Below are positions 1 to 64,000 of a stretch of DNA of 64,000 nt, one piece after another; positions within the stretch are counted from its first letter, which is position 1; each line of letters opens with the position of its first letter. This DNA comes from Spartobacteria bacterium (GTDB taxonomy: Bacteria; Verrucomicrobiota; Verrucomicrobiia; Chthoniobacterales; UBA10450): assembly GCA_003167555.1 (NCBI GenBank), contig PMSN01000021.1, forward strand, positions 1-64,000, read 5' to 3'. Under the pieces are notes generated by a model. That model searched no databases, was not told the DNA's origin, and saw only the letters and a list, made by a program, of their open reading frames with translations. The position numbers were made by a program, and so were the translations under genes.

Positions 1-26
1 GCTCCATTCCCGCCCCCGCCTCTCTC

Positions 27-482
27 CTATTGCTTGCGCGATTTCCGCGCGTGCGAATCCCGTGGCGCTCCGTTGCCTCGGACTTTAGCGCGCACGCGGA
101 AATGCTTTGGCCCATTCTTCACCGAGTCGGTGTGTTCGACAGACGCCTTCGGCGATGCGGCAGGCTGCTGCGAGGCCGCCGCTTTCGCCGCCGCTTCATT
201 CGCTGCGTTGCGCGACATTTGCAGAGACATCGGCATGCTGCTGTCAACCGCCAGCGCGTCGGCCTGGGACTTGGCCTGCGCGTGCAGTGCGGCCACATCA
301 GCTTTCGAAACGTGGTAAATCACCTGCGGTTTTGCTCGAGACGGGGCCGGCGTTTTTTTCGTTTCAGCGGGCGCTTGCGGCGAAACTGGCGGCTCTTCAG
401 CGCTCACCAGCGGCGCCAGCGCGCAGATGGCCACGAGCGCAGGAAAAAGGAAAGCGATAAAATGGAGGCGGAATGGTTTCAT
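27..482 (-). CDS. Small secreted Ala/Pro-rich protein of unknown function
   Basis: I do not recognise this 151-residue protein. It starts with a clear Sec signal peptide (MKPFRLHFIAFLFPALVAIC, then a likely cut after VSA near residue 28). A Pro/Ala/Lys-rich segment follows, then a middle part with many Ala and Gln, and a very basic tail (KHFRVRAKVRG and RKSRKQ). No catalytic motif or membrane span is visible after the signal. The Met at 482 was chosen because the longer reading frame adds 11 residues that would spoil the signal peptide. It probably acts in the periplasm or envelope. It stands alone, with the DUF1761-like gene upstream on the same strand. Confidence 0.6.
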   Translation of the reverse strand: MKPFRLHFIAFLFPALVAICALAPLVSAEEPPVSPQAPAETKKTPAPSRAKPQVIYHVSKADVAALHAQAKSQADALAVDSSMPMSLQMSRNAANEAAAKAAASQQPAASPKASVEHTDSVKNGPKHFRVRAKVRGNGAPRDSHARKSRKQ

Positions 483-590
483 GCAATGCCCCGGTGCGAA
501 GCAGCCGCGAGACAACAGAACCTCAGCGCCGGCTCGGCGGATGGAAGTAGCTTCACTAATTAATCGTCGACGCCTGTGCCCGCGGTTGCC

Positions 591-1004
591 TTAGCGCAGC
601 CATAATGCGGTCGCCACCGTGGCGAGAAGCGAAGTCGAAAGCCAATCCAAGAGCCGGCCGACGACGACCAGCGGATGGAGATTAATGAAGACCGCGCCTT
701 CCAGAATGATGGGCAGAGCGAATACGCCCCAGCAAACGAATCCGAACAACAGCGCGCCATGCAGCCCCATGGGGAAATGCGGCGTATGCGCGCGCGTCAC
801 GATCGTGAAGAGCGCGGCAATGCCGATGGCGGCGACAATATGGAGCGCGCTCGAAAGCGCGTAGCTGGTTCCCGATTCACGCCGCCAGGTATTCGGAGTG
901 AGTTGCTGGAACCGATGAAAAAGAAATCCCATCCAGAACCAGCTCGTGAAGATGGAGACGATGCCGGCAACAAGGCCGGGAAGAAGAACGTGCCATCCAT
1001 TCAT
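591..1004 (-). CDS. DUF1761-like integral membrane protein
   Basis: This 137-residue protein has four predicted membrane segments: about residues 5-28, 48-70, 80-100 and 112-135. The Trp/Phe-rich first helix (SWFWMGFLFHRF) and a later Gly-rich helix resemble the DUF1761 family of small bacterial membrane proteins, whose function is unknown. The family match is by appearance only. The gene diverges from gspF, and the roughly 130 bp between them must hold both promoters. Confidence 0.6.
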   Translation of the reverse strand: MNGWHVLLPGLVAGIVSIFTSWFWMGFLFHRFQQLTPNTWRRESGTSYALSSALHIVAAIGIAALFTIVTRAHTPHFPMGLHGALLFGFVCWGVFALPIILEGAVFINLHPLVVVGRLLDWLSTSLLATVATALWLR

Positions 1005-1131
1005 GAAGGGAACGCGATCGTAGCATTTTCAAAGCGCCGGCTGCAATCGCCGTTTTGAATTGGCCCCGCCAGCGCTCATCGCTAGACGACTAAAGCAGGG
1101 CAAGGTAGATTCCCGGCCGATAGATTTTCGT

Positions 1132-2421
1132 ATGCCACAGTTTTCTTATCGCGCGCGGAACGCTCAGGGCGGATTGGTCGAAGGCGTGCTCGATTGTCCG
1201 GATCGCGCGGTGGCCATCCGGCAGATCGAGCAGTTGCATTACATTCCGGTCCGGATCGAAGCGGTGAAGACCGAGCCGCCGCCGGTGCCGGAAAAAAGCG
1301 GGAAGAATGGCGCGGTCGTGGCGACTACTACTCCTGCAATCGCAACGACGCCGGCGGCGCCAACACAGAAGTTAAGAATTCCGCACAACCAGTTGCTCAT
1401 TTTTACCGAGCAGCTCGGCCACTTGCTCAATGCGGGCATGACGCTCGACGAAGGTCTCTCCGTGCTGGAGAAGCGCTTGAAGCAACCGCGCGTGCAACAA
1501 ATGACGCATTCGCTCCACCAGGCGCTGGTCGATGGCCGCAGTTTCTCGCAAGCGCTCCGGGATTTCCCGCGCATCTTTCCGGCGATCTATGTGAATCTGG
1601 TCGCGGCCGGCGAGGCGAGCGGTGCGTTGCCGGATATTCTCGCGCGCCTCGTCGAGCATCTGATGCAGGCGAAAAATCTGCGCGACCGCGTGCAGCAGGC
1701 GTTGATTTACCCGGCGTTCCTCGCCGTCGCAGGCGCGGGACTGATCGCGATCTTCATCACGTTCATGGTGCCGCAACTGACAGCGTTCATGACGCAAAAT
1801 GGTGGCGAGCTTCCGGTGCCGACGCGGATCCTGCTCGGGGCGCATCATCTTCTTACGGGGTATTGGTGGGTCGGGATTTTGCTCGTGGTCGGCGGGGTCC
1901 TCGGCTATCGCGCGTTCGTTCGCACGGACGAGGGGCGGATCGCTTGGGACCGTTTCCGGCTCATGATTCCGGGGTACGGGCGCATCATTCGCCACCGGTA
2001 TTACGCGCAATTCTCGCGCACGCTCGGCACGCTCATGGAAAATGGCGTGCCGCTCCTGCGCGCGATCGATCTGGTGAGCGAGATCGCAGGCAATCGCTAC
2101 CTCGAAGTCAAACTCTCGGAAGTGCGCCGCTCCGTCATCGATGGCGCAAACTTGTCCGCGGCCTTGAGCGCGCAGAATTTATTTCCGGATTTGTTTACCG
2201 ACATGATGGCGGTGGGCGAGCAGACCGGCCACTTCGCGAAAACGATGCAGACGATCGCAGACGTTTACGAACGCGAGCTGGATCGGACCGTGAAGATTAT
2301 TTCCGCGCTGATCCCGCCGGTGATCATTGTCCTGATCGCGATCGTGGTGGGCTTCGTCGTCTACAGCATTCTCTCGGCGGTCTTCGAGATGACGCATAGC
2401 TTGCAGTTGCGGCCGCATTGA
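1132..2421 (+). CDS. gspF: Type II secretion inner-membrane protein GspF
   Basis: GspF/PilC-family platform protein of 429 residues that forms the inner-membrane base on which the assembly ATPase drives pseudopilus growth. The N terminus MPQFSYRARNAQG is typical of the family. Two repeated T2SSF domains follow (about residues 85-205 and 285-410), each with the pattern of Glu/Gly-rich helices ending in long hydrophobic spans (near 200-220, 245-265 and 395-425). An Ala/Pro-rich insert (about residues 50-85) lies before the first domain. An in-frame TTG at 1060 would add 24 residues of unusual composition, so the ATG at 1132 is preferred. It is the first of three same-strand genes leading to gspG. 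Confidence 0.92.
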   Translation: MPQFSYRARNAQGGLVEGVLDCPDRAVAIRQIEQLHYIPVRIEAVKTEPPPVPEKSGKNGAVVATTTPAIATTPAAPTQKLRIPHNQLLIFTEQLGHLLNAGMTLDEGLSVLEKRLKQPRVQQMTHSLHQALVDGRSFSQALRDFPRIFPAIYVNLVAAGEASGALPDILARLVEHLMQAKNLRDRVQQALIYPAFLAVAGAGLIAIFITFMVPQLTAFMTQNGGELPVPTRILLGAHHLLTGYWWVGILLVVGGVLGYRAFVRTDEGRIAWDRFRLMIPGYGRIIRHRYYAQFSRTLGTLMENGVPLLRAIDLVSEIAGNRYLEVKLSEVRRSVIDGANLSAALSAQNLFPDLFTDMMAVGEQTGHFAKTMQTIADVYERELDRTVKIISALIPPVIIVLIAIVVGFVVYSILSAVFEMTHSLQLRPH

Positions 2422-2439
2422 GCTAATCTCGCCCCCCAA

Positions 2440-3504
2440 ATGCTTTCTCGCGTTATCGCGTTTTTTGTCGCTCTCGCCGCGGTCTCGCCGATCTACGCGC
2501 AGGACGTTTTCGTCAACGGCCTCCCGAAAATCCCGAGCAACGGCACGGGTGGAGACGTCGAGAGCGCCTGGATCGATCTGCGCCAGACGCCGGTGGCGAA
2601 CTCGAAGCCGCAGGCGGCGCCCGATTGGGTGGAGTCGGTCACGATTGTTCCCGCGGAAGCGCAGGACGGTGTCCCGCCCAAGACGATCTTCCGGATGCGG
2701 CTGGCGCATCCGCGCTCGGATTTTCAGGTCTTGTTCTTCCGTTTGTTTTTCGACGACAACCCCGAGCAGAAACCGCATTTGGTGGCGTGGGATGAATCCG
2801 GCTCGCTCGTGTTGCAATCGGCACCGCTCGGTCTGGGCGTAAACCTTCCCACGTCGGAAAGCGTCGTGGTTCCGATGGTCGGCGTCTCGACGATCGATGT
2901 GGAAGTGCCGGGCGACGGAAAGACAATTCGCGGCGCGTATCTCGATTGGATGACGAGCGCGGAAGTGCTCCACCCGATGAGCGCGGAACAGCGGGATTTG
3001 ATTCCGGAACCATTCGCGAACATGTCGCCGCTGCACGCACCGAACCAGGACAAGGAAATGTTTGGAACGGTCACGGCGACACTGGCGGACGAGACGATTC
3101 GGATCGGCGCAAGCGTCGAGCAAGGCGCCGCGTTTCAATTCGGGATCGAAGCGCAACCGCTCGTGGCGCTGCTGACTTTCGAAGTGGCGAGCCCGAACAT
3201 CGATGCGCCGCCGGAGATTTACCTGAATGGCGAGAGCATCGGCGCGGCCACGCTGACGCTGCCGGACCTGGCCGATCCTGCTTACCGCGGCCAGAACGCT
3301 TCGCTCGTGAAGCCGATGAAGTTCCAATACACCGGCTGGCTGCGAGCGCAGAAGCTGGTGCCGGCCGCCAACCTGAAGGTGGGCACGAACGATCTTCTCG
3401 TGATCGGCGGCCCGGGCACGCCGGCCTCAGCAATTCGTGGAACCCAGATTCAATTGAAGTATCTTTGGGACAAGTCGGACTACCAACTTCAGGCCGACCA
3501 CTAA
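2440..3504 (+). CDS. Secreted protein of unknown function between gspF and gspG
   Basis: I do not recognise this 354-residue protein. It has a signal peptide (MLSRVIAFFVALAAVSPIYA, cut before QDVF) and then what looks like an all-beta exported protein: many short Val/Thr/Asp strands, no cysteines of note and no transmembrane segment. The position is telling, with gspF 18 bp upstream and gspG 6 bp downstream, so all three are almost certainly co-transcribed. It could be a periplasmic accessory or a substrate of the secretion system. That is inference from position only. Confidence 0.75.
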   Translation: MLSRVIAFFVALAAVSPIYAQDVFVNGLPKIPSNGTGGDVESAWIDLRQTPVANSKPQAAPDWVESVTIVPAEAQDGVPPKTIFRMRLAHPRSDFQVLFFRLFFDDNPEQKPHLVAWDESGSLVLQSAPLGLGVNLPTSESVVVPMVGVSTIDVEVPGDGKTIRGAYLDWMTSAEVLHPMSAEQRDLIPEPFANMSPLHAPNQDKEMFGTVTATLADETIRIGASVEQGAAFQFGIEAQPLVALLTFEVASPNIDAPPEIYLNGESIGAATLTLPDLADPAYRGQNASLVKPMKFQYTGWLRAQKLVPAANLKVGTNDLLVIGGPGTPASAIRGTQIQLKYLWDKSDYQLQADH

Positions 3505-3510
3505 ACGAAT

Positions 3511-3921
3511 ATGAAAAAACGGCAGAGCGGTTTCACCCTTTTGGAAATCATGCTGGTGGTGGCCATCATCGGTGTCCTTCTGGCGGCGGCGATTTACAAA
3601 ATGGCGCCCGCGCTCGACGTGGCGAAGGGCACACGGACGAAGGCCGACATCCAGATGATTCGCACGATGCTGCTTTCGTATTCCGGCTCGAACGGATTTT
3701 ATCCGACGACCGAGCAGGGATTGAAGGCGATGGTCGTTAGGCCGGAAACGGAACCGGCGCCGTCCTCCTGGAGACGCTTGATGGACGAGGTGCCGAAAGA
3801 TGCCTGGGGAATGGAATACGTTTATCGTTGCCCCGGGGTAAAGAATCCGAGCGGCTACGATCTTTACTCGGCCGGCCCGGACCGCAAAGTGGATACGGCC
3901 GACGACGACTGGGGGCTGTAG
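3511..3921 (+). CDS. gspG: Type II secretion major pseudopilin GspG
   Basis: Major pseudopilin of 136 residues. The type IV prepilin signal is textbook: MKKRQSG, then FTLLEIMLVVAIIGVLLAA with Glu at +5. The peptidase would cut after Gly7. The rest matches the GspG fold (TKADIQMIRTMLLSYSGSNGFYPTTEQGL) and ends with the Asp-rich calcium loop (SAGPDRKVDTADDDWG). The TAG stop codon lies inside the terminal CTGTAG of a palindromic repeat that begins at 3916. Confidence 0.95.
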   Translation: MKKRQSGFTLLEIMLVVAIIGVLLAAAIYKMAPALDVAKGTRTKADIQMIRTMLLSYSGSNGFYPTTEQGLKAMVVRPETEPAPSSWRRLMDEVPKDAWGMEYVYRCPGVKNPSGYDLYSAGPDRKVDTADDDWGL

Positions 3922-3982
3922 TGGCGCCGCTCAGTCGGCGCGCTGGTTTTGCTCATGCGGCGACAGAGCGCCGCAGCTACAG
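3916..3982. repeat. Palindromic intergenic repeat with CTGTAG...CTACAG ends
   Basis: An imperfect inverted repeat of 67 bp. It starts with CTGTAG, which overlaps the last codons of gspG, and ends with CTACAG. The arms (CTGTAGTGGCGCCGCTCAGT against the complement of the right side) match with several mismatches. The two other copies with the same ends (7343-7417 and 15842-15913) are better conserved. It lies between the convergent gspG and gspC-like genes and may act as a transcript-end hairpin, although no T-run follows. Confidence 0.6.
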
Positions 3983-3998
3983 CAATTTCGCTACGTGA

Positions 3999-4655
3999 TT
4001 AGAGCTGCTCGGCGGCCGGCGTTGCAACAGTACCGGGCGCAGGATTGCGCGGAATCACTCCGCGCACGCGCGGTGGCGGCGTGGGCAATGACGGCACTGG
4101 CATCGGACGCGGGTAATTCATCGCAGGCGCGTTCGGCAACGGCGGCGACATCGGCGCCGGGATTACCTGCTGGTTGATTTGCGGCTGCGGCTGTTGCATC
4201 ACGAGCGGAGCCTGGGCTTGGCCCTGCGCGATCGGCTGGCGCAAGAGCGCTTCATTAAAACTCAGCGTGGCGAACTGCCCGTCCTTGGTAATCGTGACTT
4301 TGGTCGCGCCAACTTTATCCGACCACTCGATGCTCGAGATGCTGTAACCGTCCTCCGGTTCTTTCGTCGTCAGGTATTTCTTGAAGTTCTTGTCCGCGCT
4401 GGAAGCGATCGTGACCATGTCGCCATCCTTCGACCGCGCCGCGTTCGCGATATAAAGATCCTTCGCGAAATTCGGCGCGCTCGGCGCCGGCGCGACCGCG
4501 GTCGCAATCGCAAACGGCGAGTGATCCATCATCGCCTGGTAGCGGGCAAAATTTAGCGGCTTCGGCACATCCTCCGCGAGGAGCTGCCCGAGCGGAAGCG
4601 CGAGCGCGAGCAGGAGCACAGAGCTTTTGAACATCATTCCGGTCCCGGATTTCAT
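3999..4655 (-). CDS. Putative T2SS periplasmic protein (GspC/PilP-like), last gene of the H-to-M block
   Basis: This 218-residue protein has a signal or anchor segment (FKSSVLLLALALPLGQLLAE). A small domain follows (about residues 40-140) whose end, KVTITKDGQFATLSFNE, resembles the HR/PilP-type domains of GspC and PilP that link the inner-membrane complex to the secretin. The last 80 residues are Pro/Gln-rich and disordered. It follows gspM closely: an upstream in-frame ATG at 4694 would overlap gspM, so the start is taken as 4655, with 4637 also possible. The role is inferred from position plus this weak resemblance. Confidence 0.55.
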   Translation of the reverse strand: MKSGTGMMFKSSVLLLALALPLGQLLAEDVPKPLNFARYQAMMDHSPFAIATAVAPAPSAPNFAKDLYIANAARSKDGDMVTIASSADKNFKKYLTTKEPEDGYSISSIEWSDKVGATKVTITKDGQFATLSFNEALLRQPIAQGQAQAPLVMQQPQPQINQQVIPAPMSPPLPNAPAMNYPRPMPVPSLPTPPPRVRGVIPRNPAPGTVATPAAEQL

Positions 4656-4674
4656 CCCGATATCATACCACAAA

Positions 4675-5220
4675 TTATTTCGCCGGCGGCGCAAACCATT
4701 TCGCCACCTTGAATTTTCCCCGCATCATCGTCGGATCGGCGTTGTCGATCTGAAGCTGGACGCTTTCGAAGACGACGAACGATTCCGGTTGCTGCACATC
4801 AAAAAGAAAATGGATGAGCGGCGGCCACGGGCTCTTGGTTTCGATCGTGGCAAAGACTGATTGATGGTCCGGCGTCGTCTCGCCCGCGCCGATGGCGGGG
4901 TTCTCGATCAGGACATTGTGCTTGCCGGCCACTTGTTTGATCTGATCGAGGAGCGAGGAAGCTTCCACGGCACTCTTAAGAATGGGCTGATGCTGCTTGA
5001 TCCATTTGTCGCGGCGCTCCCAGAGATCGCGGTCCTTGATGAAAACTTCTTGCTCGGTCCGAGTCGCCCGGTGAATGGCCAGCTCGGCTTTGGTCTCGCC
5101 GAGCAGGCTGAAGAGCTTGCTCCAAATGAGGAGATTGATGAGGAGCACGATGGCGCCGGCCACGATCCAGGCGAGCGTGCGCTCGCGCTGACTCATTCGC
5201 TGATACCAGGCGGGCGTCAT
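4675..5220 (-). CDS. gspM: GspM/PilO-like type II secretion subunit
   Basis: A 181-residue bitopic inner-membrane protein: a short cytoplasmic head (MTPAWYQRMSQRERTL), one membrane span (about 17-37, WIVAGAIVLLINLLIWSKLF), a coiled-coil stretch to about residue 70, and a ferredoxin-like periplasmic domain. This is the build of GspM/PilO, which pairs with GspL/PilN in the platform of the secretion machine. Its start codon overlaps the gspL stop by 4 bp (ATGA). Sequence identity to classical GspM is low, so the name rests on architecture and on order in the operon. Confidence 0.72.
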   Translation of the reverse strand: MTPAWYQRMSQRERTLAWIVAGAIVLLINLLIWSKLFSLLGETKAELAIHRATRTEQEVFIKDRDLWERRDKWIKQHQPILKSAVEASSLLDQIKQVAGKHNVLIENPAIGAGETTPDHQSVFATIETKSPWPPLIHFLFDVQQPESFVVFESVQLQIDNADPTMMRGKFKVAKWFAPPAK

Positions 5221-6452
5221 CGTGGTTTTCCCTCCAGGCGAAATTGGGCGTGATCGTTCGGCAAAATCCGCGGCGCCGCCATCTCGAAGACGAAAGTTTG
5301 CATGTCGGGATTCTTTTTCACTTTGTCGGCGAACTGATAAGCGAGCGCGGCCGTGTTCGCTTCGCCGTCGACGGAGATCTGGCGGGCGGATTGATTGAAG
5401 CTCGTGATCCGCACATCCGCGGAAGGCAGACTCTCGAAGAGATGCGTGAGCACTTCGATCGGGTAGTAATGGGGATCGACGGCGGGAGCGAGCGCCTTCC
5501 AGGTGGCCGCTGCTTTCTGGACGAATTCAGTGCGCGGCGCATCGCGCTCAATCCGGCGCTGGAGCCGCCCGACCTGCAAGCGCAGGAGAAGGAAATAGAC
5601 GAAAAAGAGGAAGAGGACCCCGGCATAAACAGCGCCGGCCAGAATAAGTCGCCTCCGCCATTCCTTTTGCCTGACGATTTGCGCCCGGCGTTGCCGCCAG
5701 CTTTCCGGGAGGAGATTGAGCCGGTTTTCCGCCGGAGGCAGCTCGACGGCGATGAGCTCGGTGGGGCTGGCAAAAATTCCTTCCACGGTATCGCGCAGTG
5801 CGTACAAACTTTCATCGAGCAAAATTTTCGAGAACGACGTGTTGATCCCCTGCAACTCCGCGCTCAAAGCCAGTTGCGGCAGATCGCGCTGGAGCTGCAA
5901 CGGATCGGCGGTATCGAGCGTGCGCGTGAAGCTCAGTTTGCCTTCCTCGACGATGGCGCAAATGATCGCTTCGGCTTCCGGATAAATCAGGAGCGCGGTG
6001 CCGGCGGGCGCATGAGTGGCGCCGCGTTGCGCGGCGTAGACCGTGACCTGACTTGGGATCAGTCCGCGCGAAAGAAGCGGCGCGGCCAGCTCGGAGAGTT
6101 TCTCGTTGTTCACCGCAACCGCGGAAATGACGCTGCCGTCTTCTGTTTGCCCCACGATCTCGGAATCGGTCGTCATATCTTCCGCCGAGTAAGGCATCGC
6201 TTTCTCGATCTGGATGCGAACCATGTCGCTGAACTCGTCGCGATCGGTCGTGGGGAGGCGGAGGCGTTGTGCCAGGACGACTGACACGGGCAACCCGAGG
6301 ATGACGTTGTCTTCGGGACGGAGAAGCGCCGCGGCTTCTTCGAGCGTCGCCGTGCCACGCACTTCCCACGTGCCGTTGTGCGGGCCCAAACGGACGAGGT
6401 TCCATCCGTTGGACGATGGAATCACATAATTGCGCTGGGTTGCCGTCTCGAT
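5217..6452 (-). CDS. gspL: GspL-like (PilM-PilN fusion) type II secretion subunit, unusual start
   Basis: About 411 residues. The first 250 look like the actin-like cytoplasmic domain of GspL/PilM (ILGLPVSVVLAQRLRLPTTD, then MVRIQIEKAMPYSAED). A membrane span follows (LILAGAVYAGVLFLFFVYFL), then a coiled coil and a PilN-like periplasmic domain. It anchors the secretion ATPase to the membrane. No ATG, GTG or TTG stands at a good distance from an RBS. AAGGAG (6465-6460, in the last codons of gspK) is 7 nt before an ATC codon at 6452. The alternatives are GTG at 6425 without an RBS, or a start at 6518 deep inside gspK. Confidence 0.72.
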   Translation of the reverse strand: METATQRNYVIPSSNGWNLVRLGPHNGTWEVRGTATLEEAAALLRPEDNVILGLPVSVVLAQRLRLPTTDRDEFSDMVRIQIEKAMPYSAEDMTTDSEIVGQTEDGSVISAVAVNNEKLSELAAPLLSRGLIPSQVTVYAAQRGATHAPAGTALLIYPEAEAIICAIVEEGKLSFTRTLDTADPLQLQRDLPQLALSAELQGINTSFSKILLDESLYALRDTVEGIFASPTELIAVELPPAENRLNLLPESWRQRRAQIVRQKEWRRRLILAGAVYAGVLFLFFVYFLLLRLQVGRLQRRIERDAPRTEFVQKAAATWKALAPAVDPHYYPIEVLTHLFESLPSADVRITSFNQSARQISVDGEANTAALAYQFADKVKKNPDMQTFVFEMAAPRILPNDHAQFRLEGKPR

Positions 6453-6453
6453 A

Positions 6454-7440
6454 TCAAAGCTCCTTCCAAGTGAGTAATTGCACAGAATTGCCTGCTTTGC
6501 GGACCACCATTCGCACAACTCGCGTAACGTCGCCGGATTTTCCCAAGCTCACCACGCGAAACGTTTGATCTCTACCGGGATTGAGCAAGGGGACAAGTTG
6601 TTCAAACTGTTGTTCCGTGAAGCCCAGCGCAACCCGCGCATCACCGGTCCCCTTGATTGGGTCGTCCTCAGTGCCATCTATGCCATCAGGTCCGCGGCGC
6701 AAAGCAAGAAATTGATCGACCCGGCCCGCGTCCATTCCGGGCAACGCAAGGAGAACATCACGCGAAGCCCAGGCGATATCAATGGGTCCGATGCTCTTCA
6801 GGGTAAAATCCGCATCCCAATCTTTCTGCGAAGTGAATTCGCTCCAGCCGCGGACCCTTTTCAATTCGTCGATGCTGATGAGCGGTTTATTGGCGGGCTT
6901 GTAACCCGGCTCATCTTCAGCTCCGTTGAGCCGGACGAGATTGTCCGGATCGACCCAGTCGAGCAGGCAATCGATCATGTGGTCGCGTTCGTTCAAGTCG
7001 ACGCCTTTGTTTTCGAGATACTTTCGCAACACTTCGAGACGCTGCGGATTTTCTCCCGCCACGATCCAATTAATATTCAGCCGCCCGCCTTCGCCGGTGA
7101 TGCGCGTTTCGTATGTTTGGTTTCGGGCCAGTCCTCCGTGTAACAAAGGCGAGCCGGGCAGCACGGCGGGATGCATCGCGATCTCCGCGCCTGAGCAGGC
7201 CATTGCTTCCGCTTCAAGCGCGCGATTGGCCTGACCGGAAATGACGAGACGCGAATCAATGTCGATAGCCCACGAGATCAACATCGCACTGAGCAAAAAC
7301 AAAGCCCAGAGCGACAGCATAAGCGCCGCGCCGGATTCTCTTCTGTAGCGGCGGTCTCTGACCGCCGAACCGAATCCAGAATGGGCGCTTTTCCGGCGGT
7401 CAGAGACCGCCGCTACAGGAGATTTCTCAAGGGCGTTCAT
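6454..7440 (-). CDS. gspK: Type II secretion minor pseudopilin GspK with an in-frame palindrome near its N terminus
   Basis: A 328-residue GspK-family pseudopilin, thought to sit at the tip of the pseudopilus and start its assembly. The hydrophobic prepilin helix (ALMLSLWALFLLSAMLISWA) is followed by the large alpha domain (NINWIVAGENPQRLEVLRKY, DCLLDWVDPDN, SIDELKRVRGW). As usual for GspK there is no Glu at +5. The ATG at 7440 overlaps the gspJ stop (ATGA), which fixes the start. Codons 9-33, between the start and the prepilin cleavage site (RRESG/AALM), are made of a 75-bp palindromic repeat, giving a leader far longer than the usual 6-8 residues. Confidence 0.85.
   Translation of the reverse strand: MNALEKSPVAAVSDRRKSAHSGFGSAVRDRRYRRESGAALMLSLWALFLLSAMLISWAIDIDSRLVISGQANRALEAEAMACSGAEIAMHPAVLPGSPLLHGGLARNQTYETRITGEGGRLNINWIVAGENPQRLEVLRKYLENKGVDLNERDHMIDCLLDWVDPDNLVRLNGAEDEPGYKPANKPLISIDELKRVRGWSEFTSQKDWDADFTLKSIGPIDIAWASRDVLLALPGMDAGRVDQFLALRRGPDGIDGTEDDPIKGTGDARVALGFTEQQFEQLVPLLNPGRDQTFRVVSLGKSGDVTRVVRMVVRKAGNSVQLLTWKEL
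7343..7417. repeat. 75-bp palindromic repeat inside gspK
   Basis: Two perfect 25-bp inverted arms (CTGTAGCGGCGGTCTCTGAC, continuing CGCCG, and its complement) are separated by 25 bp. Each arm is itself nearly palindromic (CGGCGGTC-TCT-GACCGCCG), so it can fold as a double hairpin. It is translated in frame as part of the gspK leader, and its length is exactly 25 codons. The same arms recur at 15842-15913. Confidence 0.9.
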
Positions 7441-8075
7441 TGCTGTGGGATTGGAGTCCGCCCAAGAGCGATCACGGTTTCCCAATTTTTTGAGCCATCC
7501 GTTCGTTCAATGATCACCTTCACCAGACGCGGCAACGTGGAAGTGTCCGTCCAGCGCTCGATCCACGCGTTCAGTCGCACATCGAAGTAAGTGATGCGCA
7601 AGCCCTGCACCTTATCGAGAAGTGGAATCCAGGTCTCGCCTTCGCTCGATCCCTCGGCCGTTTCCCGCGGCCTGCGCAGAAAACCCAGCTCCATCTGGTC
7701 GCTGCCTTCGTTCACGCGTTTCAGCCGCATGTTCACCGTGAACTCGCCCCCCGCGTAACGCGTCAACAGGCCCGGCCCCGATCCGCATACCCAAACGATC
7801 TCATCACGCGGCCGGTCGTTGAATTTGAACGGCTCGCCGCTGAGCATCCCCTGCCCGGTCGGCAGATTCTGCCATTGCGCGCTGAGCAGATTCATCAATC
7901 CGGCGTAGCGCGCTTCGGTCATATTCTGCTCGGAGGAAACCCGCATCACGGTCAGGTTCGTCGCCACGAAACGATAAATCGCGAGCGTCATCATCGCGAG
8001 GATCGCCACCGAGAGCGTGATCTCGAGGAGGGTGAAGCCCCGCCGTCTGGCGCGCTTATCCATTTCGATAAACAT
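7437..8075 (-). CDS. gspJ: Type II secretion minor pseudopilin GspJ
   Basis: A 212-residue prepilin-like protein. The basic leader MDKRARRRG is followed by FTLLEITLSVAILAMMTLAI with Glu at +5. The body matches minor pseudopilin GspJ/PulJ: a beta domain with the late segment LLDKVQGLRITYFDVRLNAW and a C terminus LPRLVKVIIERTDG. GspJ joins GspI and GspK at the pseudopilus tip. A start at 8063 (MDKRARRRG) is as likely as 8075. It overlaps both gspI upstream and gspK downstream. Confidence 0.85.
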   Translation of the reverse strand: MFIEMDKRARRRGFTLLEITLSVAILAMMTLAIYRFVATNLTVMRVSSEQNMTEARYAGLMNLLSAQWQNLPTGQGMLSGEPFKFNDRPRDEIVWVCGSGPGLLTRYAGGEFTVNMRLKRVNEGSDQMELGFLRRPRETAEGSSEGETWIPLLDKVQGLRITYFDVRLNAWIERWTDTSTLPRLVKVIIERTDGSKNWETVIALGRTPIPQQ

Positions 8076-8448
8076 AAAACGCGATCCTCTTCGATTGCGC
8101 GATGCCGCCGCGGGTCCATTCCGCGCTCAACGTCACGAGATTGACGCCGCTGATTTCCAAATCTTTTTCATCCTTCAAACCCGCCGGCGCGCATTTCTGG
8201 ATCAGCTTTACTTCGCCGTAACCGGTGTCGACTTTCGTTTCCTTCTTGGCGTCAGGGAAACCCGGAGTCGCCTGGATCTCCGCCATCCTATTCGACAAAA
8301 TCTGGCGGACCCGATCCTCCTCCGAGCTGAGTGTGCTGGCGTTCAGGCAATTCTCGACCGAGCGCCCCAGAACGAGCACGCCGATGATGAAAATCGCCAG
8401 GCCGAGGAGAACTTCGTAGAGCGCGAAGGCGCGTTTACCTTGTCGCAT
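8056..8448 (-). CDS. gspI: Type II secretion minor pseudopilin GspI-like protein
   Basis: A 130-residue pseudopilin placed between gspH and gspJ, overlapping both. The leader is MRQGKRA, followed by FALYEVLLGLAIFIIGVLVL. Glu is present at +5, but the residue before the cleavage site is Ala instead of the near-invariant Gly. Length, position and the downstream segment RMAEIQATPGFPD (typical of GspI, where the consensus is 'A..A') support GspI. GspI nucleates the tip complex with GspJ and GspK. Confidence 0.8.
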   Translation of the reverse strand: MRQGKRAFALYEVLLGLAIFIIGVLVLGRSVENCLNASTLSSEEDRVRQILSNRMAEIQATPGFPDAKKETKVDTGYGEVKLIQKCAPAGLKDEKDLEISGVNLVTLSAEWTRGGIAQSKRIAFYVYRNG

Positions 8449-8908
8449 AATTCACCAGCTCCGCGCGCGCGGTCAGCACGGAATATTTTGCCGTCCATCC
8501 GCCGTCTCTTCCTCGAAACGACACCACCGCCGGCTCGCAATTTCCCGACGGCCAAAAGATCCATTCCGGTGGCGGCTTCTCGTCAATCGCCGCGGGAAAC
8601 GAGAGCTTGAATACCTCGCCCTTACGCACTTTCAACGTCGCGATCGGAGTGGGATCCTCGCCTTTGAGCAAACCTTCGGGCCGAAGGATGATCTGACCAT
8701 CGAGCCAGACGATGAGATATGAGCGGCGGTCGGTGACGCTGCGTTCCTGGGCTTGGGCGACAAAGCTGTTCATCTCATCGAGCGATCGGTGCAGGCGCTT
8801 GTCGGCCAGGACGCCACTCAGACTCGGCACGGCCAGAAGAAGAACAACAATGAGGATGGCAATCGCAATCACCATCTCGATCAACGTGAAACCCTCTGGG
8901 CGGCGCAT
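8435..8908 (-). CDS. gspH: Type II secretion minor pseudopilin GspH
   Basis: A 157-residue GspH-type pseudopilin: leader MRRPEG, then FTLIEMVIAIAILIVVLLLA (Glu at +5), then the family's first-helix pattern (VPSLSGVLADKRLHRSLDEM) and a beta-rich C-terminal domain. It is the first gene of a six- to seven-gene minus-strand operon in which every junction overlaps or nearly overlaps. No secretin (gspD) or secretion ATPase (gspE) is next to it. Confidence 0.87.
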   Translation of the reverse strand: MRRPEGFTLIEMVIAIAILIVVLLLAVPSLSGVLADKRLHRSLDEMNSFVAQAQERSVTDRRSYLIVWLDGQIILRPEGLLKGEDPTPIATLKVRKGEVFKLSFPAAIDEKPPPEWIFWPSGNCEPAVVSFRGRDGGWTAKYSVLTARAELVNYATR

Positions 8909-9044
8909 CGGGCAAAATGTTACGCGCTTAGCAGCAAATCACAACCGAGAGGCCGGTTTCAGCCATTCGTGTAGCCGCAAACTTCCGCTAAAAAAACGCA
9001 AGCGAACGGCAGCGGCCTCGGCGTTGCTGTGGTAACTTTGCGCC

Positions 9045-10160
9045 GTGGCGGGAACTACGGCGAAGGCAAAGCCTGAAACGACTGAGGCGCATCTCGATCC
9101 TTGTTCGCCTCATTGTCAAAACATGAGGGCGATTGTGCGACGCCGATCGGCGCTGATCGCGGCGAGCCTTTGCTTCGCCGCCGTCGCGGTCGTGGCCGTT
9201 CTGGTCTGGCAAGGCCTAAGCGAGCAGGGCGCCCCGGATCCGATGCGACCCAACACCAGCCCGACCGTCGCGTTCCTCGATATCGGCGTGCTCGTCTTCC
9301 GCGAAGGTCTGGAATGCATTCTCGTGCTGGCTGCCATTACCGCGAGCATGACCGGCACGAAGCAGGAGCATCGCCGCCCTGTGGCGGTCGGCGCCGGCGT
9401 TGCCTTCGGCGCGACATTGATAACGTGGTTGATCGCGGTGGGCATCGTCGGTTCGCTCATGGACAACGTGCCGGCGCTCGATCTGCAAGCAGCCACCGGA
9501 TTGCTCGCGGTGATCGTGCTCCTCGTGATCATGAACTGGTTTTTCCACAAAATCTATTGGGGCGGCTGGATTCGCGCGCACAATCGCCGGCGCAAATCGC
9601 TCTTGTCGCAACCGCTCGCCAAGAAGAATGGGCATTCACGTTTGTGGTGGGGTTTGGTTCTGCTCGGCTTCACCTCGCTTTATCGCGAAGGATTTGAAGT
9701 CGTGCTTTTTTTGCAGAGCTACAATCTCCGCCTGGGCGGCGGTGTCGTTTTGAAAGGCGCGCTGCTCGGTCTCCTGCTTTCGGGCATGGTGGCGGTGCTC
9801 ACGTTTGTCCTTCAGCAACGACTTCCCTATCGAAAAATGCTCGTCACGACCGGCGTGCTCCTGGGTGTGGTGTTGCTGGTGATGGTGGGCGAGCAGGCGC
9901 AGGAGATGCAATTGGCGCACTGGATTTCGCGCACGGAAATTCCATGGCTGGCCAGCGCTTGTCCCGCCTGGCTCGGAATGTGGTTCGCGATTTTTCCCAC
10001 CTATGAAACACTGATCGCGCAGGGGCTCGCCGCTATTTTGGTGGTGGGGTCGTATTTTGCGGCGCGCCGGGTCCGCGGAACCGCCCCCGAAGAGATCGCG
10101 CCCGAACCGGACGCCGCCATCGTCCGGCGGCTCGAAACAGCCGTGATTTCTGAGAGGTAG
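9045..10160 (+). CDS. FTR1-family high-affinity iron permease
   Basis: A polytopic membrane protein of 371 residues with seven or so hydrophobic segments. It carries two iron-channel motifs of the FTR1/EfeU family: FREGLECILVLAA near residue 90 and YREGFEVVLFLQS near residue 220 (REGxE pattern). It should move ferric or ferrous iron across the inner membrane. No partner EfeO/EfeB or multicopper oxidase is adjacent. The start is uncertain: GTG at 9045 gives a Cys/His-containing head (DPCSPHCQN), and ATG at 9123 starts just before the first membrane helix. Neither has a convincing RBS. Confidence 0.87.
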   Translation: MAGTTAKAKPETTEAHLDPCSPHCQNMRAIVRRRSALIAASLCFAAVAVVAVLVWQGLSEQGAPDPMRPNTSPTVAFLDIGVLVFREGLECILVLAAITASMTGTKQEHRRPVAVGAGVAFGATLITWLIAVGIVGSLMDNVPALDLQAATGLLAVIVLLVIMNWFFHKIYWGGWIRAHNRRRKSLLSQPLAKKNGHSRLWWGLVLLGFTSLYREGFEVVLFLQSYNLRLGGGVVLKGALLGLLLSGMVAVLTFVLQQRLPYRKMLVTTGVLLGVVLLVMVGEQAQEMQLAHWISRTEIPWLASACPAWLGMWFAIFPTYETLIAQGLAAILVVGSYFAARRVRGTAPEEIAPEPDAAIVRRLETAVISER

Positions 10161-10243
10161 GAGCGTTTCTGCTTCTGCGTCGAATCGTTGCAGGCTTTCC
10201 CACGGGGGATGGGCATGATCCTAGCTTTGCTTTCCGGCACGCA

Positions 10244-11458
10244 ATGGACCGCGAGACCATCGACGCCTTACTTACGGGAATGCTCGAGAGCGCCGATGGC
10301 GTCTCCGATCTGCTCTTCATCACGAACAAACCACCCTTGGTCGACGTGCACGGCCGTTTGCACGATTTCCCGATCGACACTCCCGAGTCCGTGCTCACGC
10401 CAGCGTTGATCGAGGAAATAGCGGGACACATCATTAACGGGAGCGAACGCTTGCGGATGGAATTTGCCGCCACCGGCTCCTGCGATTGCAGCTACGCGAT
10501 TGAAGACCTCGCGCGGTTTCGCGTTAACATTTTCAAACAAAACGGCCGCCATGCCGTCGTGATGCGGAAACTCCAATCGGAAATTCCGACCCTCGAGAAA
10601 CTCGAGCTGTCTCCCGTTTTTCGCGAGATCGTGAAAGAGAAAAACGGCATCATCCTGGTGACGGGCGGAACCGGCACGGGCAAGACGACGACGCTGGCCG
10701 CGATGTTGAACGAACTGAATCAGAGCCAGGAGATTCACATCGTGACGCTGGAGGATCCGATCGAATTTTTCCACAAACACGGGAAGGCCGCGATCAGCCA
10801 GCGCGAGCTGGGGAAGGATTTTCCCAACTTCGCCGATGGCTTGCGCGCGGCGCTGCGACAGGCGCCGAAAGCGATTCTCGTGGGCGAAATTCGCGATCGC
10901 GAAACGTTCGACATCGCGATGACGGCTTCGGAAACCGGCCACATCGTTTTCAGCACGCTCCACACGATCAATGCCGGCCAGACGATCAACCGGATTCTCG
11001 GCATGTTTTCGCGCGAGGAAGAACAACAACTCCGCCAGCGTCTTTCCGAAACGCTGCGCTACGTCATCAGCCAGAGACTCGTGAGCAAAATCGGCGGCGG
11101 GCGATTGCTCGTGACCGAAATCATGGGGAGCAGCCTGCGCACGCGCGAAACGATTTTGTATGGCGAATCGGAAAACAAATCGTTCCAGGAAATCATCGAG
11201 GCCGGGTCGACGCTCGGCTGGCATACGTTCGACCAATCGATCGTCGCCGCTTACACAGCGGGCATCATAACGGAAGAAACCGCGATGATTTCCTGCACGA
11301 ACAAAGGAAAGATGCGGCGCGAGCTGGACTTGATCCTGCGGCGGCGCGGGATGGCGACCGAACAGGCGCCGTCGGGATTGAAGCTGAACATTCCGGAGCC
11401 GATTCGGATTATCGACGAAGACGCATTGACCTCACCGGCGCTCTCGGCGAAGCGGTAA
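10244..11458 (+). CDS. pilT: PilT-type retraction ATPase of type IV pili
   Basis: A 404-residue hexameric secretion ATPase of the PilT/PilU branch. The N-terminal domain contains ADGVSDLLFITNKPPLVDVH. It is followed by Walker A GGTGTGKTTT (about residue 145), the Asp box LEDPIEF, Walker B AILVGEIRDRETFD, and the His-box segment ASETGHIVFSTLHTINAGQT. It powers pilus retraction (twitching, DNA uptake). It is shorter than GspE/PilB, which have an extra N-terminal domain, so it cannot easily stand in as the T2SS assembly ATPase. It is encoded alone, far from the pilMNOP genes at 39.6-42.3 kb. Confidence 0.88.
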   Translation: MDRETIDALLTGMLESADGVSDLLFITNKPPLVDVHGRLHDFPIDTPESVLTPALIEEIAGHIINGSERLRMEFAATGSCDCSYAIEDLARFRVNIFKQNGRHAVVMRKLQSEIPTLEKLELSPVFREIVKEKNGIILVTGGTGTGKTTTLAAMLNELNQSQEIHIVTLEDPIEFFHKHGKAAISQRELGKDFPNFADGLRAALRQAPKAILVGEIRDRETFDIAMTASETGHIVFSTLHTINAGQTINRILGMFSREEEQQLRQRLSETLRYVISQRLVSKIGGGRLLVTEIMGSSLRTRETILYGESENKSFQEIIEAGSTLGWHTFDQSIVAAYTAGIITEETAMISCTNKGKMRRELDLILRRRGMATEQAPSGLKLNIPEPIRIIDEDALTSPALSAKR

Positions 11459-11513
11459 GAGTCAAGCGAACATTCTGATTGAAGCGCGGGCTTTCCCTCC
11501 GACATGTTAGGGA

Positions 11514-14500
11514 ATGTCGCTTCGATCTCTTTTCAGTTTCGTCTCACTTTCTCTAGCCCTATTGCCCGCCGCGATTGCCCTGGGTCAAACGCCCGTGCCC
11601 AGCGCGGCTGCAGCGATTGACGAAAAACTTTTTCGCGGAATCCAATGGCGCCAAGTCGGGCCGTTCCGCGGCGGGCGGGCACTGGCGGTGGAAGGTGTTC
11701 CGGGCGACCCGTCCACTTTCTACTTCGGCGCGGTCGCCGGCGGCGTCTGGAAAACAACGGACGGCGGCGCGAATTGGGCGCCGCTTTTCGACAAGGAATC
11801 GATTTCATCCATCGGTGCGGTCGCCGTCGCTCCCTCCGATCATAACGTCGTGTATGTCGGAACCGGAGAAGCCGCCGTGCGCGGCAACATCTCTTACGGC
11901 GCCGGTGTTTATAAGTCGGTCGATGCGGGCAAGACCTGGAAGAACATCGGACTCAAAGATACGCGGCACATCGGCGCACTCATTGTCGATCCGAAGAACG
12001 CCGACATCGTTCTCGTCGCCGCGCTTGGTCATGCCTTCGGTCCGAATCAGGAGCGCGGAATTTTTCGCACGACGGACGGCGGCAAAACATGGACGAAAGT
12101 TCTGAGCAAAGACGAGAACACTGGCGGCATCGACGTCGTGTTCGATCCGCATAACTCGAATGTCGTCTTCGCTGCGCTCTGGCAGGCGCGCCGGCAGCCG
12201 TGGTTTTTCTCGAGCGGCGGACCCGGCAGCGGCTTGTATCGATCGGAAGATGGCGGCGCGACCTGGAAGCGGCTCGAGGGCAATGGACTGCCGGATGGAA
12301 TTCTCGGGCGAATCGGCGTGAGCGTTTCGGGCGCCGATCCAAATCGCGTCTACGCTATTATCGAGGCGAAGGAAGGTGGAATTTATCGCTCGGAAGACGG
12401 TGGACAGAAATGGAGCCGCGTGAATGACGACGGGCGGTTTCGCCAGCGCGCCTGGTATTTCAGCAGAATTTATTCGGACCCGAAAGCGGCTGATACCGTC
12501 TACGTGTTGAACACCGGTTTGTTCCGCTCAGTCGACGGCGGAAAATCCTTCACGCTCCTTCCCGCGCGGCACGGCGATCATCACGGGCTCTGGATCGATC
12601 CCGATAATCCGCAGCGGATCGCGAACGCGAACGACGGCGGCGCCAGCATCTCGACCGATGGCGGCAAGACCTGGACGACCCAGAACAACCAGCCAACCGC
12701 GCAGTTTTATCACGTCGCGGTCGACAACGCGTTCCCCTATCACATCTACGGCGCGCAACAGGACAACTCGAATGTCGGCATCGCGAGCCGGACCGATTCG
12801 GGCGTGATCGGCCGCGAGGATTGGTTTCAGGCCGGCGGTGGCGAGTGCGGTTTCGTCCTGCCCGATCCGCGGGACTGGCACATCATTTATTCCAACAGCG
12901 AAGGTTACCTGACGCGCTATGACAAAAATAAAGAGCAAGCGAGCGACGCCAGCGTTTGGCCGGTGGACAACTCCGGACATGGCGCGGTCGATTTGCAGCA
13001 CCGCTTTCAATGGGTCTCGCCACTCCTGCTTTCCCCTCATAATCCCGACACGATCTACACCGCCGCCGAATGCGTTTTCAAATCGACGGATCAGGGAAAT
13101 AGTTGGACGCCGATCAGCGGCGACTTGACCCGCAACGACAAGAGCAAGCAACAACCAAGCGGCGGCCCGCTGACTAACGACATCACCTCGGTCGAATATT
13201 ACGACACGATCTTCGCCCTCGCGGAATCGCCCAAGCAGAAGGGAATGATCTGGGCGGGAACTGATGACGGACTCGTCCACGTCACGACGGATGACGGCCA
13301 GCATTGGGCGAACGTTTCGCCGAAGGCGCCGGAATGGAGCACGATCGATTTGATTGAGCCGTCTCCGCACGACGCGAACACGGCCTACGTCGCGATCGAC
13401 CGGCATAAACTCGACGATCTCAAGCCTTACATCTTCAAGACAACGGACGCGGGAAAAACCTGGAGCGCGATCACGACCGGCATACCCGAGGGAGCAAACG
13501 TGCACGCTGTGCGCGAAGATCCGAAACGGCGCGGCCTGCTCTACGCCGGCACCGAGCTCGGCGTGTTCGTTTCTTTCGACGACGGCGGGCATTGGCAGCC
13601 ACTGCAGTTGAATCTGCCCGTCTCACCGATCCACGATCTCGTCGTGAAAGATGACGACCTCGTCGTCGCCACGCATGGGCGCTCATTTTGGGTGCTCGAT
13701 GACATCACGCCGCTCCGCCAGGTCAACGCCCAATCCGCGCAACAGGATGCGATCCTGTATGCGCCGCAGGTGGCGTTGCGCCTGCATTATCCGACCGATA
13801 TCGACAAGCGGCAGCCGGTCGGAGAAAACCCGCCCGCGGGCGCGATCATCAATTATTTCCTGAAAGCCGCCGCGAAAGATGAAGTGACTCTCGATATCCT
13901 CGATGCGCAGGGAAAACTCGTCCGTCACCTTTCGAGCAAGGAAAAAAAGGTAAACGATCAGCCGCCAGAATGGCCCGACCAGGTTGAAACGCCCAGGGTA
14001 ATTCCGGCGGCGGAAGGAATGAATCGTTTCGCGTGGGACCTGCATTACGACGACCCGATTCAAACTCCCGGCGCTTTCTACGCCGGCGAAGGACCGCGCG
14101 GCGCGCTCGCGTTACCGGGCGATTACCAGGTGAAGATGACGGTCGCCGGAAAGACTCAAACCGCGCCGCTCCATCTCGCGATCGATCCGCGGATCAAAGA
14201 CGCGGAAGCCGCGTTACCGAAGCAGTTCGACCTTTCGGCGAAAGTGGTGAATCGCATCGGAGAATTGCATCAGGCGATCAATGAAATTCGCAATGTGAAG
14301 ACGCAGATCCAGGGCCTGCACAAACGATTCGGCGAAGACGAGCGGTTGAAGTCCGCGCTCACCGCCGCGGATGATCTCTCCAAAAAGATGACGGCGGTCG
14401 AAGAACAGTTGATTCAGGTGAACATGAAAGGATCCGAGGGCAATCTGGCGTTCCCGAACATGCTGAACGAAGCGCTCTATTCGTTCAGCCGGACGATCGA

Positions 14501-14687
14501 ATACGCCGACTACGGACCGACGCGTCCGCAAGGCGACGTGTTCAAAATGCTGAGCGATCGGCTGGACGAACAATTGAAAAAATGGACGCAGATCAAGACC
14601 GAGGAAGTCCCGAAAATCGCGGCGTTGATCAAGCAGGTGGAGTTGCCGGCGATTTCGGTGAGTGAGAAACCGGCGATCAGTCCGTAG
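11514..14687 (+). CDS. Large secreted VPS10/BNR beta-propeller protein
   Basis: A 1057-residue exported protein with a signal peptide (SLFSFVSLSLALLPAAIALG). At least eight BNR/Asp-box repeats of the type S-x-DGGKTW are visible between residues 75 and 690 (KTTDGGANW, KSVDAGKTW, RTTDGGKTW, RSEDGGATW, STDGGKTW, KSTDQGNSW, TTDDGQHW, KTTDAGKTW). This predicts a ten-bladed sortilin/VPS10-like or exo-sialidase-like propeller. Residues from about 750 to 930 form a beta sandwich, and the rest is helical coiled coil. Such proteins are often called glycosyl hydrolases, but no catalytic residues can be assigned, so activity is unproven. Confidence 0.85.
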   Translation: MSLRSLFSFVSLSLALLPAAIALGQTPVPSAAAAIDEKLFRGIQWRQVGPFRGGRALAVEGVPGDPSTFYFGAVAGGVWKTTDGGANWAPLFDKESISSIGAVAVAPSDHNVVYVGTGEAAVRGNISYGAGVYKSVDAGKTWKNIGLKDTRHIGALIVDPKNADIVLVAALGHAFGPNQERGIFRTTDGGKTWTKVLSKDENTGGIDVVFDPHNSNVVFAALWQARRQPWFFSSGGPGSGLYRSEDGGATWKRLEGNGLPDGILGRIGVSVSGADPNRVYAIIEAKEGGIYRSEDGGQKWSRVNDDGRFRQRAWYFSRIYSDPKAADTVYVLNTGLFRSVDGGKSFTLLPARHGDHHGLWIDPDNPQRIANANDGGASISTDGGKTWTTQNNQPTAQFYHVAVDNAFPYHIYGAQQDNSNVGIASRTDSGVIGREDWFQAGGGECGFVLPDPRDWHIIYSNSEGYLTRYDKNKEQASDASVWPVDNSGHGAVDLQHRFQWVSPLLLSPHNPDTIYTAAECVFKSTDQGNSWTPISGDLTRNDKSKQQPSGGPLTNDITSVEYYDTIFALAESPKQKGMIWAGTDDGLVHVTTDDGQHWANVSPKAPEWSTIDLIEPSPHDANTAYVAIDRHKLDDLKPYIFKTTDAGKTWSAITTGIPEGANVHAVREDPKRRGLLYAGTELGVFVSFDDGGHWQPLQLNLPVSPIHDLVVKDDDLVVATHGRSFWVLDDITPLRQVNAQSAQQDAILYAPQVALRLHYPTDIDKRQPVGENPPAGAIINYFLKAAAKDEVTLDILDAQGKLVRHLSSKEKKVNDQPPEWPDQVETPRVIPAAEGMNRFAWDLHYDDPIQTPGAFYAGEGPRGALALPGDYQVKMTVAGKTQTAPLHLAIDPRIKDAEAALPKQFDLSAKVVNRIGELHQAINEIRNVKTQIQGLHKRFGEDERLKSALTAADDLSKKMTAVEEQLIQVNMKGSEGNLAFPNMLNEALYSFSRTIEYADYGPTRPQGDVFKMLSDRLDEQLKKWTQIKTEEVPKIAALIKQVELPAISVSEKPAISP

Positions 14688-14693
14688 CCGGCG

Positions 14694-15095
14694 TCAGGTT
14701 TTGTCGACGCTGTATGCACCCGGTCCCACAAAGAGCATGCCCGCAAGAACAAAGCACATCTCGATCGAGGGCATCGCGACTCGAAAACCAGTCCCCTCCT
14801 CCACACCGATCGCGTGACCGATGGCCAGGATGAGAAGAAGCAGGACGCCAATTCGGAAGAACAACCCGAAGATGATCAGGACGCCGCCGACACAGCCGAA
14901 GAGCGCTCCCACGAATCCCCAAATTTGAAAATGCGAATGCAGCCCCATGTTGCGCGCGCCCGCGCCGAAATGCGCCCAGGCGGACGGCCCGCCGATCAAT
15001 GCCGGCGCGGTGTAGAGAATGAAAAGCAGACCAATGCTGACGCGAATGAGGAGCAGACCGAATTCACGGTATTTTGCGAGGAATGCCAGTCTCAT
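14694..15095 (-). CDS. DoxX-family membrane protein
   Basis: This 133-residue protein has four membrane helices and the DoxX layout (RVSIGLLFILYTAPALIGGP, then the short loop with AHFGAGARNMGL, then GFVGALFGCVGGVLIIFGLF). DoxX-like proteins act in the inner membrane and have been tied to redox stress in a few organisms. The substrate here is unknown. It diverges from the nucleotidyltransferase gene, with about 20 bp between the two starts. Confidence 0.8.
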   Translation of the reverse strand: MRLAFLAKYREFGLLLIRVSIGLLFILYTAPALIGGPSAWAHFGAGARNMGLHSHFQIWGFVGALFGCVGGVLIIFGLFFRIGVLLLLILAIGHAIGVEEGTGFRVAMPSIEMCFVLAGMLFVGPGAYSVDKT

Positions 15096-15115
15096 GGCGC
15101 GAAGTTGAACAAGTG

Positions 15116-15847
15116 ATGCCGCAAATGCAAACCAACATTGCCAAGGCGGTACTCCTCGCGGCGGGTCGTGGGACGCGGATGCGCGAGCTGACAGCAGCGC
15201 TGCCCAAACCGATGCTGCAAGTGCGAGGCAAGCCGGTCCTCCAGCACATCATCGAAGGATTGCGCGACGCGGGCCTGCGCGATTTCCTGATCGTGGTCGG
15301 CTGGCGCGCAGAGGTTGTGCGCGAGTTCTTCGGCAATGGTTCGCAGTTCGGTGTGCGCATCCAGTACACGACCCAAATCGTGCAGGACGGAACGGGAAAG
15401 GTCGTCGAGTTGGCGCAAGAGTTCGCCGGTCGCGATCCATTTATCCTGAGCTACGGCGATATTCTCGTCGCGCCACAAAACTACCCGCGTCTCTGCGTCG
15501 CACTGGCGGATGCGGAAGCGGTCGTGAGCGTGAAACGAAATGAGGACGTGAGCAAAGGCGGCGCGGTTTTCGTGAACGAGAAGTTCGAGCTGACCGATCT
15601 GCGCGAAAAACCAAAACCGGGCGAGCCGACGAGCCCCTGGTATAACGCCGGCATCTATGCTTTCCGGCCGGGCATTTTCGAATACGTCGCGAAATTGAAA
15701 CCGTCGCCGCGCGGCGAATACGAATTAACCGACGCGATCCGCGATCTCGTGTTCGCTGGGCAGAAAGTGCAAGCGCTCGAGCTGACGGGCGATTGGGCCG
15801 ATGTACGCGATCCGGAAATTCTCGCGCAACTGAACGCCGATCTGTAG
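15116..15847 (+). CDS. NDP-sugar pyrophosphorylase (nucleotidyltransferase family)
   Basis: A 243-residue sugar-phosphate nucleotidyltransferase. The signature IAKAVLLAAGRGTRMRELTA, then PKPMLQVRGKPVLQ binds the nucleotide and the product. The metal-binding Asp is in LSYGDILV, and the later EKP of LREKPKPGEP plus WYNAGIYAF are also family hallmarks. It makes an NDP-sugar from NTP and sugar-1-phosphate. The exact sugar (glucose, mannose or other) cannot be read. An alternative ATG stands at 15125. Its stop codon is the TAG of a palindromic repeat. Confidence 0.85.
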   Translation: MPQMQTNIAKAVLLAAGRGTRMRELTAALPKPMLQVRGKPVLQHIIEGLRDAGLRDFLIVVGWRAEVVREFFGNGSQFGVRIQYTTQIVQDGTGKVVELAQEFAGRDPFILSYGDILVAPQNYPRLCVALADAEAVVSVKRNEDVSKGGAVFVNEKFELTDLREKPKPGEPTSPWYNAGIYAFRPGIFEYVAKLKPSPRGEYELTDAIRDLVFAGQKVQALELTGDWADVRDPEILAQLNADL

Positions 15848-15913
15848 CGGCGGTCTCTGACCGCCGAAACGATTTACGAGAAGCGTTCCGGCGGTCAGAG
15901 ACCGCCGCTACAG
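15842..15913. repeat. 72-bp palindromic repeat, same family as in gspK
   Basis: The same perfect 25-bp arms as at 7343-7417 (CTGTAGCGGCGGTCTCTGAC, continuing CGCCG), here with a 22-bp spacer. The left end overlaps the last codon and TAG stop of the upstream gene. It lies between two convergent genes, where its hairpins could stop transcription from both sides. Confidence 0.9.
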
Positions 15914-15922
15914 AAGAAATAG

Positions 15923-16747
15923 CTACGGCGTTTCTTCGGCGGCCTCGCCCGGCTGCGCTTCGCCGATCTCTTCGTCGATCTCGCGGCGGCGTCGCGCCGA
16001 AAGGAAGGGGCGCACGATACCGTAAAGGAAATAGAGAAGAAAGATGATGGCCGCCATCCATTGGTAGAACTTCACCGTCACGGCGATCAATGCGATGAGG
16101 ATCAGGAAGCGCGGGGTCGATTGAGTCGTGCGCCAATTGACCGCCTTGAAGCTCGGGTAACGAAACTTGCTGAACATCATGAAGGACAGGAGAAGCATCA
16201 AAGGCGGCAGGGCATATTTCCATTTGCCGATCGTGCGCTGACCTTCATCAAGCCAAAGCAGAAACAGCGTGATCGATGCAATCACGCCCGCCGCCGCTGT
16301 AATCGGAAAGCCCGTGAAATTTTTGTCGGCACTGGCGTTTCCATTGCCGTTCGCGGCGACACAGTTGAAGCGCGCCAGTCGCAATGTTCCGCACGCGAGA
16401 TACACGAACGCGATCATCCAGCCGAGATTCTGGAATTCGCCGAGGACAATCTGGTAAACGAGAAGCGCGGGCGCCATGCCGAACGAAACCACGTCCGCCA
16501 GTGAATCGAATTCGCGGCCAAACGGACTGTCGTGTCCGCCGAGCCGCGCGAGCCGGCCGTCGAGCAAATCGAAAATGCACGCGGCGAGAATGAACCAGAT
16601 CGCGTCGTGAAATTTTACCGCCGCGAGCCGGAAGTCGGTGTCCTGCGCGCCATCGTAAATGCAGAGCACTGCGGCGAACCCGCAGAAGAGGTTGCCTGCC
16701 GTCATGAGATTCGGCAGCAGATAGATCTTCGGGTTGCGCTCGCTCAT
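15923..16747 (-). CDS. pssA: CDP-diacylglycerol-serine O-phosphatidyltransferase
   Basis: A CDP-alcohol phosphatidyltransferase of 274 residues with about eight membrane helices. The catalytic motif DGRLARLGGHDSPFGREFDS continues LADVVSFG and holds the four Asp that bind metal and CDP-DAG. The N-terminal IYLLPNLMTAGNLFCGFAAV is typical of the PssA (type II) branch. It makes phosphatidylserine, which the upstream psd product then decarboxylates. It starts 4 bp after the psd stop, so the two form an operon for phosphatidylethanolamine. Confidence 0.92.
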   Translation of the reverse strand: MSERNPKIYLLPNLMTAGNLFCGFAAVLCIYDGAQDTDFRLAAVKFHDAIWFILAACIFDLLDGRLARLGGHDSPFGREFDSLADVVSFGMAPALLVYQIVLGEFQNLGWMIAFVYLACGTLRLARFNCVAANGNGNASADKNFTGFPITAAAGVIASITLFLLWLDEGQRTIGKWKYALPPLMLLLSFMMFSKFRYPSFKAVNWRTTQSTPRFLILIALIAVTVKFYQWMAAIIFLLYFLYGIVRPFLSARRRREIDEEIGEAQPGEAAEETP

Positions 16748-16751
16748 CTCC

Positions 16752-17381
16752 TCAGGAAAGTCGCGCGATGATGCTGGTGCCGCCGGTCACCCGGTCGCCC
16801 ACTTTCACCAGCACTACCGCATCGAGGGGCAAGTATACTTCCGTTCGCGAGCCGAAGCGAATCATCCCGAAGTGTTCGCCCTTCCTGAGTTCGTCGCCGA
16901 CTTTCGACCAGCCGACGATCCTGCGCGCGATCATCCCGGTAAGCTGGCGCACGACAAAGATCCCACGCGGATTTTGAAACGCCCAGGTCGTCGCCCTGTT
17001 CTTCGTGGTGCAATCGGCATGGCGGGCGTCGAGGCAGAGGCCCGCGTGCGCTTTTCGATAAATGATCTTGCCGTCGACCGGCGCCCGATTGGTGTGCACA
17101 TCGAAGACGGAGAGAAATATTCCAACTCGCTTTTGCCGCGCGTGGAGCACTTCGGGTTCTTCGATCTCGACGATGTCGGCGACCGTGCCGTCAGCCGCGG
17201 CGAGCACCGCATCGGGATCATTCGGAGAAACGCGCGCCGGGTCCCGGAAGAACCAGAACGTGTAAATCGTCAGAAGAAGAACTGGTAGCAGAAGCCAGAG
17301 CGAAATGAGAACGCTTGCGACTCCGAGAAGCGCGAGCACGAGGAAAATCCAGCGCGCTTCGTAAAGGGTTTGGGATCGCAT
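16752..17381 (-). CDS. psd: Phosphatidylserine decarboxylase (short form)
   Basis: A 209-residue self-cleaving decarboxylase that converts phosphatidylserine to phosphatidylethanolamine at the inner membrane. Two N-terminal membrane helices (residues 10-45) precede the conserved core FFRDPAR, AAADGTVADI, FLSVFDVHTNRAPVDG. The pyruvoyl-forming site is FGSR near residue 178 (HFGMIRFGSRTEVYLP), with Ser as the residue converted to pyruvate. GS rather than LGST is normal for the short Psd class. pssA follows directly. Confidence 0.93.
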   Translation of the reverse strand: MRSQTLYEARWIFLVLALLGVASVLISLWLLLPVLLLTIYTFWFFRDPARVSPNDPDAVLAAADGTVADIVEIEEPEVLHARQKRVGIFLSVFDVHTNRAPVDGKIIYRKAHAGLCLDARHADCTTKNRATTWAFQNPRGIFVVRQLTGMIARRIVGWSKVGDELRKGEHFGMIRFGSRTEVYLPLDAVVLVKVGDRVTGGTSIIARLS

Positions 17382-17584
17382 GAGTGGCCGCCATTTTCGA
17401 GGCCATCCAAGAGATGGTCAAGCGCTTCACGAGAGGCGGCAACGGCCTCTCCAGAGGGACTCGCCGCCTGGAGTCCTGGACGTGCGAAAGCAGCTCCCTC
17501 CGTCTCCACAAGATACTGTGCGTGCGAGCGGTCGACTCCCCCATTTGTAGCGGAAAATAGCCTCGCCAAACGCCAAGATATCAG

Positions 17585-20216
<2,632 letters not shown>

Positions 20217-20219
20217 ACT

Positions 20220-20411
20220 ATGACCGGAATTAAGTTCGTGACGAATGGCAAAGGTCAGCCGACCGCCGTGCAGATCGACCTGAAGCGTCATGGTCGTCTT
20301 TGGGAAGACTTCTATGATGCCCTGGTCGCAAAGCAGCGCGCGAAGGAACCGACGGTACCGTGGGAAACGGTGAAGAAGCGACTCATGAAGGCAGGTAAGC
20401 TGCGTGGCTAA
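20220..20411 (+). CDS. Type II antitoxin (RelB/Phd-like) embedded between gyrB and gyrA
   Basis: A 63-residue protein with a short strand-rich head (GIKFVTNGKGQPTAVQIDLK), a helix, and a C-terminal tail EPTVPWETVKKRLMKAGKL. The order 'VT..GQPTAV' followed by 'PT.PWE.VK..L' is the pattern of small antitoxins that partner RelE-like toxins in many bacteria. It would bind and mask the toxin encoded by the next gene, which it overlaps by 8 bp, and probably represses its own promoter. It begins 3 bp after the gyrB stop, so it has no room for a classical promoter of its own. Confidence 0.78.
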   Translation: MTGIKFVTNGKGQPTAVQIDLKRHGRLWEDFYDALVAKQRAKEPTVPWETVKKRLMKAGKLRG

Positions 20412-20670
20412 GTATGAGGTTAGGTTTTCGCGATCCGCGATCAAAGAAGCAGACAAACTGCCGAGCAACGTAGCGGAACGTGTTGTACCCGCAATCGACG
20501 CGCTTGCAGACAACCCGCGGCCGATCGGCTGCCAGAAATTACAAGGTGAAGAAGATCTTTGGAGAATTCGAGTGGGTAATTACCGCATCGTCTACCAAGT
20601 CGATGTACGCAGGAGGATTCTTTACATTCGCCGGATTCGACATCGCCGCGAAGTATACCGAGGCATCTAA
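20404..20670 (+). CDS. RelE/ParE-superfamily toxin embedded between gyrB and gyrA
   Basis: An 88-residue RelE-fold toxin: AKYEVRFSRSAIKEADKLPS, then DNPRPIGCQKLQGEEDLWRI, RVGNYRIVYQVD, and the end RIRHRREVYRGI. These blocks, including the catalytic Arg and His/Arg positions near the C terminus, are closer to ribosome-dependent RelE mRNA endonucleases than to gyrase-poisoning ParE. The assignment to RelE is by eye. It uses a GTG start overlapping the antitoxin, and its TAA stop overlaps the gyrA ATG (TAATG). Confidence 0.82.
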   Translation: MAKYEVRFSRSAIKEADKLPSNVAERVVPAIDALADNPRPIGCQKLQGEEDLWRIRVGNYRIVYQVDVRRRILYIRRIRHRREVYRGI

Positions 20671-23267
20671 TGTATAACCCAAACGAAAAAATAGAACTGA
20701 TCAACGTCGCCGAGGAAGTCTCGAGGTCGTTCCTCGATTATTCGATGTCGGTCATCATCTCGCGCGCGTTGCCGGATGCGCGCGATGGATTGAAGCCGTC
20801 GCAGCGCCGCATCCTTTACGCGATGCACGATTTGTCGCTCTTCCCGAACCGGCAGCACCGGAAATGCGCCAAGATTTGCGGTGACACGAGCGGTAACTAT
20901 CACCCGCACGGCGAAGCGGTGATCTACCCCACCCTCGTTCACATGGCGCAGGCTTGGGCGATGCGCGAAACGCTCGTCGACGGCCAGGGAAATTTCGGCT
21001 CGGTCGAAGGCGATCCGCCCGCGGCGATGCGTTACACCGAGGCACGCATGACTCACCTCGGCGCCGCGCTCATGACCGACATGGACAAGGACACGGTCAA
21101 CTTTGTCCCGAACTACGACGAGACCCGCACCGAGCCGACTGTTTTTCCGGCCGCATTTCCGAATCTGCTCGTCAATGGCGGCACCGGCATCGCCGTGGGC
21201 ATGGCGACCAACATGCCGCCACACAATCTCGCCGAAGTCATCGATGGGATTTGCGCGCAGATCGACGATCCCGAAATCACGCTCGAAGATTTGATGAAGC
21301 ACGTGAAGGGGCCGGATTTTCCGACGGGGTGCGCCATCCTTGGCCTCGCCGGCATCAAGCAATATCTCGAGACCGGCCGCGGCAGCATGAAAGTGCGCGG
21401 CAAAGCCGGCGTGGAAGAGTTGAAGGGCAACCGCGAGCAGATCGTCATCACGGAAATTCCTTACAACGTCAACCGGGCCACGCTCGTCGAGCGCATCGCG
21501 GATCTGGTGAACGAGAAAGTGCTCACCGACATCACCGCGATCCGCGACGAGTCGGACGAGAACACGCGCGTCGTCATCGAGCTGAAGCGGGACGCGAACC
21601 CGAAGATCGTCATCAACAATCTTTACAAGCACACTGCGATGGAAAGCTCGTTCGCGGTCAACATGCTCGCGATCGATCATGGCCGGCCGAAATTGCTGCC
21701 GCTCAAGCAGGCGAACCAGGCTTACATCGATCATCGGCGCGAGGTCGTGTTGCGCCGGACGCGCTTCGAATTGCGCAAGGCGGAAGATCGCGCCGAGACG
21801 CTCGAAGGTTATCTCATCGCGCTGGCGAACCTCGACGAATTCATCCGCATCATCCGCGGCTCGGCGAACCGCGATGAAGCGCGGGTGAAATTACTCGCCT
21901 TCGAATTCACCCGGAACCAGGTCGAAAAAATCGGCGTTCTGATCCGGAACGAAGCGCGTCTCGTCGAAGGCCGCTATGCCTTCAGCGAACATCAGGCGAA
22001 TCAAATTCTGGAGTTGCGCCTTTATCAGCTCACCGGCCTCGAGCGCGAAAAAATCATGAACGAATACAAGGAGTTGATCGACACGATCCAGGACCTGCGC
22101 GACATTCTCGCCAAGGAATCCCGCGTCTTTCAGATCATCAAGAAAGAGCTGCGGGAGATTCGCGACAAGCATGGTTCGCCGCGGCTGACCCAGCTCGTGC
22201 CGGACGAAGGCGAGATCAATATGGAGGATCTCATCGCGAACGAAGGCTGCATCATCAGCATCACGCACGGCGGCTTCATCAAGCGCACCGCGGTGAGCGC
22301 GTTCCGCGCGCAACGCCGCGGCGGCAAAGGCGTGATTGGGATGACGACGCGCGAGGGCGCCACGGAAGAAGAAGAGGGCGATTTCATCGAGCATCTCTTC
22401 ACCGCGACCACCCACGATTACCTGATGTTCTTCACCTCGTCCGGACGCGCTTACGTTGAGAAAGTTTACGAGATTCCGGAGATGGGCCGCGCGGCCAAGG
22501 GTCGCTCGATCGCCAATCTTCTGGAATTGCGCGCCGAGGAAAAAATCGCGGCGACGATTCGCGTGCAATCCAAGTCATCGGGAACGGGTCCCAACATTGT
22601 CGACGAAACCTGGGACGAAAATCTGCATATCGTTTTCGCGACGCGCTCGGGCATCGTCAAGAAATCGAACCTCTCCGATTACAGCAACGTGCGCAAAGGC
22701 GGCATCATCGCGATTCAAATCGAACAAGATGATTGCTTGATCGACGCGAAGCTGACGAGCGGCGACAACGAGATCGTGCTCATCACAAAAGAGGGAATGA
22801 GCCTCCGTTTTCACGAGGAGCAATTGCGCGATCAGGGGCGCAACACCGTCGGCGTCTGGGGCATTCGGCCCGAGAAAGGCGATGTCATCGTCGCCATCGC
22901 GATCGTGAACCCGAATGCGATGCTGCTCGTTGCGGGCGAAAACGGAATCGGGAAGCGCACGCCGTTCGACGACTACCGGCGCCAGTCCCGCGGCGGCAAA
23001 GGCATCATCACAATGAAGACCGGGGAAAAGACCGGCAACGTAGTCGGCGCGCTCACCGTGACCGAGAACGATGAGCTGATGCTCATCACCACGAAAGGTC
23101 AGATGGTGCGCACGCGCGTGAAAGAGATCCGGGCGGTCGGAAGAAACACGATGGGCGTCAAGCTGATGGATTTGCGCGGGGCCGAGAAGCTCCAGGCCAT
23201 CGCCCCGGTGGTGAGTCAGGAGAGCGCTGAAATGGAGCCGGACTCCACACCCACGGCGGCAGAATAA
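20670..23267 (+). CDS. gyrA: DNA gyrase subunit A
   Basis: Cleavage/religation subunit, 865 residues. The winged-helix core has the active-site Tyr122 in AAMRYTEARM, and the GyrA box QRRGGKG near residue 545 marks it as a gyrase (supercoiling) and not topoisomerase IV. Six beta-pinwheel repeats fill the C terminus, and the Glu/Asp-rich tail is short. In the quinolone region (GEAVIYP, residues 81-87) the E. coli Ser83 and Asp87 positions are Ala and Pro. The start codon shares a base with the toxin stop, so its translation is probably coupled to the toxin gene. Confidence 0.97.
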   Translation: MYNPNEKIELINVAEEVSRSFLDYSMSVIISRALPDARDGLKPSQRRILYAMHDLSLFPNRQHRKCAKICGDTSGNYHPHGEAVIYPTLVHMAQAWAMRETLVDGQGNFGSVEGDPPAAMRYTEARMTHLGAALMTDMDKDTVNFVPNYDETRTEPTVFPAAFPNLLVNGGTGIAVGMATNMPPHNLAEVIDGICAQIDDPEITLEDLMKHVKGPDFPTGCAILGLAGIKQYLETGRGSMKVRGKAGVEELKGNREQIVITEIPYNVNRATLVERIADLVNEKVLTDITAIRDESDENTRVVIELKRDANPKIVINNLYKHTAMESSFAVNMLAIDHGRPKLLPLKQANQAYIDHRREVVLRRTRFELRKAEDRAETLEGYLIALANLDEFIRIIRGSANRDEARVKLLAFEFTRNQVEKIGVLIRNEARLVEGRYAFSEHQANQILELRLYQLTGLEREKIMNEYKELIDTIQDLRDILAKESRVFQIIKKELREIRDKHGSPRLTQLVPDEGEINMEDLIANEGCIISITHGGFIKRTAVSAFRAQRRGGKGVIGMTTREGATEEEEGDFIEHLFTATTHDYLMFFTSSGRAYVEKVYEIPEMGRAAKGRSIANLLELRAEEKIAATIRVQSKSSGTGPNIVDETWDENLHIVFATRSGIVKKSNLSDYSNVRKGGIIAIQIEQDDCLIDAKLTSGDNEIVLITKEGMSLRFHEEQLRDQGRNTVGVWGIRPEKGDVIVAIAIVNPNAMLLVAGENGIGKRTPFDDYRRQSRGGKGIITMKTGEKTGNVVGALTVTENDELMLITTKGQMVRTRVKEIRAVGRNTMGVKLMDLRGAEKLQAIAPVVSQESAEMEPDSTPTAAE

Positions 23268-23270
23268 AAA

Positions 23271-23297
23271 AAAGGGACACGCGTGGCGTGTCCCTTT
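23271..23297. terminator. Bidirectional Rho-independent terminator after gyrA
   Basis: A perfect 12-bp stem (AAAGGGACACGC and its complement) with a GTG loop stands 4 bp after the gyrA stop. An A-run precedes it and a T-rich tract follows, so it can end both gyrA transcription and transcription of the opposing lipoprotein gene. Confidence 0.85.
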
Positions 23298-23326
23298 CTG
23301 ATTCTCTTGTCGCTTGAAAAGCGAGC

Positions 23327-23518
23327 TTAGTAATTGCCCGACGAACGGGTCGTTGTCTCCTGGGTGGTCGTGCTCGGAGGCGGAACCCTCTTCGTCGTGG
23401 TCGACTGGGTGGTGGTGCTGGTGGTCGTTGGTGTTGGTTTTTCCACGACGGTGGTGCACGAAGTCAGGAGCACGGCGGCACCCGCGAGAAGTGGAGTAAG
23501 AATGATAAGCTTTTTCAT
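23327..23518 (-). CDS. Small Thr-rich lipoprotein
   Basis: A 63-residue predicted lipoprotein. The signal KKLIILTPLLAGAAVLLTSC carries a lipobox (LLTSC, lipid on Cys21). The mature part is almost all Thr, Ser and Pro (TPTTTSTTTQSTTT, RVPPPSTTTQETTTR) and is surely disordered, possibly a surface spacer. It is convergent with gyrA across the shared terminator. Its function is unknown. Confidence 0.7.
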   Translation of the reverse strand: MKKLIILTPLLAGAAVLLTSCTTVVEKPTPTTTSTTTQSTTTKRVPPPSTTTQETTTRSSGNY

Positions 23519-23608
23519 AGTTGGAGTTATTCCTTCAAGGACAATTCGGCGCAGGTCCCTCTGGCAGATGTATTTCGAGCAAAGATTTTCTCATCTTCTT
23601 TCTAAGGA

Positions 23609-23699
23609 AGGTGGATCGTGCGCTCCGCCGCGCGATGTTTGGAGTCGCGGCTTTGCCGCCATTTAACGGCATCGAGCGACGGAACGCTCGATCCACCTT
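23609..23699. repeat. 91-bp palindromic repeat with GGTGGATCG arms
   Basis: The left arm AGGTGGATCGTGCGCTCCGC (on to 23636) and the right arm ending GCTCGATCCACCTT are inverted with a few mismatches around a 34-bp centre. A second copy with the same arms stands at 51275-51365. It lies between the lipoprotein and release-factor-like genes. Confidence 0.85.
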
Positions 23700-23716
23700 C
23701 GCATCCACGTCGCCCA

Positions 23717-24106
23717 TCAGTCGTCGACGTTCGTGCGCAATTTTTTCAACTTCGAGCGCCGCCGTTTCCCCTCGAGGATCCGCTTCTTCAAGGCGCGCGG
23801 ACGCGGTGAGCGTTGCCGACGGAGTTTTTCCCGCCGCGCGATCTCGGCGGCCCGCTCCTTTTCGCGCCGGCGCTCGATCGCATCCAGAAGCCGCTCGCGC
23901 GCGAGCTTGCGGTTGAACGCTTGCGAACGGGAATCCTGCACGGTCACGCTCACACCGCTCGGGACATGACGCAGCGTCACCGCCGTCGAAACCTTGTTTA
24001 CGTTCTGGCCGCCTGGACCACCGGAGCGCGCAAAATTTTCCTCCAACTGCGACTCGATGATGCCGAGCGCTTGCATCCGCTGCTCGATCGAACGGCCCGT
24101 TGCCAT
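23717..24106 (-). CDS. Peptide chain release factor-like (GGQ) protein, ArfB/YaeJ type
   Basis: A 129-residue single-domain class I release-factor homologue. The catalytic GGQ loop is in FARSGGPGGQNVNKVSTAVT, and the tail is very basic (RREKLRRQRSPRPRALKKRI, KRRRSKLKKLR), as in ArfB, where it enters the mRNA channel of stalled ribosomes. It has no codon-recognition domain, so ribosome rescue is the likely role. Met at 24106 (MATGRSIEQRM) was chosen. The longer frame overlaps the FMN reductase gene. Confidence 0.83.
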   Translation of the reverse strand: MATGRSIEQRMQALGIIESQLEENFARSGGPGGQNVNKVSTAVTLRHVPSGVSVTVQDSRSQAFNRKLARERLLDAIERRREKERAAEIARREKLRRQRSPRPRALKKRILEGKRRRSKLKKLRTNVDD

Positions 24107-24116
24107 ATCCGGCGGA

Positions 24117-24695
24117 CTATTGCGGCGCGATGTTTTCGCGGCCGTGACGCAGAACACGCGCCATCCAGATCAGCTCGTCGAGAAAGCTGTTCACGCGCCG
24201 GACGAAACTGTCGTCGAGCAATTTCCCATTTTCATCGAACACGTTCTGCACCTTGCTGAAATTCACGTCGGTGAAGGTGGTGACGAGTCCCAGCTCGCGC
24301 ATGACCGGAAGGAGATGCTCGATCACGCGGCTGCCGCCAAATGGTCCGGCCGAGACACCGCAAAGCCCGACCGCTTTGTGGATGTATTCCTCGAGGTTCG
24401 TATCGAGAGCATGTTTTAGCATGCCGGGATAACCGTGGTTGTATTCCGGCGCCACGATGATCAATGCATCGCACCGCTTCACTTTCTCGGAAAACTCCGG
24501 GATCTTGATCTGCTCGCCGGCATCGTTCATGGACAAGCCGAGCGCGCGCACGTCGATCAACTCCGTCTCCACGCCCGCGCGCTTCTTCGTCTCTTCGAGG
24601 ACGAATTTTGCGGCGTGCTCGCTCCGCCGTCCCTGCCGCGGTGTGCCGAGAATCACTGGAATGAAAAGCGGACGGTCTGCGGTTGGAGGAGGCAT
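24117..24695 (-). CDS. NADPH-dependent FMN reductase family protein
   Basis: A 192-residue flavodoxin-fold protein. The FMN phosphate loop is GTPRQGRRSEHAAKF, and the isoalloxazine-binding segment is APEYNHGYPGMLKHALD. The family reduces FMN, quinones or azo compounds with NAD(P)H in the cytoplasm. The substrate is not predictable. The RF-like gene lies just downstream on the same strand, with 10 bp between them. Confidence 0.87.
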   Translation of the reverse strand: MPPPTADRPLFIPVILGTPRQGRRSEHAAKFVLEETKKRAGVETELIDVRALGLSMNDAGEQIKIPEFSEKVKRCDALIIVAPEYNHGYPGMLKHALDTNLEEYIHKAVGLCGVSAGPFGGSRVIEHLLPVMRELGLVTTFTDVNFSKVQNVFDENGKLLDDSFVRRVNSFLDELIWMARVLRHGRENIAPQ

Positions 24696-24736
24696 TGATG
24701 AGTCTTTCCGTTTTCGAGTTTGCCGATGCGAAGCGC

Positions 24737-24822
24737 TGCCGATGGCCGGACTCGAACCGGCACGGGCCGTTTAAGCCCAACGGATTTTAAGTCCGTTGCG
24801 TCTGCCATTTCGCCACATCGGC
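24737..24822 (-). tRNA. tRNA-Leu (anticodon UAA)
   Basis: Read on the minus strand, the 7-bp acceptor stem GCCGATG/CATCGGC, a long variable arm and the TTCGAGTCC T-loop are all present. The anticodon loop sits in ACGGACTTAAAATCCGT with anticodon TAA. The gene is 86 nt, and the CCA is not encoded (the discriminator A is followed by GC). Confidence 0.95.
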
Positions 24823-25154
24823 GCTTTCGCCAACGATCTTAACCGCCTTTGCTGGCGGCACCAAAACGAATTCTTGGGCAGTTCACGATCCGGCAAACCA
24901 ACGTGGCCGAAGAATCTCGCCAATAATTGCTCGACGGTGAAAGAGCGAACCCCTATAAACCGTCCAGAACGGTCTACCCCTACCCCATGCCGGCCTTGTT
25001 CCACTTTCCCGCAGGACGCGAACGATCACGCGTTGTACTCGAGGTCATTTCAGCTCCATCAGGCCTGGGCGAAACACCAAGCGCTTTCCAGCATTTTGAC
25101 GACTTCTCCCCGGCCTAACGATCCATCCCAACCCCACACCTCCACCTAATAATT
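24823..25154. other. Intergenic region without a recognisable gene
   Basis: 332 bp between the divergent tRNA-Leu and the unknown membrane protein. I see no coding region with good composition, no RNA fold and no repeat copy shared with the rest of the window. It must contain the promoters of both flanking genes, but no strong consensus boxes stand out. Confidence 0.5.
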
Positions 25155-26405
25155 ATGCTTAAACAACTCGATGTTTTGATCGGTTTTGCCGTGGTCATGT
25201 CCATCGTGAGCATGCTCATCATGGCCATCAGCCAAATGGTTTTGTCTGGTCTGCAATTGCGCGGAAAACAGTTGATGTACGCCCTCGAGGCGATGTTCAA
25301 AACGCTCAAGCCGGACTTGGCGGAGAAGGCCAAGGCCCTGGCGGAAGCCGTGCTGCGGCATCCTGTCATCTCCGATTCGGCCAAGAGCGGCGACAGTCGC
25401 GGGCTCGCCTCGGCGATTCGGCCGGAAGAATTGCTCGATATTCTAAAGAAGCTCGGCAAAGGCGCTCCTGGAACCGACAACTCGTCCTGCATTACGACGT
25501 TCAAACATGCCGACGAGACCGTTAAGATCGATATCATCCCCCAGGCAGCACGTGATGTTCTGGCGTTGCTCCAACAACCGGCGGCGGGGCTCGCGCAGGC
25601 TAGTCAACAGCTTCCTAATCTAATCGCAACCCTTGTTGGCGACGAGGCGACGAAGAACAATCTCAAGGGCCATATCCAGACCCTGCAGGCGAGAGCGGCG
25701 ATCAACGTTCAAACAACGCTCCAGAGCGCGGAAAAATGGTTCGGGATGGCGGAGGATCGGGCTCGGGAGTGGTTTGCCACCAGAGCGCAACAGTGCAACG
25801 TCGTCATCGCCCTCGCGCTCGCCTTTGGTCTCCAGCTTGATGCGCTAAAACTTTATCGCCAATTAGAAAGCGACGAGGCCTACCGAACCGCGCTGGTGGG
25901 ATCGGCCGCCGCCGTGCAAAAACAGGCGGAGGAATATGAGAAGCATGCGGACAAAAACGCCACGAAGGATTCGGCCGCGACCCAGCTCGACTACTGGACA
26001 AAGGCGGTCGCTCAATTTCGGAAAAAAGCTGCGGAACAAGGTTTCCAACTTATTCCCGTCACTTATCCCGGGACGCTTTGTGAATTCCTGGGTTTGGCGA
26101 CTGCCAAGGCTAGCGTGACAGACAATTCGGACACCGCCGCAACGACAACTGCGCCGAGTCCAACTCCAACTCCAACGGCTACGGCTACGCCAACTGCAAC
26201 GCCTGCCAAGGGCAGCTTCTTCTCCTGCGAGAATTTGGAGTTCAATATCGGCCATTTGCTCGGGATGCTTTCCTTTGCCGCACTCTTGAGTCTGGGTGCG
26301 CCCTATTGGTTCAATCTGCTAAAAACATTGACCAGTTTTCGCCCATTGCTCGCTCAGCAAGTCGATAAGGATAAAGCAGAGAAAAAGAAAAAACTGACGA
26401 GTTAG
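25155..26405 (+). CDS. Membrane protein of unknown function with Thr/Pro linker
   Basis: I do not recognise this 416-residue protein. It has an N-terminal membrane span (about 8-33, LIGFAVVMSIVSMLIMAISQ), an Ala/Lys helical region, and a second hydrophobic segment near 216-235 (CNVVIALALAFGLQLDALKL). Another helical part follows, then a Thr/Pro/Ala low-complexity linker (330-355), and a last span near 368-390 (LLGMLSFAALLSLGAPYWF) with a Lys-rich end. Several cysteines lie in the presumed outer or periplasmic parts. It looks monocistronic. The paired outer spans plus a long soluble middle suggest an envelope scaffold, but no function is claimed. Confidence 0.7.
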   Translation: MLKQLDVLIGFAVVMSIVSMLIMAISQMVLSGLQLRGKQLMYALEAMFKTLKPDLAEKAKALAEAVLRHPVISDSAKSGDSRGLASAIRPEELLDILKKLGKGAPGTDNSSCITTFKHADETVKIDIIPQAARDVLALLQQPAAGLAQASQQLPNLIATLVGDEATKNNLKGHIQTLQARAAINVQTTLQSAEKWFGMAEDRAREWFATRAQQCNVVIALALAFGLQLDALKLYRQLESDEAYRTALVGSAAAVQKQAEEYEKHADKNATKDSAATQLDYWTKAVAQFRKKAAEQGFQLIPVTYPGTLCEFLGLATAKASVTDNSDTAATTTAPSPTPTPTATATPTATPAKGSFFSCENLEFNIGHLLGMLSFAALLSLGAPYWFNLLKTLTSFRPLLAQQVDKDKAEKKKKLTS

Positions 26406-26554
26406 ATATCCGAGCCGGAGAGCGCGCTCTCGACATCGTTCGACCGGCAACGATAAAGGGCGACACGTCCGGGCACATTCGTAGACGCGTAGTTTTATTG
26501 GGAGCCATCCCATCCTCGGGAGGGCTCCGACACTAATGTTGGAGGAACCAAATC

Positions 26555-27142
26555 ATGCCTGGAAAACTTAATGGGAAAAAAGTGGCGATTCTCGTCGCCG
26601 ACGGTTTTGAACAAATGGAAATGACCAAGCCACGCGCGGCGCTGCAAGAAGCCGGAGCGGAAACAAAAATCGTTTCGCCGAAACCCGGCAAGATCCAAGG
26701 GATGCATCACGCTGATAAAGGGGACACGTTCGATGTCGACCTCGCGCTGGACGCCGCGAAACCGGAGCGATTCGACGCGCTCTTGATTCCGGGAGGACTG
26801 ATGAATCCCGACGCGCTGCGTTCGAACGAAGAGGCGCTCGAGTTCGTGCGCCATTTTTTTCGCGAAGGCAAACCCGTCGCCGCGATTTGTCACGGGCCGT
26901 GGGTGCTGATCGATGCCGGCGTGATCCGCGGCCGGACCGTCACTTCCTGGCCCGCGATCAAAACGGATGTGCGCAACGCCGGCGCGAATTGGGTCGATCG
27001 CGAAGTGGTGGTCGACAATGGCCTCGTCACGAGCCGGAAACCGGACGACATTCCCGCGTTCAATGAAAAGATGATCGAAGAGTTCTGCGAAGGCCGGCAC
27101 CACGGCACTTCGGGAACCGCTTCCTCCGAGCTGGAGACTTAA
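26555..27142 (+). CDS. DJ-1/PfpI family protein
   Basis: A 195-residue class I glutamine amidotransferase-like protein of the PfpI/YhbO branch. The nucleophile elbow is AAICHGPWVL (Cys near residue 110, with His next to it), and the Glu of DGFEQMEM completes the usual site. Relatives are described as proteases, glyoxalases or deglycases active in stress. The precise reaction is debated and cannot be read here. A very good RBS (TTGGAGGAACC, 26538-26548) precedes the ATG. Confidence 0.9.
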   Translation: MPGKLNGKKVAILVADGFEQMEMTKPRAALQEAGAETKIVSPKPGKIQGMHHADKGDTFDVDLALDAAKPERFDALLIPGGLMNPDALRSNEEALEFVRHFFREGKPVAAICHGPWVLIDAGVIRGRTVTSWPAIKTDVRNAGANWVDREVVVDNGLVTSRKPDDIPAFNEKMIEEFCEGRHHGTSGTASSELET

Positions 27143-27208
27143 ACGGCCAAATTGCCTTGCAAGTTTTCGCCGGAGCCTTTCAACATTTCATGATCGCGCC
27201 GCGTTCCC

Positions 27209-27814
27209 ATGACTACCGCCAACAAAATCACCGTGATCCGGATCCTGATGATCCCGGTGTTCGTCACGCTGGCGATCTATTATGGCGAAGGCCTTCAGGA
27301 AGGTAAGCCGCAGGATTGGCAGCGCTTCGCCGCCATCGCGGTCTTTCTCGCCGCCGCGCTGAGTGACGGGCTCGATGGCTTCGTCGCGCGCCATTACAAT
27401 CAACGCAGCTCGCTCGGCATGATCCTCGATCCGATCGCGGACAAAGGCTTGCTCTTGAGCGGAATCATCACGCTGAGTATCAGCAACTGGAGCCTGGGCG
27501 ATCCGAACGCGGGCAGATTTCCCGTCTGGTTCCCCGTGCTCGTGATCACGCGCGACATCGTGATCGTCGTCGGCAGCGCGGTGCTCCACATCCTGAATGG
27601 AACTGTGCGGGTGCGGCCGAGCTGGACGGGGAAAGTGGCCACGTTTCTGCAAATGGCCGCGATCGCGTGGGTCATGTTGCAGGTGCATTTTTTCCCACTG
27701 ATCTATTTGGTCATCGCGGCGGGTTTCTTCACTCTCGTCGCCGGCGCGATCTACGTGCGCGACGGCGTGCGGCAATTGACCGCGGAAGGCCACACCAACG
27801 CGAAGTTGGGATAA
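27209..27814 (+). CDS. pgsA: CDP-diacylglycerol-glycerol-3-phosphate 3-phosphatidyltransferase
   Basis: A 201-residue CDP-alcohol phosphatidyltransferase with several membrane helices. The catalytic motif reads SDGLDGFVARHYNQRSSLG, then MILDPIADKGLL, with all Asp in place. The N-terminal NKITVIRILMIPVFV is typical of PgsA. It makes phosphatidylglycerophosphate, the first committed step to phosphatidylglycerol and cardiolipin. der follows after 25 bp and is probably co-transcribed. Confidence 0.92.
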   Translation: MTTANKITVIRILMIPVFVTLAIYYGEGLQEGKPQDWQRFAAIAVFLAAALSDGLDGFVARHYNQRSSLGMILDPIADKGLLLSGIITLSISNWSLGDPNAGRFPVWFPVLVITRDIVIVVGSAVLHILNGTVRVRPSWTGKVATFLQMAAIAWVMLQVHFFPLIYLVIAAGFFTLVAGAIYVRDGVRQLTAEGHTNAKLG

Positions 27815-27839
27815 GCGCGGGACCGCGACCGCCACAACC

Positions 27840-29219
27840 ATGGACCGGAAAGACGCGAGCGAAAGCGCGGGTAAAGTCGCCATCGTCGGCCGCCCGAATG
27901 TCGGGAAGTCGGCGCTCTTCAATCGGCTGGCCGGCCGCAACATCGCGATCGTGCACGATCAACCGGGCATCACGCGCGACCGGCTCGAGGCGCCGTGCGG
28001 GCGCGGCTCGCGGCCCTTCACGGTCTGGGACACGGGAGGCATCGGCGGCGGCGGCGAAACAGAATTGACCGCGCAGGTCCGCACCGCCGCCGACGCGGCC
28101 ATGCGGGAAAGCGATGTGATTCTGTTGGTGGTCGACGCGCAGGATGGTCTTACGCCGGTCGATCAGGAGCTGGCGAGAATCCTGCGCAAATCGAAGACGC
28201 CGGTCGTGCTCGTCATCAACAAGATCGATCATCCCAAACACGAAGATCTGGAGAGCGACTTCGCGCGCCTCGGCTTCGCCCACTCCCTCCCCATCAGCGC
28301 GGCTCACGGGCGCGGCATTTCCGGTCTTCTCGAAACTATCGATCCCCTTCTTCCTCAATCCGCAATCCGCAATCCGCAATCCGAAATCAACCCTCCCCTC
28401 GCTCTCGCCATCGTGGGAAAACCGAATGCCGGGAAATCGTCGCTCATCAATTCCATCTTGCGCGATGCCCGCACCATCGTGAGCGAATTGCCGGGAACGA
28501 CGCGCGACGCCGTCGACATCAGTTACGAGCGGGAGGGTGAGGTGTTTCTCTTGATCGATACCGCCGGGATTCGCGCTCGGAGCAAGCATTCGAGCTCGGT
28601 CGAGGTTTTCAGCGTGATGCGCGCGGAGCGGACCATTCGCCGGGCCGATCTTTGCGTTCTCGTCGTCGACCTAACGAGTGGTGTGACCGGTCAGGACAAA
28701 AAAATCGCCGGACTGATTCAGAAAGCGGAGAAACCTTGTGTGATCGTTTTGAACAAGTGGGACTTGGTCAAGCCGAAGCGCGCGGCGAAAGCGGCGATGC
28801 AAGAGCTCGTTTCCGAAACACGTGAACGCCTTTTCTTTCTCGATTACGCGCCCGTTCTGGTCGCTTCGGCGCTGACCGGCGAAAACGTCGAAGAACTCTT
28901 TCGTCTCATCGCCGATGTTCGTCGGGCGGCGAATGTCCGCATCGGGACGGGTATCCTGAACCGAATGTTGCGTGCAGCGTTCGAGGAAAATCCGCCGCCG
29001 ATGATCGGAACGCGCCGGCTGAAATTATTCTACGCCGCCCAAGCGAGAGGCCAAGGCGAAGAGAAACTCGAAGCGGTCAAGTTCGTCCTGTTCGTGAATC
29101 AGCCAAAGCTGCTCAGCGAATCCTACGGGCGCTATCTGGAACGGCGCATTCGCGCCGCGTCGCCTTATCCCGGTTTGCCCGTGCTCCTAAGCTGCCGCGC
29201 CCGCAGCGAGCAAGAATAG
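27840..29219 (+). CDS. der: Ribosome biogenesis GTPase Der (EngA)
   Basis: 459 residues with two GTPase domains and a KH-like C terminus. G1 of domain 1 is GRPNVGKSALFN, with NKID as G4. Domain 2 has GKPNAGKSSLIN, DTAGIRARSK and NKWDLV. Der matures the 50S ribosomal subunit. The linker between the G domains (near residues 172-183) is partly encoded by a fourfold CAATCCG repeat, read as SAIRNPQSE, which is not a conserved part of the family. The ATG at 27840 gives a normal N terminus (AIVGRPNVGKS at about residue 15). Confidence 0.95.
   Translation: MDRKDASESAGKVAIVGRPNVGKSALFNRLAGRNIAIVHDQPGITRDRLEAPCGRGSRPFTVWDTGGIGGGGETELTAQVRTAADAAMRESDVILLVVDAQDGLTPVDQELARILRKSKTPVVLVINKIDHPKHEDLESDFARLGFAHSLPISAAHGRGISGLLETIDPLLPQSAIRNPQSEINPPLALAIVGKPNAGKSSLINSILRDARTIVSELPGTTRDAVDISYEREGEVFLLIDTAGIRARSKHSSSVEVFSVMRAERTIRRADLCVLVVDLTSGVTGQDKKIAGLIQKAEKPCVIVLNKWDLVKPKRAAKAAMQELVSETRERLFFLDYAPVLVASALTGENVEELFRLIADVRRAANVRIGTGILNRMLRAAFEENPPPMIGTRRLKLFYAAQARGQGEEKLEAVKFVLFVNQPKLLSESYGRYLERRIRAASPYPGLPVLLSCRARSEQE
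28356..28383. repeat. Heptamer tandem repeat (CAATCCG)x4 inside der
   Basis: Four perfect head-to-tail copies of CAATCCG, followed by the half-matching AAATC. Since 7 is not a multiple of 3, three copies make one 7-codon cycle (SAIRNPQ). It sits in the flexible linker between the two GTPase domains, where a change in copy number by three would be tolerated. Confidence 0.9.
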
Positions 29220-29286
29220 AAGCGCCCGTGGCGGCGTCTCCAGTTTGATCGAACGTTCTTCCCGCGGTACCTGTCTCAACCTTCTT

Positions 29287-30273
29287 ATGAAATCGACGCA
29301 GGAAATCACGCAGCAAGTGCAGGAGATGGGGCAATGGATTCCCGCGCTGCGCGAACAGATCGGGCATGTCGTCATCGGCCAGAAATATTTGGTCGATCGG
29401 CTTTTGCTCGGGCTGCTCGCGAACGGCCACATCCTGCTCGAAGGCGTTCCGGGCCTGGCCAAAACGCTTACGGTGAAAACGATGGCCGCCTGCATCCAGA
29501 CCGGCTTCCAGCGTTTGCAGTTTACGCCCGATTTGCTCCCGGCCGATTTGATCGGAACGCTCATCTACAATCCGCGCACGGGCGAATTCACGACGAAGCT
29601 CGGCCCGCTCTTTTCGAATCTGATTCTGGCCGACGAAATCAATCGCGCGCCGGCCAAGGTCCAGAGCGCCCTGCTCGAAGCCATGCAGGAGCGGCAGGTC
29701 ACGATTGGCGAGACAACTTATCCGCTCTCCGACCCGTTTCTGGTTCTGGCGACGCAGAATCCTCTCGAGCAAGAGGGCACTTATCAACTTCCCGAGGCGC
29801 AACTCGATCGCTTCATGTTGAAATTGCACATCGGCTATCCGCTGAAATCCGAGGAGCGGCAGATTCTCGACTTGATGGCCACCTCGGCGCCAAACCTGAG
29901 TGTCTTGCCGGTGGTAAACCCGCAACAGATCATCGCCGCGCGCGCCGTTGTGAACGAAATCTACATCGACGACCGCGTGAAGGATTACATCGTCGACGTT
30001 GTTTGGGCCACGCGCGAGCCGGCCACTTACAACTTAACGTTGGAAGGACTCATTCGTTATGGCGCCTCACCGCGGGCCACGATTTATCTGGCGCTCGCGG
30101 CGCGGGCCCACGCCTTTCTCAACGGACGCGGTTACGTCACGCCGCAGGACATCAAGAGCATCGGCGCCGACGTGTTGCGCCACCGCATCATTGTAAGCTA
30201 CGAAGCAGAGGCCGAAACGATTTCGAGCGAGACAATCATCGACCGAATCTTTGCCGGACTACCGGTGCCGTGA
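29287..30273 (+). CDS. MoxR-family AAA+ ATPase
   Basis: A 328-residue AAA+ ATPase of the MoxR/RavA group. The Walker A variant is LLEGVPGLAKTLTVK, Walker B is LILADEINRAPAKVQSALLE, sensor 1 is ATQNPLEQEGTYQLPEAQLD, and the lid domain is at the C terminus. MoxR ATPases act as chaperones for the VWA proteins encoded next to them, here DUF58, BatA and BatB. ATG 29287 was preferred over a start 14 codons upstream. It is the first gene of the Bat operon, and the GIY-YIG insert follows directly. Confidence 0.9.
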   Translation: MKSTQEITQQVQEMGQWIPALREQIGHVVIGQKYLVDRLLLGLLANGHILLEGVPGLAKTLTVKTMAACIQTGFQRLQFTPDLLPADLIGTLIYNPRTGEFTTKLGPLFSNLILADEINRAPAKVQSALLEAMQERQVTIGETTYPLSDPFLVLATQNPLEQEGTYQLPEAQLDRFMLKLHIGYPLKSEERQILDLMATSAPNLSVLPVVNPQQIIAARAVVNEIYIDDRVKDYIVDVVWATREPATYNLTLEGLIRYGASPRATIYLALAARAHAFLNGRGYVTPQDIKSIGADVLRHRIIVSYEAEAETISSETIIDRIFAGLPVP

Positions 30274-30283
30274 CGCAATTCGC

Positions 30284-30298
30284 GAGGGTAAGAATATG
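30284..30298 (+). promoter_or_regulatory. Probable original RBS and start of the DUF58 gene, now read into the insert
   Basis: GAGGG (30284-30288) is 7 nt before the ATG at 30296. This is the distance expected for a start codon immediately after moxR, where the next operon gene should begin. The ATG is now in frame with the GIY-YIG gene, and the 43-bp inverted repeat begins 3 bp later. Confidence 0.5.
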
Positions 30299-30685
30299 CG
30301 CGTCATCCCGAGCGAAGCGAAGCGAAGTCGAGGGACCCCGTCGAATTACTCCATGCCTCCCATGACCCACCAAAACTACTTCGTCTACATGCTCACGAAC
30401 GCCAATCGCCACACAGTCTTATACATCGGGATTACGAACAATCTCGAGCGCCGCGCCGGCGAGCACTCGTTAGGCTGGGGCAGTGCCTTCGCTCGAAAAT
30501 ACAACGCGCATAAGCTCGTTTACTTCGAAGCATACGCCGATCCGCGCAGTGCGATTCAGCGCGAGAAACAGTTGAAGAAATGGTCACGGGCGAAAAAGGA
30601 CGCGTTGATTGCAAAGCGAAATGCGGAGTGGCGGGACTTGCTCGATGAGATGTACGCTACAAAAGTCGTCGGAGGTGATCGGTGA
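30296..30685 (+). CDS. GIY-YIG nuclease-domain protein inside an inverted-repeat-bounded insert
   Basis: A single-domain GIY-YIG protein (COG2827/UvrC-N type). The motifs are FVYMLTNANRHTVLYIGITN (both halves of the GIY-YIG signature), the active-site Arg in NLERRAGEH, and the metal-binding Glu in SAIQREKQLKKW. From ATG 30296 it has 129 residues, of which the first 20 are encoded by the left repeat. Starts at 30353 or 30362 would give the usual family N terminus (MTHQNYFVYML). Its TGA overlaps the next gene's ATG. Such proteins are DNA endonucleases. This one lies in an operon to which it is unrelated, so it looks like cargo of a small mobile unit. Confidence 0.85.
   Translation: MRVIPSEAKRSRGTPSNYSMPPMTHQNYFVYMLTNANRHTVLYIGITNNLERRAGEHSLGWGSAFARKYNAHKLVYFEAYADPRSAIQREKQLKKWSRAKKDALIAKRNAEWRDLLDEMYATKVVGGDR
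30301..30343. repeat. Left 43-bp inverted repeat of the GIY-YIG insert
   Basis: Begins CGTCATCCCGAGCGAAGCGA and ends GGGACCCCGTCG. Its reverse complement matches 30688-30730 at 41 of 43 positions. A relative forms the hairpin at 37971-38053. Confidence 0.95.
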
Positions 30686-30687
30686 TG
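30671..30687 (+). promoter_or_regulatory. Strong RBS supplied by the insert to the DUF58 gene
   Basis: GGAGGTGAT (30671-30679) stands 9 nt (counted from GGAGG) before the DUF58 ATG at 30685. It lies in the last codons of the GIY-YIG gene, whose TGA overlaps that ATG (TGATG). Confidence 0.75.
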
Positions 30688-31620
30688 CGACGGGGTCCCT
30701 CGACTTTGCTTCGCTCCGCTCGGGATGACGAAGCAAGAACGCCTGCGGAGATTCTTAAGAAAATCCGCGCGCTCGAAATCAAAACGAAGGGCTTGGTGCA
30801 AACGGCGTTCGCCGGCGATTACCACAGCGTCTTTAAGGGGCGCGGGATGAACTTCCAGGACGTGCGCGAATACCAGCCGGGCGACGAAATCCGTTCGATC
30901 GATTGGAACGTGACGGCGCGGCTCGGCGCGGCCTATGTCAAAAAGTTCACCGAAGAGCGCGAACTCACCGTCATGTTGGTCGTGGATGTGAGTGCGTCCG
31001 GAAATTTCGGCAGCGTCTCGCAATCGAAGCGCGAGCTGGCGGCGGAAGTTGCTTGTCTCCTCGCGTTCAGCGCGATTCGAAACAACGACAAGGTCGGGCT
31101 CCTTCTCTTCAGCGATCGCGTCGAGCTGTTTATTCCGCCGAAAAAAGGCCGGTCGCACACATTGCGGATCATTCGCGAGATTCTGTATTTCGAGCCAGCG
31201 GGCCGCGGGACATTGCCCGCACTCGCGCTCGATTATTTGAACAAGGTGGTGACGCGGCGCGCCGTGGTCTTTTTCGTTTCCGATTTTCAGGCGGGCGATT
31301 TCTCGCGCGAACTTTCCGTGAGCGGACGACGGCACGACTTCATCGCGCTCCACATCCAGGATCAACGCGAAGAATATCTGCCGAACGTCGGAATCATCAC
31401 TCTGGAAGACGCCGAAACCGGCGAGCAAATCGAGATCAACACCGCCGATCGCACGACCCGCGCACGTTTTTCGGCGGCGGCGGAAACGGAGCGTGCTGCG
31501 CTCTATCGCACGCTGCGGCGCAATAACATCGACGCCATCTCGCTGCGGACGGGCGAAAATTATCTTCCGGCGCTCCGTTCGTTTTTCAAACAACGCGAAC
31601 GCCGCCTGGCCGTGCGGTGA
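30685..31620 (+). CDS. DUF58 (VWA-like) protein of the MoxR-Bat operon, N terminus derived from a repeat
   Basis: A 311-residue DUF58 protein. The signature YQPGDEIRSIDWNVTAR is followed by a VWA-like fold (LVVDVSASGNF as the metal site; FVSDFQAGDF later). These proteins are partners of MoxR ATPases and of BatA/B. The family normally starts close to 'ILKKIRALEIKTK'. Here about 16 extra residues precede it (MRRGPSTLLRSARDDE), and they are the translation of the right inverted repeat of the insert. It overlaps the GIY-YIG stop (TGATG) and the next gene (GTGA). Confidence 0.9.
   Translation: MRRGPSTLLRSARDDEARTPAEILKKIRALEIKTKGLVQTAFAGDYHSVFKGRGMNFQDVREYQPGDEIRSIDWNVTARLGAAYVKKFTEERELTVMLVVDVSASGNFGSVSQSKRELAAEVACLLAFSAIRNNDKVGLLLFSDRVELFIPPKKGRSHTLRIIREILYFEPAGRGTLPALALDYLNKVVTRRAVVFFVSDFQAGDFSRELSVSGRRHDFIALHIQDQREEYLPNVGIITLEDAETGEQIEINTADRTTRARFSAAAETERAALYRTLRRNNIDAISLRTGENYLPALRSFFKQRERRLAVR
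30688..30730. repeat. Right 43-bp inverted repeat of the GIY-YIG insert
   Basis: Begins CGACGGGGTCCCTCGACTTT and ends CTCGGGATGACG. It differs from the reverse complement of the left copy at only two positions. It is translated as the first residues of the DUF58 protein. No clear target-site duplication is visible outside the pair. Confidence 0.95.
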
Positions 31621-32135
31621 ATTTCCTGGCCATGTTGGTTCTCGCTGTTGCTGATGTTCACGAAATCGCGCCACCGGTCGATTATTCCCTCGTGCCGCCG
31701 TGGGTAATCTTCGCGGGCGCGGCCCTGGGGCTCGTTCTTCTCGGATTGATCGGCTGGTGGATCTGGCGCCGCGCGCATCGACCGAAGCCAATGCAATCGC
31801 CGCGCGATCGCGCGCTGTTGTCCCTGCAACGGATCAGCGGTGAAATGGAAATGCTCAGTCCCTACCAGTTCAGCATCCGGGTTTCCGATATTCTCCGGCG
31901 CTACGTCACGGAACAATATCATCTGCCCGTTACGCATCAGACTTCCGTCGAATTCCTAGTCGCGCTCGCGAAGACATCGCCCTTTTCCGAAGACGAAAAA
32001 TCTTTGCTCGAGGATTTCTTGAATCGTTGCGACTTGATTAAGTTCGCGCGCTACGACGCGACGATCGAGGACAGCCGGCTCCTGCTCGAGGAAGCGATGC
32101 GTTTTGTGGAAGGAGGAAAACTTGAGCCTGCGTGA
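31617..32135 (+). CDS. DUF4381-like protein of the Bat operon
   Basis: A 172-residue protein with a membrane span at about 27-50 (WVIFAGAALGLVLLGLIGWW) and a cytoplasmic helical domain. That domain contains SPYQFSIRVSDILRRYVTEQ and SVEFLVALAKTSPFSEDEKSLLEDFLNRCDL, the pattern of DUF4381 proteins that sit between DUF58 and batA in many Bat loci. It uses a GTG start overlapping the DUF58 stop. The last bases overlap batA. Confidence 0.8.
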   Translation: MNFLAMLVLAVADVHEIAPPVDYSLVPPWVIFAGAALGLVLLGLIGWWIWRRAHRPKPMQSPRDRALLSLQRISGEMEMLSPYQFSIRVSDILRRYVTEQYHLPVTHQTSVEFLVALAKTSPFSEDEKSLLEDFLNRCDLIKFARYDATIEDSRLLLEEAMRFVEGGKLEPA

Positions 32136-33180
32136 TTTTTTGCCGGTGAGCTGGCCCCTTACCTTCGCCCAACCGTGGCTGCTCCTGCTTCTTCTCGTCG
32201 TGCTCTTGCTGGCGTATCTCCGCGGGAAGAGCGGCCGCGGCGCTGCCCTCACCTTCTCGTCCACCGCCGCTTTGCGCGCGCTCGGGAAAACGAGCGCCGC
32301 GCGCGCCGGAAAATTCTTGCGCGCGATGTTCCTGCTTAGCCTCGCGCTCTTGGCCGTCGCCATGGCGCGGCCGCAGCTCGGTAAGAGTCTCACGCAAGTC
32401 GAGGCCAGCGGGATCGACATCATGGTGGTGCTCGATGTTTCGGGCTCGATGTTGACGAAGGACTTCACCGTCGGTGGCGATTCCGCCACCCGGATCGACG
32501 CGATCCGCGAGGTGACGCGCAAATTCATCGAAGGCCGGCCTAACGACCGGATCGGAATCATCGCCTTCGCCGGCCGGCCTTATGTGGTCAGCCCAATGAC
32601 GCTGGATCACGATTGGCTTCTGCAAAATCTCGATCGCGTCCGGATCGGGCTCGTCGAAGACAGCACCGCGATTGGGTCCGCCATTGCGGCGGCGGCGAAT
32701 CGCCTGAACGACAAACGCTCCAAGAGCCGTCTCATCGTGCTCCTGACCGACGGTGAAAATAACGCCGGGAAAATTCCACCGAACACCGCGGCCGAGGCAG
32801 TCAAAGCGTTGAAGATCCGTTTCTACGCCATCGGGGCCGGCATCAATGGCATCGCGCCCGCGCCGGTCTTCAATCCGCAAAACGGAAAGCCGCTGACCGA
32901 CATGTTCGGCAACATCGTTTACCAAAACCAGCCGGTTCATTTCAACGAGGCGGGGCTGAAGGAAGTGGCGAAGATCGCGGACGGGAAATTCTTCCGGGCG
33001 GCCAACATGAAATCGCTCGAGCAAATTTTTCAGGACATCGACAAGATGGAAAAGACGACGGTGATGGTGAAAAAGTATCAGGAGTACCGCGATCTTTTCC
33101 CCGCCTGCATCATGGCGGGATGTGGTTTGCTCCTCGCCCAGCTTCTGTTGTCGCAGACGATTTGGAAGAAGCTGCCATGA
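32122..33180 (+). CDS. batA: BatA-type VWA membrane protein
   Basis: A 352-residue protein with two N-terminal membrane spans (about 14-32 and 60-80), a VWA domain with an intact metal site (VVLDVSGSM, then TDGEN), and a C-terminal span near 325-345. BatA is part of the 'Bacteroides aerotolerance' complex in the inner membrane, and its biochemical role is still unclear. The start is best read as TTG at 32122, because GGAAGGAGG lies 6-7 nt upstream. The next gene starts at the ATGA overlapping its stop. Confidence 0.88.
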   Translation: MSLRDFLPVSWPLTFAQPWLLLLLLVVLLLAYLRGKSGRGAALTFSSTAALRALGKTSAARAGKFLRAMFLLSLALLAVAMARPQLGKSLTQVEASGIDIMVVLDVSGSMLTKDFTVGGDSATRIDAIREVTRKFIEGRPNDRIGIIAFAGRPYVVSPMTLDHDWLLQNLDRVRIGLVEDSTAIGSAIAAAANRLNDKRSKSRLIVLLTDGENNAGKIPPNTAAEAVKALKIRFYAIGAGINGIAPAPVFNPQNGKPLTDMFGNIVYQNQPVHFNEAGLKEVAKIADGKFFRAANMKSLEQIFQDIDKMEKTTVMVKKYQEYRDLFPACIMAGCGLLLAQLLLSQTIWKKLP

Positions 33181-35333
33181 CGTTCGGAACGCCAGACTGG
33201 TTTTGGGGATTGCTCACGATTCCTCTTTTGATTCTGCTCTTCGCCCGCGCGGAGCGTCGCGCCGCGCAACGGCTGCGCGAATTCGTTTCCGAGCGATTGC
33301 TCCCGAATCTCGCGCGTACCGTCGACCGCCGGCGGCGCACGATCCGCTTCGCGCTCGTGCTTCTCGGGCTGGCCCTCGCGCTCATCGCGCTCGCCAAGCC
33401 GCGCTGGGGTTACACCTACCAGGATGTGAAACGCAAAGGGCTCGATCTTGTTTTCGCGGTCGACACTTCACGCAGCATGCTTTCCAACGACGTGCAGCCG
33501 AATCGCCTCCAACGGGTGAAGCTCGCCGCACAGGATCTGATCAACGAGCTGCAGGGCGATCGCGTGGGTTTGATCGCGTTCGCGGGCCGCGCGTTTTTGC
33601 AAGCGCCGTTGACGATCGATTACCAAGCAGCGGTCGATGCGATCAACGATCTCGACACGAATACGATCCCGGAAGGCGGAACGAATATTTCGGCGGCGAT
33701 CGATCTCGCGGTCCAGACGTACGGCAAAAGCGCGATCGGCAATCGCGCGCTGATTATTTTCACCGACGGCGAAGAGCTGAGCGGCGACGCGGTGAAAACA
33801 GCGAAGGCAGCGGCCGACGCGGGAGTGCGGATTTTCACGGTGGGAGTCGGGACGCCGGAAGGGTCGTTGATTCCGATCGCTGGTGAAGGCGGCGGAACCG
33901 CTTTCGTCAAAGACAGCAACGGCCAGGTCGTGAAATCGAAACTGGATGAGAAACGCTTAAAGGAGATCGCGGAATCGACCGGCGGATTTTATCTACACCT
34001 CGAAGACGGGCCGCGGACAATGAAGCAGCTTTTCGCGGACGGGCTCGCCAAAATGAAGTCGGGCGAAATCGACGATCGGATGTCGCGAAAGCCGATCGAG
34101 CGTTATCAATGGCCGCTCGGCTCGGCGCTGTTCGTTTTCGCGGCGTCGTTCTTATTGCGCGAGCGAAGGCGCGTTCGGACTCGGGCGAGTCACGCGATTG
34201 AGCGGGGGTCAGTTCTGGCGACGGCCGCTCTCGTTTTCCTTTTCACGAACATTTCCTTCGCGGCGTCGCCGGGACTCGATGCCTATCGCGAGGACAAATA
34301 CAGTGAAGCGTATCAGGAATTCGAAAAGACCTTGAAGGAACATCCCGGGACGCACGCGACCGATAAGATCCAGTTCGATGCCGGCGCCGCCGCCTACAAG
34401 ATGGGGAATTACGACAAGGCGCTGGAGTGGTTCAGCCAGGCGCTCCTTTCCAAGGACAAGAGCCTGCAAGAGAAGAGTCATTTTAACATCGGCCGCACCT
34501 TGGAAGAGCGCGCGGACAGGGCCAAGACCAACGAGAAGGCGTTGACCGAGCTGGGCAACGCGCAATCGCATTACGAAGAAGCGCTCAAGCTCGATCCAAA
34601 CGACGAGCGAGCGAAAGCCAATCTGGAAGAGGTGAAGAGAAAGATCGAGCAGCTGAAGAAGAAACCCAAGCCGACACCAACGCCGACCCCACCGCCGCAA
34701 TCTCAGAAGGACAAGCAAAAGAACGATTCACAGAAGGACCAGCAGCAAAAGGACCAACAGAAAGATCAGCAACAGAAAGACAAGGACCAGCAGCAACAGA
34801 AGGATCAATCCGGCAAGGACGACAAGTCGAAGCAAGACGAGAAGGGAAAAGACAAAAAGGATGAATCCAAGCCGGGCGAAACTCCCACGCCGACGCCTGG
34901 CGATGAGAAGCAGCAGCAAGCTGGTTCGTCACCGACGCCCTCACCGTCCGCGGAAAAAAATAAAGGCGACGATCAAGGCGAGAAGAAAGATTCCGGGAAT
35001 CAGGAACAAGCGTCGCCCACTCCTTCGGACAAAGGAGATGAAGGAGCTTCTCCGTCTCCCACTCCCGGCGAAGAACCGCAGGCGAGCGCTTCGCCGACCG
35101 CCACGCCCGGTTCATCACCCGACAAGAAATTATCGGGCGACGTAAAAGGCGCCGGTGATGAGAAGCCGAATGAAAAAGCGCAGCCGGCCGAGGCGGCGCC
35201 GGTCGAGCCGGAGAAGGAAGGTCAGATGAGCGAAAAGCAAGCGGAGCTTCTGCTCCAGTCGATGAAAGACGAAGAGCAGCGCGTGCAGCTCGATGAACGC
35301 AAGGCGGCACGCCATGTCTATAAGGACTGGTAG
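33177..35333 (+). CDS. BatB-BatC fusion: VWA domain, TPR domain and long Lys/Gln/Pro-rich tail
   Basis: A 718-residue fusion. BatB part: two spans, a VWA domain with DTSRSM and TDGEEL, and a span near residue 320. BatC part: a signal-like span (ALVFLFTNISFAASPG), then TPR-type helices from about 370 to 500 (AYREDKYSEAYQEFEKTLKE, AAYKMGNYDKALEWFSQALL, HYEEALKLDPNDERAK). A tail of more than 200 residues follows, made of KDQQQKDQ-type and TPTP repeats. The C terminus (QAELLLQSMKDEEQRVQLDE) is again helical. It starts at ATG 33177 (ATGA overlap). Confidence 0.88.
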   Translation: MTFGTPDWFWGLLTIPLLILLFARAERRAAQRLREFVSERLLPNLARTVDRRRRTIRFALVLLGLALALIALAKPRWGYTYQDVKRKGLDLVFAVDTSRSMLSNDVQPNRLQRVKLAAQDLINELQGDRVGLIAFAGRAFLQAPLTIDYQAAVDAINDLDTNTIPEGGTNISAAIDLAVQTYGKSAIGNRALIIFTDGEELSGDAVKTAKAAADAGVRIFTVGVGTPEGSLIPIAGEGGGTAFVKDSNGQVVKSKLDEKRLKEIAESTGGFYLHLEDGPRTMKQLFADGLAKMKSGEIDDRMSRKPIERYQWPLGSALFVFAASFLLRERRRVRTRASHAIERGSVLATAALVFLFTNISFAASPGLDAYREDKYSEAYQEFEKTLKEHPGTHATDKIQFDAGAAAYKMGNYDKALEWFSQALLSKDKSLQEKSHFNIGRTLEERADRAKTNEKALTELGNAQSHYEEALKLDPNDERAKANLEEVKRKIEQLKKKPKPTPTPTPPPQSQKDKQKNDSQKDQQQKDQQKDQQQKDKDQQQQKDQSGKDDKSKQDEKGKDKKDESKPGETPTPTPGDEKQQQAGSSPTPSPSAEKNKGDDQGEKKDSGNQEQASPTPSDKGDEGASPSPTPGEEPQASASPTATPGSSPDKKLSGDVKGAGDEKPNEKAQPAEAAPVEPEKEGQMSEKQAELLLQSMKDEEQRVQLDERKAARHVYKDW

Positions 35334-35382
35334 CAACTCTCGCCGCGATCCCATGTTCAATCCACGTCACGGAACCAGACAG

Positions 35383-37215
35383 ATGAGAATTATCCGAGTC
35401 GTGATCGCCGCGATCTGCGTTCTGCTGCCGGCGGGGCGATTGCTCGCCGCCGCTCCGACGGTGACAGCTGTGCTCAGCAGTTCGGAAACAGCGATGGGGC
35501 AACCCGTGCAATTGCAAATCAAAGTGACCGGCTCCAATAGCGCAAGACCGCCCGCTGCGATCTCCGTCGACGGCCTGGATATCCGTTACAGCGGGCAATC
35601 GCAATTGCTCGAGGGCCATAACTTTCAATTCAGCTACAGCTCGATTTTCAGCTACACGATCATGCCCCTCAAAGCGGGTTCGTTTAAGATTCCGCCGCAA
35701 ACCGTTCAAGCCAGCGGGAGTTCGCTCCGAACTCCGGAACTGACGCTGAACGTGGCAGGGGATTCTTCCGCGCCATCTTCCAGATCCGGTCAGAAATCCG
35801 AGACCGTGGACACGAGCAAGATCGCCTTCGTCGAGCTGACGTTGAGCAAGACGAGCGGCTACGTCGGCGAAATGATTCCCGCCATCGTGCGGCTGGGTTT
35901 CAACGTGAGGACGCCGGTGGAATCGCTCGGCAACGGCGTCGAAATCACCGGCCAGGGTTTCACCACCCAAAAGATGCGCGAGCCGCGGCAGAGCGTCGAA
36001 ACGATCAACGGAAAAACGTTTCAGACTTTCACGTTCAAGACGGCAATCTCCCCTGCGCGCAGCGGCAAGATTCAGATCGGCCCCGTGGAGGTGAATCCGG
36101 TCGTGCGCATTCCGCGGACCTCGCGCAATCCTGGCATCCCGCGCGACCTCTTCAACATGAACGACCCGTTCTTCGATAATTTTTTTAACGATCCCGCGTT
36201 CGCACCGAGCACTCCGCGCGAGATCAAGTTGAGGAGCGAGCCAACCATGCTGGAAGTGAAAGCGTTGCCGCCAAATCCGCCGGCCAGTTTCGGCGGTGCC
36301 GTCGGGCTTTTCACGATGACGACTGAGGCGAAACCGAAGAGCGGGCAGGTGGGCGATCCATTCACGGTCACCGCGACCCTGACCGGCCGCGGCAATTTCG
36401 ATCGTGTGACCGCACCCGCTTTCGAAGACGAGCAGGGATGGCACAAGTATCCGCCTTCCTCAAATTTCAAGCAGGACGACGATATCGGAATCAGCGGCGA
36501 GAAAACATTCGAGACCGTGATCAGTCCGAACGAGCGGAAAGACAAAATCCCGGCCCAGCTCTTTGCCTTCTTCGATCCGATGAAGGAGCAATACGTCACG
36601 CTGCGCAGCGATCCGATTCCAGTTCGCGTGGAAGGCGGAGTCGCGCCGGCCGCTACGCCCGCGGCGACCACTTCGCAGGCGCCCGCGCCGACTGCGTCTC
36701 GTGCGCCGACGCCCAAGCAACAGGAGATTCTTTATCAGCTCACAGAGCTCCCGGCTTCGACGCAATCATTCACGCCGCTCTTTGCCCGCCGCTCGTTCTG
36801 GCTCAGCCAGCTCGTGCCGTTCTTCGCGCTTCTGGCGTTTGCCGGCTGGAAAATTCGGAAGGCGCATCTCGATAATCGCGAACTGCAACGGCGCGAGGCG
36901 TTCCAACGCGAAGCCGCGGAGTTGCATCGAAGTTTGCGGCGCGACGACGTTTCGCCGGAGGAATACTTTTCCCGGGCTTCGCGCGCGATTCAGTTGAAGA
37001 CAGCGCTGGCGAAGAACATCGAGCCGAACGCGGTCGATGCCGACGTGGCTGCGACGGTTTTCCGGGCCGACGAGAACACGCGGTTGCGTCTCCGCCATTT
37101 GTTCGAGAAAAGCGATGAAGTCCGCTACAGCGGGGACGGACACAACGGCATTCGATTGGTCCCGCCCGACACGCGCCGGGAAGTCCTCGAGCTGATTGAA
37201 AATCTGAGAGCATGA
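35383..37215 (+). CDS. batD: BatD-family protein
   Basis: A 610-residue BatD protein. It has a signal peptide (RIIRVVIAAICVLLPAGRLL), tandem Ig-like beta domains (VTAVLSSSETAMGQPVQLQI, then KIAFVELTLSKTSGYVGEMI), an Ala/Pro linker near residue 460, and a membrane span near 510 (SFWLSQLVPFFALLAFAGWK). The cytoplasmic end is helical. It belongs to the Bat complex. The start at 35383 is preferred because it begins directly with the signal peptide. An ATG at 35353 also exists. Confidence 0.87.
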   Translation: MRIIRVVIAAICVLLPAGRLLAAAPTVTAVLSSSETAMGQPVQLQIKVTGSNSARPPAAISVDGLDIRYSGQSQLLEGHNFQFSYSSIFSYTIMPLKAGSFKIPPQTVQASGSSLRTPELTLNVAGDSSAPSSRSGQKSETVDTSKIAFVELTLSKTSGYVGEMIPAIVRLGFNVRTPVESLGNGVEITGQGFTTQKMREPRQSVETINGKTFQTFTFKTAISPARSGKIQIGPVEVNPVVRIPRTSRNPGIPRDLFNMNDPFFDNFFNDPAFAPSTPREIKLRSEPTMLEVKALPPNPPASFGGAVGLFTMTTEAKPKSGQVGDPFTVTATLTGRGNFDRVTAPAFEDEQGWHKYPPSSNFKQDDDIGISGEKTFETVISPNERKDKIPAQLFAFFDPMKEQYVTLRSDPIPVRVEGGVAPAATPAATTSQAPAPTASRAPTPKQQEILYQLTELPASTQSFTPLFARRSFWLSQLVPFFALLAFAGWKIRKAHLDNRELQRREAFQREAAELHRSLRRDDVSPEEYFSRASRAIQLKTALAKNIEPNAVDADVAATVFRADENTRLRLRHLFEKSDEVRYSGDGHNGIRLVPPDTRREVLELIENLRA

Positions 37216-37970
37216 ATCGGCGAACCGTTTTCTTTTTTATTGCTCTCGCGGCGATCGCACTGAGTTGTGCGACGGCGCGCTCCGTTCGCGGCGAGCAGAA
37301 TCCGGCATTTGCCAAGGCGAACGAGGATTACAATGCAGGGCGTTTCCAGGAGGCGGTCGATGGTTACCAAAGCCTGGTCGCCTCGGGTCAATGGAGCGCG
37401 AATTTGTTTTATGATCTGGGCAACGCCTGGTTTCGGCTCGGAAATTTCGGCGAGGCCATCTTGAATTACGAGCGAGCGCTGGCGCTCGATCCGCATCATC
37501 CGGAGAGCGACGCGAACCTGCGCATCGCACGGGATGAAGCGCGCGCGCTGGAGCTGAGGACGGCGGGTTTTTTGCGCTACATCGAAACGGGAACTTTCAC
37601 GCAATACTCCGTCGCGGCCTCCGTGGCGTTGTGGATCGTGCTCTTCGCCGCGGCGCGTTTGTTCTTTCTGCGGCGACGCTCGGCAGGTCTCGTGGCGTTG
37701 ATTGTTTTTTCGGCGCTGATTTCCTCTGGATCGATCTACGCCCTTTATGCGCTCGAAACCGGCAACAAAGGCAAAGACCTCGCCATCGTGACGGGCAAGA
37801 ACATCGAAGCGCGGCTGGCCACCGCGGACAACGCCCGCAGCATACTCGCGTTGCCGCCAGGAAGTGAGATCAAAGTGTTGAGTGAGCGGGGCGATTGGAT
37901 TTACGCAGCGTTACCGAACGATCTGCGCGGCTGGATCCCGGCCACCAGCATCGAGCGAGTGAGGCTGTAG
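37212..37970 (+). CDS. batE: BatE-like TPR and SH3 protein
   Basis: A 252-residue last gene of the Bat operon. It has a signal segment, two TPR repeats (AFAKANEDYNAGRFQEAVDG and LFYDLGNAWFRLGNFGEAIL, YERALALDPHHPESD), two membrane spans (about 135-180), and a C-terminal bacterial SH3 domain (NIEARLATADNARSILALPP, WIYAALPNDLRGWIPATSIE). This is the usual BatE layout. The ATG overlaps the batD stop (ATGA). Its TAG stop touches a palindromic repeat. Confidence 0.85.
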   Translation: MNRRTVFFFIALAAIALSCATARSVRGEQNPAFAKANEDYNAGRFQEAVDGYQSLVASGQWSANLFYDLGNAWFRLGNFGEAILNYERALALDPHHPESDANLRIARDEARALELRTAGFLRYIETGTFTQYSVAASVALWIVLFAAARLFFLRRRSAGLVALIVFSALISSGSIYALYALETGNKGKDLAIVTGKNIEARLATADNARSILALPPGSEIKVLSERGDWIYAALPNDLRGWIPATSIERVRL

Positions 37971-38053
37971 TCATCCCGAGCGATAGTCGAGGGACCCCGT
38001 GGCGAAACCTCACAGGCACTAACACGGGGCCCCTCGACTTCGCTCGGGATGAC
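37971..38053. repeat. Gene-less hairpin copy of the GIY-YIG insert repeat
   Basis: Two arms (TCATCCCGAGCGATAGTCGA onward and its complement, ending GCTCGGGATGAC) are separated by 21 bp. They share the core TCATCCCGAGCG..AGTCGAGGGACCCCGT with the 43-bp repeats around the GIY-YIG gene. It lies between batE and the next gene. Confidence 0.9.
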
Positions 38054-38104
38054 GTTTACGCAGCCGGTTGTGCAGCCGGCGAATGTCCCGCATCTTGAGT
38101 GCGT

Positions 38105-39517
38105 ATGACCGCGGAAATGGATCTCGGCACCGACAAGAAGGCGTTCCAGATCAATCTCGATGCGAAGAAGTATGGGACGTTCGCGGAGATCGGCGCCGGA
38201 CAGGAAGTGGCCCGCCGGTTTTTTCACGTGGGCGGCGCCGCCGGCACCGTCGCGAAAACGATGTCGGCTTACGACATGACTTTCAGCGATGCCATTTACG
38301 GAACGGCCGATCGTTACGTGAGCCGCTCGCGTCTCCAGACGATGCTCGATCACGAATACAAATTGCTCATCGAGCGCCTGGACGAAAAGCTCGGCAGCCT
38401 GCGCACATTTTTCGTCTTCGCCGACACGGTAGCGGCGCGGAGTTTCAAACAACATAACGAGTCTCACGGCTGGCTGGGCGTGCGCTTCCAACAAGAGCCC
38501 CGGGGAGAGCCGAGCCAGATCATCATTCACGTCCGCCTGCTCGATCAATCGAATGTCGATCAGCAGGAAGCGCTCGGGATCATCGGCGTGAATTTGCTCT
38601 ACGGCGCTTTTTACTACACCCAGCCGGAGAAAATCATCGCTTCGTTGCAGGAGAACATCGCGCCCGATCGGTTCCAGGTGGACTTGATAAAATTCTCCGG
38701 ACCGGCCTTTGCGGAAGTCGACAACCGATTGATGAGCTTGCAACTGGTCAGCCAGGGTTTGACCAATGCGGTCATGTTCACGGCCGACGGCGAGATGGTG
38801 CAGCCGGCCGACATCCTTTACAAAAAAGCGATCCTGGTGGAGCGCGGCAGTTTTCGTCCGGTGACCTACGCCACGAATGACATGCTCAACGGCGCGCGCA
38901 CGGCGTTTCTCAAACAGTGCGGCGACTCCGAAGAAAACCTTGTGGTCCTGATGGAAATGACGCTGGAAAATCTCCTCGCGGAAGGCCAGCTCAATCACGC
39001 CGATTTCCTGGCGCGCGTGGATATTCTCGGCGCGCTCGGGCGCACCGTGATCATTTCGAAATTCGGCGAATATTTCCGGCTCGCCTCGTATCTGGCGCGC
39101 TACACCAAGCGAATGATCGGGCTGGTCATGGGCGTGCCCAGCCTGATGGAAATCTTTGACGAAAAATATTATCTCAACCTCGAGGGCGGAATCCTGGAAG
39201 CGCTCGGGCGCATGTTCAAGAGTGGGTTGAAGCTCTACGTCTATCCCATGATCGATGAGGCGACCGGCCAGATCCTGACGGCGACGAAGCTCGAGGTCGC
39301 ACCGAATTTGCAATCTCTCTTCCGTTATCTGGTCGAGAACCAATTCATCCAGGAAATCACCGATTACGATCCCGCTAATTTGCGGATTCATCCGCCGGAG
39401 GTGCTGGCGCAATTGCAGAGTGGCGATCCGGCTTGGGAAACGATGGTGCCTCCGCAGGTGGCGGAGATGATCAAGAGCCGGCAGTTTTTTGGCTATCTCG
39501 CTCCCGCGGCGGGCTAG
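38105..39517 (+). CDS. Conserved protein of unknown function
   Basis: This 470-residue soluble protein belongs to a family I recall from several phyla under conflicting labels (for example 'nicotinamide mononucleotide adenylyltransferase' or 'TonB-dependent receptor'). I see no HxGH nucleotidyltransferase motif and no beta-barrel, so neither label is supported. Conserved-looking blocks are YGTFAEIGAGQEVARRFFHV, AKTMSAYDMTFSDAIYG and GQLNHADFLARVDILGALGR, then TVIISKFGEYFRLASYL. It is surely real, given its composition and the long frame. pilM follows after about 100 bp. Confidence 0.75.
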   Translation: MTAEMDLGTDKKAFQINLDAKKYGTFAEIGAGQEVARRFFHVGGAAGTVAKTMSAYDMTFSDAIYGTADRYVSRSRLQTMLDHEYKLLIERLDEKLGSLRTFFVFADTVAARSFKQHNESHGWLGVRFQQEPRGEPSQIIIHVRLLDQSNVDQQEALGIIGVNLLYGAFYYTQPEKIIASLQENIAPDRFQVDLIKFSGPAFAEVDNRLMSLQLVSQGLTNAVMFTADGEMVQPADILYKKAILVERGSFRPVTYATNDMLNGARTAFLKQCGDSEENLVVLMEMTLENLLAEGQLNHADFLARVDILGALGRTVIISKFGEYFRLASYLARYTKRMIGLVMGVPSLMEIFDEKYYLNLEGGILEALGRMFKSGLKLYVYPMIDEATGQILTATKLEVAPNLQSLFRYLVENQFIQEITDYDPANLRIHPPEVLAQLQSGDPAWETMVPPQVAEMIKSRQFFGYLAPAAG

Positions 39518-39620
39518 TTTCACAAGCGAATCGCCACCGGCGCGCTGGCTGCTCCCGGGGGTTTCCGCAGCCAGAAAACCCCGGTGTCGGCACGCTTCCC
39601 GCTATAGAAAAGGGACCATC

Positions 39621-40694
39621 ATGGCGAGGCGCGGCAATTCTGTTTTTGGCATCGATCTGGGCAAGCACGTTTTCAAGGGAGTCTTACTCCAGAAAAAGGG
39701 CGACGAACGATTCGTGCTCACGAGCTACGCCTCGCACGAGGTGCCGGCGGAAATCAATACACCGGAAGAACTCGCGCAGCAGCTCAAACTTCTCTTCAAG
39801 GAGCTTGGCGGCAGCGCCAAAGGTTGCGCCATCGCGGTTTCCGATCCCGACTCGCTCCTGCGCATCATCGAACAACCGGACACGCCTATCGATCTTCTCC
39901 GCAATGCGCTTCGCCTCAACGGCCTCGCGGTCCTGAACCAGGAATGCAAAGATTTCGTGCTCGATTGCGCGCCGGTTTCGGCCGAAAGCACAAACGGACA
40001 TGCGACGAATGGAGCCGAAAATGACTCCGCCGAACTAGCGCAAAACGGCGTTCAAAAAACGAAATATCTCGTCGGCGGAATGTTGCGGCCGGCCGTGAAG
40101 AAGATCTCCGAGGCCTGCTCCAAGACGCGGGTCTCGGCGGACATTCTTCAGCTCGCGCCAATTTGTTCCTTCAACGCTTTTGAGTTTGCCTACCCGGCAA
40201 TCTTCGCGAAGGACGCGTTTCTCCTCCTCGACATGGGCCATCTGCAAAGCACGGTCCTGATCGGGAGCAAAAAGGAACTGGTGCTCGTGCGCAGTATCGA
40301 TTACGGCGGCAAGGCGCTGACCCAGGCCCTCACGGCTGATGGCGCGCTCGACGCGAACGCCGCCCAGCTCATGATTCAGGAAGGCGACCAGGGCATGGCC
40401 GAGATTTGCCGCAGCTCGCTGGCCCGGCTCGCGACGGAAGTCCGCAACTCGATTGGATTTTTCGAAGGGCAACACGAGCAAAGCATTCACCGGATTTTTG
40501 TTTCAGGCGGTCTCGCCCGCACCGAGACGATTCTGCAAACGCTCAGCGATGAGCTGGGATTGCCCTGTGAAATTTGGGACCCGCTCGAGACTTGCGAAGT
40601 GGCGCTCCCGCCGGCGAAGCGCCAGGCGTTGCCGAAGGAATTTGTCTCGCTCAACGTCGCGTGCGGCGCCGCGTTTGAATATCTGAGGAACTAA
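39621..40694 (+). CDS. pilM: PilM-like type IV pilus assembly ATPase-fold protein
   Basis: A 357-residue actin-like protein: VFGIDLGKHVFKGVLLQKKG (phosphate loop 1), LLLDMGHLQSTVLIGSKKEL (loop 2), and FVSGGLARTETILQTLSDEL (adenosine site). PilM recruits the pilus ATPases on the inner face of the membrane and binds PilN. ATG at 39621 was chosen because the longer frame begins inside the previous gene's tail. It is the first of four tightly packed genes (pilMNOP), but no pilQ follows. Confidence 0.88.
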   Translation: MARRGNSVFGIDLGKHVFKGVLLQKKGDERFVLTSYASHEVPAEINTPEELAQQLKLLFKELGGSAKGCAIAVSDPDSLLRIIEQPDTPIDLLRNALRLNGLAVLNQECKDFVLDCAPVSAESTNGHATNGAENDSAELAQNGVQKTKYLVGGMLRPAVKKISEACSKTRVSADILQLAPICSFNAFEFAYPAIFAKDAFLLLDMGHLQSTVLIGSKKELVLVRSIDYGGKALTQALTADGALDANAAQLMIQEGDQGMAEICRSSLARLATEVRNSIGFFEGQHEQSIHRIFVSGGLARTETILQTLSDELGLPCEIWDPLETCEVALPPAKRQALPKEFVSLNVACGAAFEYLRN

Positions 40695-40699
40695 CGCGG

Positions 40700-41347
40700 A
40701 TGGCTCTTCACCTCAATCTCCTCCACGAGGAAATCCTGGAGCAGCGCCAACGTCAGCGCGATCCGCTCAAGATCGGCATCATGGTCCTGTGCTTCGTCGG
40801 CGTCCTGATGGTTCTCTACTACATGTGGAACGGCTATCAGGCGCTCGGAATCCGCAGCCGGCTCAACCAGGTCCAGGCGGACTGGTCGAAGGTCGAACCA
40901 AACGTGACCGCAGCGCAGAAACGCTCCGCGGAACTCAACAGCATCATCAGCACCACCAAGGTGCTCGACGGAATGATCGACGATCGATTCTTCTGGGGGC
41001 CGTTCCTCGAAAAGCTTTCTCGCTGCGTCGCTCTTAACGCGCAGATCACCAGCGTCGACGGCACCGTTCTCGAGAACAACCGGGTAAGTGTCGCGATCGA
41101 AGGCTTGGCGGCCGGCCGCGAACCGCGGGCCGCCGCGGAAGAACTTCGCCAGCTTCTCCTCGAACAGCTCGGCCAGAGTTACAGCGATGTGAAGGTGGAA
41201 TTCAAAGTGCTCGAAGATCTCGACACGATCGTGAAGATCGGTGGCGGAAACATGGCGATGGCCCGCTTCGGCTTGGGCGTCACCTTCAATCCAGGAGCGG
41301 CGAAGCCCACTCCCCCACCCGCCCACACGAAAATTTCCAGACCATGA
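40700..41347 (+). CDS. pilN: PilN-like protein
   Basis: 215 residues: the N-terminal motif LHLNLLHEEI (cf. 'INLLP' of PilN, which docks into PilM), a membrane span at about 26-45 (IGIMVLCFVGVLMVLYYMW), a coiled coil, and a ferredoxin-like periplasmic domain. It should form a heterodimer with the PilO-like product of the next gene. The identification rests on order and architecture. The stop overlaps the next ATG. Confidence 0.78.
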   Translation: MALHLNLLHEEILEQRQRQRDPLKIGIMVLCFVGVLMVLYYMWNGYQALGIRSRLNQVQADWSKVEPNVTAAQKRSAELNSIISTTKVLDGMIDDRFFWGPFLEKLSRCVALNAQITSVDGTVLENNRVSVAIEGLAAGREPRAAAEELRQLLLEQLGQSYSDVKVEFKVLEDLDTIVKIGGGNMAMARFGLGVTFNPGAAKPTPPPAHTKISRP

Positions 41348-41913
41348 AACGATTTAAGCTAACCAAGGACCAAATCCAGAAAGGGGGACTCAGCGTGATC
41401 GGATTCATCGTCCTCATTTACGTCTATTTCAGTTTTTTCCTCGGGCCGCTCAACAGCAGCCGGAGTTCTATGCGGACGACGATCGAAGATATTCAAAGCA
41501 AGCTGGCCAATTCCAAAAACGAAATGATTAAGGCGACCAATCTGGAAAAACAGGCCAGCAACGCGACGACCCGGTTCGCGGCGCTCAAGGCCCTCAGCCA
41601 GGAAGGCGCGCCCATCGCCTGGTTTCCGCCGCGGACGAAAGCGTTTTTCGCCAACCAGGCGATTGATAAAACGACCACCCGTCTCGAGGGCAGCGTTCCT
41701 TTCAAAGAACCCGACCTCTCGAGCTGGATGCGCTACAATTGGCTGATCGATCTGCCCCAGGCCGATTTTTCAGCGCTCGGCACCGCCGTCGCCGCGCTCG
41801 AAAACGCCGAGCCGCTTCTTTCGATCGGCAAGATCACCATCCGCGCGCTACCCGACGATCCGCAATTCCAACAGGTCAGCCTGAGCGCCAGCACTGCAAT
41901 TCTAAAACGATGA
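41344..41913 (+). CDS. pilO: PilO-like protein
   Basis: A 189-residue bitopic protein with a membrane span at about 13-35 (KGGLSVIGFIVLIYVYFSFF), a coiled coil (SSMRTTIEDIQSKLANSKNE) and a small periplasmic domain. It is the expected partner of PilN. ATGA overlaps exist at both ends. Confidence 0.75.
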   Translation: MKRFKLTKDQIQKGGLSVIGFIVLIYVYFSFFLGPLNSSRSSMRTTIEDIQSKLANSKNEMIKATNLEKQASNATTRFAALKALSQEGAPIAWFPPRTKAFFANQAIDKTTTRLEGSVPFKEPDLSSWMRYNWLIDLPQADFSALGTAVAALENAEPLLSIGKITIRALPDDPQFQQVSLSASTAILKR

Positions 41914-42320
41914 AAACGCTTCTCCCTGTGGCCGCTGGTCTGATGTTGCTCGCCCTGCAATGCGCGCGCGCCGATGAACCCAGCGCGATTGAATTGAAAA
42001 ACAAATCTTCCTTCACGATGGACGCGAGTGGTCGCAATCCGTTCTGGCCCATCGGTTGGAAGCCAGTGGCCCGCACCCAAAACACCGCCGAGCATGTCGG
42101 CCCGGAAATCCTGCCGTCCGCTTTCGTGGTGAGTTCGATCACGGTCGATAACGGCGCTCGTTTCGCCATCATCAATGGGAAACCGATGCAGGAAGGCCAG
42201 CAATTCGGATTGCAGCTCGGGAACCAGACCTATCAGCTCACGGTCAAGAAGATCGAAGACGGCCAGGTCATTCTCGCGCGCCGCGACCAAGAGATCATCG
42301 TTCCGCTACGCCGGAAGTAG
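41910..42320 (+). CDS. PilP-like lipoprotein or periplasmic protein
   Basis: 136 residues: signal peptide (KTLLPVAAGLMLLALQCARA, with Cys18 as a possible but poor lipobox), then a short linker with the segment DASGRNPFWPIGW (cf. 'RDPF' of PilP). A small beta domain follows (ITVDNGARFAIINGKPMQEG, QTYQLTVKKIEDGQVILARR) of the PilP/GspC HR type, which contacts the secretin. No secretin gene follows. The last 26 bp overlap the convergent peptidase gene. Confidence 0.72.
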   Translation: MKTLLPVAAGLMLLALQCARADEPSAIELKNKSSFTMDASGRNPFWPIGWKPVARTQNTAEHVGPEILPSAFVVSSITVDNGARFAIINGKPMQEGQQFGLQLGNQTYQLTVKKIEDGQVILARRDQEIIVPLRRK

Positions 42321-43296
42321 GTAGCTCGCGCTCCTTCAGCGGCCGGAAGAACGGCTTGTAGCTCGCCGCTCTTTTTTCGAGATTCGCGCGAAGCGACTTA
42401 ACTGGATCGGGAGCTTTCGCGTCGCACACCAGGGCTACGCACAGCCGCACCATGTTCGCGTAATCATCGACCGAGACGTATTCGGATTGGATGCTGCCGT
42501 CCGGCGCGCAGTTGTGGTAATTGCCGAGCCCGATGCTCGCCGCCACCGAGCGATAGCCGTAAAGCTGATACGCGCTCGCTTCGCACGCGCCGCCATCCAG
42601 CAGACATCGCTGCGCGGGAATGTTGTTCGCCGCTGCGATGCTCATCAAACGCGCGGTCTCGCGGCTGTCGAAGATGGAAAGACGATCGCCGACACGCACG
42701 ATCGGACCGCGGCCGATTTCCGCGCCGCCACGAGGCGTGCTCGTTTCGAGCGAGAAGATCGTGATCTCCTTCGGCAAAATCTTCGAGCGCGCGAGTTGGA
42801 TCGCGCCCCAGAAACCGACTTCTTCAGCGCGGGTGAAAAGACCGAGACAATGCGCCTTCGCCTTCGCGGCTTCCAATTCGCGAAAGAGACAGATGATCTC
42901 GGCGCAGCCTAACAAGTCGTCGCACGCCCGGGAATGGATCTGATCGTCCTTCAATTCGAACGCCGGCAGATCCCACATCGCGAAGTCGCCAAACTCGCGC
43001 CTGCGCGGATCGACCAGAAAAGGCTCGGCGACGGAGCCCAGAAAACGCCAGTTGCCGTCCTCGATGCGGACCCAGCCGGGATGATCCATGTGCGCGGCAA
43101 AAGCCCATCTCGGCCGCGCCCGCGTTCCGCGCCGGTAGCGCGCGATCATGTTGCCGAAGGCGTCGTGCTCGATGCGCACGTGTGGGCACTGCTGCAACTC
43201 CGCGACAATTGCATCGCGGACTGCATCCTCGTGAAACGGCGCCGTCGGCTGCTCGGCAAGCGCGCGAACGACGCGCAACAATTCCTTGCGTTCCAC
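42295..43296 (-). CDS. M42-family metallopeptidase
   Basis: A 333-residue di-zinc aminopeptidase-like protein (M42, related to glutamyl aminopeptidase/deblocking enzymes). The first metal ligands are in FAAHMDHPGW, the bridging Asp is in HSRACDDLLGCA, and the catalytic Glu and ligand pair are TRAEEVGFWGA. The later Asp is near SLETSTPRGG, and the His of GLGNYHNCA completes the site. GTG at 43296, just after the cstA stop, is the natural start. It may trim peptides imported by CstA. Confidence 0.87.
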   Translation of the reverse strand: MERKELLRVVRALAEQPTAPFHEDAVRDAIVAELQQCPHVRIEHDAFGNMIARYRRGTRARPRWAFAAHMDHPGWVRIEDGNWRFLGSVAEPFLVDPRRREFGDFAMWDLPAFELKDDQIHSRACDDLLGCAEIICLFRELEAAKAKAHCLGLFTRAEEVGFWGAIQLARSKILPKEITIFSLETSTPRGGAEIGRGPIVRVGDRLSIFDSRETARLMSIAAANNIPAQRCLLDGGACEASAYQLYGYRSVAASIGLGNYHNCAPDGSIQSEYVSVDDYANMVRLCVALVCDAKAPDPVKSLRANLEKRAASYKPFFRPLKERELPTSGVAER

Positions 43297-43298
43297 GA

Positions 43299-45344
43299 TC
43301 AGACGCCGGTTGATTCCGCGCGGGCGAGCGGGACGAATTCGCTTTCGTGCAGAACGATGCGTTTCGTGCCGCGCAGGAGCCGCCACCATTCGCGCGCGCT
43401 CCCGGCGGCGATGAGAAACACCAGCAGCACGAAACCAAAAGCAACCAGCGCGTCGAAGCGCCAGATCGCCGCCTGCCGCGTCATCTCCGCCGCCTTGGCC
43501 GCGTCAGCGATCGTGCTCGCGGCGCGATTGAGCGAGTCCGCGCCGCTCAAAAATCCGAGCCGCGGATCGGGCGACAGGATTTTCAAATACGCCGCGCTGA
43601 ACGTCACCACGCACATGAAGCAAAGCGGCACGAGCGTGACGAAGAGATACCGCACCTTCCCCATCTTGATCAAAACCGTCGTGGCCAGACAAAGCGCGAT
43701 GATCGAGAGCAATTGATTCGCGATCCCGAAGAGAGGCCAAAGACTGTTGATCCCGCCGAGAGGATCGATCACGCCTTGATAAAGAAACCAGCCCCATGCT
43801 CCCACGAGCAACACACTCGAAAAAAGATTGGCCGGCAGTGAGCGCGTATCGCCGAGCGGTTTCCATAAGTTACCCAAAAGATCCTGGAGCAAAAATCTGC
43901 CGACACGTGTCCCGGCGTCGAGCGTGGTCAAAATGAAGAGCGCTTCGAACATGATGGCGAAGTGATACCAGAGCGCGAGCGCCGTCGGATTCGACGAGAC
44001 GCGCGAGAACATGTGCGCCATCCCGACAGCGAACGTGGGCGCGCCGCCCGCTCGTCCGAACATCGTCTTCTCACCCAGACCGGTCGCGAGATTCTGCATG
44101 TCGGTTTCGGTCACGGGAAAACCGGCTGCGGAAATTTTCGCCACGACTTCAGAAGGCGCACCCTTGGTGTTGATCGCGAAGTATTCACCCGGTTGGAGGA
44201 CGCAGGCCGCGATCATCGCCATGAGCGCGACCATCATCTCGGTCACCATCGCGCCATAACCGATATCGCGAATGCGCGACTCGCGCGCGACCATCTTGCA
44301 CGTGGTGCCCGACGCGATCAGCGAATGAAATCCGGAAACCGCGCCGCACGCGATCGTGATGCAGACGAATGGAAAAACCGGACCCGCGAAGACCGGTCCG
44401 GTGCCGTCGATAAAGCGCGAGATCGAGGGCATCAGAAGCATCGGGCGCAACGCCACGACGGCGATGGCGAGCGCGGCGACCGTCCCGAGTTTCAGGAACG
44501 TGCTGAGATAATCGCGCGGCGTGAGCAGGAGCCAGATGGGAAGAATCGACGCCGCCAGTCCATAGATCATGACCGCCCACGCGAGCCATTTCTCATCCTG
44601 CCGAAACCAGGTTTCGATCGCGGGATATTGCGCGAGAAATTGCCCGCCCCAAACCGCGAAGGCCAATCCCGCAACACCGAAAATCGTGATCCACATCACG
44701 CTGATTTTTCCGGTGCGCAGACCGATTCCCATCAGCATCGCCACGGGAATTGTCGTCGCGATGGTGAACACGCCCCACGGACTTTTCGCCAGCGCCTGCA
44801 CCACGACGAGCGCGAGCACCGCCATGATCATGATCATGATGAGGAGCACGCTGATGAGCGCGAGTGCGCCGACGCCGGGACCGATTTCTTCCTTCACCAT
44901 TTGTCCGAGCGTTTTTCCGCGGCGTCGCACCGAGCTGAAAAGCACGATCATGTCGTGCACGCCGCCGCCGAGCGTCGCGCCGATCAGAATCCAAAGTGTG
45001 CCCGGAAGAAATCCGAATTGCGCGGCCAGCACCGGTCCCACCAGCGGACCCGGCCCCGCGATCGCGGCAAAGTGATGGCCAAAAACCATCCAGCGATTCG
45101 TCGGCACAAAATCCTTGCCGTCTTCATGCGCGACCGCCGGCGTGGCGCGCTCGTCGTTCAAGACGAGCACTTTCGCCGCGAGCCATTTGCTGTAGAAACG
45201 GTAGCTGACTGCGAACGTGCAAAGCCCGGCGGTCACAATCCAGAGCGCGCTGATTTGTTCGCCGCGCGATAAAGCCAGGACCGCCAGCGCGGCCAGGCCC
45301 AATCCAGAGACGGCGATCCAAAGCAGTTTCTTCCAGACATTCAT
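43299..45344 (-). CDS. cstA: Carbon starvation protein A family transporter
   Basis: A 681-residue polytopic protein with about 16-18 membrane segments. CstA hallmarks are [60 protein letters not shown] and [20 protein letters not shown]. The family takes up peptides or pyruvate under carbon limitation. The M42 peptidase gene starts 2 bp after its stop, which favours peptide use here. Confidence 0.95.
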
Positions 45345-45369
45345 CGATTGAATCCCATGCGCGCTAATG

Positions 45370-45716
45370 AGATTTTAGGCGAAAGCAAGGCCTGCTGACA
45401 AGGAACAGGTAGGGACCGTAGTGGTATTGTTTTAGAACTGTACCATTGCGGTAGGTCCGCCGCGTTGAGTGCCGGAGGCACGACGGAAATAAAGCCCGGA
45501 GCGCAGCGTAGCTCCGGGTAGCAGCCCCATCCCAAAAATTCCAAACCCCGTGAGGGGTGACGGAAATGTTCGCGAAGAGGTGGGGCACTTCCCTGAATTT
45601 CCCGCCGTTCCGCCGCCCTTCCAGGGCTCCTGTCCTTTCGCATTTATCTACCCGGAGTTCCGCTGACGCTTCACTCCGGGCTTTAGTTGCGCCGCACCTG
45701 CGGTGCTTTCAATGAA
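45370..45716. repeat. Mosaic of short palindromic repeat modules
   Basis: About 350 bp of non-coding DNA between cstA and the methyltransferase, made of several short units. These are AAGCCCGGAGCGCAG-TAGCTCCGGGTA (45489-45521), ACCCCGTGAGGGGTGACGG (45546-45564), TTGAGTGCCGGAGGCACGAC (45465-45484) and a second CCCGGAGT...ACTCCGGGCTTT (45652-45684). Two minus-strand frames cross it, but their composition is that of the repeats. The region looks like an accumulation of inserted hairpins. Confidence 0.75.
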
Positions 45717-45764
45717 TGCGGACGGCACATCGCAACAAAAAAAACCGGGCGGTGTCCGTAGCTG

Positions 45765-45793
45765 TTGACAGTGCGCGAGAGCGCTATTACGAA
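45765..45793 (+). promoter_or_regulatory. Candidate promoter of the methyltransferase gene
   Basis: A perfect TTGACA (45765-45770) is followed after 17 bp by TACGAA (45788-45793), a poor -10 box. It is the only good -35 match in the roughly 100 bp before the gene. Confidence 0.3.
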
Positions 45794-45816
45794 GCCGCTT
45801 CGGGTCCAGCTCGGCT

Positions 45817-46560
45817 ATGCGGTTATCTTACAAACTTCGGAAAGTGTTCACGGGCGATGCCATCGCCAGTGCGCGGCACCACGTGAAGCAGTGGCTGATC
45901 GGGAGGGCGCCACTTCGTTTCGACGTGGCCAGAATCACGCAGACCATCGATCGCGAGAAGTTTCAAGAAATCTACGATCGCTACGGGATGGCCAATCCTG
46001 GTGACGAGTGGCCGAAATATCTCGAGATCGAGCCCTGGATGGAAATCAATTTGAAGCGCGTGCGCGATCTCGGCCTCGATCTCGGCGGCAAAAAACGCGT
46101 GCTCGATATCGGCTGCGGCACCGGCTACTTCCTCTACATCTGCCAATACCTCGGCCACGACGTTCTTGGGTTGGATTTGGATGAGGAGCCCGGCTTCGCC
46201 GAAATGGTGGACCTGCTCGGCGTGAAGCGAAAGATCTGGCGCATCGAAACGTTCGCGCCGCTGCCCGATCTCGGACCGAAATTCGACGTGATCGCGGCGC
46301 ACATGATTTGTTTCAACGGCCACAAGAGCGACAAGCTCTGGCAGATTCCCGAGTGGGAATTCTTCCTCGACGATCTGGCGCGGCATCTCGAACCGCGCGG
46401 GCAGATTTGCCTTGAGCTCAATCGCGAATACGACGGCTCGCTTTACACCGAGGAGCTGAAGGAATATTTCGAAGCGCGCGGCGCGGAGATCCACACGCAA
46501 CGCGTTCTCTTCAATCCATTGCGGCCCGCGCCTGCCGCAGTTGCGCCAGTTGCTCGCTGA
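45817..46560 (+). CDS. Class I SAM-dependent methyltransferase
   Basis: A 247-residue Rossmann methyltransferase: motif I KKRVLDIGCGTGYFLYICQY, the acidic end of strand 2 VLGLDLDEE, and motif post-I FDVIAAHMICFNGH. The substrate cannot be inferred. Resemblance to sugar or lipid methyltransferases is only general. The last 50 bp overlap the convergent valS gene. Confidence 0.85.
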   Translation: MRLSYKLRKVFTGDAIASARHHVKQWLIGRAPLRFDVARITQTIDREKFQEIYDRYGMANPGDEWPKYLEIEPWMEINLKRVRDLGLDLGGKKRVLDIGCGTGYFLYICQYLGHDVLGLDLDEEPGFAEMVDLLGVKRKIWRIETFAPLPDLGPKFDVIAAHMICFNGHKSDKLWQIPEWEFFLDDLARHLEPRGQICLELNREYDGSLYTEELKEYFEARGAEIHTQRVLFNPLRPAPAAVAPVAR

Positions 46561-49144
46561 AATCCGTCTTCCGCTGCCGGTGCTCCTGCACAACGGCCGC
46601 CGGCGCTCGCTCGACGAAGGACGCGTTCGAAAGTTTGGCTTCCACCACGCGCAACTCATTTTCGAGCCGCGCGATTTCCTTGTCGAGCCGTTCGCGCTCG
46701 GCCGCCTGGTCGCCGCCGGCGATCACCAGGTAAAGCTCGCCGAACGGCGTGAGCGCAACCGGCACACCCGGTTCCGGCTCATACTTCGGATCGAGCGCGA
46801 TCTCCTCGGCGTTCAGCAATCGCGAAATTGTCGGTAACTCGCGCTCGTCCGCCTCCGCAGCCGGCCGCAAAATGAAACGCGCCTTTTTATTCGATGGGAT
46901 CCGCGACGAGGCGCGCAGGTTCCGCCCGGCTTCAACGGTCTCGTAAACTCTCGCCGCTTTCGTCCTCGCTTCGCCAACATTTGGCGGCATCGAAAACTCT
47001 ACAGGCATGGGAGCAAACTCGATCGAGGTCAGTTTCATGCCGCCTTCCCCACTACCGAAACCAAACATTGACCAAAGCTCTTCTGTGATGTGGGGCATGA
47101 ACGGATGCAGCAAGCGGAGCACTCCCGACAAAACGAAATCCATCACCGCGAGCACCGATCTCTTGCGCGCGTCGTCGTCTCCAAAGATTTCCGTTTTGGC
47201 CGCTTCGATGAACCAATCGCAGTAGCCGCTCCAGAAAAAATCGTAGAGCCGCTGCGCCACTTCATTGAATTTGTATTCGCGATACGCAGTCTCGGTCGTT
47301 CCGAGCAGCTCGTTGAATCGCGCCAGGACTTCGAGCGAGTAAATCGAGAGCGCCTGGTCGTCGAAGCGCGGCGCTGCTTCGCTCGCTCCGTGCATCTGGC
47401 GAAAGCGCGCCGCGTTCCAAAGCTTCGTCGCGAAATTGCGGCCTTCCTCGATCTGCTTCTCATCAAAAGCGATGTCCTGCCCGCTCGGCGCGATCCGCAT
47501 CAAACCGAAGCGCAAACCGTCCGCGCCATATTTCGCGATCAAATCGAGCGGATCGGGCGAATTGCCCAGCGACTTCGACATCTTGCGCCCCTGCTTGTCG
47601 CGAATGAGACCCGTGAAAAAGACATCGCGAAAAGGAATGTTGTCTTCGAGGCGCTCGGATTTGCCCGGCTTGAATTCCAGTCCCGCGATAATCATGCGCG
47701 CGACCCAGAAGAAGATGATGTCCGGCGCCGTCACGAGCACGGCGGTGGGATAAAACTTCGCGCGCGTTTCCGCGTCCATCGTTTCGTAAGCCCAGAGCCA
47801 CGAGGAAAACCAGGTGTCCAGCGTGTCCGGATCTTGCTGCCAATCGGCGCCCGGCGCTTCGAGCTGCACGCGCGTTTCGTCGCCGCGATACCACGCCGGA
47901 ATGCGATGACCCCACCAGACCTGGCGGCTGATGCACCAATCCTGAATATTCTCGAGCCATTGCGCGTAAACCTTTTCCCAATGCACGGGGAAAAAACGAA
48001 TGAGGTGATCGCGCACCACGGCGAGCGCTTCCTTCGTTTTCGGATAGCGCAAAAACCATTGCTCGCTCAGGCGCGGCTCGATCGCGACTTCGCTTCGTTC
48101 GCTGAAGCCGACGTTGTTTTCGTATGGCTCGGTCTTCGAGAGCAGTCCCTTTTCTTGCAATAACTCCGCCGCTTTCTTTCGCGCCTCGAATCGATCGAGC
48201 CCATCCAGCTCCGGCGCCGCCGGACAATTTATTTTCCCGTCGGGATGAAGCACGTCGACGACCGGCAACTTGTGGCGTTGGCCAATTTCGAAATCGATCT
48301 TGTCATGAGCCGGCGTGACTTTCAGAACGCCGGTGCCGAACTTCGGATCGATCGCGTCATCGGCGATGATGGGCAGCGCCTCGCGCGCGAGCGGACGCCA
48401 CGCATGTTTGCCGACGAGATCGGCATATCGCTTGTCGCCCGGATGAACCGCGAGCCCCGTGTCGGCCATGATCGTTTCCGGCCGCGTCGTGGCGACTTCG
48501 AGAAAGCGGCCGGCTTCTTCCACAATTTCGTAGCGAACAAAATACAAGTTCCCCTTCTGCGGCCGCGAAATCACTTCCTCATCGGAAAGCGCAGTTTGCG
48601 CGGCGGGATCCCAATTGATCATCCGGCGTCCGCGATAGATCAGGTCTTTGCCATAGAGATCGACGAAAACATTTTGGACGGCGCGGACATAATCATCATC
48701 GAGGGTGTAGCGGAGGCGCGACCAATCGCAGGAACAACCGAGGCGTTTGAGCTGCTCGAGAATGATGCCGCCGTGTTTCTCCTGCCATTCGAGCACGCGG
48801 CGCAGAAATTCCTCGCGTCCGAGATCGCGGCGCGTCTTTTTCTCCGTTCGGCGCAGATGTTTTTCCACCGCTGTCTGGGTAGCCACCCCGGCATGGTCGG
48901 TGCCCGGCAACCAGAGGACCTCGTGCCCGAGCATCCGCGCGCGCCGCGCCAGGATATCCTGGATCGTGTTGTTCAAGACGTGGCCGAGCGTCAGAACCCC
49001 GGTGATATTCGGCGGCGGAATTACGATCGAATAAGCCGGCTTGAGCGAATGCGCGTCCGCCCGGAAACATCCGGCTTCTTCCCAGCGCGCGTACCACTTG
49101 GGCTCGACCGCGCTGGGATCGTAGGTCTTGGGCAACTCAGCCAT
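46511..49144 (-). CDS. valS: Valyl-tRNA synthetase
   Basis: An 877-residue class I synthetase. The HIGH-type motif is PPNITGVLTLGHVLNNTIQD and the KMSKS motif is GRKMSKSLGNSPDPLDL. The CP1 editing domain (TTRPETIMADTGLAVHP) is present, as are the anticodon-binding domain and the C-terminal coiled coil (RLDKEIARLENELRVVEAKL) that grips tRNA-Val. ATG 49144 (MAELPKTYDPSAVE) was chosen. A longer frame would translate the palindrome at 49184-49241. tRNA-Val itself is 5 kb away. Confidence 0.96.
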   Translation of the reverse strand: MAELPKTYDPSAVEPKWYARWEEAGCFRADAHSLKPAYSIVIPPPNITGVLTLGHVLNNTIQDILARRARMLGHEVLWLPGTDHAGVATQTAVEKHLRRTEKKTRRDLGREEFLRRVLEWQEKHGGIILEQLKRLGCSCDWSRLRYTLDDDYVRAVQNVFVDLYGKDLIYRGRRMINWDPAAQTALSDEEVISRPQKGNLYFVRYEIVEEAGRFLEVATTRPETIMADTGLAVHPGDKRYADLVGKHAWRPLAREALPIIADDAIDPKFGTGVLKVTPAHDKIDFEIGQRHKLPVVDVLHPDGKINCPAAPELDGLDRFEARKKAAELLQEKGLLSKTEPYENNVGFSERSEVAIEPRLSEQWFLRYPKTKEALAVVRDHLIRFFPVHWEKVYAQWLENIQDWCISRQVWWGHRIPAWYRGDETRVQLEAPGADWQQDPDTLDTWFSSWLWAYETMDAETRAKFYPTAVLVTAPDIIFFWVARMIIAGLEFKPGKSERLEDNIPFRDVFFTGLIRDKQGRKMSKSLGNSPDPLDLIAKYGADGLRFGLMRIAPSGQDIAFDEKQIEEGRNFATKLWNAARFRQMHGASEAAPRFDDQALSIYSLEVLARFNELLGTTETAYREYKFNEVAQRLYDFFWSGYCDWFIEAAKTEIFGDDDARKRSVLAVMDFVLSGVLRLLHPFMPHITEELWSMFGFGSGEGGMKLTSIEFAPMPVEFSMPPNVGEARTKAARVYETVEAGRNLRASSRIPSNKKARFILRPAAEADERELPTISRLLNAEEIALDPKYEPEPGVPVALTPFGELYLVIAGGDQAAERERLDKEIARLENELRVVEAKLSNASFVERAPAAVVQEHRQRKTDFSEQLAQLRQARAAMD

Positions 49145-49183
49145 GGAGAGAGAATGATGCGGGGGAGGTGCGGGAATGCAAAT

Positions 49184-49241
49184 GGCAGGGCGAGACTCCG
49201 TCGCGCCGGAAGCGGTCGGCTCGACAGAGTCTCGCCCTACC
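49184..49241. repeat. 58-bp palindromic repeat between divergent valS and amidase genes
   Basis: Left arm GGCAGGGCGAGACTCCGTCG and right arm CGACAGAGTCTCGCCCTACC, inverted with two mismatches. It lies in the shared promoter region of valS and the amidase gene. Confidence 0.8.
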
Positions 49242-49299
49242 AAGAAATCGTCCCCGCTTGATCAGAGCAGCGATTGCGATTACGAGCAGGAGCACCAGC

Positions 49300-50433
49300 A
49301 TGAGCACGCGAATGAAGAAGCATCGAAAGCGAATTCTGCCTTTCGCTCTCGTGCTCGCGTTGATCGGCTCGATCGCGTGGGCAAGCGACTGGACTGTGCT
49401 CCGGCCGCAAAACCGGCCATACGTGACCTTCGCAAACGTCGCGCAATTCTACCAATTTCCCGATTACACCCGCGTGAGCCGGACCGTTTCGCTCCGGAGC
49501 GATCGGCGCGTGATTCGCGCGCAGGCGGGGACGAGCGAGCTCTCGATCAACGGCGTGCGTTTCTTCACCCATTTCCCGCTCTTGAATAGCGGGAACGAAG
49601 ATCTGATCTCGGTGATGGACGTGAGCAAGATCATCGAGCCGGTCCTGCGGCCAAGTCGGATTCAGAAATCTGGAAAAGTAGAAACCGTCGTGCTCGATCC
49701 CGGTCACGGCGGGACGGACCAAGGCGCTTCCAGTAGTTGGGGGACCGAGAAATCTTTCGCGCTCGATGTCGCGCTCGCCGCCCGCGCGCAATTGATCCGC
49801 GCCGGCTACCGGGTGGAAATGACGCGCGCGACCGACGTGGCTGTTTCGCTCGAGGACCGGGTCAATTTCGCCAATCGTTTTCCGAACGCCGTTTTCGTCA
49901 GCATTCATTTCAATTCGTCCTCGGGCGGCTCGGGCGTGGAAAGTTACGCGCTCGCGCCGGAGGGTGTGATCTCGAACGCCTCGAGCGAACATCACGTCTC
50001 GGGCGCTGACACCGCACGGCACGCCGGGAACGCGCAGGACGAACAGAACATCGCGCTGACCGCTTCGATTCACGCTTCGGTTTTGACGCGGCTCGCGGCT
50101 TTCGATCGCGGGGTGCGTCACGCGCGCTTTCACGTTTTGCGCGACATCAAAATCCCGGCGGTCCTGCTGGAAGCGGGATTCATCAGCGACTCGTCGGAAG
50201 GACAACGCATCGCGACGAGCCATTATCGCCAGCAGCTCGGCGTGGCCATCGCCCAGGGCATTCAGAATTACAACGCCGCCGTGAATTATCGCTCGGGCGG
50301 CGCCGACTTCGCGGTGGCCAAAGCAAACTTGCCGCCGCACACGCGTTCGATCAGCGAACCGCTCGGCGCCGAGAATCCTGTCGAAACGCCGTATCACCAT
50401 CCACCCTCGATCTCCATCAATGGCGGTGATTAA
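49300..50433 (+). CDS. N-acetylmuramoyl-L-alanine amidase (Amidase_3)
   Basis: 377 residues: a signal or anchor segment (RILPFALVLALIGSIAWA), an N-terminal beta domain, and a zinc amidase core with VVLDPGHGGTDQGASSSWGT, the Glu in EKSFALDVAL, the His in VFVSIHFNSS and the catalytic Glu in VLLEAGFISD. It cleaves septal peptidoglycan in the periplasm. The C-terminal 45 residues are a low-complexity tail. ATG at 49300 (or 49312) was chosen, since upstream codons fall in a repeat. It overlaps murI by 14 bp. Confidence 0.9.
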   Translation: MSTRMKKHRKRILPFALVLALIGSIAWASDWTVLRPQNRPYVTFANVAQFYQFPDYTRVSRTVSLRSDRRVIRAQAGTSELSINGVRFFTHFPLLNSGNEDLISVMDVSKIIEPVLRPSRIQKSGKVETVVLDPGHGGTDQGASSSWGTEKSFALDVALAARAQLIRAGYRVEMTRATDVAVSLEDRVNFANRFPNAVFVSIHFNSSSGGSGVESYALAPEGVISNASSEHHVSGADTARHAGNAQDEQNIALTASIHASVLTRLAAFDRGVRHARFHVLRDIKIPAVLLEAGFISDSSEGQRIATSHYRQQLGVAIAQGIQNYNAAVNYRSGGADFAVAKANLPPHTRSISEPLGAENPVETPYHHPPSISINGGD

Positions 50434-51253
50434 CCAAGACGCGCACGGCGGCGCCGCCGAACAATCCCGGCCGATCGGTGTGTTCGACTCCGGCATCGGC
50501 GGTCTCACCGTGGTGAGCGCGCTCCGGACTTTGTTGCCTAACGAGTCCATCTTTTATCTCGGCGACACCGCCCGCGTCCCTTACGGGGGGAAAAGCGCGG
50601 CGACGGTGCAGCGTTACAGCCTCGAAATCGCCGCGATGCTTCTGAGCGAGAACGCGAAGACCGTCGTCGTCGCCTGCAATACCGCTTCGGCTGTCGCGCT
50701 CTCTCAGCTCACCGCCACTCTGCCCGTCACTGTGACCGGAGTGATTCAGCCGGGCGCTCAAGCCGCCATCGCCGTAACGCGCAACGGCCACGTGGGCGTC
50801 ATCGGCACCCGCGCGACGATCAACAGCGGCGCTTACGAACGCGCGCTCCGCTCGCTCGATCCGAAGGTGCGGGTGAGCGCACGCGCCTGTCCGCTTCTTG
50901 TCCCGCTCATCGAAGAAGGTTGGCTTCAAACCGCCATCACCGACGAAATCATCATGCAATACGTCTCCCCGCTCGTGAATGACGGGATCGACACGCTCGT
51001 GCTCGGCTGCACCCATTACCCACTCTTGCGCGAAGCCATGGCGCGGCTGCTCGGCGATCGCATCACGCTGGTCGATTCGGCCCAGAATTGCGCGAACGCC
51101 GTGCGCGAACTTTTGCTTCGCGAAAATCTCTGCGCTGCCGGGCCGGACGCCGGCCGATTGCAGGTCGCGTTGACCGATCAGCCCGACAATTTCCTGCGCG
51201 TCGCGCGAGAAGCATTGCAGCTCGACGTCGGCGACGTGCAGGTGCGCGAGTGA
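50420..51253 (+). CDS. murI: Glutamate racemase
   Basis: 277 residues. It makes D-glutamate for peptidoglycan. The two catalytic Cys lie in VVACNTASAVAL and LVLGCTHYPLL. The N-terminal IGVFDSGIGGLTVVSALRTL and YLGDTARVPYGGKS are diagnostic. It is co-transcribed with the cell-wall amidase, whose end it overlaps. Confidence 0.96.
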   Translation: MAVINQDAHGGAAEQSRPIGVFDSGIGGLTVVSALRTLLPNESIFYLGDTARVPYGGKSAATVQRYSLEIAAMLLSENAKTVVVACNTASAVALSQLTATLPVTVTGVIQPGAQAAIAVTRNGHVGVIGTRATINSGAYERALRSLDPKVRVSARACPLLVPLIEEGWLQTAITDEIIMQYVSPLVNDGIDTLVLGCTHYPLLREAMARLLGDRITLVDSAQNCANAVRELLLRENLCAAGPDAGRLQVALTDQPDNFLRVAREALQLDVGDVQVRE

Positions 51254-51274
51254 CTGCTCATCTCAAGGCGACCT

Positions 51275-51365
51275 AGGTGGATCGGGCGCTCCGCCGCGCG
51301 ATTCCATTAATCCCAGCTGCGCCGCCACTTCTTAACATCGTGCGACGGAGCGCACGATCCACCTA
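51275..51365. repeat. 91-bp palindromic repeat with GGTGGATCG arms, second copy
   Basis: Arms AGGTGGATCGGGCGCTCCGC (to 51302) and its complement, ending GCACGATCCACCTA, around a 34-bp centre. It has the same arms and length as 23609-23699. Read on the minus strand, its first TAG is the stop codon of the mmcQ gene. Confidence 0.87.
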
Positions 51366-51710
51366 CCGATGTGGCCGCCGACTCTTCGGCAGGCTCTGCA
51401 CGACGAGATCGTAGGAATGATCGATCATTTTCTTGATCTCTCGCTCGGGAATAACGCCATCAAGCTCGATCGTGTTCCAGTGCTTCTTGTTCATGTGATA
51501 ACCCGGCTGCACTTGTTCGTAGCGATCGCGCAGCTCGAGCGCGCGATCCGGATCGCATTTCAAATTCACCCGCGGCGGCACTTCGTCGAGGGCCGCCAGG
51601 GCGAACATTTTGCCCTCGACCTTGAAGACGATGTTGTCGGGGCCAAAAGGCGTTCCCTCCGTCGCCGCGGATTTTTTTAGACAGTACTCCCGAAAACTTT
51701 CGATGTTCAT
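51363..51710 (-). CDS. MmcQ/YjbR-family protein
   Basis: 115 residues with the MmcQ/YjbR fold: MNIESFREYCLKKSAATEGT, then PFGPDNIVFKVEGKMFAL, and VNLKCDPDRALELRDRYEQV, PGYHMNKKHWNTIELDG. The family is described as DNA-binding-like, and its function is unproven. It ends in a TAG that belongs to the adjacent palindrome. It overlaps the DUF5519 stop (ATGA). Confidence 0.87.
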   Translation of the reverse strand: MNIESFREYCLKKSAATEGTPFGPDNIVFKVEGKMFALAALDEVPPRVNLKCDPDRALELRDRYEQVQPGYHMNKKHWNTIELDGVIPEREIKKMIDHSYDLVVQSLPKSRRPHR

Positions 51711-52144
51711 TCGGCGTGCTCGCGATAAGCGCACGCAATTTGAATCAGCTCGAGCGCGTGCTCAACATCGCCCGTTTCCTCGACGAAAAAGCTAATCCAG
51801 CCAGAGCGCGGGAAGACATGATGAACTGTGGCACACCCAAGTCGCACCAGCCGATCGCGATTTGCGCGCCCGACAAAACAATCGAGCAGCCCGTTCCCAT
51901 GAATATGACTCAGCTCTTTCCCGCCAAGAAAAAAACCGATTCCGCCAAAACGATGAATTCCGAGTGTTACTCCGGGAAGCCGCTGCGCAACCTTTTCGAT
52001 AGAGCTGATCGCGCGCAAGCGGCCTCGATGCAGCAATGCCGTCGAAAGAAGCAGCGCCGCATCAAATAGCTGCGGCGCGCCCGGCACCCTCGCGAGCCAG
52101 CGCAAGTTTCGAACGACGAAAGTAAAAATCACAAGGAGCGTCAT
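51707..52144 (-). CDS. DUF5519 (luciferase-like) family protein
   Basis: A 145-residue protein of the DUF5519 group. The segment ELSHIHGNGLLDCFVGRANR, then LVRLGCATVHHVFPRSGWIS matches that family's His-rich core. Function is unknown. It overlaps glyS upstream and mmcQ downstream by 4 bp each, so the three genes form one transcript. Confidence 0.72.
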   Translation of the reverse strand: MTLLVIFTFVVRNLRWLARVPGAPQLFDAALLLSTALLHRGRLRAISSIEKVAQRLPGVTLGIHRFGGIGFFLGGKELSHIHGNGLLDCFVGRANRDRLVRLGCATVHHVFPRSGWISFFVEETGDVEHALELIQIACAYREHAE

Positions 52145-53514
52145 TGCACCAACGGCAGCAGTACACTCAGCAGCTCACTGATCTTCACCCGCTCCTGCTT
52201 CATCGAATCGCGATGCCGCAGCGTGACCGTATCGAGCAACGTCGCGTCCTTTTCGCCGAGCGTCTCGAAATCGACCGTGATGCCGAACGGCGTCCCCGCT
52301 TCGTCCTGGCGGCGATACCGCCGGCCGATCGCGCCGGTCTCATCGTAGAACACATTCATGTGGGTACGCAGCGCCGCCTGAATCTCGCGCGCTTTCGCCA
52401 CGAGTTGTTCGTTGTTTTTCAGGAGTGGAAAAATGCCCACTTTGACCGGCGCCATCCGCGAATGGAAACGCATGACGATTCGCGTTTCGCTCTTTCCCTT
52501 CTCGTCCGTGACCGTCTCTTCATCGTACGCGTTGCACAGGAGCGCGAGAACCGTGCGATCCACGCCGGCACTCGGCTCGACTACGTGCGGGATGAAACGT
52601 TGCTTCGTTTCCTCATCGAAATAATCGAGCGGCTTCCCGCTCGCCTCCTGGTGCTGCTTCAGATCGTAATCAGTCCGATACGCCACGCCTTCCAGTTCCT
52701 GCCTGCCAAACGGAAACTCGTATTCGATGTCATACGTTCCCTTCGAATAGAAGGCGCGATCCGCGTCCGGCACCGTCAGCACGTGCAGCTTGTCGCGCGG
52801 GATGCCGATGTTCTCGTAAAATTTGATTCGCTCTTCCTTCCAGTATTCGAGTAGTTCCATCCCCTGCTCCGGCCGGCAAAAATATTCCAGCTCCATCTGC
52901 TCGAACTCACGTGAGCGAAAGATGTAATTGCGCGGATTGATCTCGTTCCGGAACGCCTTCCCGATTTGCGCAATGCCGAACGGCAATTTTTTTCGCGCCG
53001 TATCCAGCACATTCTTGAACTGCACGAAAATCGACTGGGCCGTTTCCGGCCGGAGATACGTCACGCTGTTCTCGTCTTCCGTCGCGCCGATGAACGTCTT
53101 GAACATCAGGTTGAACGCGCGCGGTTCGGTCAGGTCCTTCCCCCCGCAGTTCGGGCATTGCCTGACGCCGTTCTTCTCCGTCAGCTGGTCCACTCGCAGC
53201 CGCGTCTTGCACGTCCGGCAATCTATCATCGGATCGCTAAAGGTCTCCTCGTGGCCGCTCGCCTTCCAGACCGCGCGATTCATGAGGATGGCGCCATCCA
53301 TTCCGACAACGTCGTCGCGCTCGCGCACCATGACGCGCCACCAGTAGTCCTTCAGGTTGCGCTTCAGCTCGACGCCAAGCGGACCGTAATCCCAGCAGCC
53401 GTTCAGGCCGCCGTAGATTTCGCTCGATTGGAAAATGAATCCCCGCCGCTTGCACAAGCTGACGATCTTCTCCATCCGCTGCGGATCGGTTTTTTCGCTC
53501 ATGAAGATGGACAA
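52141..53514 (-). CDS. glyS: Glycyl-tRNA synthetase (homodimeric type)
   Basis: A class II synthetase of 457 residues of the alpha2 type. It has SSEIYGGLNGCWDYGPLGVE, the Zn-like Cys cluster CRTCKTRLR and CPNCGG, motif 2 FRNEINPRNYIFRSREFEQM, and motif 3 VVEPSAGVDRTVLAL, with the anticodon-binding domain at the C terminus. A start four codons later (53502) is equally good. Confidence 0.96.
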   Translation of the reverse strand: MSIFMSEKTDPQRMEKIVSLCKRRGFIFQSSEIYGGLNGCWDYGPLGVELKRNLKDYWWRVMVRERDDVVGMDGAILMNRAVWKASGHEETFSDPMIDCRTCKTRLRVDQLTEKNGVRQCPNCGGKDLTEPRAFNLMFKTFIGATEDENSVTYLRPETAQSIFVQFKNVLDTARKKLPFGIAQIGKAFRNEINPRNYIFRSREFEQMELEYFCRPEQGMELLEYWKEERIKFYENIGIPRDKLHVLTVPDADRAFYSKGTYDIEYEFPFGRQELEGVAYRTDYDLKQHQEASGKPLDYFDEETKQRFIPHVVEPSAGVDRTVLALLCNAYDEETVTDEKGKSETRIVMRFHSRMAPVKVGIFPLLKNNEQLVAKAREIQAALRTHMNVFYDETGAIGRRYRRQDEAGTPFGITVDFETLGEKDATLLDTVTLRHRDSMKQERVKISELLSVLLPLVQ

Positions 53515-53515
53515 C

Positions 53516-53586
53516 CGCGGGTTACGCGGATGGCACGGATGAAGAGAGGTAAAATTCGAGATTCAAAATCATCCGCGTTATCCGCG
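53516..53586. repeat. Short inverted repeat upstream of glyS
   Basis: CGCGGGTTACGCGGATG (53516-53532) and CATCCGCGTTATCCGCG (53570-53586) are inverted with two mismatches across a 37-bp centre. It lies in the only gap between glyS and the OsmC gene. Confidence 0.6.
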
Positions 53587-53591
53587 ATAAA

Positions 53592-54038
53592 TTATTTCTC
53601 GACCGTGACCTTGGTCTTGACCGAGTTCGCGATGAAACATTCGGTGTGCGCGAAGTGGTGCATCTCGTCGAGCTCCTGCTCGGTCGGTTGTGTCTCGCCG
53701 GAGAACGTGATCTTCGGATGCAATTCTACGCGGGTGATCGCCAGCTTGCCGTTCTCGTTTTTCTCCATGTGGCCCACCGCTTCGTCGGTGTATTCATCCA
53801 TCACGAACTTCTTTTTGCAGGCGACCGCGAGGAACGTGAGCATGTGACAGCTCGAGAGCGAAGCGACGAACGCTTCCTCCGGATCGACGTTCGCCGGATT
53901 CCCGAGATAAGCCGGCGCGGCCGAGGCTTCCATCTCGTGGCCGCCGTCGAATTTCCAGGTGTGATCGCGCGAATACTTCTGATATTCGAACGGCTTATCG
54001 CCGCGTTGCCAGCTGAGCGTAACTTTGTGTTCGGACAT
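53592..54038 (-). CDS. OsmC-family protein
   Basis: A 148-residue OsmC/Ohr-like protein. The first redox Cys is in ASLSSCHMLTFLAVA and the second in HHFAHTECFIANSV. The family reduces organic hydroperoxides with two Cys. It is monocistronic. Confidence 0.9.
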   Translation of the reverse strand: MSEHKVTLSWQRGDKPFEYQKYSRDHTWKFDGGHEMEASAAPAYLGNPANVDPEEAFVASLSSCHMLTFLAVACKKKFVMDEYTDEAVGHMEKNENGKLAITRVELHPKITFSGETQPTEQELDEMHHFAHTECFIANSVKTKVTVEK

Positions 54039-54063
54039 GTCCTTCTAATAGAATGCGCTGCCG

Positions 54064-54118
54064 TGTAGGGCAAGCGCTCCGCTTGCCGAGGGTGGGCGGG
54101 CGGCGCGCCCGCCCTACA
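54064..54118. repeat. Palindromic repeat with TGTAGGGC...GCCCTACA ends
   Basis: TGTAGGGCAAGCGCTCCGCT-TGCC, then a short gap and GGGCGGGCGGCGCGCCCGCC-CTACA. Each half folds on itself, and the two ends are inverted. It lies between the OsmC gene and tRNA-Val. Confidence 0.7.
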
Positions 54119-54126
54119 ATCGCTTG

Positions 54127-54161
54127 ACTCGTCACTCGTCACTCGTCACTTATCACTTCCC
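54127..54161. repeat. Heptamer tandem repeat (ACTCGTC) before tRNA-Val
   Basis: Three perfect ACTCGTC copies, then the degenerate ACTTATC and ACTTCCC. It ends 5 bp before the tRNA. It has the same unit length as the array in der but a different sequence. Confidence 0.75.
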
Positions 54162-54166
54162 CACCC

Positions 54167-54241
54167 GCGCGATTAGCTCAGTGGTAGAGCGCTTGCTTCA
54201 CACGCAAGAAGTCGCTGGTTCGAACCCAGCATCGCGCACCA
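54167..54241 (+). tRNA. tRNA-Val (anticodon CAC)
   Basis: The acceptor stem GCGCGAT/ATCGCGC is followed by A and an encoded CCA. The anticodon stem-loop CTTGC-TTCACAC-GCAAG gives CAC (codon GUG). The T-loop GGTTCGAACC is perfect. Length is 75 nt. Confidence 0.97.
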
Positions 54242-54356
54242 TCAATCACGCGATAACGAGGCTTTCATCGAGCTGCGGCTCCATTGAAACTCGGTCGGCT
54301 CCCGCCTCCATCGGCCGCCGCTCGCGGCATGCGCGAAGCGTGCTTACACTGGAGCG

Positions 54357-55382
54357 ATGCGCGCGGCTTGGAAAAAGATTCGCTACCGGCTCGAGTGGCT
54401 GGCGCTCAAATCCGTCACGAAACTCGTTCCGCTTTTGTCGCGCAAAGCTTGTTATCGGCTGGCCCTTTTCCTCGGCTCGCTCGGCGCCATCCTCGATCGC
54501 CGGGGCCGGCGCGTGGCGCTGAGTAATCTGCGCCTGGCTTTCGGCGAAGAGATTTCAAGCGAGCGCCGCGCGCAGATCGTGCGCGAATCCTATCAGCATT
54601 TTGCCCGCACCACGCTCGATTTCTTTTGGAGCCCGCGCCTGACGAGTCAAAATTTCTCGCGTTACGTTGAGTTCGAGAATCGCGCGGCCTGGAATGAGGA
54701 AGACACGCGTCCGGGCAAGCCGGTCGTGGTCGGTTGCTATCATTACAGCAACTTCGAATGGCTCAGCATTGTCTCGGCCTTCGCCGGTCTCGAAGGTGTC
54801 GTCATCGCGCAGCAATTCAAAAATCCACTGCTCGAGCCGATCTTCATGGAGCTGCGCCAGAGAAGCGGCCATCGCATTGCGCCGCGCGAAGGCGCAGTCA
54901 TGCATCTGTACCGGGCTCTGCGGCGCGGACAACGTTTCGCCCTCCTGGTCGATCTGACCATTCCGGCGCAGCAACCGACTGTGACGATTAATTGTTTCGG
55001 GCTGGAACGCTGCGTCACCTTCGCTCATGTGTGGCTGCACCAGCGCACGGGCGCGCCGCTGATCAACACCCATTGCGAGCCGCTGCCCGGCGGGCGTTAC
55101 CGGATTGTTTTTCATCCCAAGATCGAATTTCCCGCCGGCGCTTCCCTCCAGGAAATGGCGCAAGCTTGCTGGGACCAGTTCGAGCCCTTCGTGCGGAAAA
55201 ATCCCGGCCCCTGGCTCTGGATGTACAAGCATTGGCGTTATCGCCCGCTGGCGGCGGACCCGGCGGCGTATCTATTCTACGCGAATATTTCGGAAGAATT
55301 CGAGCGCCGTCTCGATGAACGCGCGCGCCATCTTCCGCCGATGACTGCGACGGTGACGCTGCCGCCGGGTACGCTCGTATGA
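54357..55382 (+). CDS. LpxL/HtrB-type lysophospholipid acyltransferase family protein
   Basis: 341 residues. An N-terminal amphipathic or membrane segment (WLALKSVTKLVPLLSRKACY) is followed by the acyltransferase motif VVVGCYHYSNFEWLSIVS, which is the HX4D/E catalytic pair of this family. GRYRIVFHPKIEFP and the late segment NPGPWLWMYKHWRYRP ('P..W.W.H.RW') are typical of lipid A late acyltransferases. It likely adds a secondary acyl chain to lipid A or another lipid. The substrate is not certain. Confidence 0.87.
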   Translation: MRAAWKKIRYRLEWLALKSVTKLVPLLSRKACYRLALFLGSLGAILDRRGRRVALSNLRLAFGEEISSERRAQIVRESYQHFARTTLDFFWSPRLTSQNFSRYVEFENRAAWNEEDTRPGKPVVVGCYHYSNFEWLSIVSAFAGLEGVVIAQQFKNPLLEPIFMELRQRSGHRIAPREGAVMHLYRALRRGQRFALLVDLTIPAQQPTVTINCFGLERCVTFAHVWLHQRTGAPLINTHCEPLPGGRYRIVFHPKIEFPAGASLQEMAQACWDQFEPFVRKNPGPWLWMYKHWRYRPLAADPAAYLFYANISEEFERRLDERARHLPPMTATVTLPPGTLV

Positions 55383-55533
55383 TGCAAGGCAAAGCGCGGT
55401 TCCGCATGGTGCTAGTTGCTGACTGACAAACCGGGGGAACGGAAGGTGGAGTCAGTCATGTTGACTGACCCCCGATCTGTCTCTTTCCTGCCCCATGTGA
55501 AGGTGTCCCTGTCGCGACGCCTCCTTGATCCGT

Positions 55534-56529
55534 TTACATCTTGACTAACTCAACGCGCCGATTCTTCGCGCGACCTTCCTCGGTTTCGTTCGTCGCGACC
55601 GGACTGGCGTAACTTACACCGAACGGAAAGAGGCGCTGCGGGGAAACGCGGTGGTGTGAGACGAGCTCTTGGACTACGGCGGCAGCTCTACGCTGCGAAA
55701 GATCACGATTAGACTCGAAAGTTCCGACGTTGTCGGTATGACCACCTACGAGAAGATTTAGTTTTGGATTGGCCGCGAGAAGTTTGGCGATCTCCGCCAG
55801 CGTGGGAGCCGATTCCGGTTTGAGTTCGGTCTTGTTTGTATCGAAGTAGATGCCGTAAAGAGTGATCTTACCGGAGCTCTCGATACTTCCGGCCATCTTC
55901 TCGGCGGAAACCGCGACCATCTTTTCTTCCATCGCCTTGCTCTCGATGATGTCCACCTGCACAGCGGTTTGTTTCTTCTCGACCTCGTGGCGTGTCGCGC
56001 CGTCTTCGAATTCTGCCGCATAGATCACCACATAAGTATTTTCGAGCTTGTAGGCCGCGTATCGCGCCTTGGTGTGGCTGTAGCCGAAAAGCTGTCCGTC
56101 GATATCCTCGTATTGCGGAACGCCCCCAAAATCGTAGCCCAGGCCTTCCGGGTTCGCTCCGCTAAAGAGCGTCTCTGCACCTTTGGCTTGCAGTTCGTTC
56201 TCGTAATTTTTTGCGACCTCCAGTGCGGAGCGTCCGATCGGCGCGAGATAAGTGATACGCGTGATCCGGCCCTCGACGATTTGCTCCTTTTCGATGCGTT
56301 TGCCGTGACTCGCGTCATCCGACGGGTTTAGCGCCTTCCCCAAGATGAGCTTGTATTCGTCATAAGCTTTCTCGCTGTAGGCGATAATCAACGAACCTTC
56401 ATAACGCTTCAAAAGCCGATGGTCGTGACCCGCGACATCTTGCGTGACCTTGTCGCCCGCCTGCAGAGAACAAATGGGAGCCAGAAGCAAGCAGAAGAAG
56501 TAGGAAAAGCATCTCATAGTTTGGGCCAT
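55534..56529 (-). CDS. DUF4892/OmpA-domain outer-membrane protein
   Basis: 331 residues: a signal peptide (MRCFSYFFCLLLAPICSLQA), a DUF4892-like middle part (LLKRYEGSLIIAYSEKAYDE, TYLAPIGRSALEVAKNYENE) and a C-terminal OmpA peptidoglycan-binding domain (LYGIYFDTNKTELKPESAPT, LLVGGHTDNVGTFESNRDLS, RRAAAVVQEL). It should link the outer membrane to peptidoglycan. Met at 56529 or 56517 is the likely start. Confidence 0.87.
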   Translation of the reverse strand: MAQTMRCFSYFFCLLLAPICSLQAGDKVTQDVAGHDHRLLKRYEGSLIIAYSEKAYDEYKLILGKALNPSDDASHGKRIEKEQIVEGRITRITYLAPIGRSALEVAKNYENELQAKGAETLFSGANPEGLGYDFGGVPQYEDIDGQLFGYSHTKARYAAYKLENTYVVIYAAEFEDGATRHEVEKKQTAVQVDIIESKAMEEKMVAVSAEKMAGSIESSGKITLYGIYFDTNKTELKPESAPTLAEIAKLLAANPKLNLLVGGHTDNVGTFESNRDLSQRRAAAVVQELVSHHRVSPQRLFPFGVSYASPVATNETEEGRAKNRRVELVKM

Positions 56530-56645
56530 CGAGTAAGAAACGTTTCTACGAGACTGATTGGACGTAAGAAACGCGCCGCGCCAGAAAACAAGGTTCATTG
56601 CGAAACAATGTGACCTGTCGGTAAAGCGCATCGGGGCCGAGCATA

Positions 56646-57086
56646 TCAAACACGGCGCTGAATCCTGGCGCTCCGCTTCTTCCCACGCGCTAGAGCGGAG
56701 GCTATCTCGCGGACAGCCATTTTAGACCACGTGCTCGAAACCTTCGCCCCGGGGTTGATTATCACCGTGTAACTCATGCGGCTAAGAGCCCTCATCAGGT
56801 CGCCTCCTTGCATCCGGGCACGCGAATGGCGGTGGTCGAATCGCTTCATCTCGATCCACATCAGTTCTGCTGAGGAAAAGATCGGGATGAACATCTCTTC
56901 TTCGTTTTCGCCGATCCAGAACGGAATCACATCGTTAAGTCCCGGCTCGAATGGATCGCCCAGCTCGGGGTGGTAATCGACCGGAAACCAAAACGTCTGA
57001 CACAGCAACGCGCGCAGATAGTCGACCTTAGAATCGTCGCGCAATGAAACCCGCATCCACTGCTCCACGTAATCGATCTGTTTCAT
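56646..57086 (-). CDS. SseB N-terminal-like protein
   Basis: 146 residues. The blocks LLCQTFWFPVDYHPELGDPF and PFWIGENEEEMFIPIFSSAE, then LMRALSRMSYTVIINPGAK resemble the SseB N-terminal domain found in enhanced serine sensitivity proteins. The role is unknown. It stands just upstream of the OmpA gene on the same strand, with about 115 bp between. Confidence 0.75.
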   Translation of the reverse strand: MKQIDYVEQWMRVSLRDDSKVDYLRALLCQTFWFPVDYHPELGDPFEPGLNDVIPFWIGENEEEMFIPIFSSAELMWIEMKRFDHRHSRARMQGGDLMRALSRMSYTVIINPGAKVSSTWSKMAVREIASALARGKKRSARIQRRV

Positions 57087-57339
57087 TCCGATGCTTCAGC
57101 GCGTCCTCCCTGAAGGATGTGTAATTGTCCGCGAGACGTGCGTCGTCGCGGCCTTGGCTGGCATAGCCAAACTACAAACGGAGTGTCCCGGGAGGGATGT
57201 TTTCAGCGGTCACATCGCTATCAAGAAAGCGTGACGAACGGAAGCAAAAAAACGGACAGCGTCGATGCGTCTAGTGCCGTTTGCCGAGATTCACAGAGTG
57301 GGGTTGCCCTGATTTGGCGGACAGTGGGGTTAGGATCGT

Positions 57340-57715
57340 TCAGTTTAGTTGGAATTCAAAGATGATGGGGCTGCGATAATCAAGACTGGAGTGCAGTCTG
57401 GTACGGTTATAAAAAGTTTCGATGTAGTTGAAGATGGCAGAGCGCGCCTCGGCGAAGGTGGCGAAGCGTTGGTGATAGACCACTTCGTATTTGAGGCTGC
57501 TCCAGAAGGATTCGATGAAGGCGTTATCGTAGCAATTGCCTTTGCGGCTCATGGAAGCGACGAGACCGTGATGGGCGAGGACCTGGCGGTAAGCCGTGCT
57601 GGCAAACTGGGCGCCTCGATCGGAGTGGACGATAAGAGTTCCTCTGGGACGACGTTGGCCGAGCGCCATGCGCAGGGCGGCGATCACGAGACGGGCATCA
57701 GAAGCGCTACAACTA
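57340..57715 (-). mobile_element. IS3-family transposase (OrfB) C-terminal remnant
   Basis: Only the last ~120 codons of an IS3-type DDE transposase survive. LIVHSDRGAQFASTAYRQVL carries the second catalytic Asp, RKGNCYDNAFIESFWSSLKY the Glu, and the end YIETFYNRTRLHSSLDYRSP is diagnostic. The first catalytic Asp and OrfA are missing, so it is dead. TGATTTGGCGGACAG-TGGGG near 57310 may be the outer IS end. Its inner side runs into the kinase gene. Confidence 0.88.
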
Positions 57716-58601
57716 ACGGCCAGAGCATTGGCGAGATCGCCGCGCTTTCGAGAAGCTTCGCAGCATTTTTGAAGTAAGCGCCAGTTATCAAGGATTCGAC
57801 CGGATGGATAGTGGCATCGAATGGCAAGAAGCCGGTTAGCATCTCCAGGTAAATCATTCCAAGCGAAAACAAATCCGATGCGATCGAGGACCGGTATCCG
57901 TCAATGAAGCGTTCCGGGGCCATATACCTGAGAGTGCCAATGTTGTTGAAGGTCTGTAGGGAAAGCTCCGACGCGGGGGGAAGCTTCGCGATCGAATTAA
58001 GTTGGCCTTGCTTAATCGAAGCAATCCCCCAATCGGAAAGCATAAAGCGATATCGGCGATCATCACCCTCTGCATACTGAAGCATCCGTCGAAGATCCGA
58101 CATATAGAGCACGTTCTCGGGCTTAAGGTCGAGGTGGACGACGCCCTCTTTATTGCGGGCGTAAATGAGACCCTCTACCAAGTCACACAGGATCATCGTT
58201 GCGTTTTCGACAGGCACCTTGCGCGCTGGCGCCAGCCTGTCGCGAAGAGAGCCCTCACACCAATTCATTGCTGCGACCCACCCATCTTTTCCCGCGTCCA
58301 ATATTTCATTTAATCCGACAACATTGGGATGCCGCAACCCGGCCCAGACGGTTAGCTCGCGCCGAAACAAAGCAATGTTCGCTTGTCCGATTCGTGCCGG
58401 CAGCACCGACTTCACGGCTACGCGCAGACCGTGCACATCGAGATCTGTTTGTGGTTGCCCGGCTTCAAGCTCTAACAGCAAGACAATTCCCATTCCTCCG
58501 TGCATAACTTTCCGCAGCCGGTACGGCGTTTCACCGATATGCACAGCCTCGCCGACGTCCAATTCTCCCAGAGAAGTCTTGCCGTGCCTGAAGAATCTCA
58601 C
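57684..58601 (-). pseudogene. Serine/threonine protein kinase truncated by an IS3 remnant
   Basis: 305 codons of a Hanks-type kinase. Gly loop: LRKVMHGGMGIVLLLELE. Lys of strand 3: RVAVKSVLP. Catalytic loop: GVVHLDLKPENVLYM, with HLD in place of HRD. DFG site: SDWGIA (DWG). Activation segment end: GTLRYMAPERF. Sub-domain IX: ASDLFSLGMIYLEMLTGFLP. The last ~13 codons come from the IS side, so the C-terminal lobe is cut short and no sensor domain remains. The core may still fold. The small upstream gene ends 6 bp before it. Confidence 0.82.
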
Positions 58602-58607
58602 GTGCGT

Positions 58608-58958
58608 CTATGGGGACGAAGCGCGTATTGGTGCTGCTGTCGCTGTCGGCTGCTTTGTTGACGGTAATAGCGTCTGCATCGCGTCCCGCGAGTGAGCGGA
58701 ACCGCACGTTGCAAGCTGGGCGACTCCAATACCTATTTTCATCCATCGCATCATCTGCTCGTGACGTTTTTGGCTTTGCTTGGTTGCGTCCGCTCTCGCT
58801 TTAGCGGCTTCAGCTTGATCTAGCTCGTCAAGTTGTTGTTTCGCGGCAATATGTTCCGCACAGTACTCAACTTTGGAATGCATTACTTCGATTAAACGAG
58901 CGCGCGAGTAGCTCTTGTATGCGTCCCGCCAACCATCTATTTCACGTTGATCAGCCAT
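58608..58958 (-). CDS. Small helical protein of unknown function, paired with the kinase
   Basis: 116 residues. A charged coiled-coil part (VEYCAEHIAAKQQLDELDQA, then AKARADATKQSQKRHEQMM) precedes one weak hydrophobic stretch (WMKIGIGVAQLATCG) and an Ala/Pro tail. I do not recognise it. Because it lies immediately before the kinase it could be a substrate or regulator, but that is a guess. Confidence 0.6.
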   Translation of the reverse strand: MADQREIDGWRDAYKSYSRARLIEVMHSKVEYCAEHIAAKQQLDELDQAEAAKARADATKQSQKRHEQMMRWMKIGIGVAQLATCGSAHSRDAMQTLLPSTKQPTATAAPIRASSP

Positions 58959-59121
58959 GAGTGCTCCGGCAGAGTTAAACTACGGTAGGAGGCGATAATG
59001 CGAGAACCACGTTGCGAACAGTGCTGAGATGATCAATCGCGTTCTAGTGCATGCAAATGTTCCTAGAAGTGCAGCGTTTCATTGCGAGAAGCGTTGCCCG
59101 TTAACGAGAAAAAGCGAGCGC

Positions 59122-60807
59122 TCAACCCAACTTGCTTTCAACGATCTGAGTGATTCTTTTGAATTCGGATTCGGATTCGGCGGTGATTTTCTGAACTTTT
59201 CCCTGGAGAGATGATTTCACCTTTTCATCTTTCAGGCCGGCCAGGTTAATGCGGACGTTCAGCGCGGCTCCGTCGATACAGGCGCGCAACGCGAGCAGGC
59301 CGACGCCAACATCTGAAATCGAGGCGGGGTTACCTTTGTCGGCCATTTCGGCGAGGAGTTCGTAGGATCGGAACGCGGTTTCCATGACTCGGAGCGGAAT
59401 CTCCGCCGCGTATTTGTTGGCCCGTTGGATCGCGGCGGAGCGGGCCGTCTTTTCTTCGGCCGACTCCTTGGGCAGGGCGAACGCGTCCATCACTTTGTTG
59501 AAGGCGGCGGTATCTTCATCGACCAGAAAGAGCAACTCATCCTTCAATTGCTGCGCCTTCACCGCCCAATCGCTGAAATATGGAAGCTTATCTTCCCAAC
59601 CTCGTTTTCCGGCGGAGAGATTGGCGACCATTCCGCCGAGCGAAACACCTAGCGCGCCCATCAATGCGGCGACGGACCCACCGCCCGGCGCCGGAGAATC
59701 GCTCAGAGTCTCGTTGCAGAACTGGCGCAGGTCCATTTTCACGAGCGATTTCTTGGCAGCGGATTCCATCTTGAACTCGATGATTCTCTCTTTCGGATCG
59801 AACGGTTTCAACTCACTTAATCCCATCGAGCGAACGGCGACATCAATGAGTTCCTCTTCCGACGCGCCTTCAGACCATTTCTGTTTGCGAAGAAAATATT
59901 TTCCAGCCTCCACTAGACATTTTTTCGGAAGCATACCCACGACTTCCGATCCGGTGACGCGAAGACCTCGTTTGTTGGCCGCTTCACTGCAGGCATCGAA
60001 CGCAGCGTGTAAGGGCGTTTCTTCAAGATTCGTGAGGTTCATGGAAACCTGCGCCATACCATACTCCTCGACATACCATCCGATGGCTTTCACGTGCTTC
60101 AACATTCCGGGAACACGGACCGGTTCTCCGTTCGCATCGAGCACTGGTTTCCCGTTAGGCATGCCATCCTCGGTTTTGACTCTGCCATTTTCCCTCACGT
60201 CGAAAGCAACTGACGCGGCGCGTCTCACTGCCCGCGTATTCAGGTTCACATTGTAAGCAACCAGGAATTCCCGCGCGCCAATCACGGTCGCGCCTGACTT
60301 CTCGTTGAAGACGGCAGGCCCAAAGTCCGGCTTCCAGGCGGCTTCCTTTATTTTCTCGAAGAAGCCTTCGTATTCTCCGGCGCGAATGATCGAAAGATTT
60401 GATCGAGACGGATCTTTCGCCGCCTTTTCGTAAAGATAGACTGGAATCTTCAGCTCATTGCCGACGCGCTGTCCCAACTGCTGGGCGCAGGCGATTGCTT
60501 CTTCCCAACTCACGTTGCTCACCGGAATAAATGGGCATACATCGGTCGCGCCCATGCGGGGATGCGCACCCTGCTGTTTGCGCATGTCGATCAGTTCAGC
60601 GGCTTTTTGAATCCCACGAAAGGCGGCCTCCACCGCGGCTTCCGGATTACCTGCAAAAGTTACCACTGTGCGATTCGTGCTCGCGCCGGGATCAACATTG
60701 AGCAGCGAGATTCCTTCGACCGATTCAATCGCGGCCGTGATCTGCCGAATGATCTCCAGATCGCGGCCCTCGGAAAAGTTCGGCACGCATTCGATGATTT
60801 TTTGCAT
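59122..60807 (-). CDS. ftcD: Glutamate formiminotransferase / formiminotetrahydrofolate cyclodeaminase
   Basis: A 561-residue two-domain enzyme as in animals. Residues 1-330 are formiminotransferase (MQKIIECVPNFSEGRDLEII, GAHPRMGATDVCPFIPVSNV). From about 355 to 561 is the cyclodeaminase (FCNETLSDSPAPGGGSVAAL, MGALGVSLGGMVANLSAGKR). It takes the formimino group from N-formimino-glutamate to folate and releases ammonia. Start 60807 is 6 bp after hutU. Upstream in-frame codons lie inside hutU and were rejected. Confidence 0.93.
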   Translation of the reverse strand: MQKIIECVPNFSEGRDLEIIRQITAAIESVEGISLLNVDPGASTNRTVVTFAGNPEAAVEAAFRGIQKAAELIDMRKQQGAHPRMGATDVCPFIPVSNVSWEEAIACAQQLGQRVGNELKIPVYLYEKAAKDPSRSNLSIIRAGEYEGFFEKIKEAAWKPDFGPAVFNEKSGATVIGAREFLVAYNVNLNTRAVRRAASVAFDVRENGRVKTEDGMPNGKPVLDANGEPVRVPGMLKHVKAIGWYVEEYGMAQVSMNLTNLEETPLHAAFDACSEAANKRGLRVTGSEVVGMLPKKCLVEAGKYFLRKQKWSEGASEEELIDVAVRSMGLSELKPFDPKERIIEFKMESAAKKSLVKMDLRQFCNETLSDSPAPGGGSVAALMGALGVSLGGMVANLSAGKRGWEDKLPYFSDWAVKAQQLKDELLFLVDEDTAAFNKVMDAFALPKESAEEKTARSAAIQRANKYAAEIPLRVMETAFRSYELLAEMADKGNPASISDVGVGLLALRACIDGAALNVRINLAGLKDEKVKSSLQGKVQKITAESESEFKRITQIVESKLG

Positions 60808-60812
60808 GCAGC

Positions 60813-62480
60813 TCAATCCCGCGCGCGGGGCTCCATGGGAATTTTGAGGTCGTGCGTTTCCGCAAAATCGATCGCGCGAGAATATCCGGCGTCCGCGTGC
60901 CGCAGAACGCCGATGCCGGGATCGCTCGTCAGAACGCGCTCGAGCCGTCGCTTCGCACTCTCTGTTCCATCGGCCACCACAACCATTCCGGCGTGCTGCG
61001 AGTAGCCGATACCGACGCCGCCACCGTTGTGAATCGAAATCCATGAGGCGCCGGCCGCTGTGTTGACGAGCGCGTTGAGCAACGCCCAATCTGCAATCGC
61101 GTCGCTGCCGTCGAGCATGCCTTCGGTTTCGCGAAAGGGCGAAGCGACCGAGCCGGTATCGAGATGATCGCGTCCGATGACGATGGGCGCTTTGATCTCG
61201 CCGCGCTTCACCAGATCGTTGATCGCCACGCCAAACTCCGCGCGTTCGCCAAACCCGAGCCAGCAGATTCGCGCCGGCAAGCCCTGGAACTGAATTCGTT
61301 CTTTCGCCAGCTTCATCCAGCGCGCCAGAGGTTCGTTCTTCGGAAAAAGTTCAAGAGCCAATCGATCGGTCCGGGCGATGTCCGCAGGATCTCCGCTCAA
61401 CGCGACCCACCGAAATGGACCTTTCCCCTCGCAGAAAAGCGGCCGGATGTATTCGGGGACGAAGCCGGGAATATCGAACGCGCTTTCGACGCCGGCTTTT
61501 TTCGCCTGGGTGCGAAGGTTGTTTCCGTAATCGAACGTGATCGCGCCTTTTTTTTGCAACGCGAGCATGGCCTCCACATGCGTGCCCATCGATCGCATTG
61601 AGCGTTCGACATACTCATCGGAATTGCTGGCGCGCAGCTTCAACGCCTCGGCGAGAGACATCCCGTTCGGGACATAACCGTTGAGCGCATCGTGCGCGCT
61701 GGTTTGATCGGTGAGGACATCGGGCACGACACCCCGCTTCACCATTTCCGGCAAGACATCGGCGCAGTTGCCAACCAAGCCGACGGAGAGCGCCTGACGT
61801 TTTTGGCGCGCTTCATCGATCAACTCCAGCGCCTGGTCGAGCGAGGTCGCGATTTTGTCGCAGTATCCGCTCTGCAATCGCTTCTCGATCCGGGCCGGGT
61901 CGACGTCGACGCCAAGGAAGAGCGCGCCGTTCATGGTCGCAGCCAGGGGCTGCGCTCCGCCCATTCCACCGAGGCCACCGGTGACAACAAATTTTCCCTC
62001 GAGCGTGCCGCCAAAATGTTTGCGGCCTGCTTCCGCGAACGTTTCGAAAGTCCCCTGCACGATGCCCTGGCTGCCGATGTAGATCCAGGAGCCCGCCGTC
62101 ATCTGCCCATACATCGTGAGCCCCAGGCGCTCGAGCCGATTGAACTCCGCGTAGTTCGACCAATGGCCGACGAGATTCGAATTCGCGATCAAGACGCGCG
62201 GCGCTTCGTCGTGCGTGCGGAAAACGCCAACGGGCTTGCCGGATTGAATGAGCAGCGTCTCGTCGTTTTCGAGATTGGTCAGCGATCGCACGATCGCATC
62301 GAACGCCTCCCAACTCCGCGCCGCCCGGCCGGTGCCGCCGTAGACGATGAGCTGGTCCGGATTCTCCGCCACTTCCGGATCGAGATTGTTCATCAACATC
62401 CGCAGTGCAGCTTCCTGCTGCCAGCCTTTGCACGTCCTCTCGCTGCCGCGAGCCGCGCGAATGGTTCGCTTCGCGCTCAT
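60813..62480 (-). CDS. hutU: Urocanate hydratase
   Basis: A 555-residue NAD-dependent lyase. The N terminus [20 protein letters not shown], the NAD loop [20 protein letters not shown] and the segment [20 protein letters not shown] are all diagnostic of HutU. The late [20 protein letters not shown], except that here 'ASW' precedes ISIHNGGG, also fits. It turns urocanate into imidazolone propionate. It overlaps hutH by 4 bp. The next step enzyme (hutI) is not in the window. Confidence 0.95.
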
Positions 62481-63997
62481 ATTCTGTGCGTTGCGCTGTC
62501 GAACATGCCGCTGCGGATGGCGGTCGCCACGCGTTCGATGTCGGACGACAACGAGCGGTCCGCGTCCACCGCGGGAGAAATGGCGCGCACGGATTCATAA
62601 GCGCGCTCGACGCCGACGCCACCTTTCAACGGCCGCCGGAACTCGAGCCCTTCCGCCGCGGACAGCAGCTCGATCGCCAGCAAATGCTCCGCGTTCTCGA
62701 CGATCGTGCGCAGCTTCAGCGCGGCCGTCATTCCCATTGAAACGTGATCTTCTTTTCCGCCGGACGTTGGCAGGTTGTCGATGCTGGCGGGATGCGCGAG
62801 CACTTTGGCTTCGTTCAGCAACGCGACTGCGGCGACGTGCAGAATCATGAAACCGGAATGCGTGCCGGCGTGCGGGCTGAGAAAGGGCGGAAGACCCTCG
62901 CTCAAATCCGGATTGACCAGCCGATCCGTGCGCCGCTCACTGATGCTCATCAGATCCGTCAACGCGATCGCCGCGTAATCGAGCGCGAGGGCCAGCGGCG
63001 CGCCATGAAAATTTCCGCCCGAAAGAACGTCGCCCGTCTCGGCAAAGATAAGCGGATTATCCGTGGCCGAGCCGGACTCGATTTCCAGAACATCTTCGCA
63101 ATGGCCGAGTGCGCCGCGGACCGCGCCATGCACCTGCGGCATGCAGCGCAAACTGTAGGCATCCTGAACCCGCGGATCGCCGTTGAGATGGGACTGCCGG
63201 ATTTCGCTCTCGCGCAAAAGCTCGCAGAGATGCTCCGCCACCGCCAGCGCGCCCGGATGCGGACGCGCGCGATGAATGCGCGGGTCGAACGCCGTCGGTG
63301 TTCCTTTCAACGCTTCCAAACTCATGGCGCCGGCGACATCCGCGACGCGCGCGAGACGTTTCGCGCGGAGCAAAGCCAGGCCGCCGACGGCATGCATCGC
63401 CTGCGTTCCATTCAAGAGCGCGAGACCTTCCTTGGCTTCCAATATCGTCGGACGCAATCCGGCTTTGTTCAACGCCTCCAAACCCGGTAACCGGTCGCCG
63501 CGATAGAACGCTTCCCCTTCGCCGATCAAAACCAGCGCCAGATGGGCGAGCGGCGCCAGGTCTCCGCTCGCGCCGACCGAGCCCTTCTCCGGGATGACCG
63601 GATGCACCCCACAGTTCAGCAGTTCGCACAACAATTCGATCACTTCCAAACGAATGCCGCTCAGTCCGAGGGTGAGCACATTCGCGCGCAACAAGATCAT
63701 CGCGCGCACTTCCGCGATCGAGAGCGGTCGACCGATGCCGCAGGCGTGGCTGCGCACAAGATTCAATTGGAGCTGGCGCAGCTCACCCGCCGGAATGTGC
63801 ATCTCGGACAATTTGCCGAACCCCGTGCTGACTCCGTAGACGACGACGCCGCGGGCCACAATGTCCTCGATCACATTGCGCGAAGCCAGGATCCCCGCGT
63901 GTGCCGAGGGCGCGACCTGTACGGACACGTCTCCCAGCGCGACCTGCGCGATTTCGGAAAGTGACAATCGGCGGCCGGTCAACTGCATGGTCGGCAT
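62477..63997 (-). CDS. hutH: Histidine ammonia-lyase
   Basis: 506 residues. The MIO-forming Ala-Ser-Gly lies in [19 protein letters not shown], preceded by [20 protein letters not shown]. The C-terminal part matches (SADNP-type segment SATDNPLIF, then [20 protein letters not shown]). It deaminates histidine to urocanate, the first step of the pathway. The start ATG is 4 bp from the window edge, and a start three codons later (MQLTGRRL) is also possible. It is probably complete, since family N termini begin here. Confidence 0.93.
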
Positions 63998-64000
63998 TTT

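Follow-up and report, generated by a model that had tools for sequence, protein, structure and literature searches.

The gspK gene of a Spartobacteria bacterium (UBA10450, Chthoniobacterales) carries, in frame and within its prepilin leader, a palindrome of the REPIN type, in which two GTAG-tagged REPs stand in inverted orientation; such elements are non-autonomous mobile DNA of a known kind. We consider it highly probable that this element is an ancestral insertion kept as a tolerated passenger, its arms being homogenised within each genome while its spacer drifts. The DNA analysed (the window) comprises positions 1 to 64,000 of contig PMSN01000021.1 of assembly GCA_003167555.1. The genome it belongs to is 4.2 Mb (G000 hereafter), and its elements were listed from stretches of that genome; the comparison panel consisted of 58 genomes, mostly draft assemblies. 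The features of the window on which the argument turns are the following:

6454..7440, minus strand: gspK (type II secretion pseudopilin), intact as judged from frame, Pfam match and divergence pattern
7437..8075, minus strand: gspJ, whose stop overlaps the gspK start (ATGA)
7330..7440, minus strand: prepilin leader of 37 codons, MNALEKSPVAAVSDRRKSAHSGFGSAVRDRRYRRESG, then hydrophobic AALMLSLWALFLLSAM; cleavage site predicted from the pseudopilin pattern
7343..7418, no strand: REPIN in frame in gspK, with a 26-bp spacer between perfect arms of 25 bp (inverted-repeat search, genome-wide family, element list)
7345..7367, plus strand: REP arm 1, GTAG and a CGGCGGTC-TCT-GACCGCCG hairpin, with the TCT loop that is the majority type in G000
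7394..7416, minus strand: REP arm 2, identical in sequence to arm 1 on the other strand
7368..7393, no strand: spacer of the gspK REPIN, differing from the one that occupies the orthologous site in the related genome G003
15844..15911, no strand: the other REPIN within the window, located at the 3' end of a nucleotidyltransferase gene; the orthologous G003 site is a REPIN too

An in-frame palindrome ahead of the cleavage site of GspK had been proposed in a first-pass annotation, and the inverted repeat and open frame bear this out. The repeat extends as arms of 29 nt (7339-7367 and 7394-7422, 97% complementary) around a 26-nt spacer, both arms being perfect over 25 bp as had been claimed, and the window contains its core motif four times, where shuffles predict 0.02. 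Its length is 76 bp (7343-7418) and not the 75 bp originally given. That it should amount to exactly 25 codons is meaningless: the 33 inverted pairs in G000 range from 55 to 84 bp, measured from GTAG to CTAC, and are spread without bias over the three length classes modulo 3 (10, 14 and 9). Divisibility by three is required of the net length of the insertion, and not of the palindrome. The frame of gspK contains no stop from the ATG at 7440 up to the end of the gene, palindrome included. The gspJ stop (TCA at 7437-7439 on the plus strand) lies within the ATGA overlap, which fixes the gspK start as previously argued, and in the G000 leader no in-frame ATG, GTG or TTG was found between this ATG and the Gly codon at -1. 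Since no start codon lies downstream of the palindrome and ahead of the cleavage site, a cleavable GspK can be made only by translating the insert. The leader is indeed lengthened, to 37 residues by our count instead of the 38 or so first estimated.

The palindrome belongs to a family that is abundant in this genome and well represented among its relatives. About 92 REP arms were found in G000 allowing up to two mismatches, against none with a reversed control; G003 holds 187, and the family was present in 35 of the 58 genomes searched. In each arm the GTAG directly precedes a short hairpin (GTAG + CGGCGGTC-N3-GACCGCCG). The 60 elements in the stretches of G000 that were read are single arms or inverted pairs with GTAG outermost, and no pair in the opposite order (GTAG innermost) occurs among the groups listed. 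CT or TT stands directly 5' of GTAG at 90 of 95 arm ends (CT at 74 and TT at 16), namely at 46 of 49 on the left and 44 of 46 on the right, which fits cleavage by a REP-associated transposase (the CT dinucleotide of TnpA-REP, PMC8266576). A REPtron is present in G003 (L163, G003:C3:209500-213500, about 1764-2398), where a Y1 transposase, a frame of 163 aa, is bracketed on both sides by GTAG-CGGCGGTC arms. The REPINs of this family are probably spread by a RAYT transposase. A search of G000 for a cognate RAYT returned none: the five Y1 domains of this genome are no more than 27% identical to the G003 enzyme over most of its length. The gene may have been lost, or lie in the 2% that the assembly lacks; present mobility here is thereby left unproven. 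Recent transposition into gspK from another copy in G000 was considered and rejected, no other spacer there clearly matching that of gspK. A plasmid search gave no match. The features agree with the REPINs of Bertels and Rainey (2011, PMC3116915), which are REP-doublet hairpins with a less conserved spacer and an association with RAYTs; what differs here is that several copies are intragenic and that orthologous copies of two species can be compared arm by arm. The other copy in the window, previously placed at 15842-15913, is real and has the same arms. It is not purely intergenic, because the nucleotidyltransferase gene ends on a TAG (15845-15847) contributed by the GTAG of this element. The window also holds two copies of another inverted repeat (GGTGGATCGnGCGCTCCGCCGCGCGAT, at 23607-23700 and 51274-51365), probably a second palindromic family, and two more inverted repeats (49183-49242, GGCAGGGCGAGACTCCGTCG; 45472-45703, GCCCGGAGCGCAGCG) that perhaps represent further repeat families.

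The gspK copy is not the only one to be read in frame. At least six other genes of G000 contain elements of the family within an open frame and with a Pfam domain:

L021: Obg
L005: alpha-amylase family protein
L074: DEAD-box helicase
L096: PMT_2 glycosyltransferase
L072: GDSL lipase, single arm
L082: RarA/MgsA, one standard arm

Ten more long frames that run through elements and have no Pfam match were left out of this count. An arm ahead of the first domain, and perhaps upstream of the true start, is found in phosphoglucomutase (L075), GlgC (L015) and a DNA methylase (L011). The left arm translates as VAAVSDRR or nearly so, because only one of its three frames is open, the other two running into TAG or TGA; the same arm peptide recurs in unrelated proteins. 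Sections of Di Nocera et al. (2013, PMC3733652) describe intragenic GTAG-REP dimers coding for 20-30 residues in Opitutus terrae and other species, and the gspK REPIN adds one example to this known class. The likeness extends to the GTAG tag, the short stem, the inverted pairs, the occurrence in Verrucomicrobiota and the stop codons that, in the account given there, GTAG provides to neighbouring genes. It is a likeness by description, and the prepilin-leader site and the matching of arms and spacers, site for site, in two species are what sets the present case apart from the parts of that work concerned with such repeats. Rickettsia palindromic elements (RPE; Ogata et al., as summarised in passages of PMC3733652) are likewise palindromes translated in frame inside proteins; they differ in being CGTC-tagged or longer families from another phylum, and those passages report no association of CGTC repeats with transposase genes.

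To place the insertion in time we compared gspK across the genus. A ten-gene tree with 100% support at every node sets G000 beside (G003,(G002,G004)), the other half of the genus being G001, G005, G006 and G007. The short-leader form of gspK whose existence the earlier reading left to be checked is present in four of these: GspK leaders count 11 residues in G002 and in G004, 13 in G005, 14 in G007, 26 in G001, 35 in G006, 37 in G000 and 41 in G003. In G003 the leader contains a REPIN at the same point as in G000. Relatives with a leader of equal length and unrelated sequence are not the rule; G006 is the awkward case, with 35 residues that hold no more than a weak hint of a REP (p 0.04). In G001 a decayed arm occupies the same frame (ungapped match at 21 of 28 nt, p 0.001 from dinucleotide shuffles). 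By projecting G000 flanks onto G003 elements, site orthology resting on flank alignment and the G003 elements being sampled in part, we found 13 REPIN sites common to both genomes, nine of them in addition to gspK, obg, rarA and the copy at 15842. For about 60 and 74 elements in an assumed 0.4 Mb of permissive sequence, we estimate that chance would bring less than one pair of sites to within 12 bp of each other. Furthermore, the rarA elements of both genomes have an identical private right-arm variant, found once in about 300 kb of each, which favours one ancestral insertion.

The shared sites make it possible to separate the age of a site from the age of its arms. At the seven cleanest two-arm sites, only 2 of 280 stem positions differ between G000 and G003, with 150-bp flanks that are 50-86% identical and spacers that are no more similar than shuffles, except at the site e32 (p 0.003). 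The spacers of gspK, 26 nt in G000 and 23 nt in G003, belong to the dissimilar ones (p 0.28). Loops are species-specific: among 70 exact-stem arms of G000, 50 have TCT and 11 TAT, and among 103 of G003, 94 have TAT and none TCT. TAT or TGT loops are commoner in relatives among the matches listed, suggesting that in G000 TCT is the derived state. Four of 26 classified G000 pairs are mixed (C/A) and one is A/A, and the mixed pairs look as though single arms can change. Concerted change of the arms at fixed sites would explain both the conserved stems and the species-specific loops, with gene conversion or RAYT-mediated rewriting as the candidate routes of homogenisation. In E. coli REPs and BIMEs, too, arms are conserved and linkers variable, and homogenisation by gene conversion was suggested for them in 1988 (Higgins et al., as related in passages of PMC8266576 and PMC3733652). 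The evidence here differs in coming from orthologous sites with species-specific arms, and this two-species comparison speaks for REP arms evolving in concert, an issue that has stood open from that proposal onwards.

Loop bases particular to each species and unrelated spacers are equally expected if the REPINs of G000 and G003 reached gspK and the 12 other points separately, drawn by hot spots for the transposase. Moreover, G002 and G004 group with G003 in the tree and yet have no insert in gspK, so that an ancestral origin requires several losses. We nevertheless judge separate arrival unlikely, as the 13 shared sites lie in diverse contexts in which no common target was noticed beyond CT/TT, and as hot spots leave unaccounted for the private rarA variant in both species, the residual spacer homology at e32 and the decayed same-frame arm of G001. 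Taken together, the shared sites and the G001 arm make one old insertion, common to G003, decayed in G001 and later lost elsewhere, the better reading of these sequences.

Conservation of the stem might also have been a sign of regulatory co-option, the hairpin in the mRNA lowering GspK relative to GspJ or marking the mRNA for RNase III. The palindrome starts to form its stem 18 nt into gspK, its predicted fold as RNA is very stable (-64.8 kcal/mol, z -9.3), and two species have retained the stem at this position. Stems are, however, equally conserved at intergenic and at other intragenic sites, so no reason specific to gspK is needed, and several congeners manage without a stem. An effect of the hairpin on gspK translation is possible but unproven, and selection for it is, in our estimation, a little less credible still than separate insertions. 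There is considerably less to be said for a function of the extra residues in pseudopilin targeting or assembly. The added peptide is arginine-rich, as the n-regions of prepilins are basic, and the leaders of G001, G006 and G030 are long too; but these are unrelated in sequence and length, relatives suffice with 11-14 residues, and the arm peptide is the same in unrelated proteins, all of which makes such a role very improbable. The long leaders may have another origin. A motif of the G030 leader (L041) occurs four times in that genome with up to two mismatches, and the GAAATTCGAAAT motif of the G011 (L063) and G029 (L055) leaders occurs seven and two times in their own genomes; this is suggestive, at most, of other repeat insertions, in which case repeats may generally tend to land in the gspK leader. 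Finally, the idea of gspK as a pseudogene in decay, with the insert as mere debris, can be set aside, for only the presence of a mobile element speaks for decay, whereas the frame is open to the end, the product matches Pfam T2SSK_1st (E 2.7e-14), mismatches with G003 are concentrated in third codon positions (0.30/0.16/0.51), as in a gene that evolves as a protein, and the neighbouring gspG, H, I, J, L and M (named from order and sequence) are intact and conserved in relatives.

We therefore return to the translated passenger as the explanation of the gspK REPIN. The element would have entered the leader before the present species of the genus split. It could have been tolerated, first, because it landed in the one open frame of the left arm and, second, because the insert would lie in an N-terminal leader that the prepilin peptidase removes, leaving mature GspK unchanged. 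The predicted cleavage motif SG|AALML is present in G000 GspK and a prepilin peptidase (Peptidase_A24) is encoded in the genome. (A palindrome within the peptidase gene itself, where the Pfam match is split, was examined as a candidate and discarded, as no inverted repeat was found there.) The predicted location in the leader, the encoded peptidase and the third-position bias of gspK divergence together make a near-neutral passenger likely. After the insertion, homogenisation within each genome would have brought the arms into line with its other copies, towards TCT here and TAT in G003, the spacer being free to drift; where the REPIN population collapsed, the arms would have decayed (G001) or the insert been lost (G002, G004, G005 and G007).

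REP-type Y1 transposase domains, too, are found in frame inside genes. One of the five Y1_Tnp domains of G000 lies in frame within recG (L035, G000:C1:2727-5693). At this site a Y1 insert is present, between the same two motifs, in about 20 of the 58 genomes, drawn from three or more families of the order (loci L159, L160, L162, L158 and L248-L264), and most other genomes of the panel have recG split at that point without an insert. The insert is flanked by repeat-coded linkers, and the HUH motif is kept in nearly all copies; recG of G004 retains only a short remnant resembling such a linker. Further insertions, all with frames free of stops, were found in genes whose names were read from their sequences, RecG being confirmed by Pfam:

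carB: in-frame Y1 domain in G006, G007 and G028 (L151, L155, L156)
metH: in-frame Y1 domain in G003, G007 and G028 (L152, L154, L161)
valS: in-frame Y1 domain in G006 (L153)
sua5: in-frame Y1 domain in G003 (L157)

Judged from its sequence, the recG insert looks like an intein-like passenger that is not spliced. The open-licence PMC literature searched yielded no report of in-frame RAYT domains or RecG-RAYT fusions.

On balance, we favour a broader picture for this bacterial family, with less assurance than for gspK itself. REPs would be long-lived passengers translated in frame, their intragenic sites inherited across species and both arms rewritten genome-wide in concert while spacers drift; Y1 domains would persist in frame at fixed sites of RecG, CarB, MetH, ValS and Sua5 in an intein-like manner, apparently without splicing. 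The gspK case offers a clear reason for harmlessness, namely a leader that would be discarded. If confirmed in the proteins, the in-frame transposases of housekeeping enzymes would constitute a widespread kind of translated mobile element.
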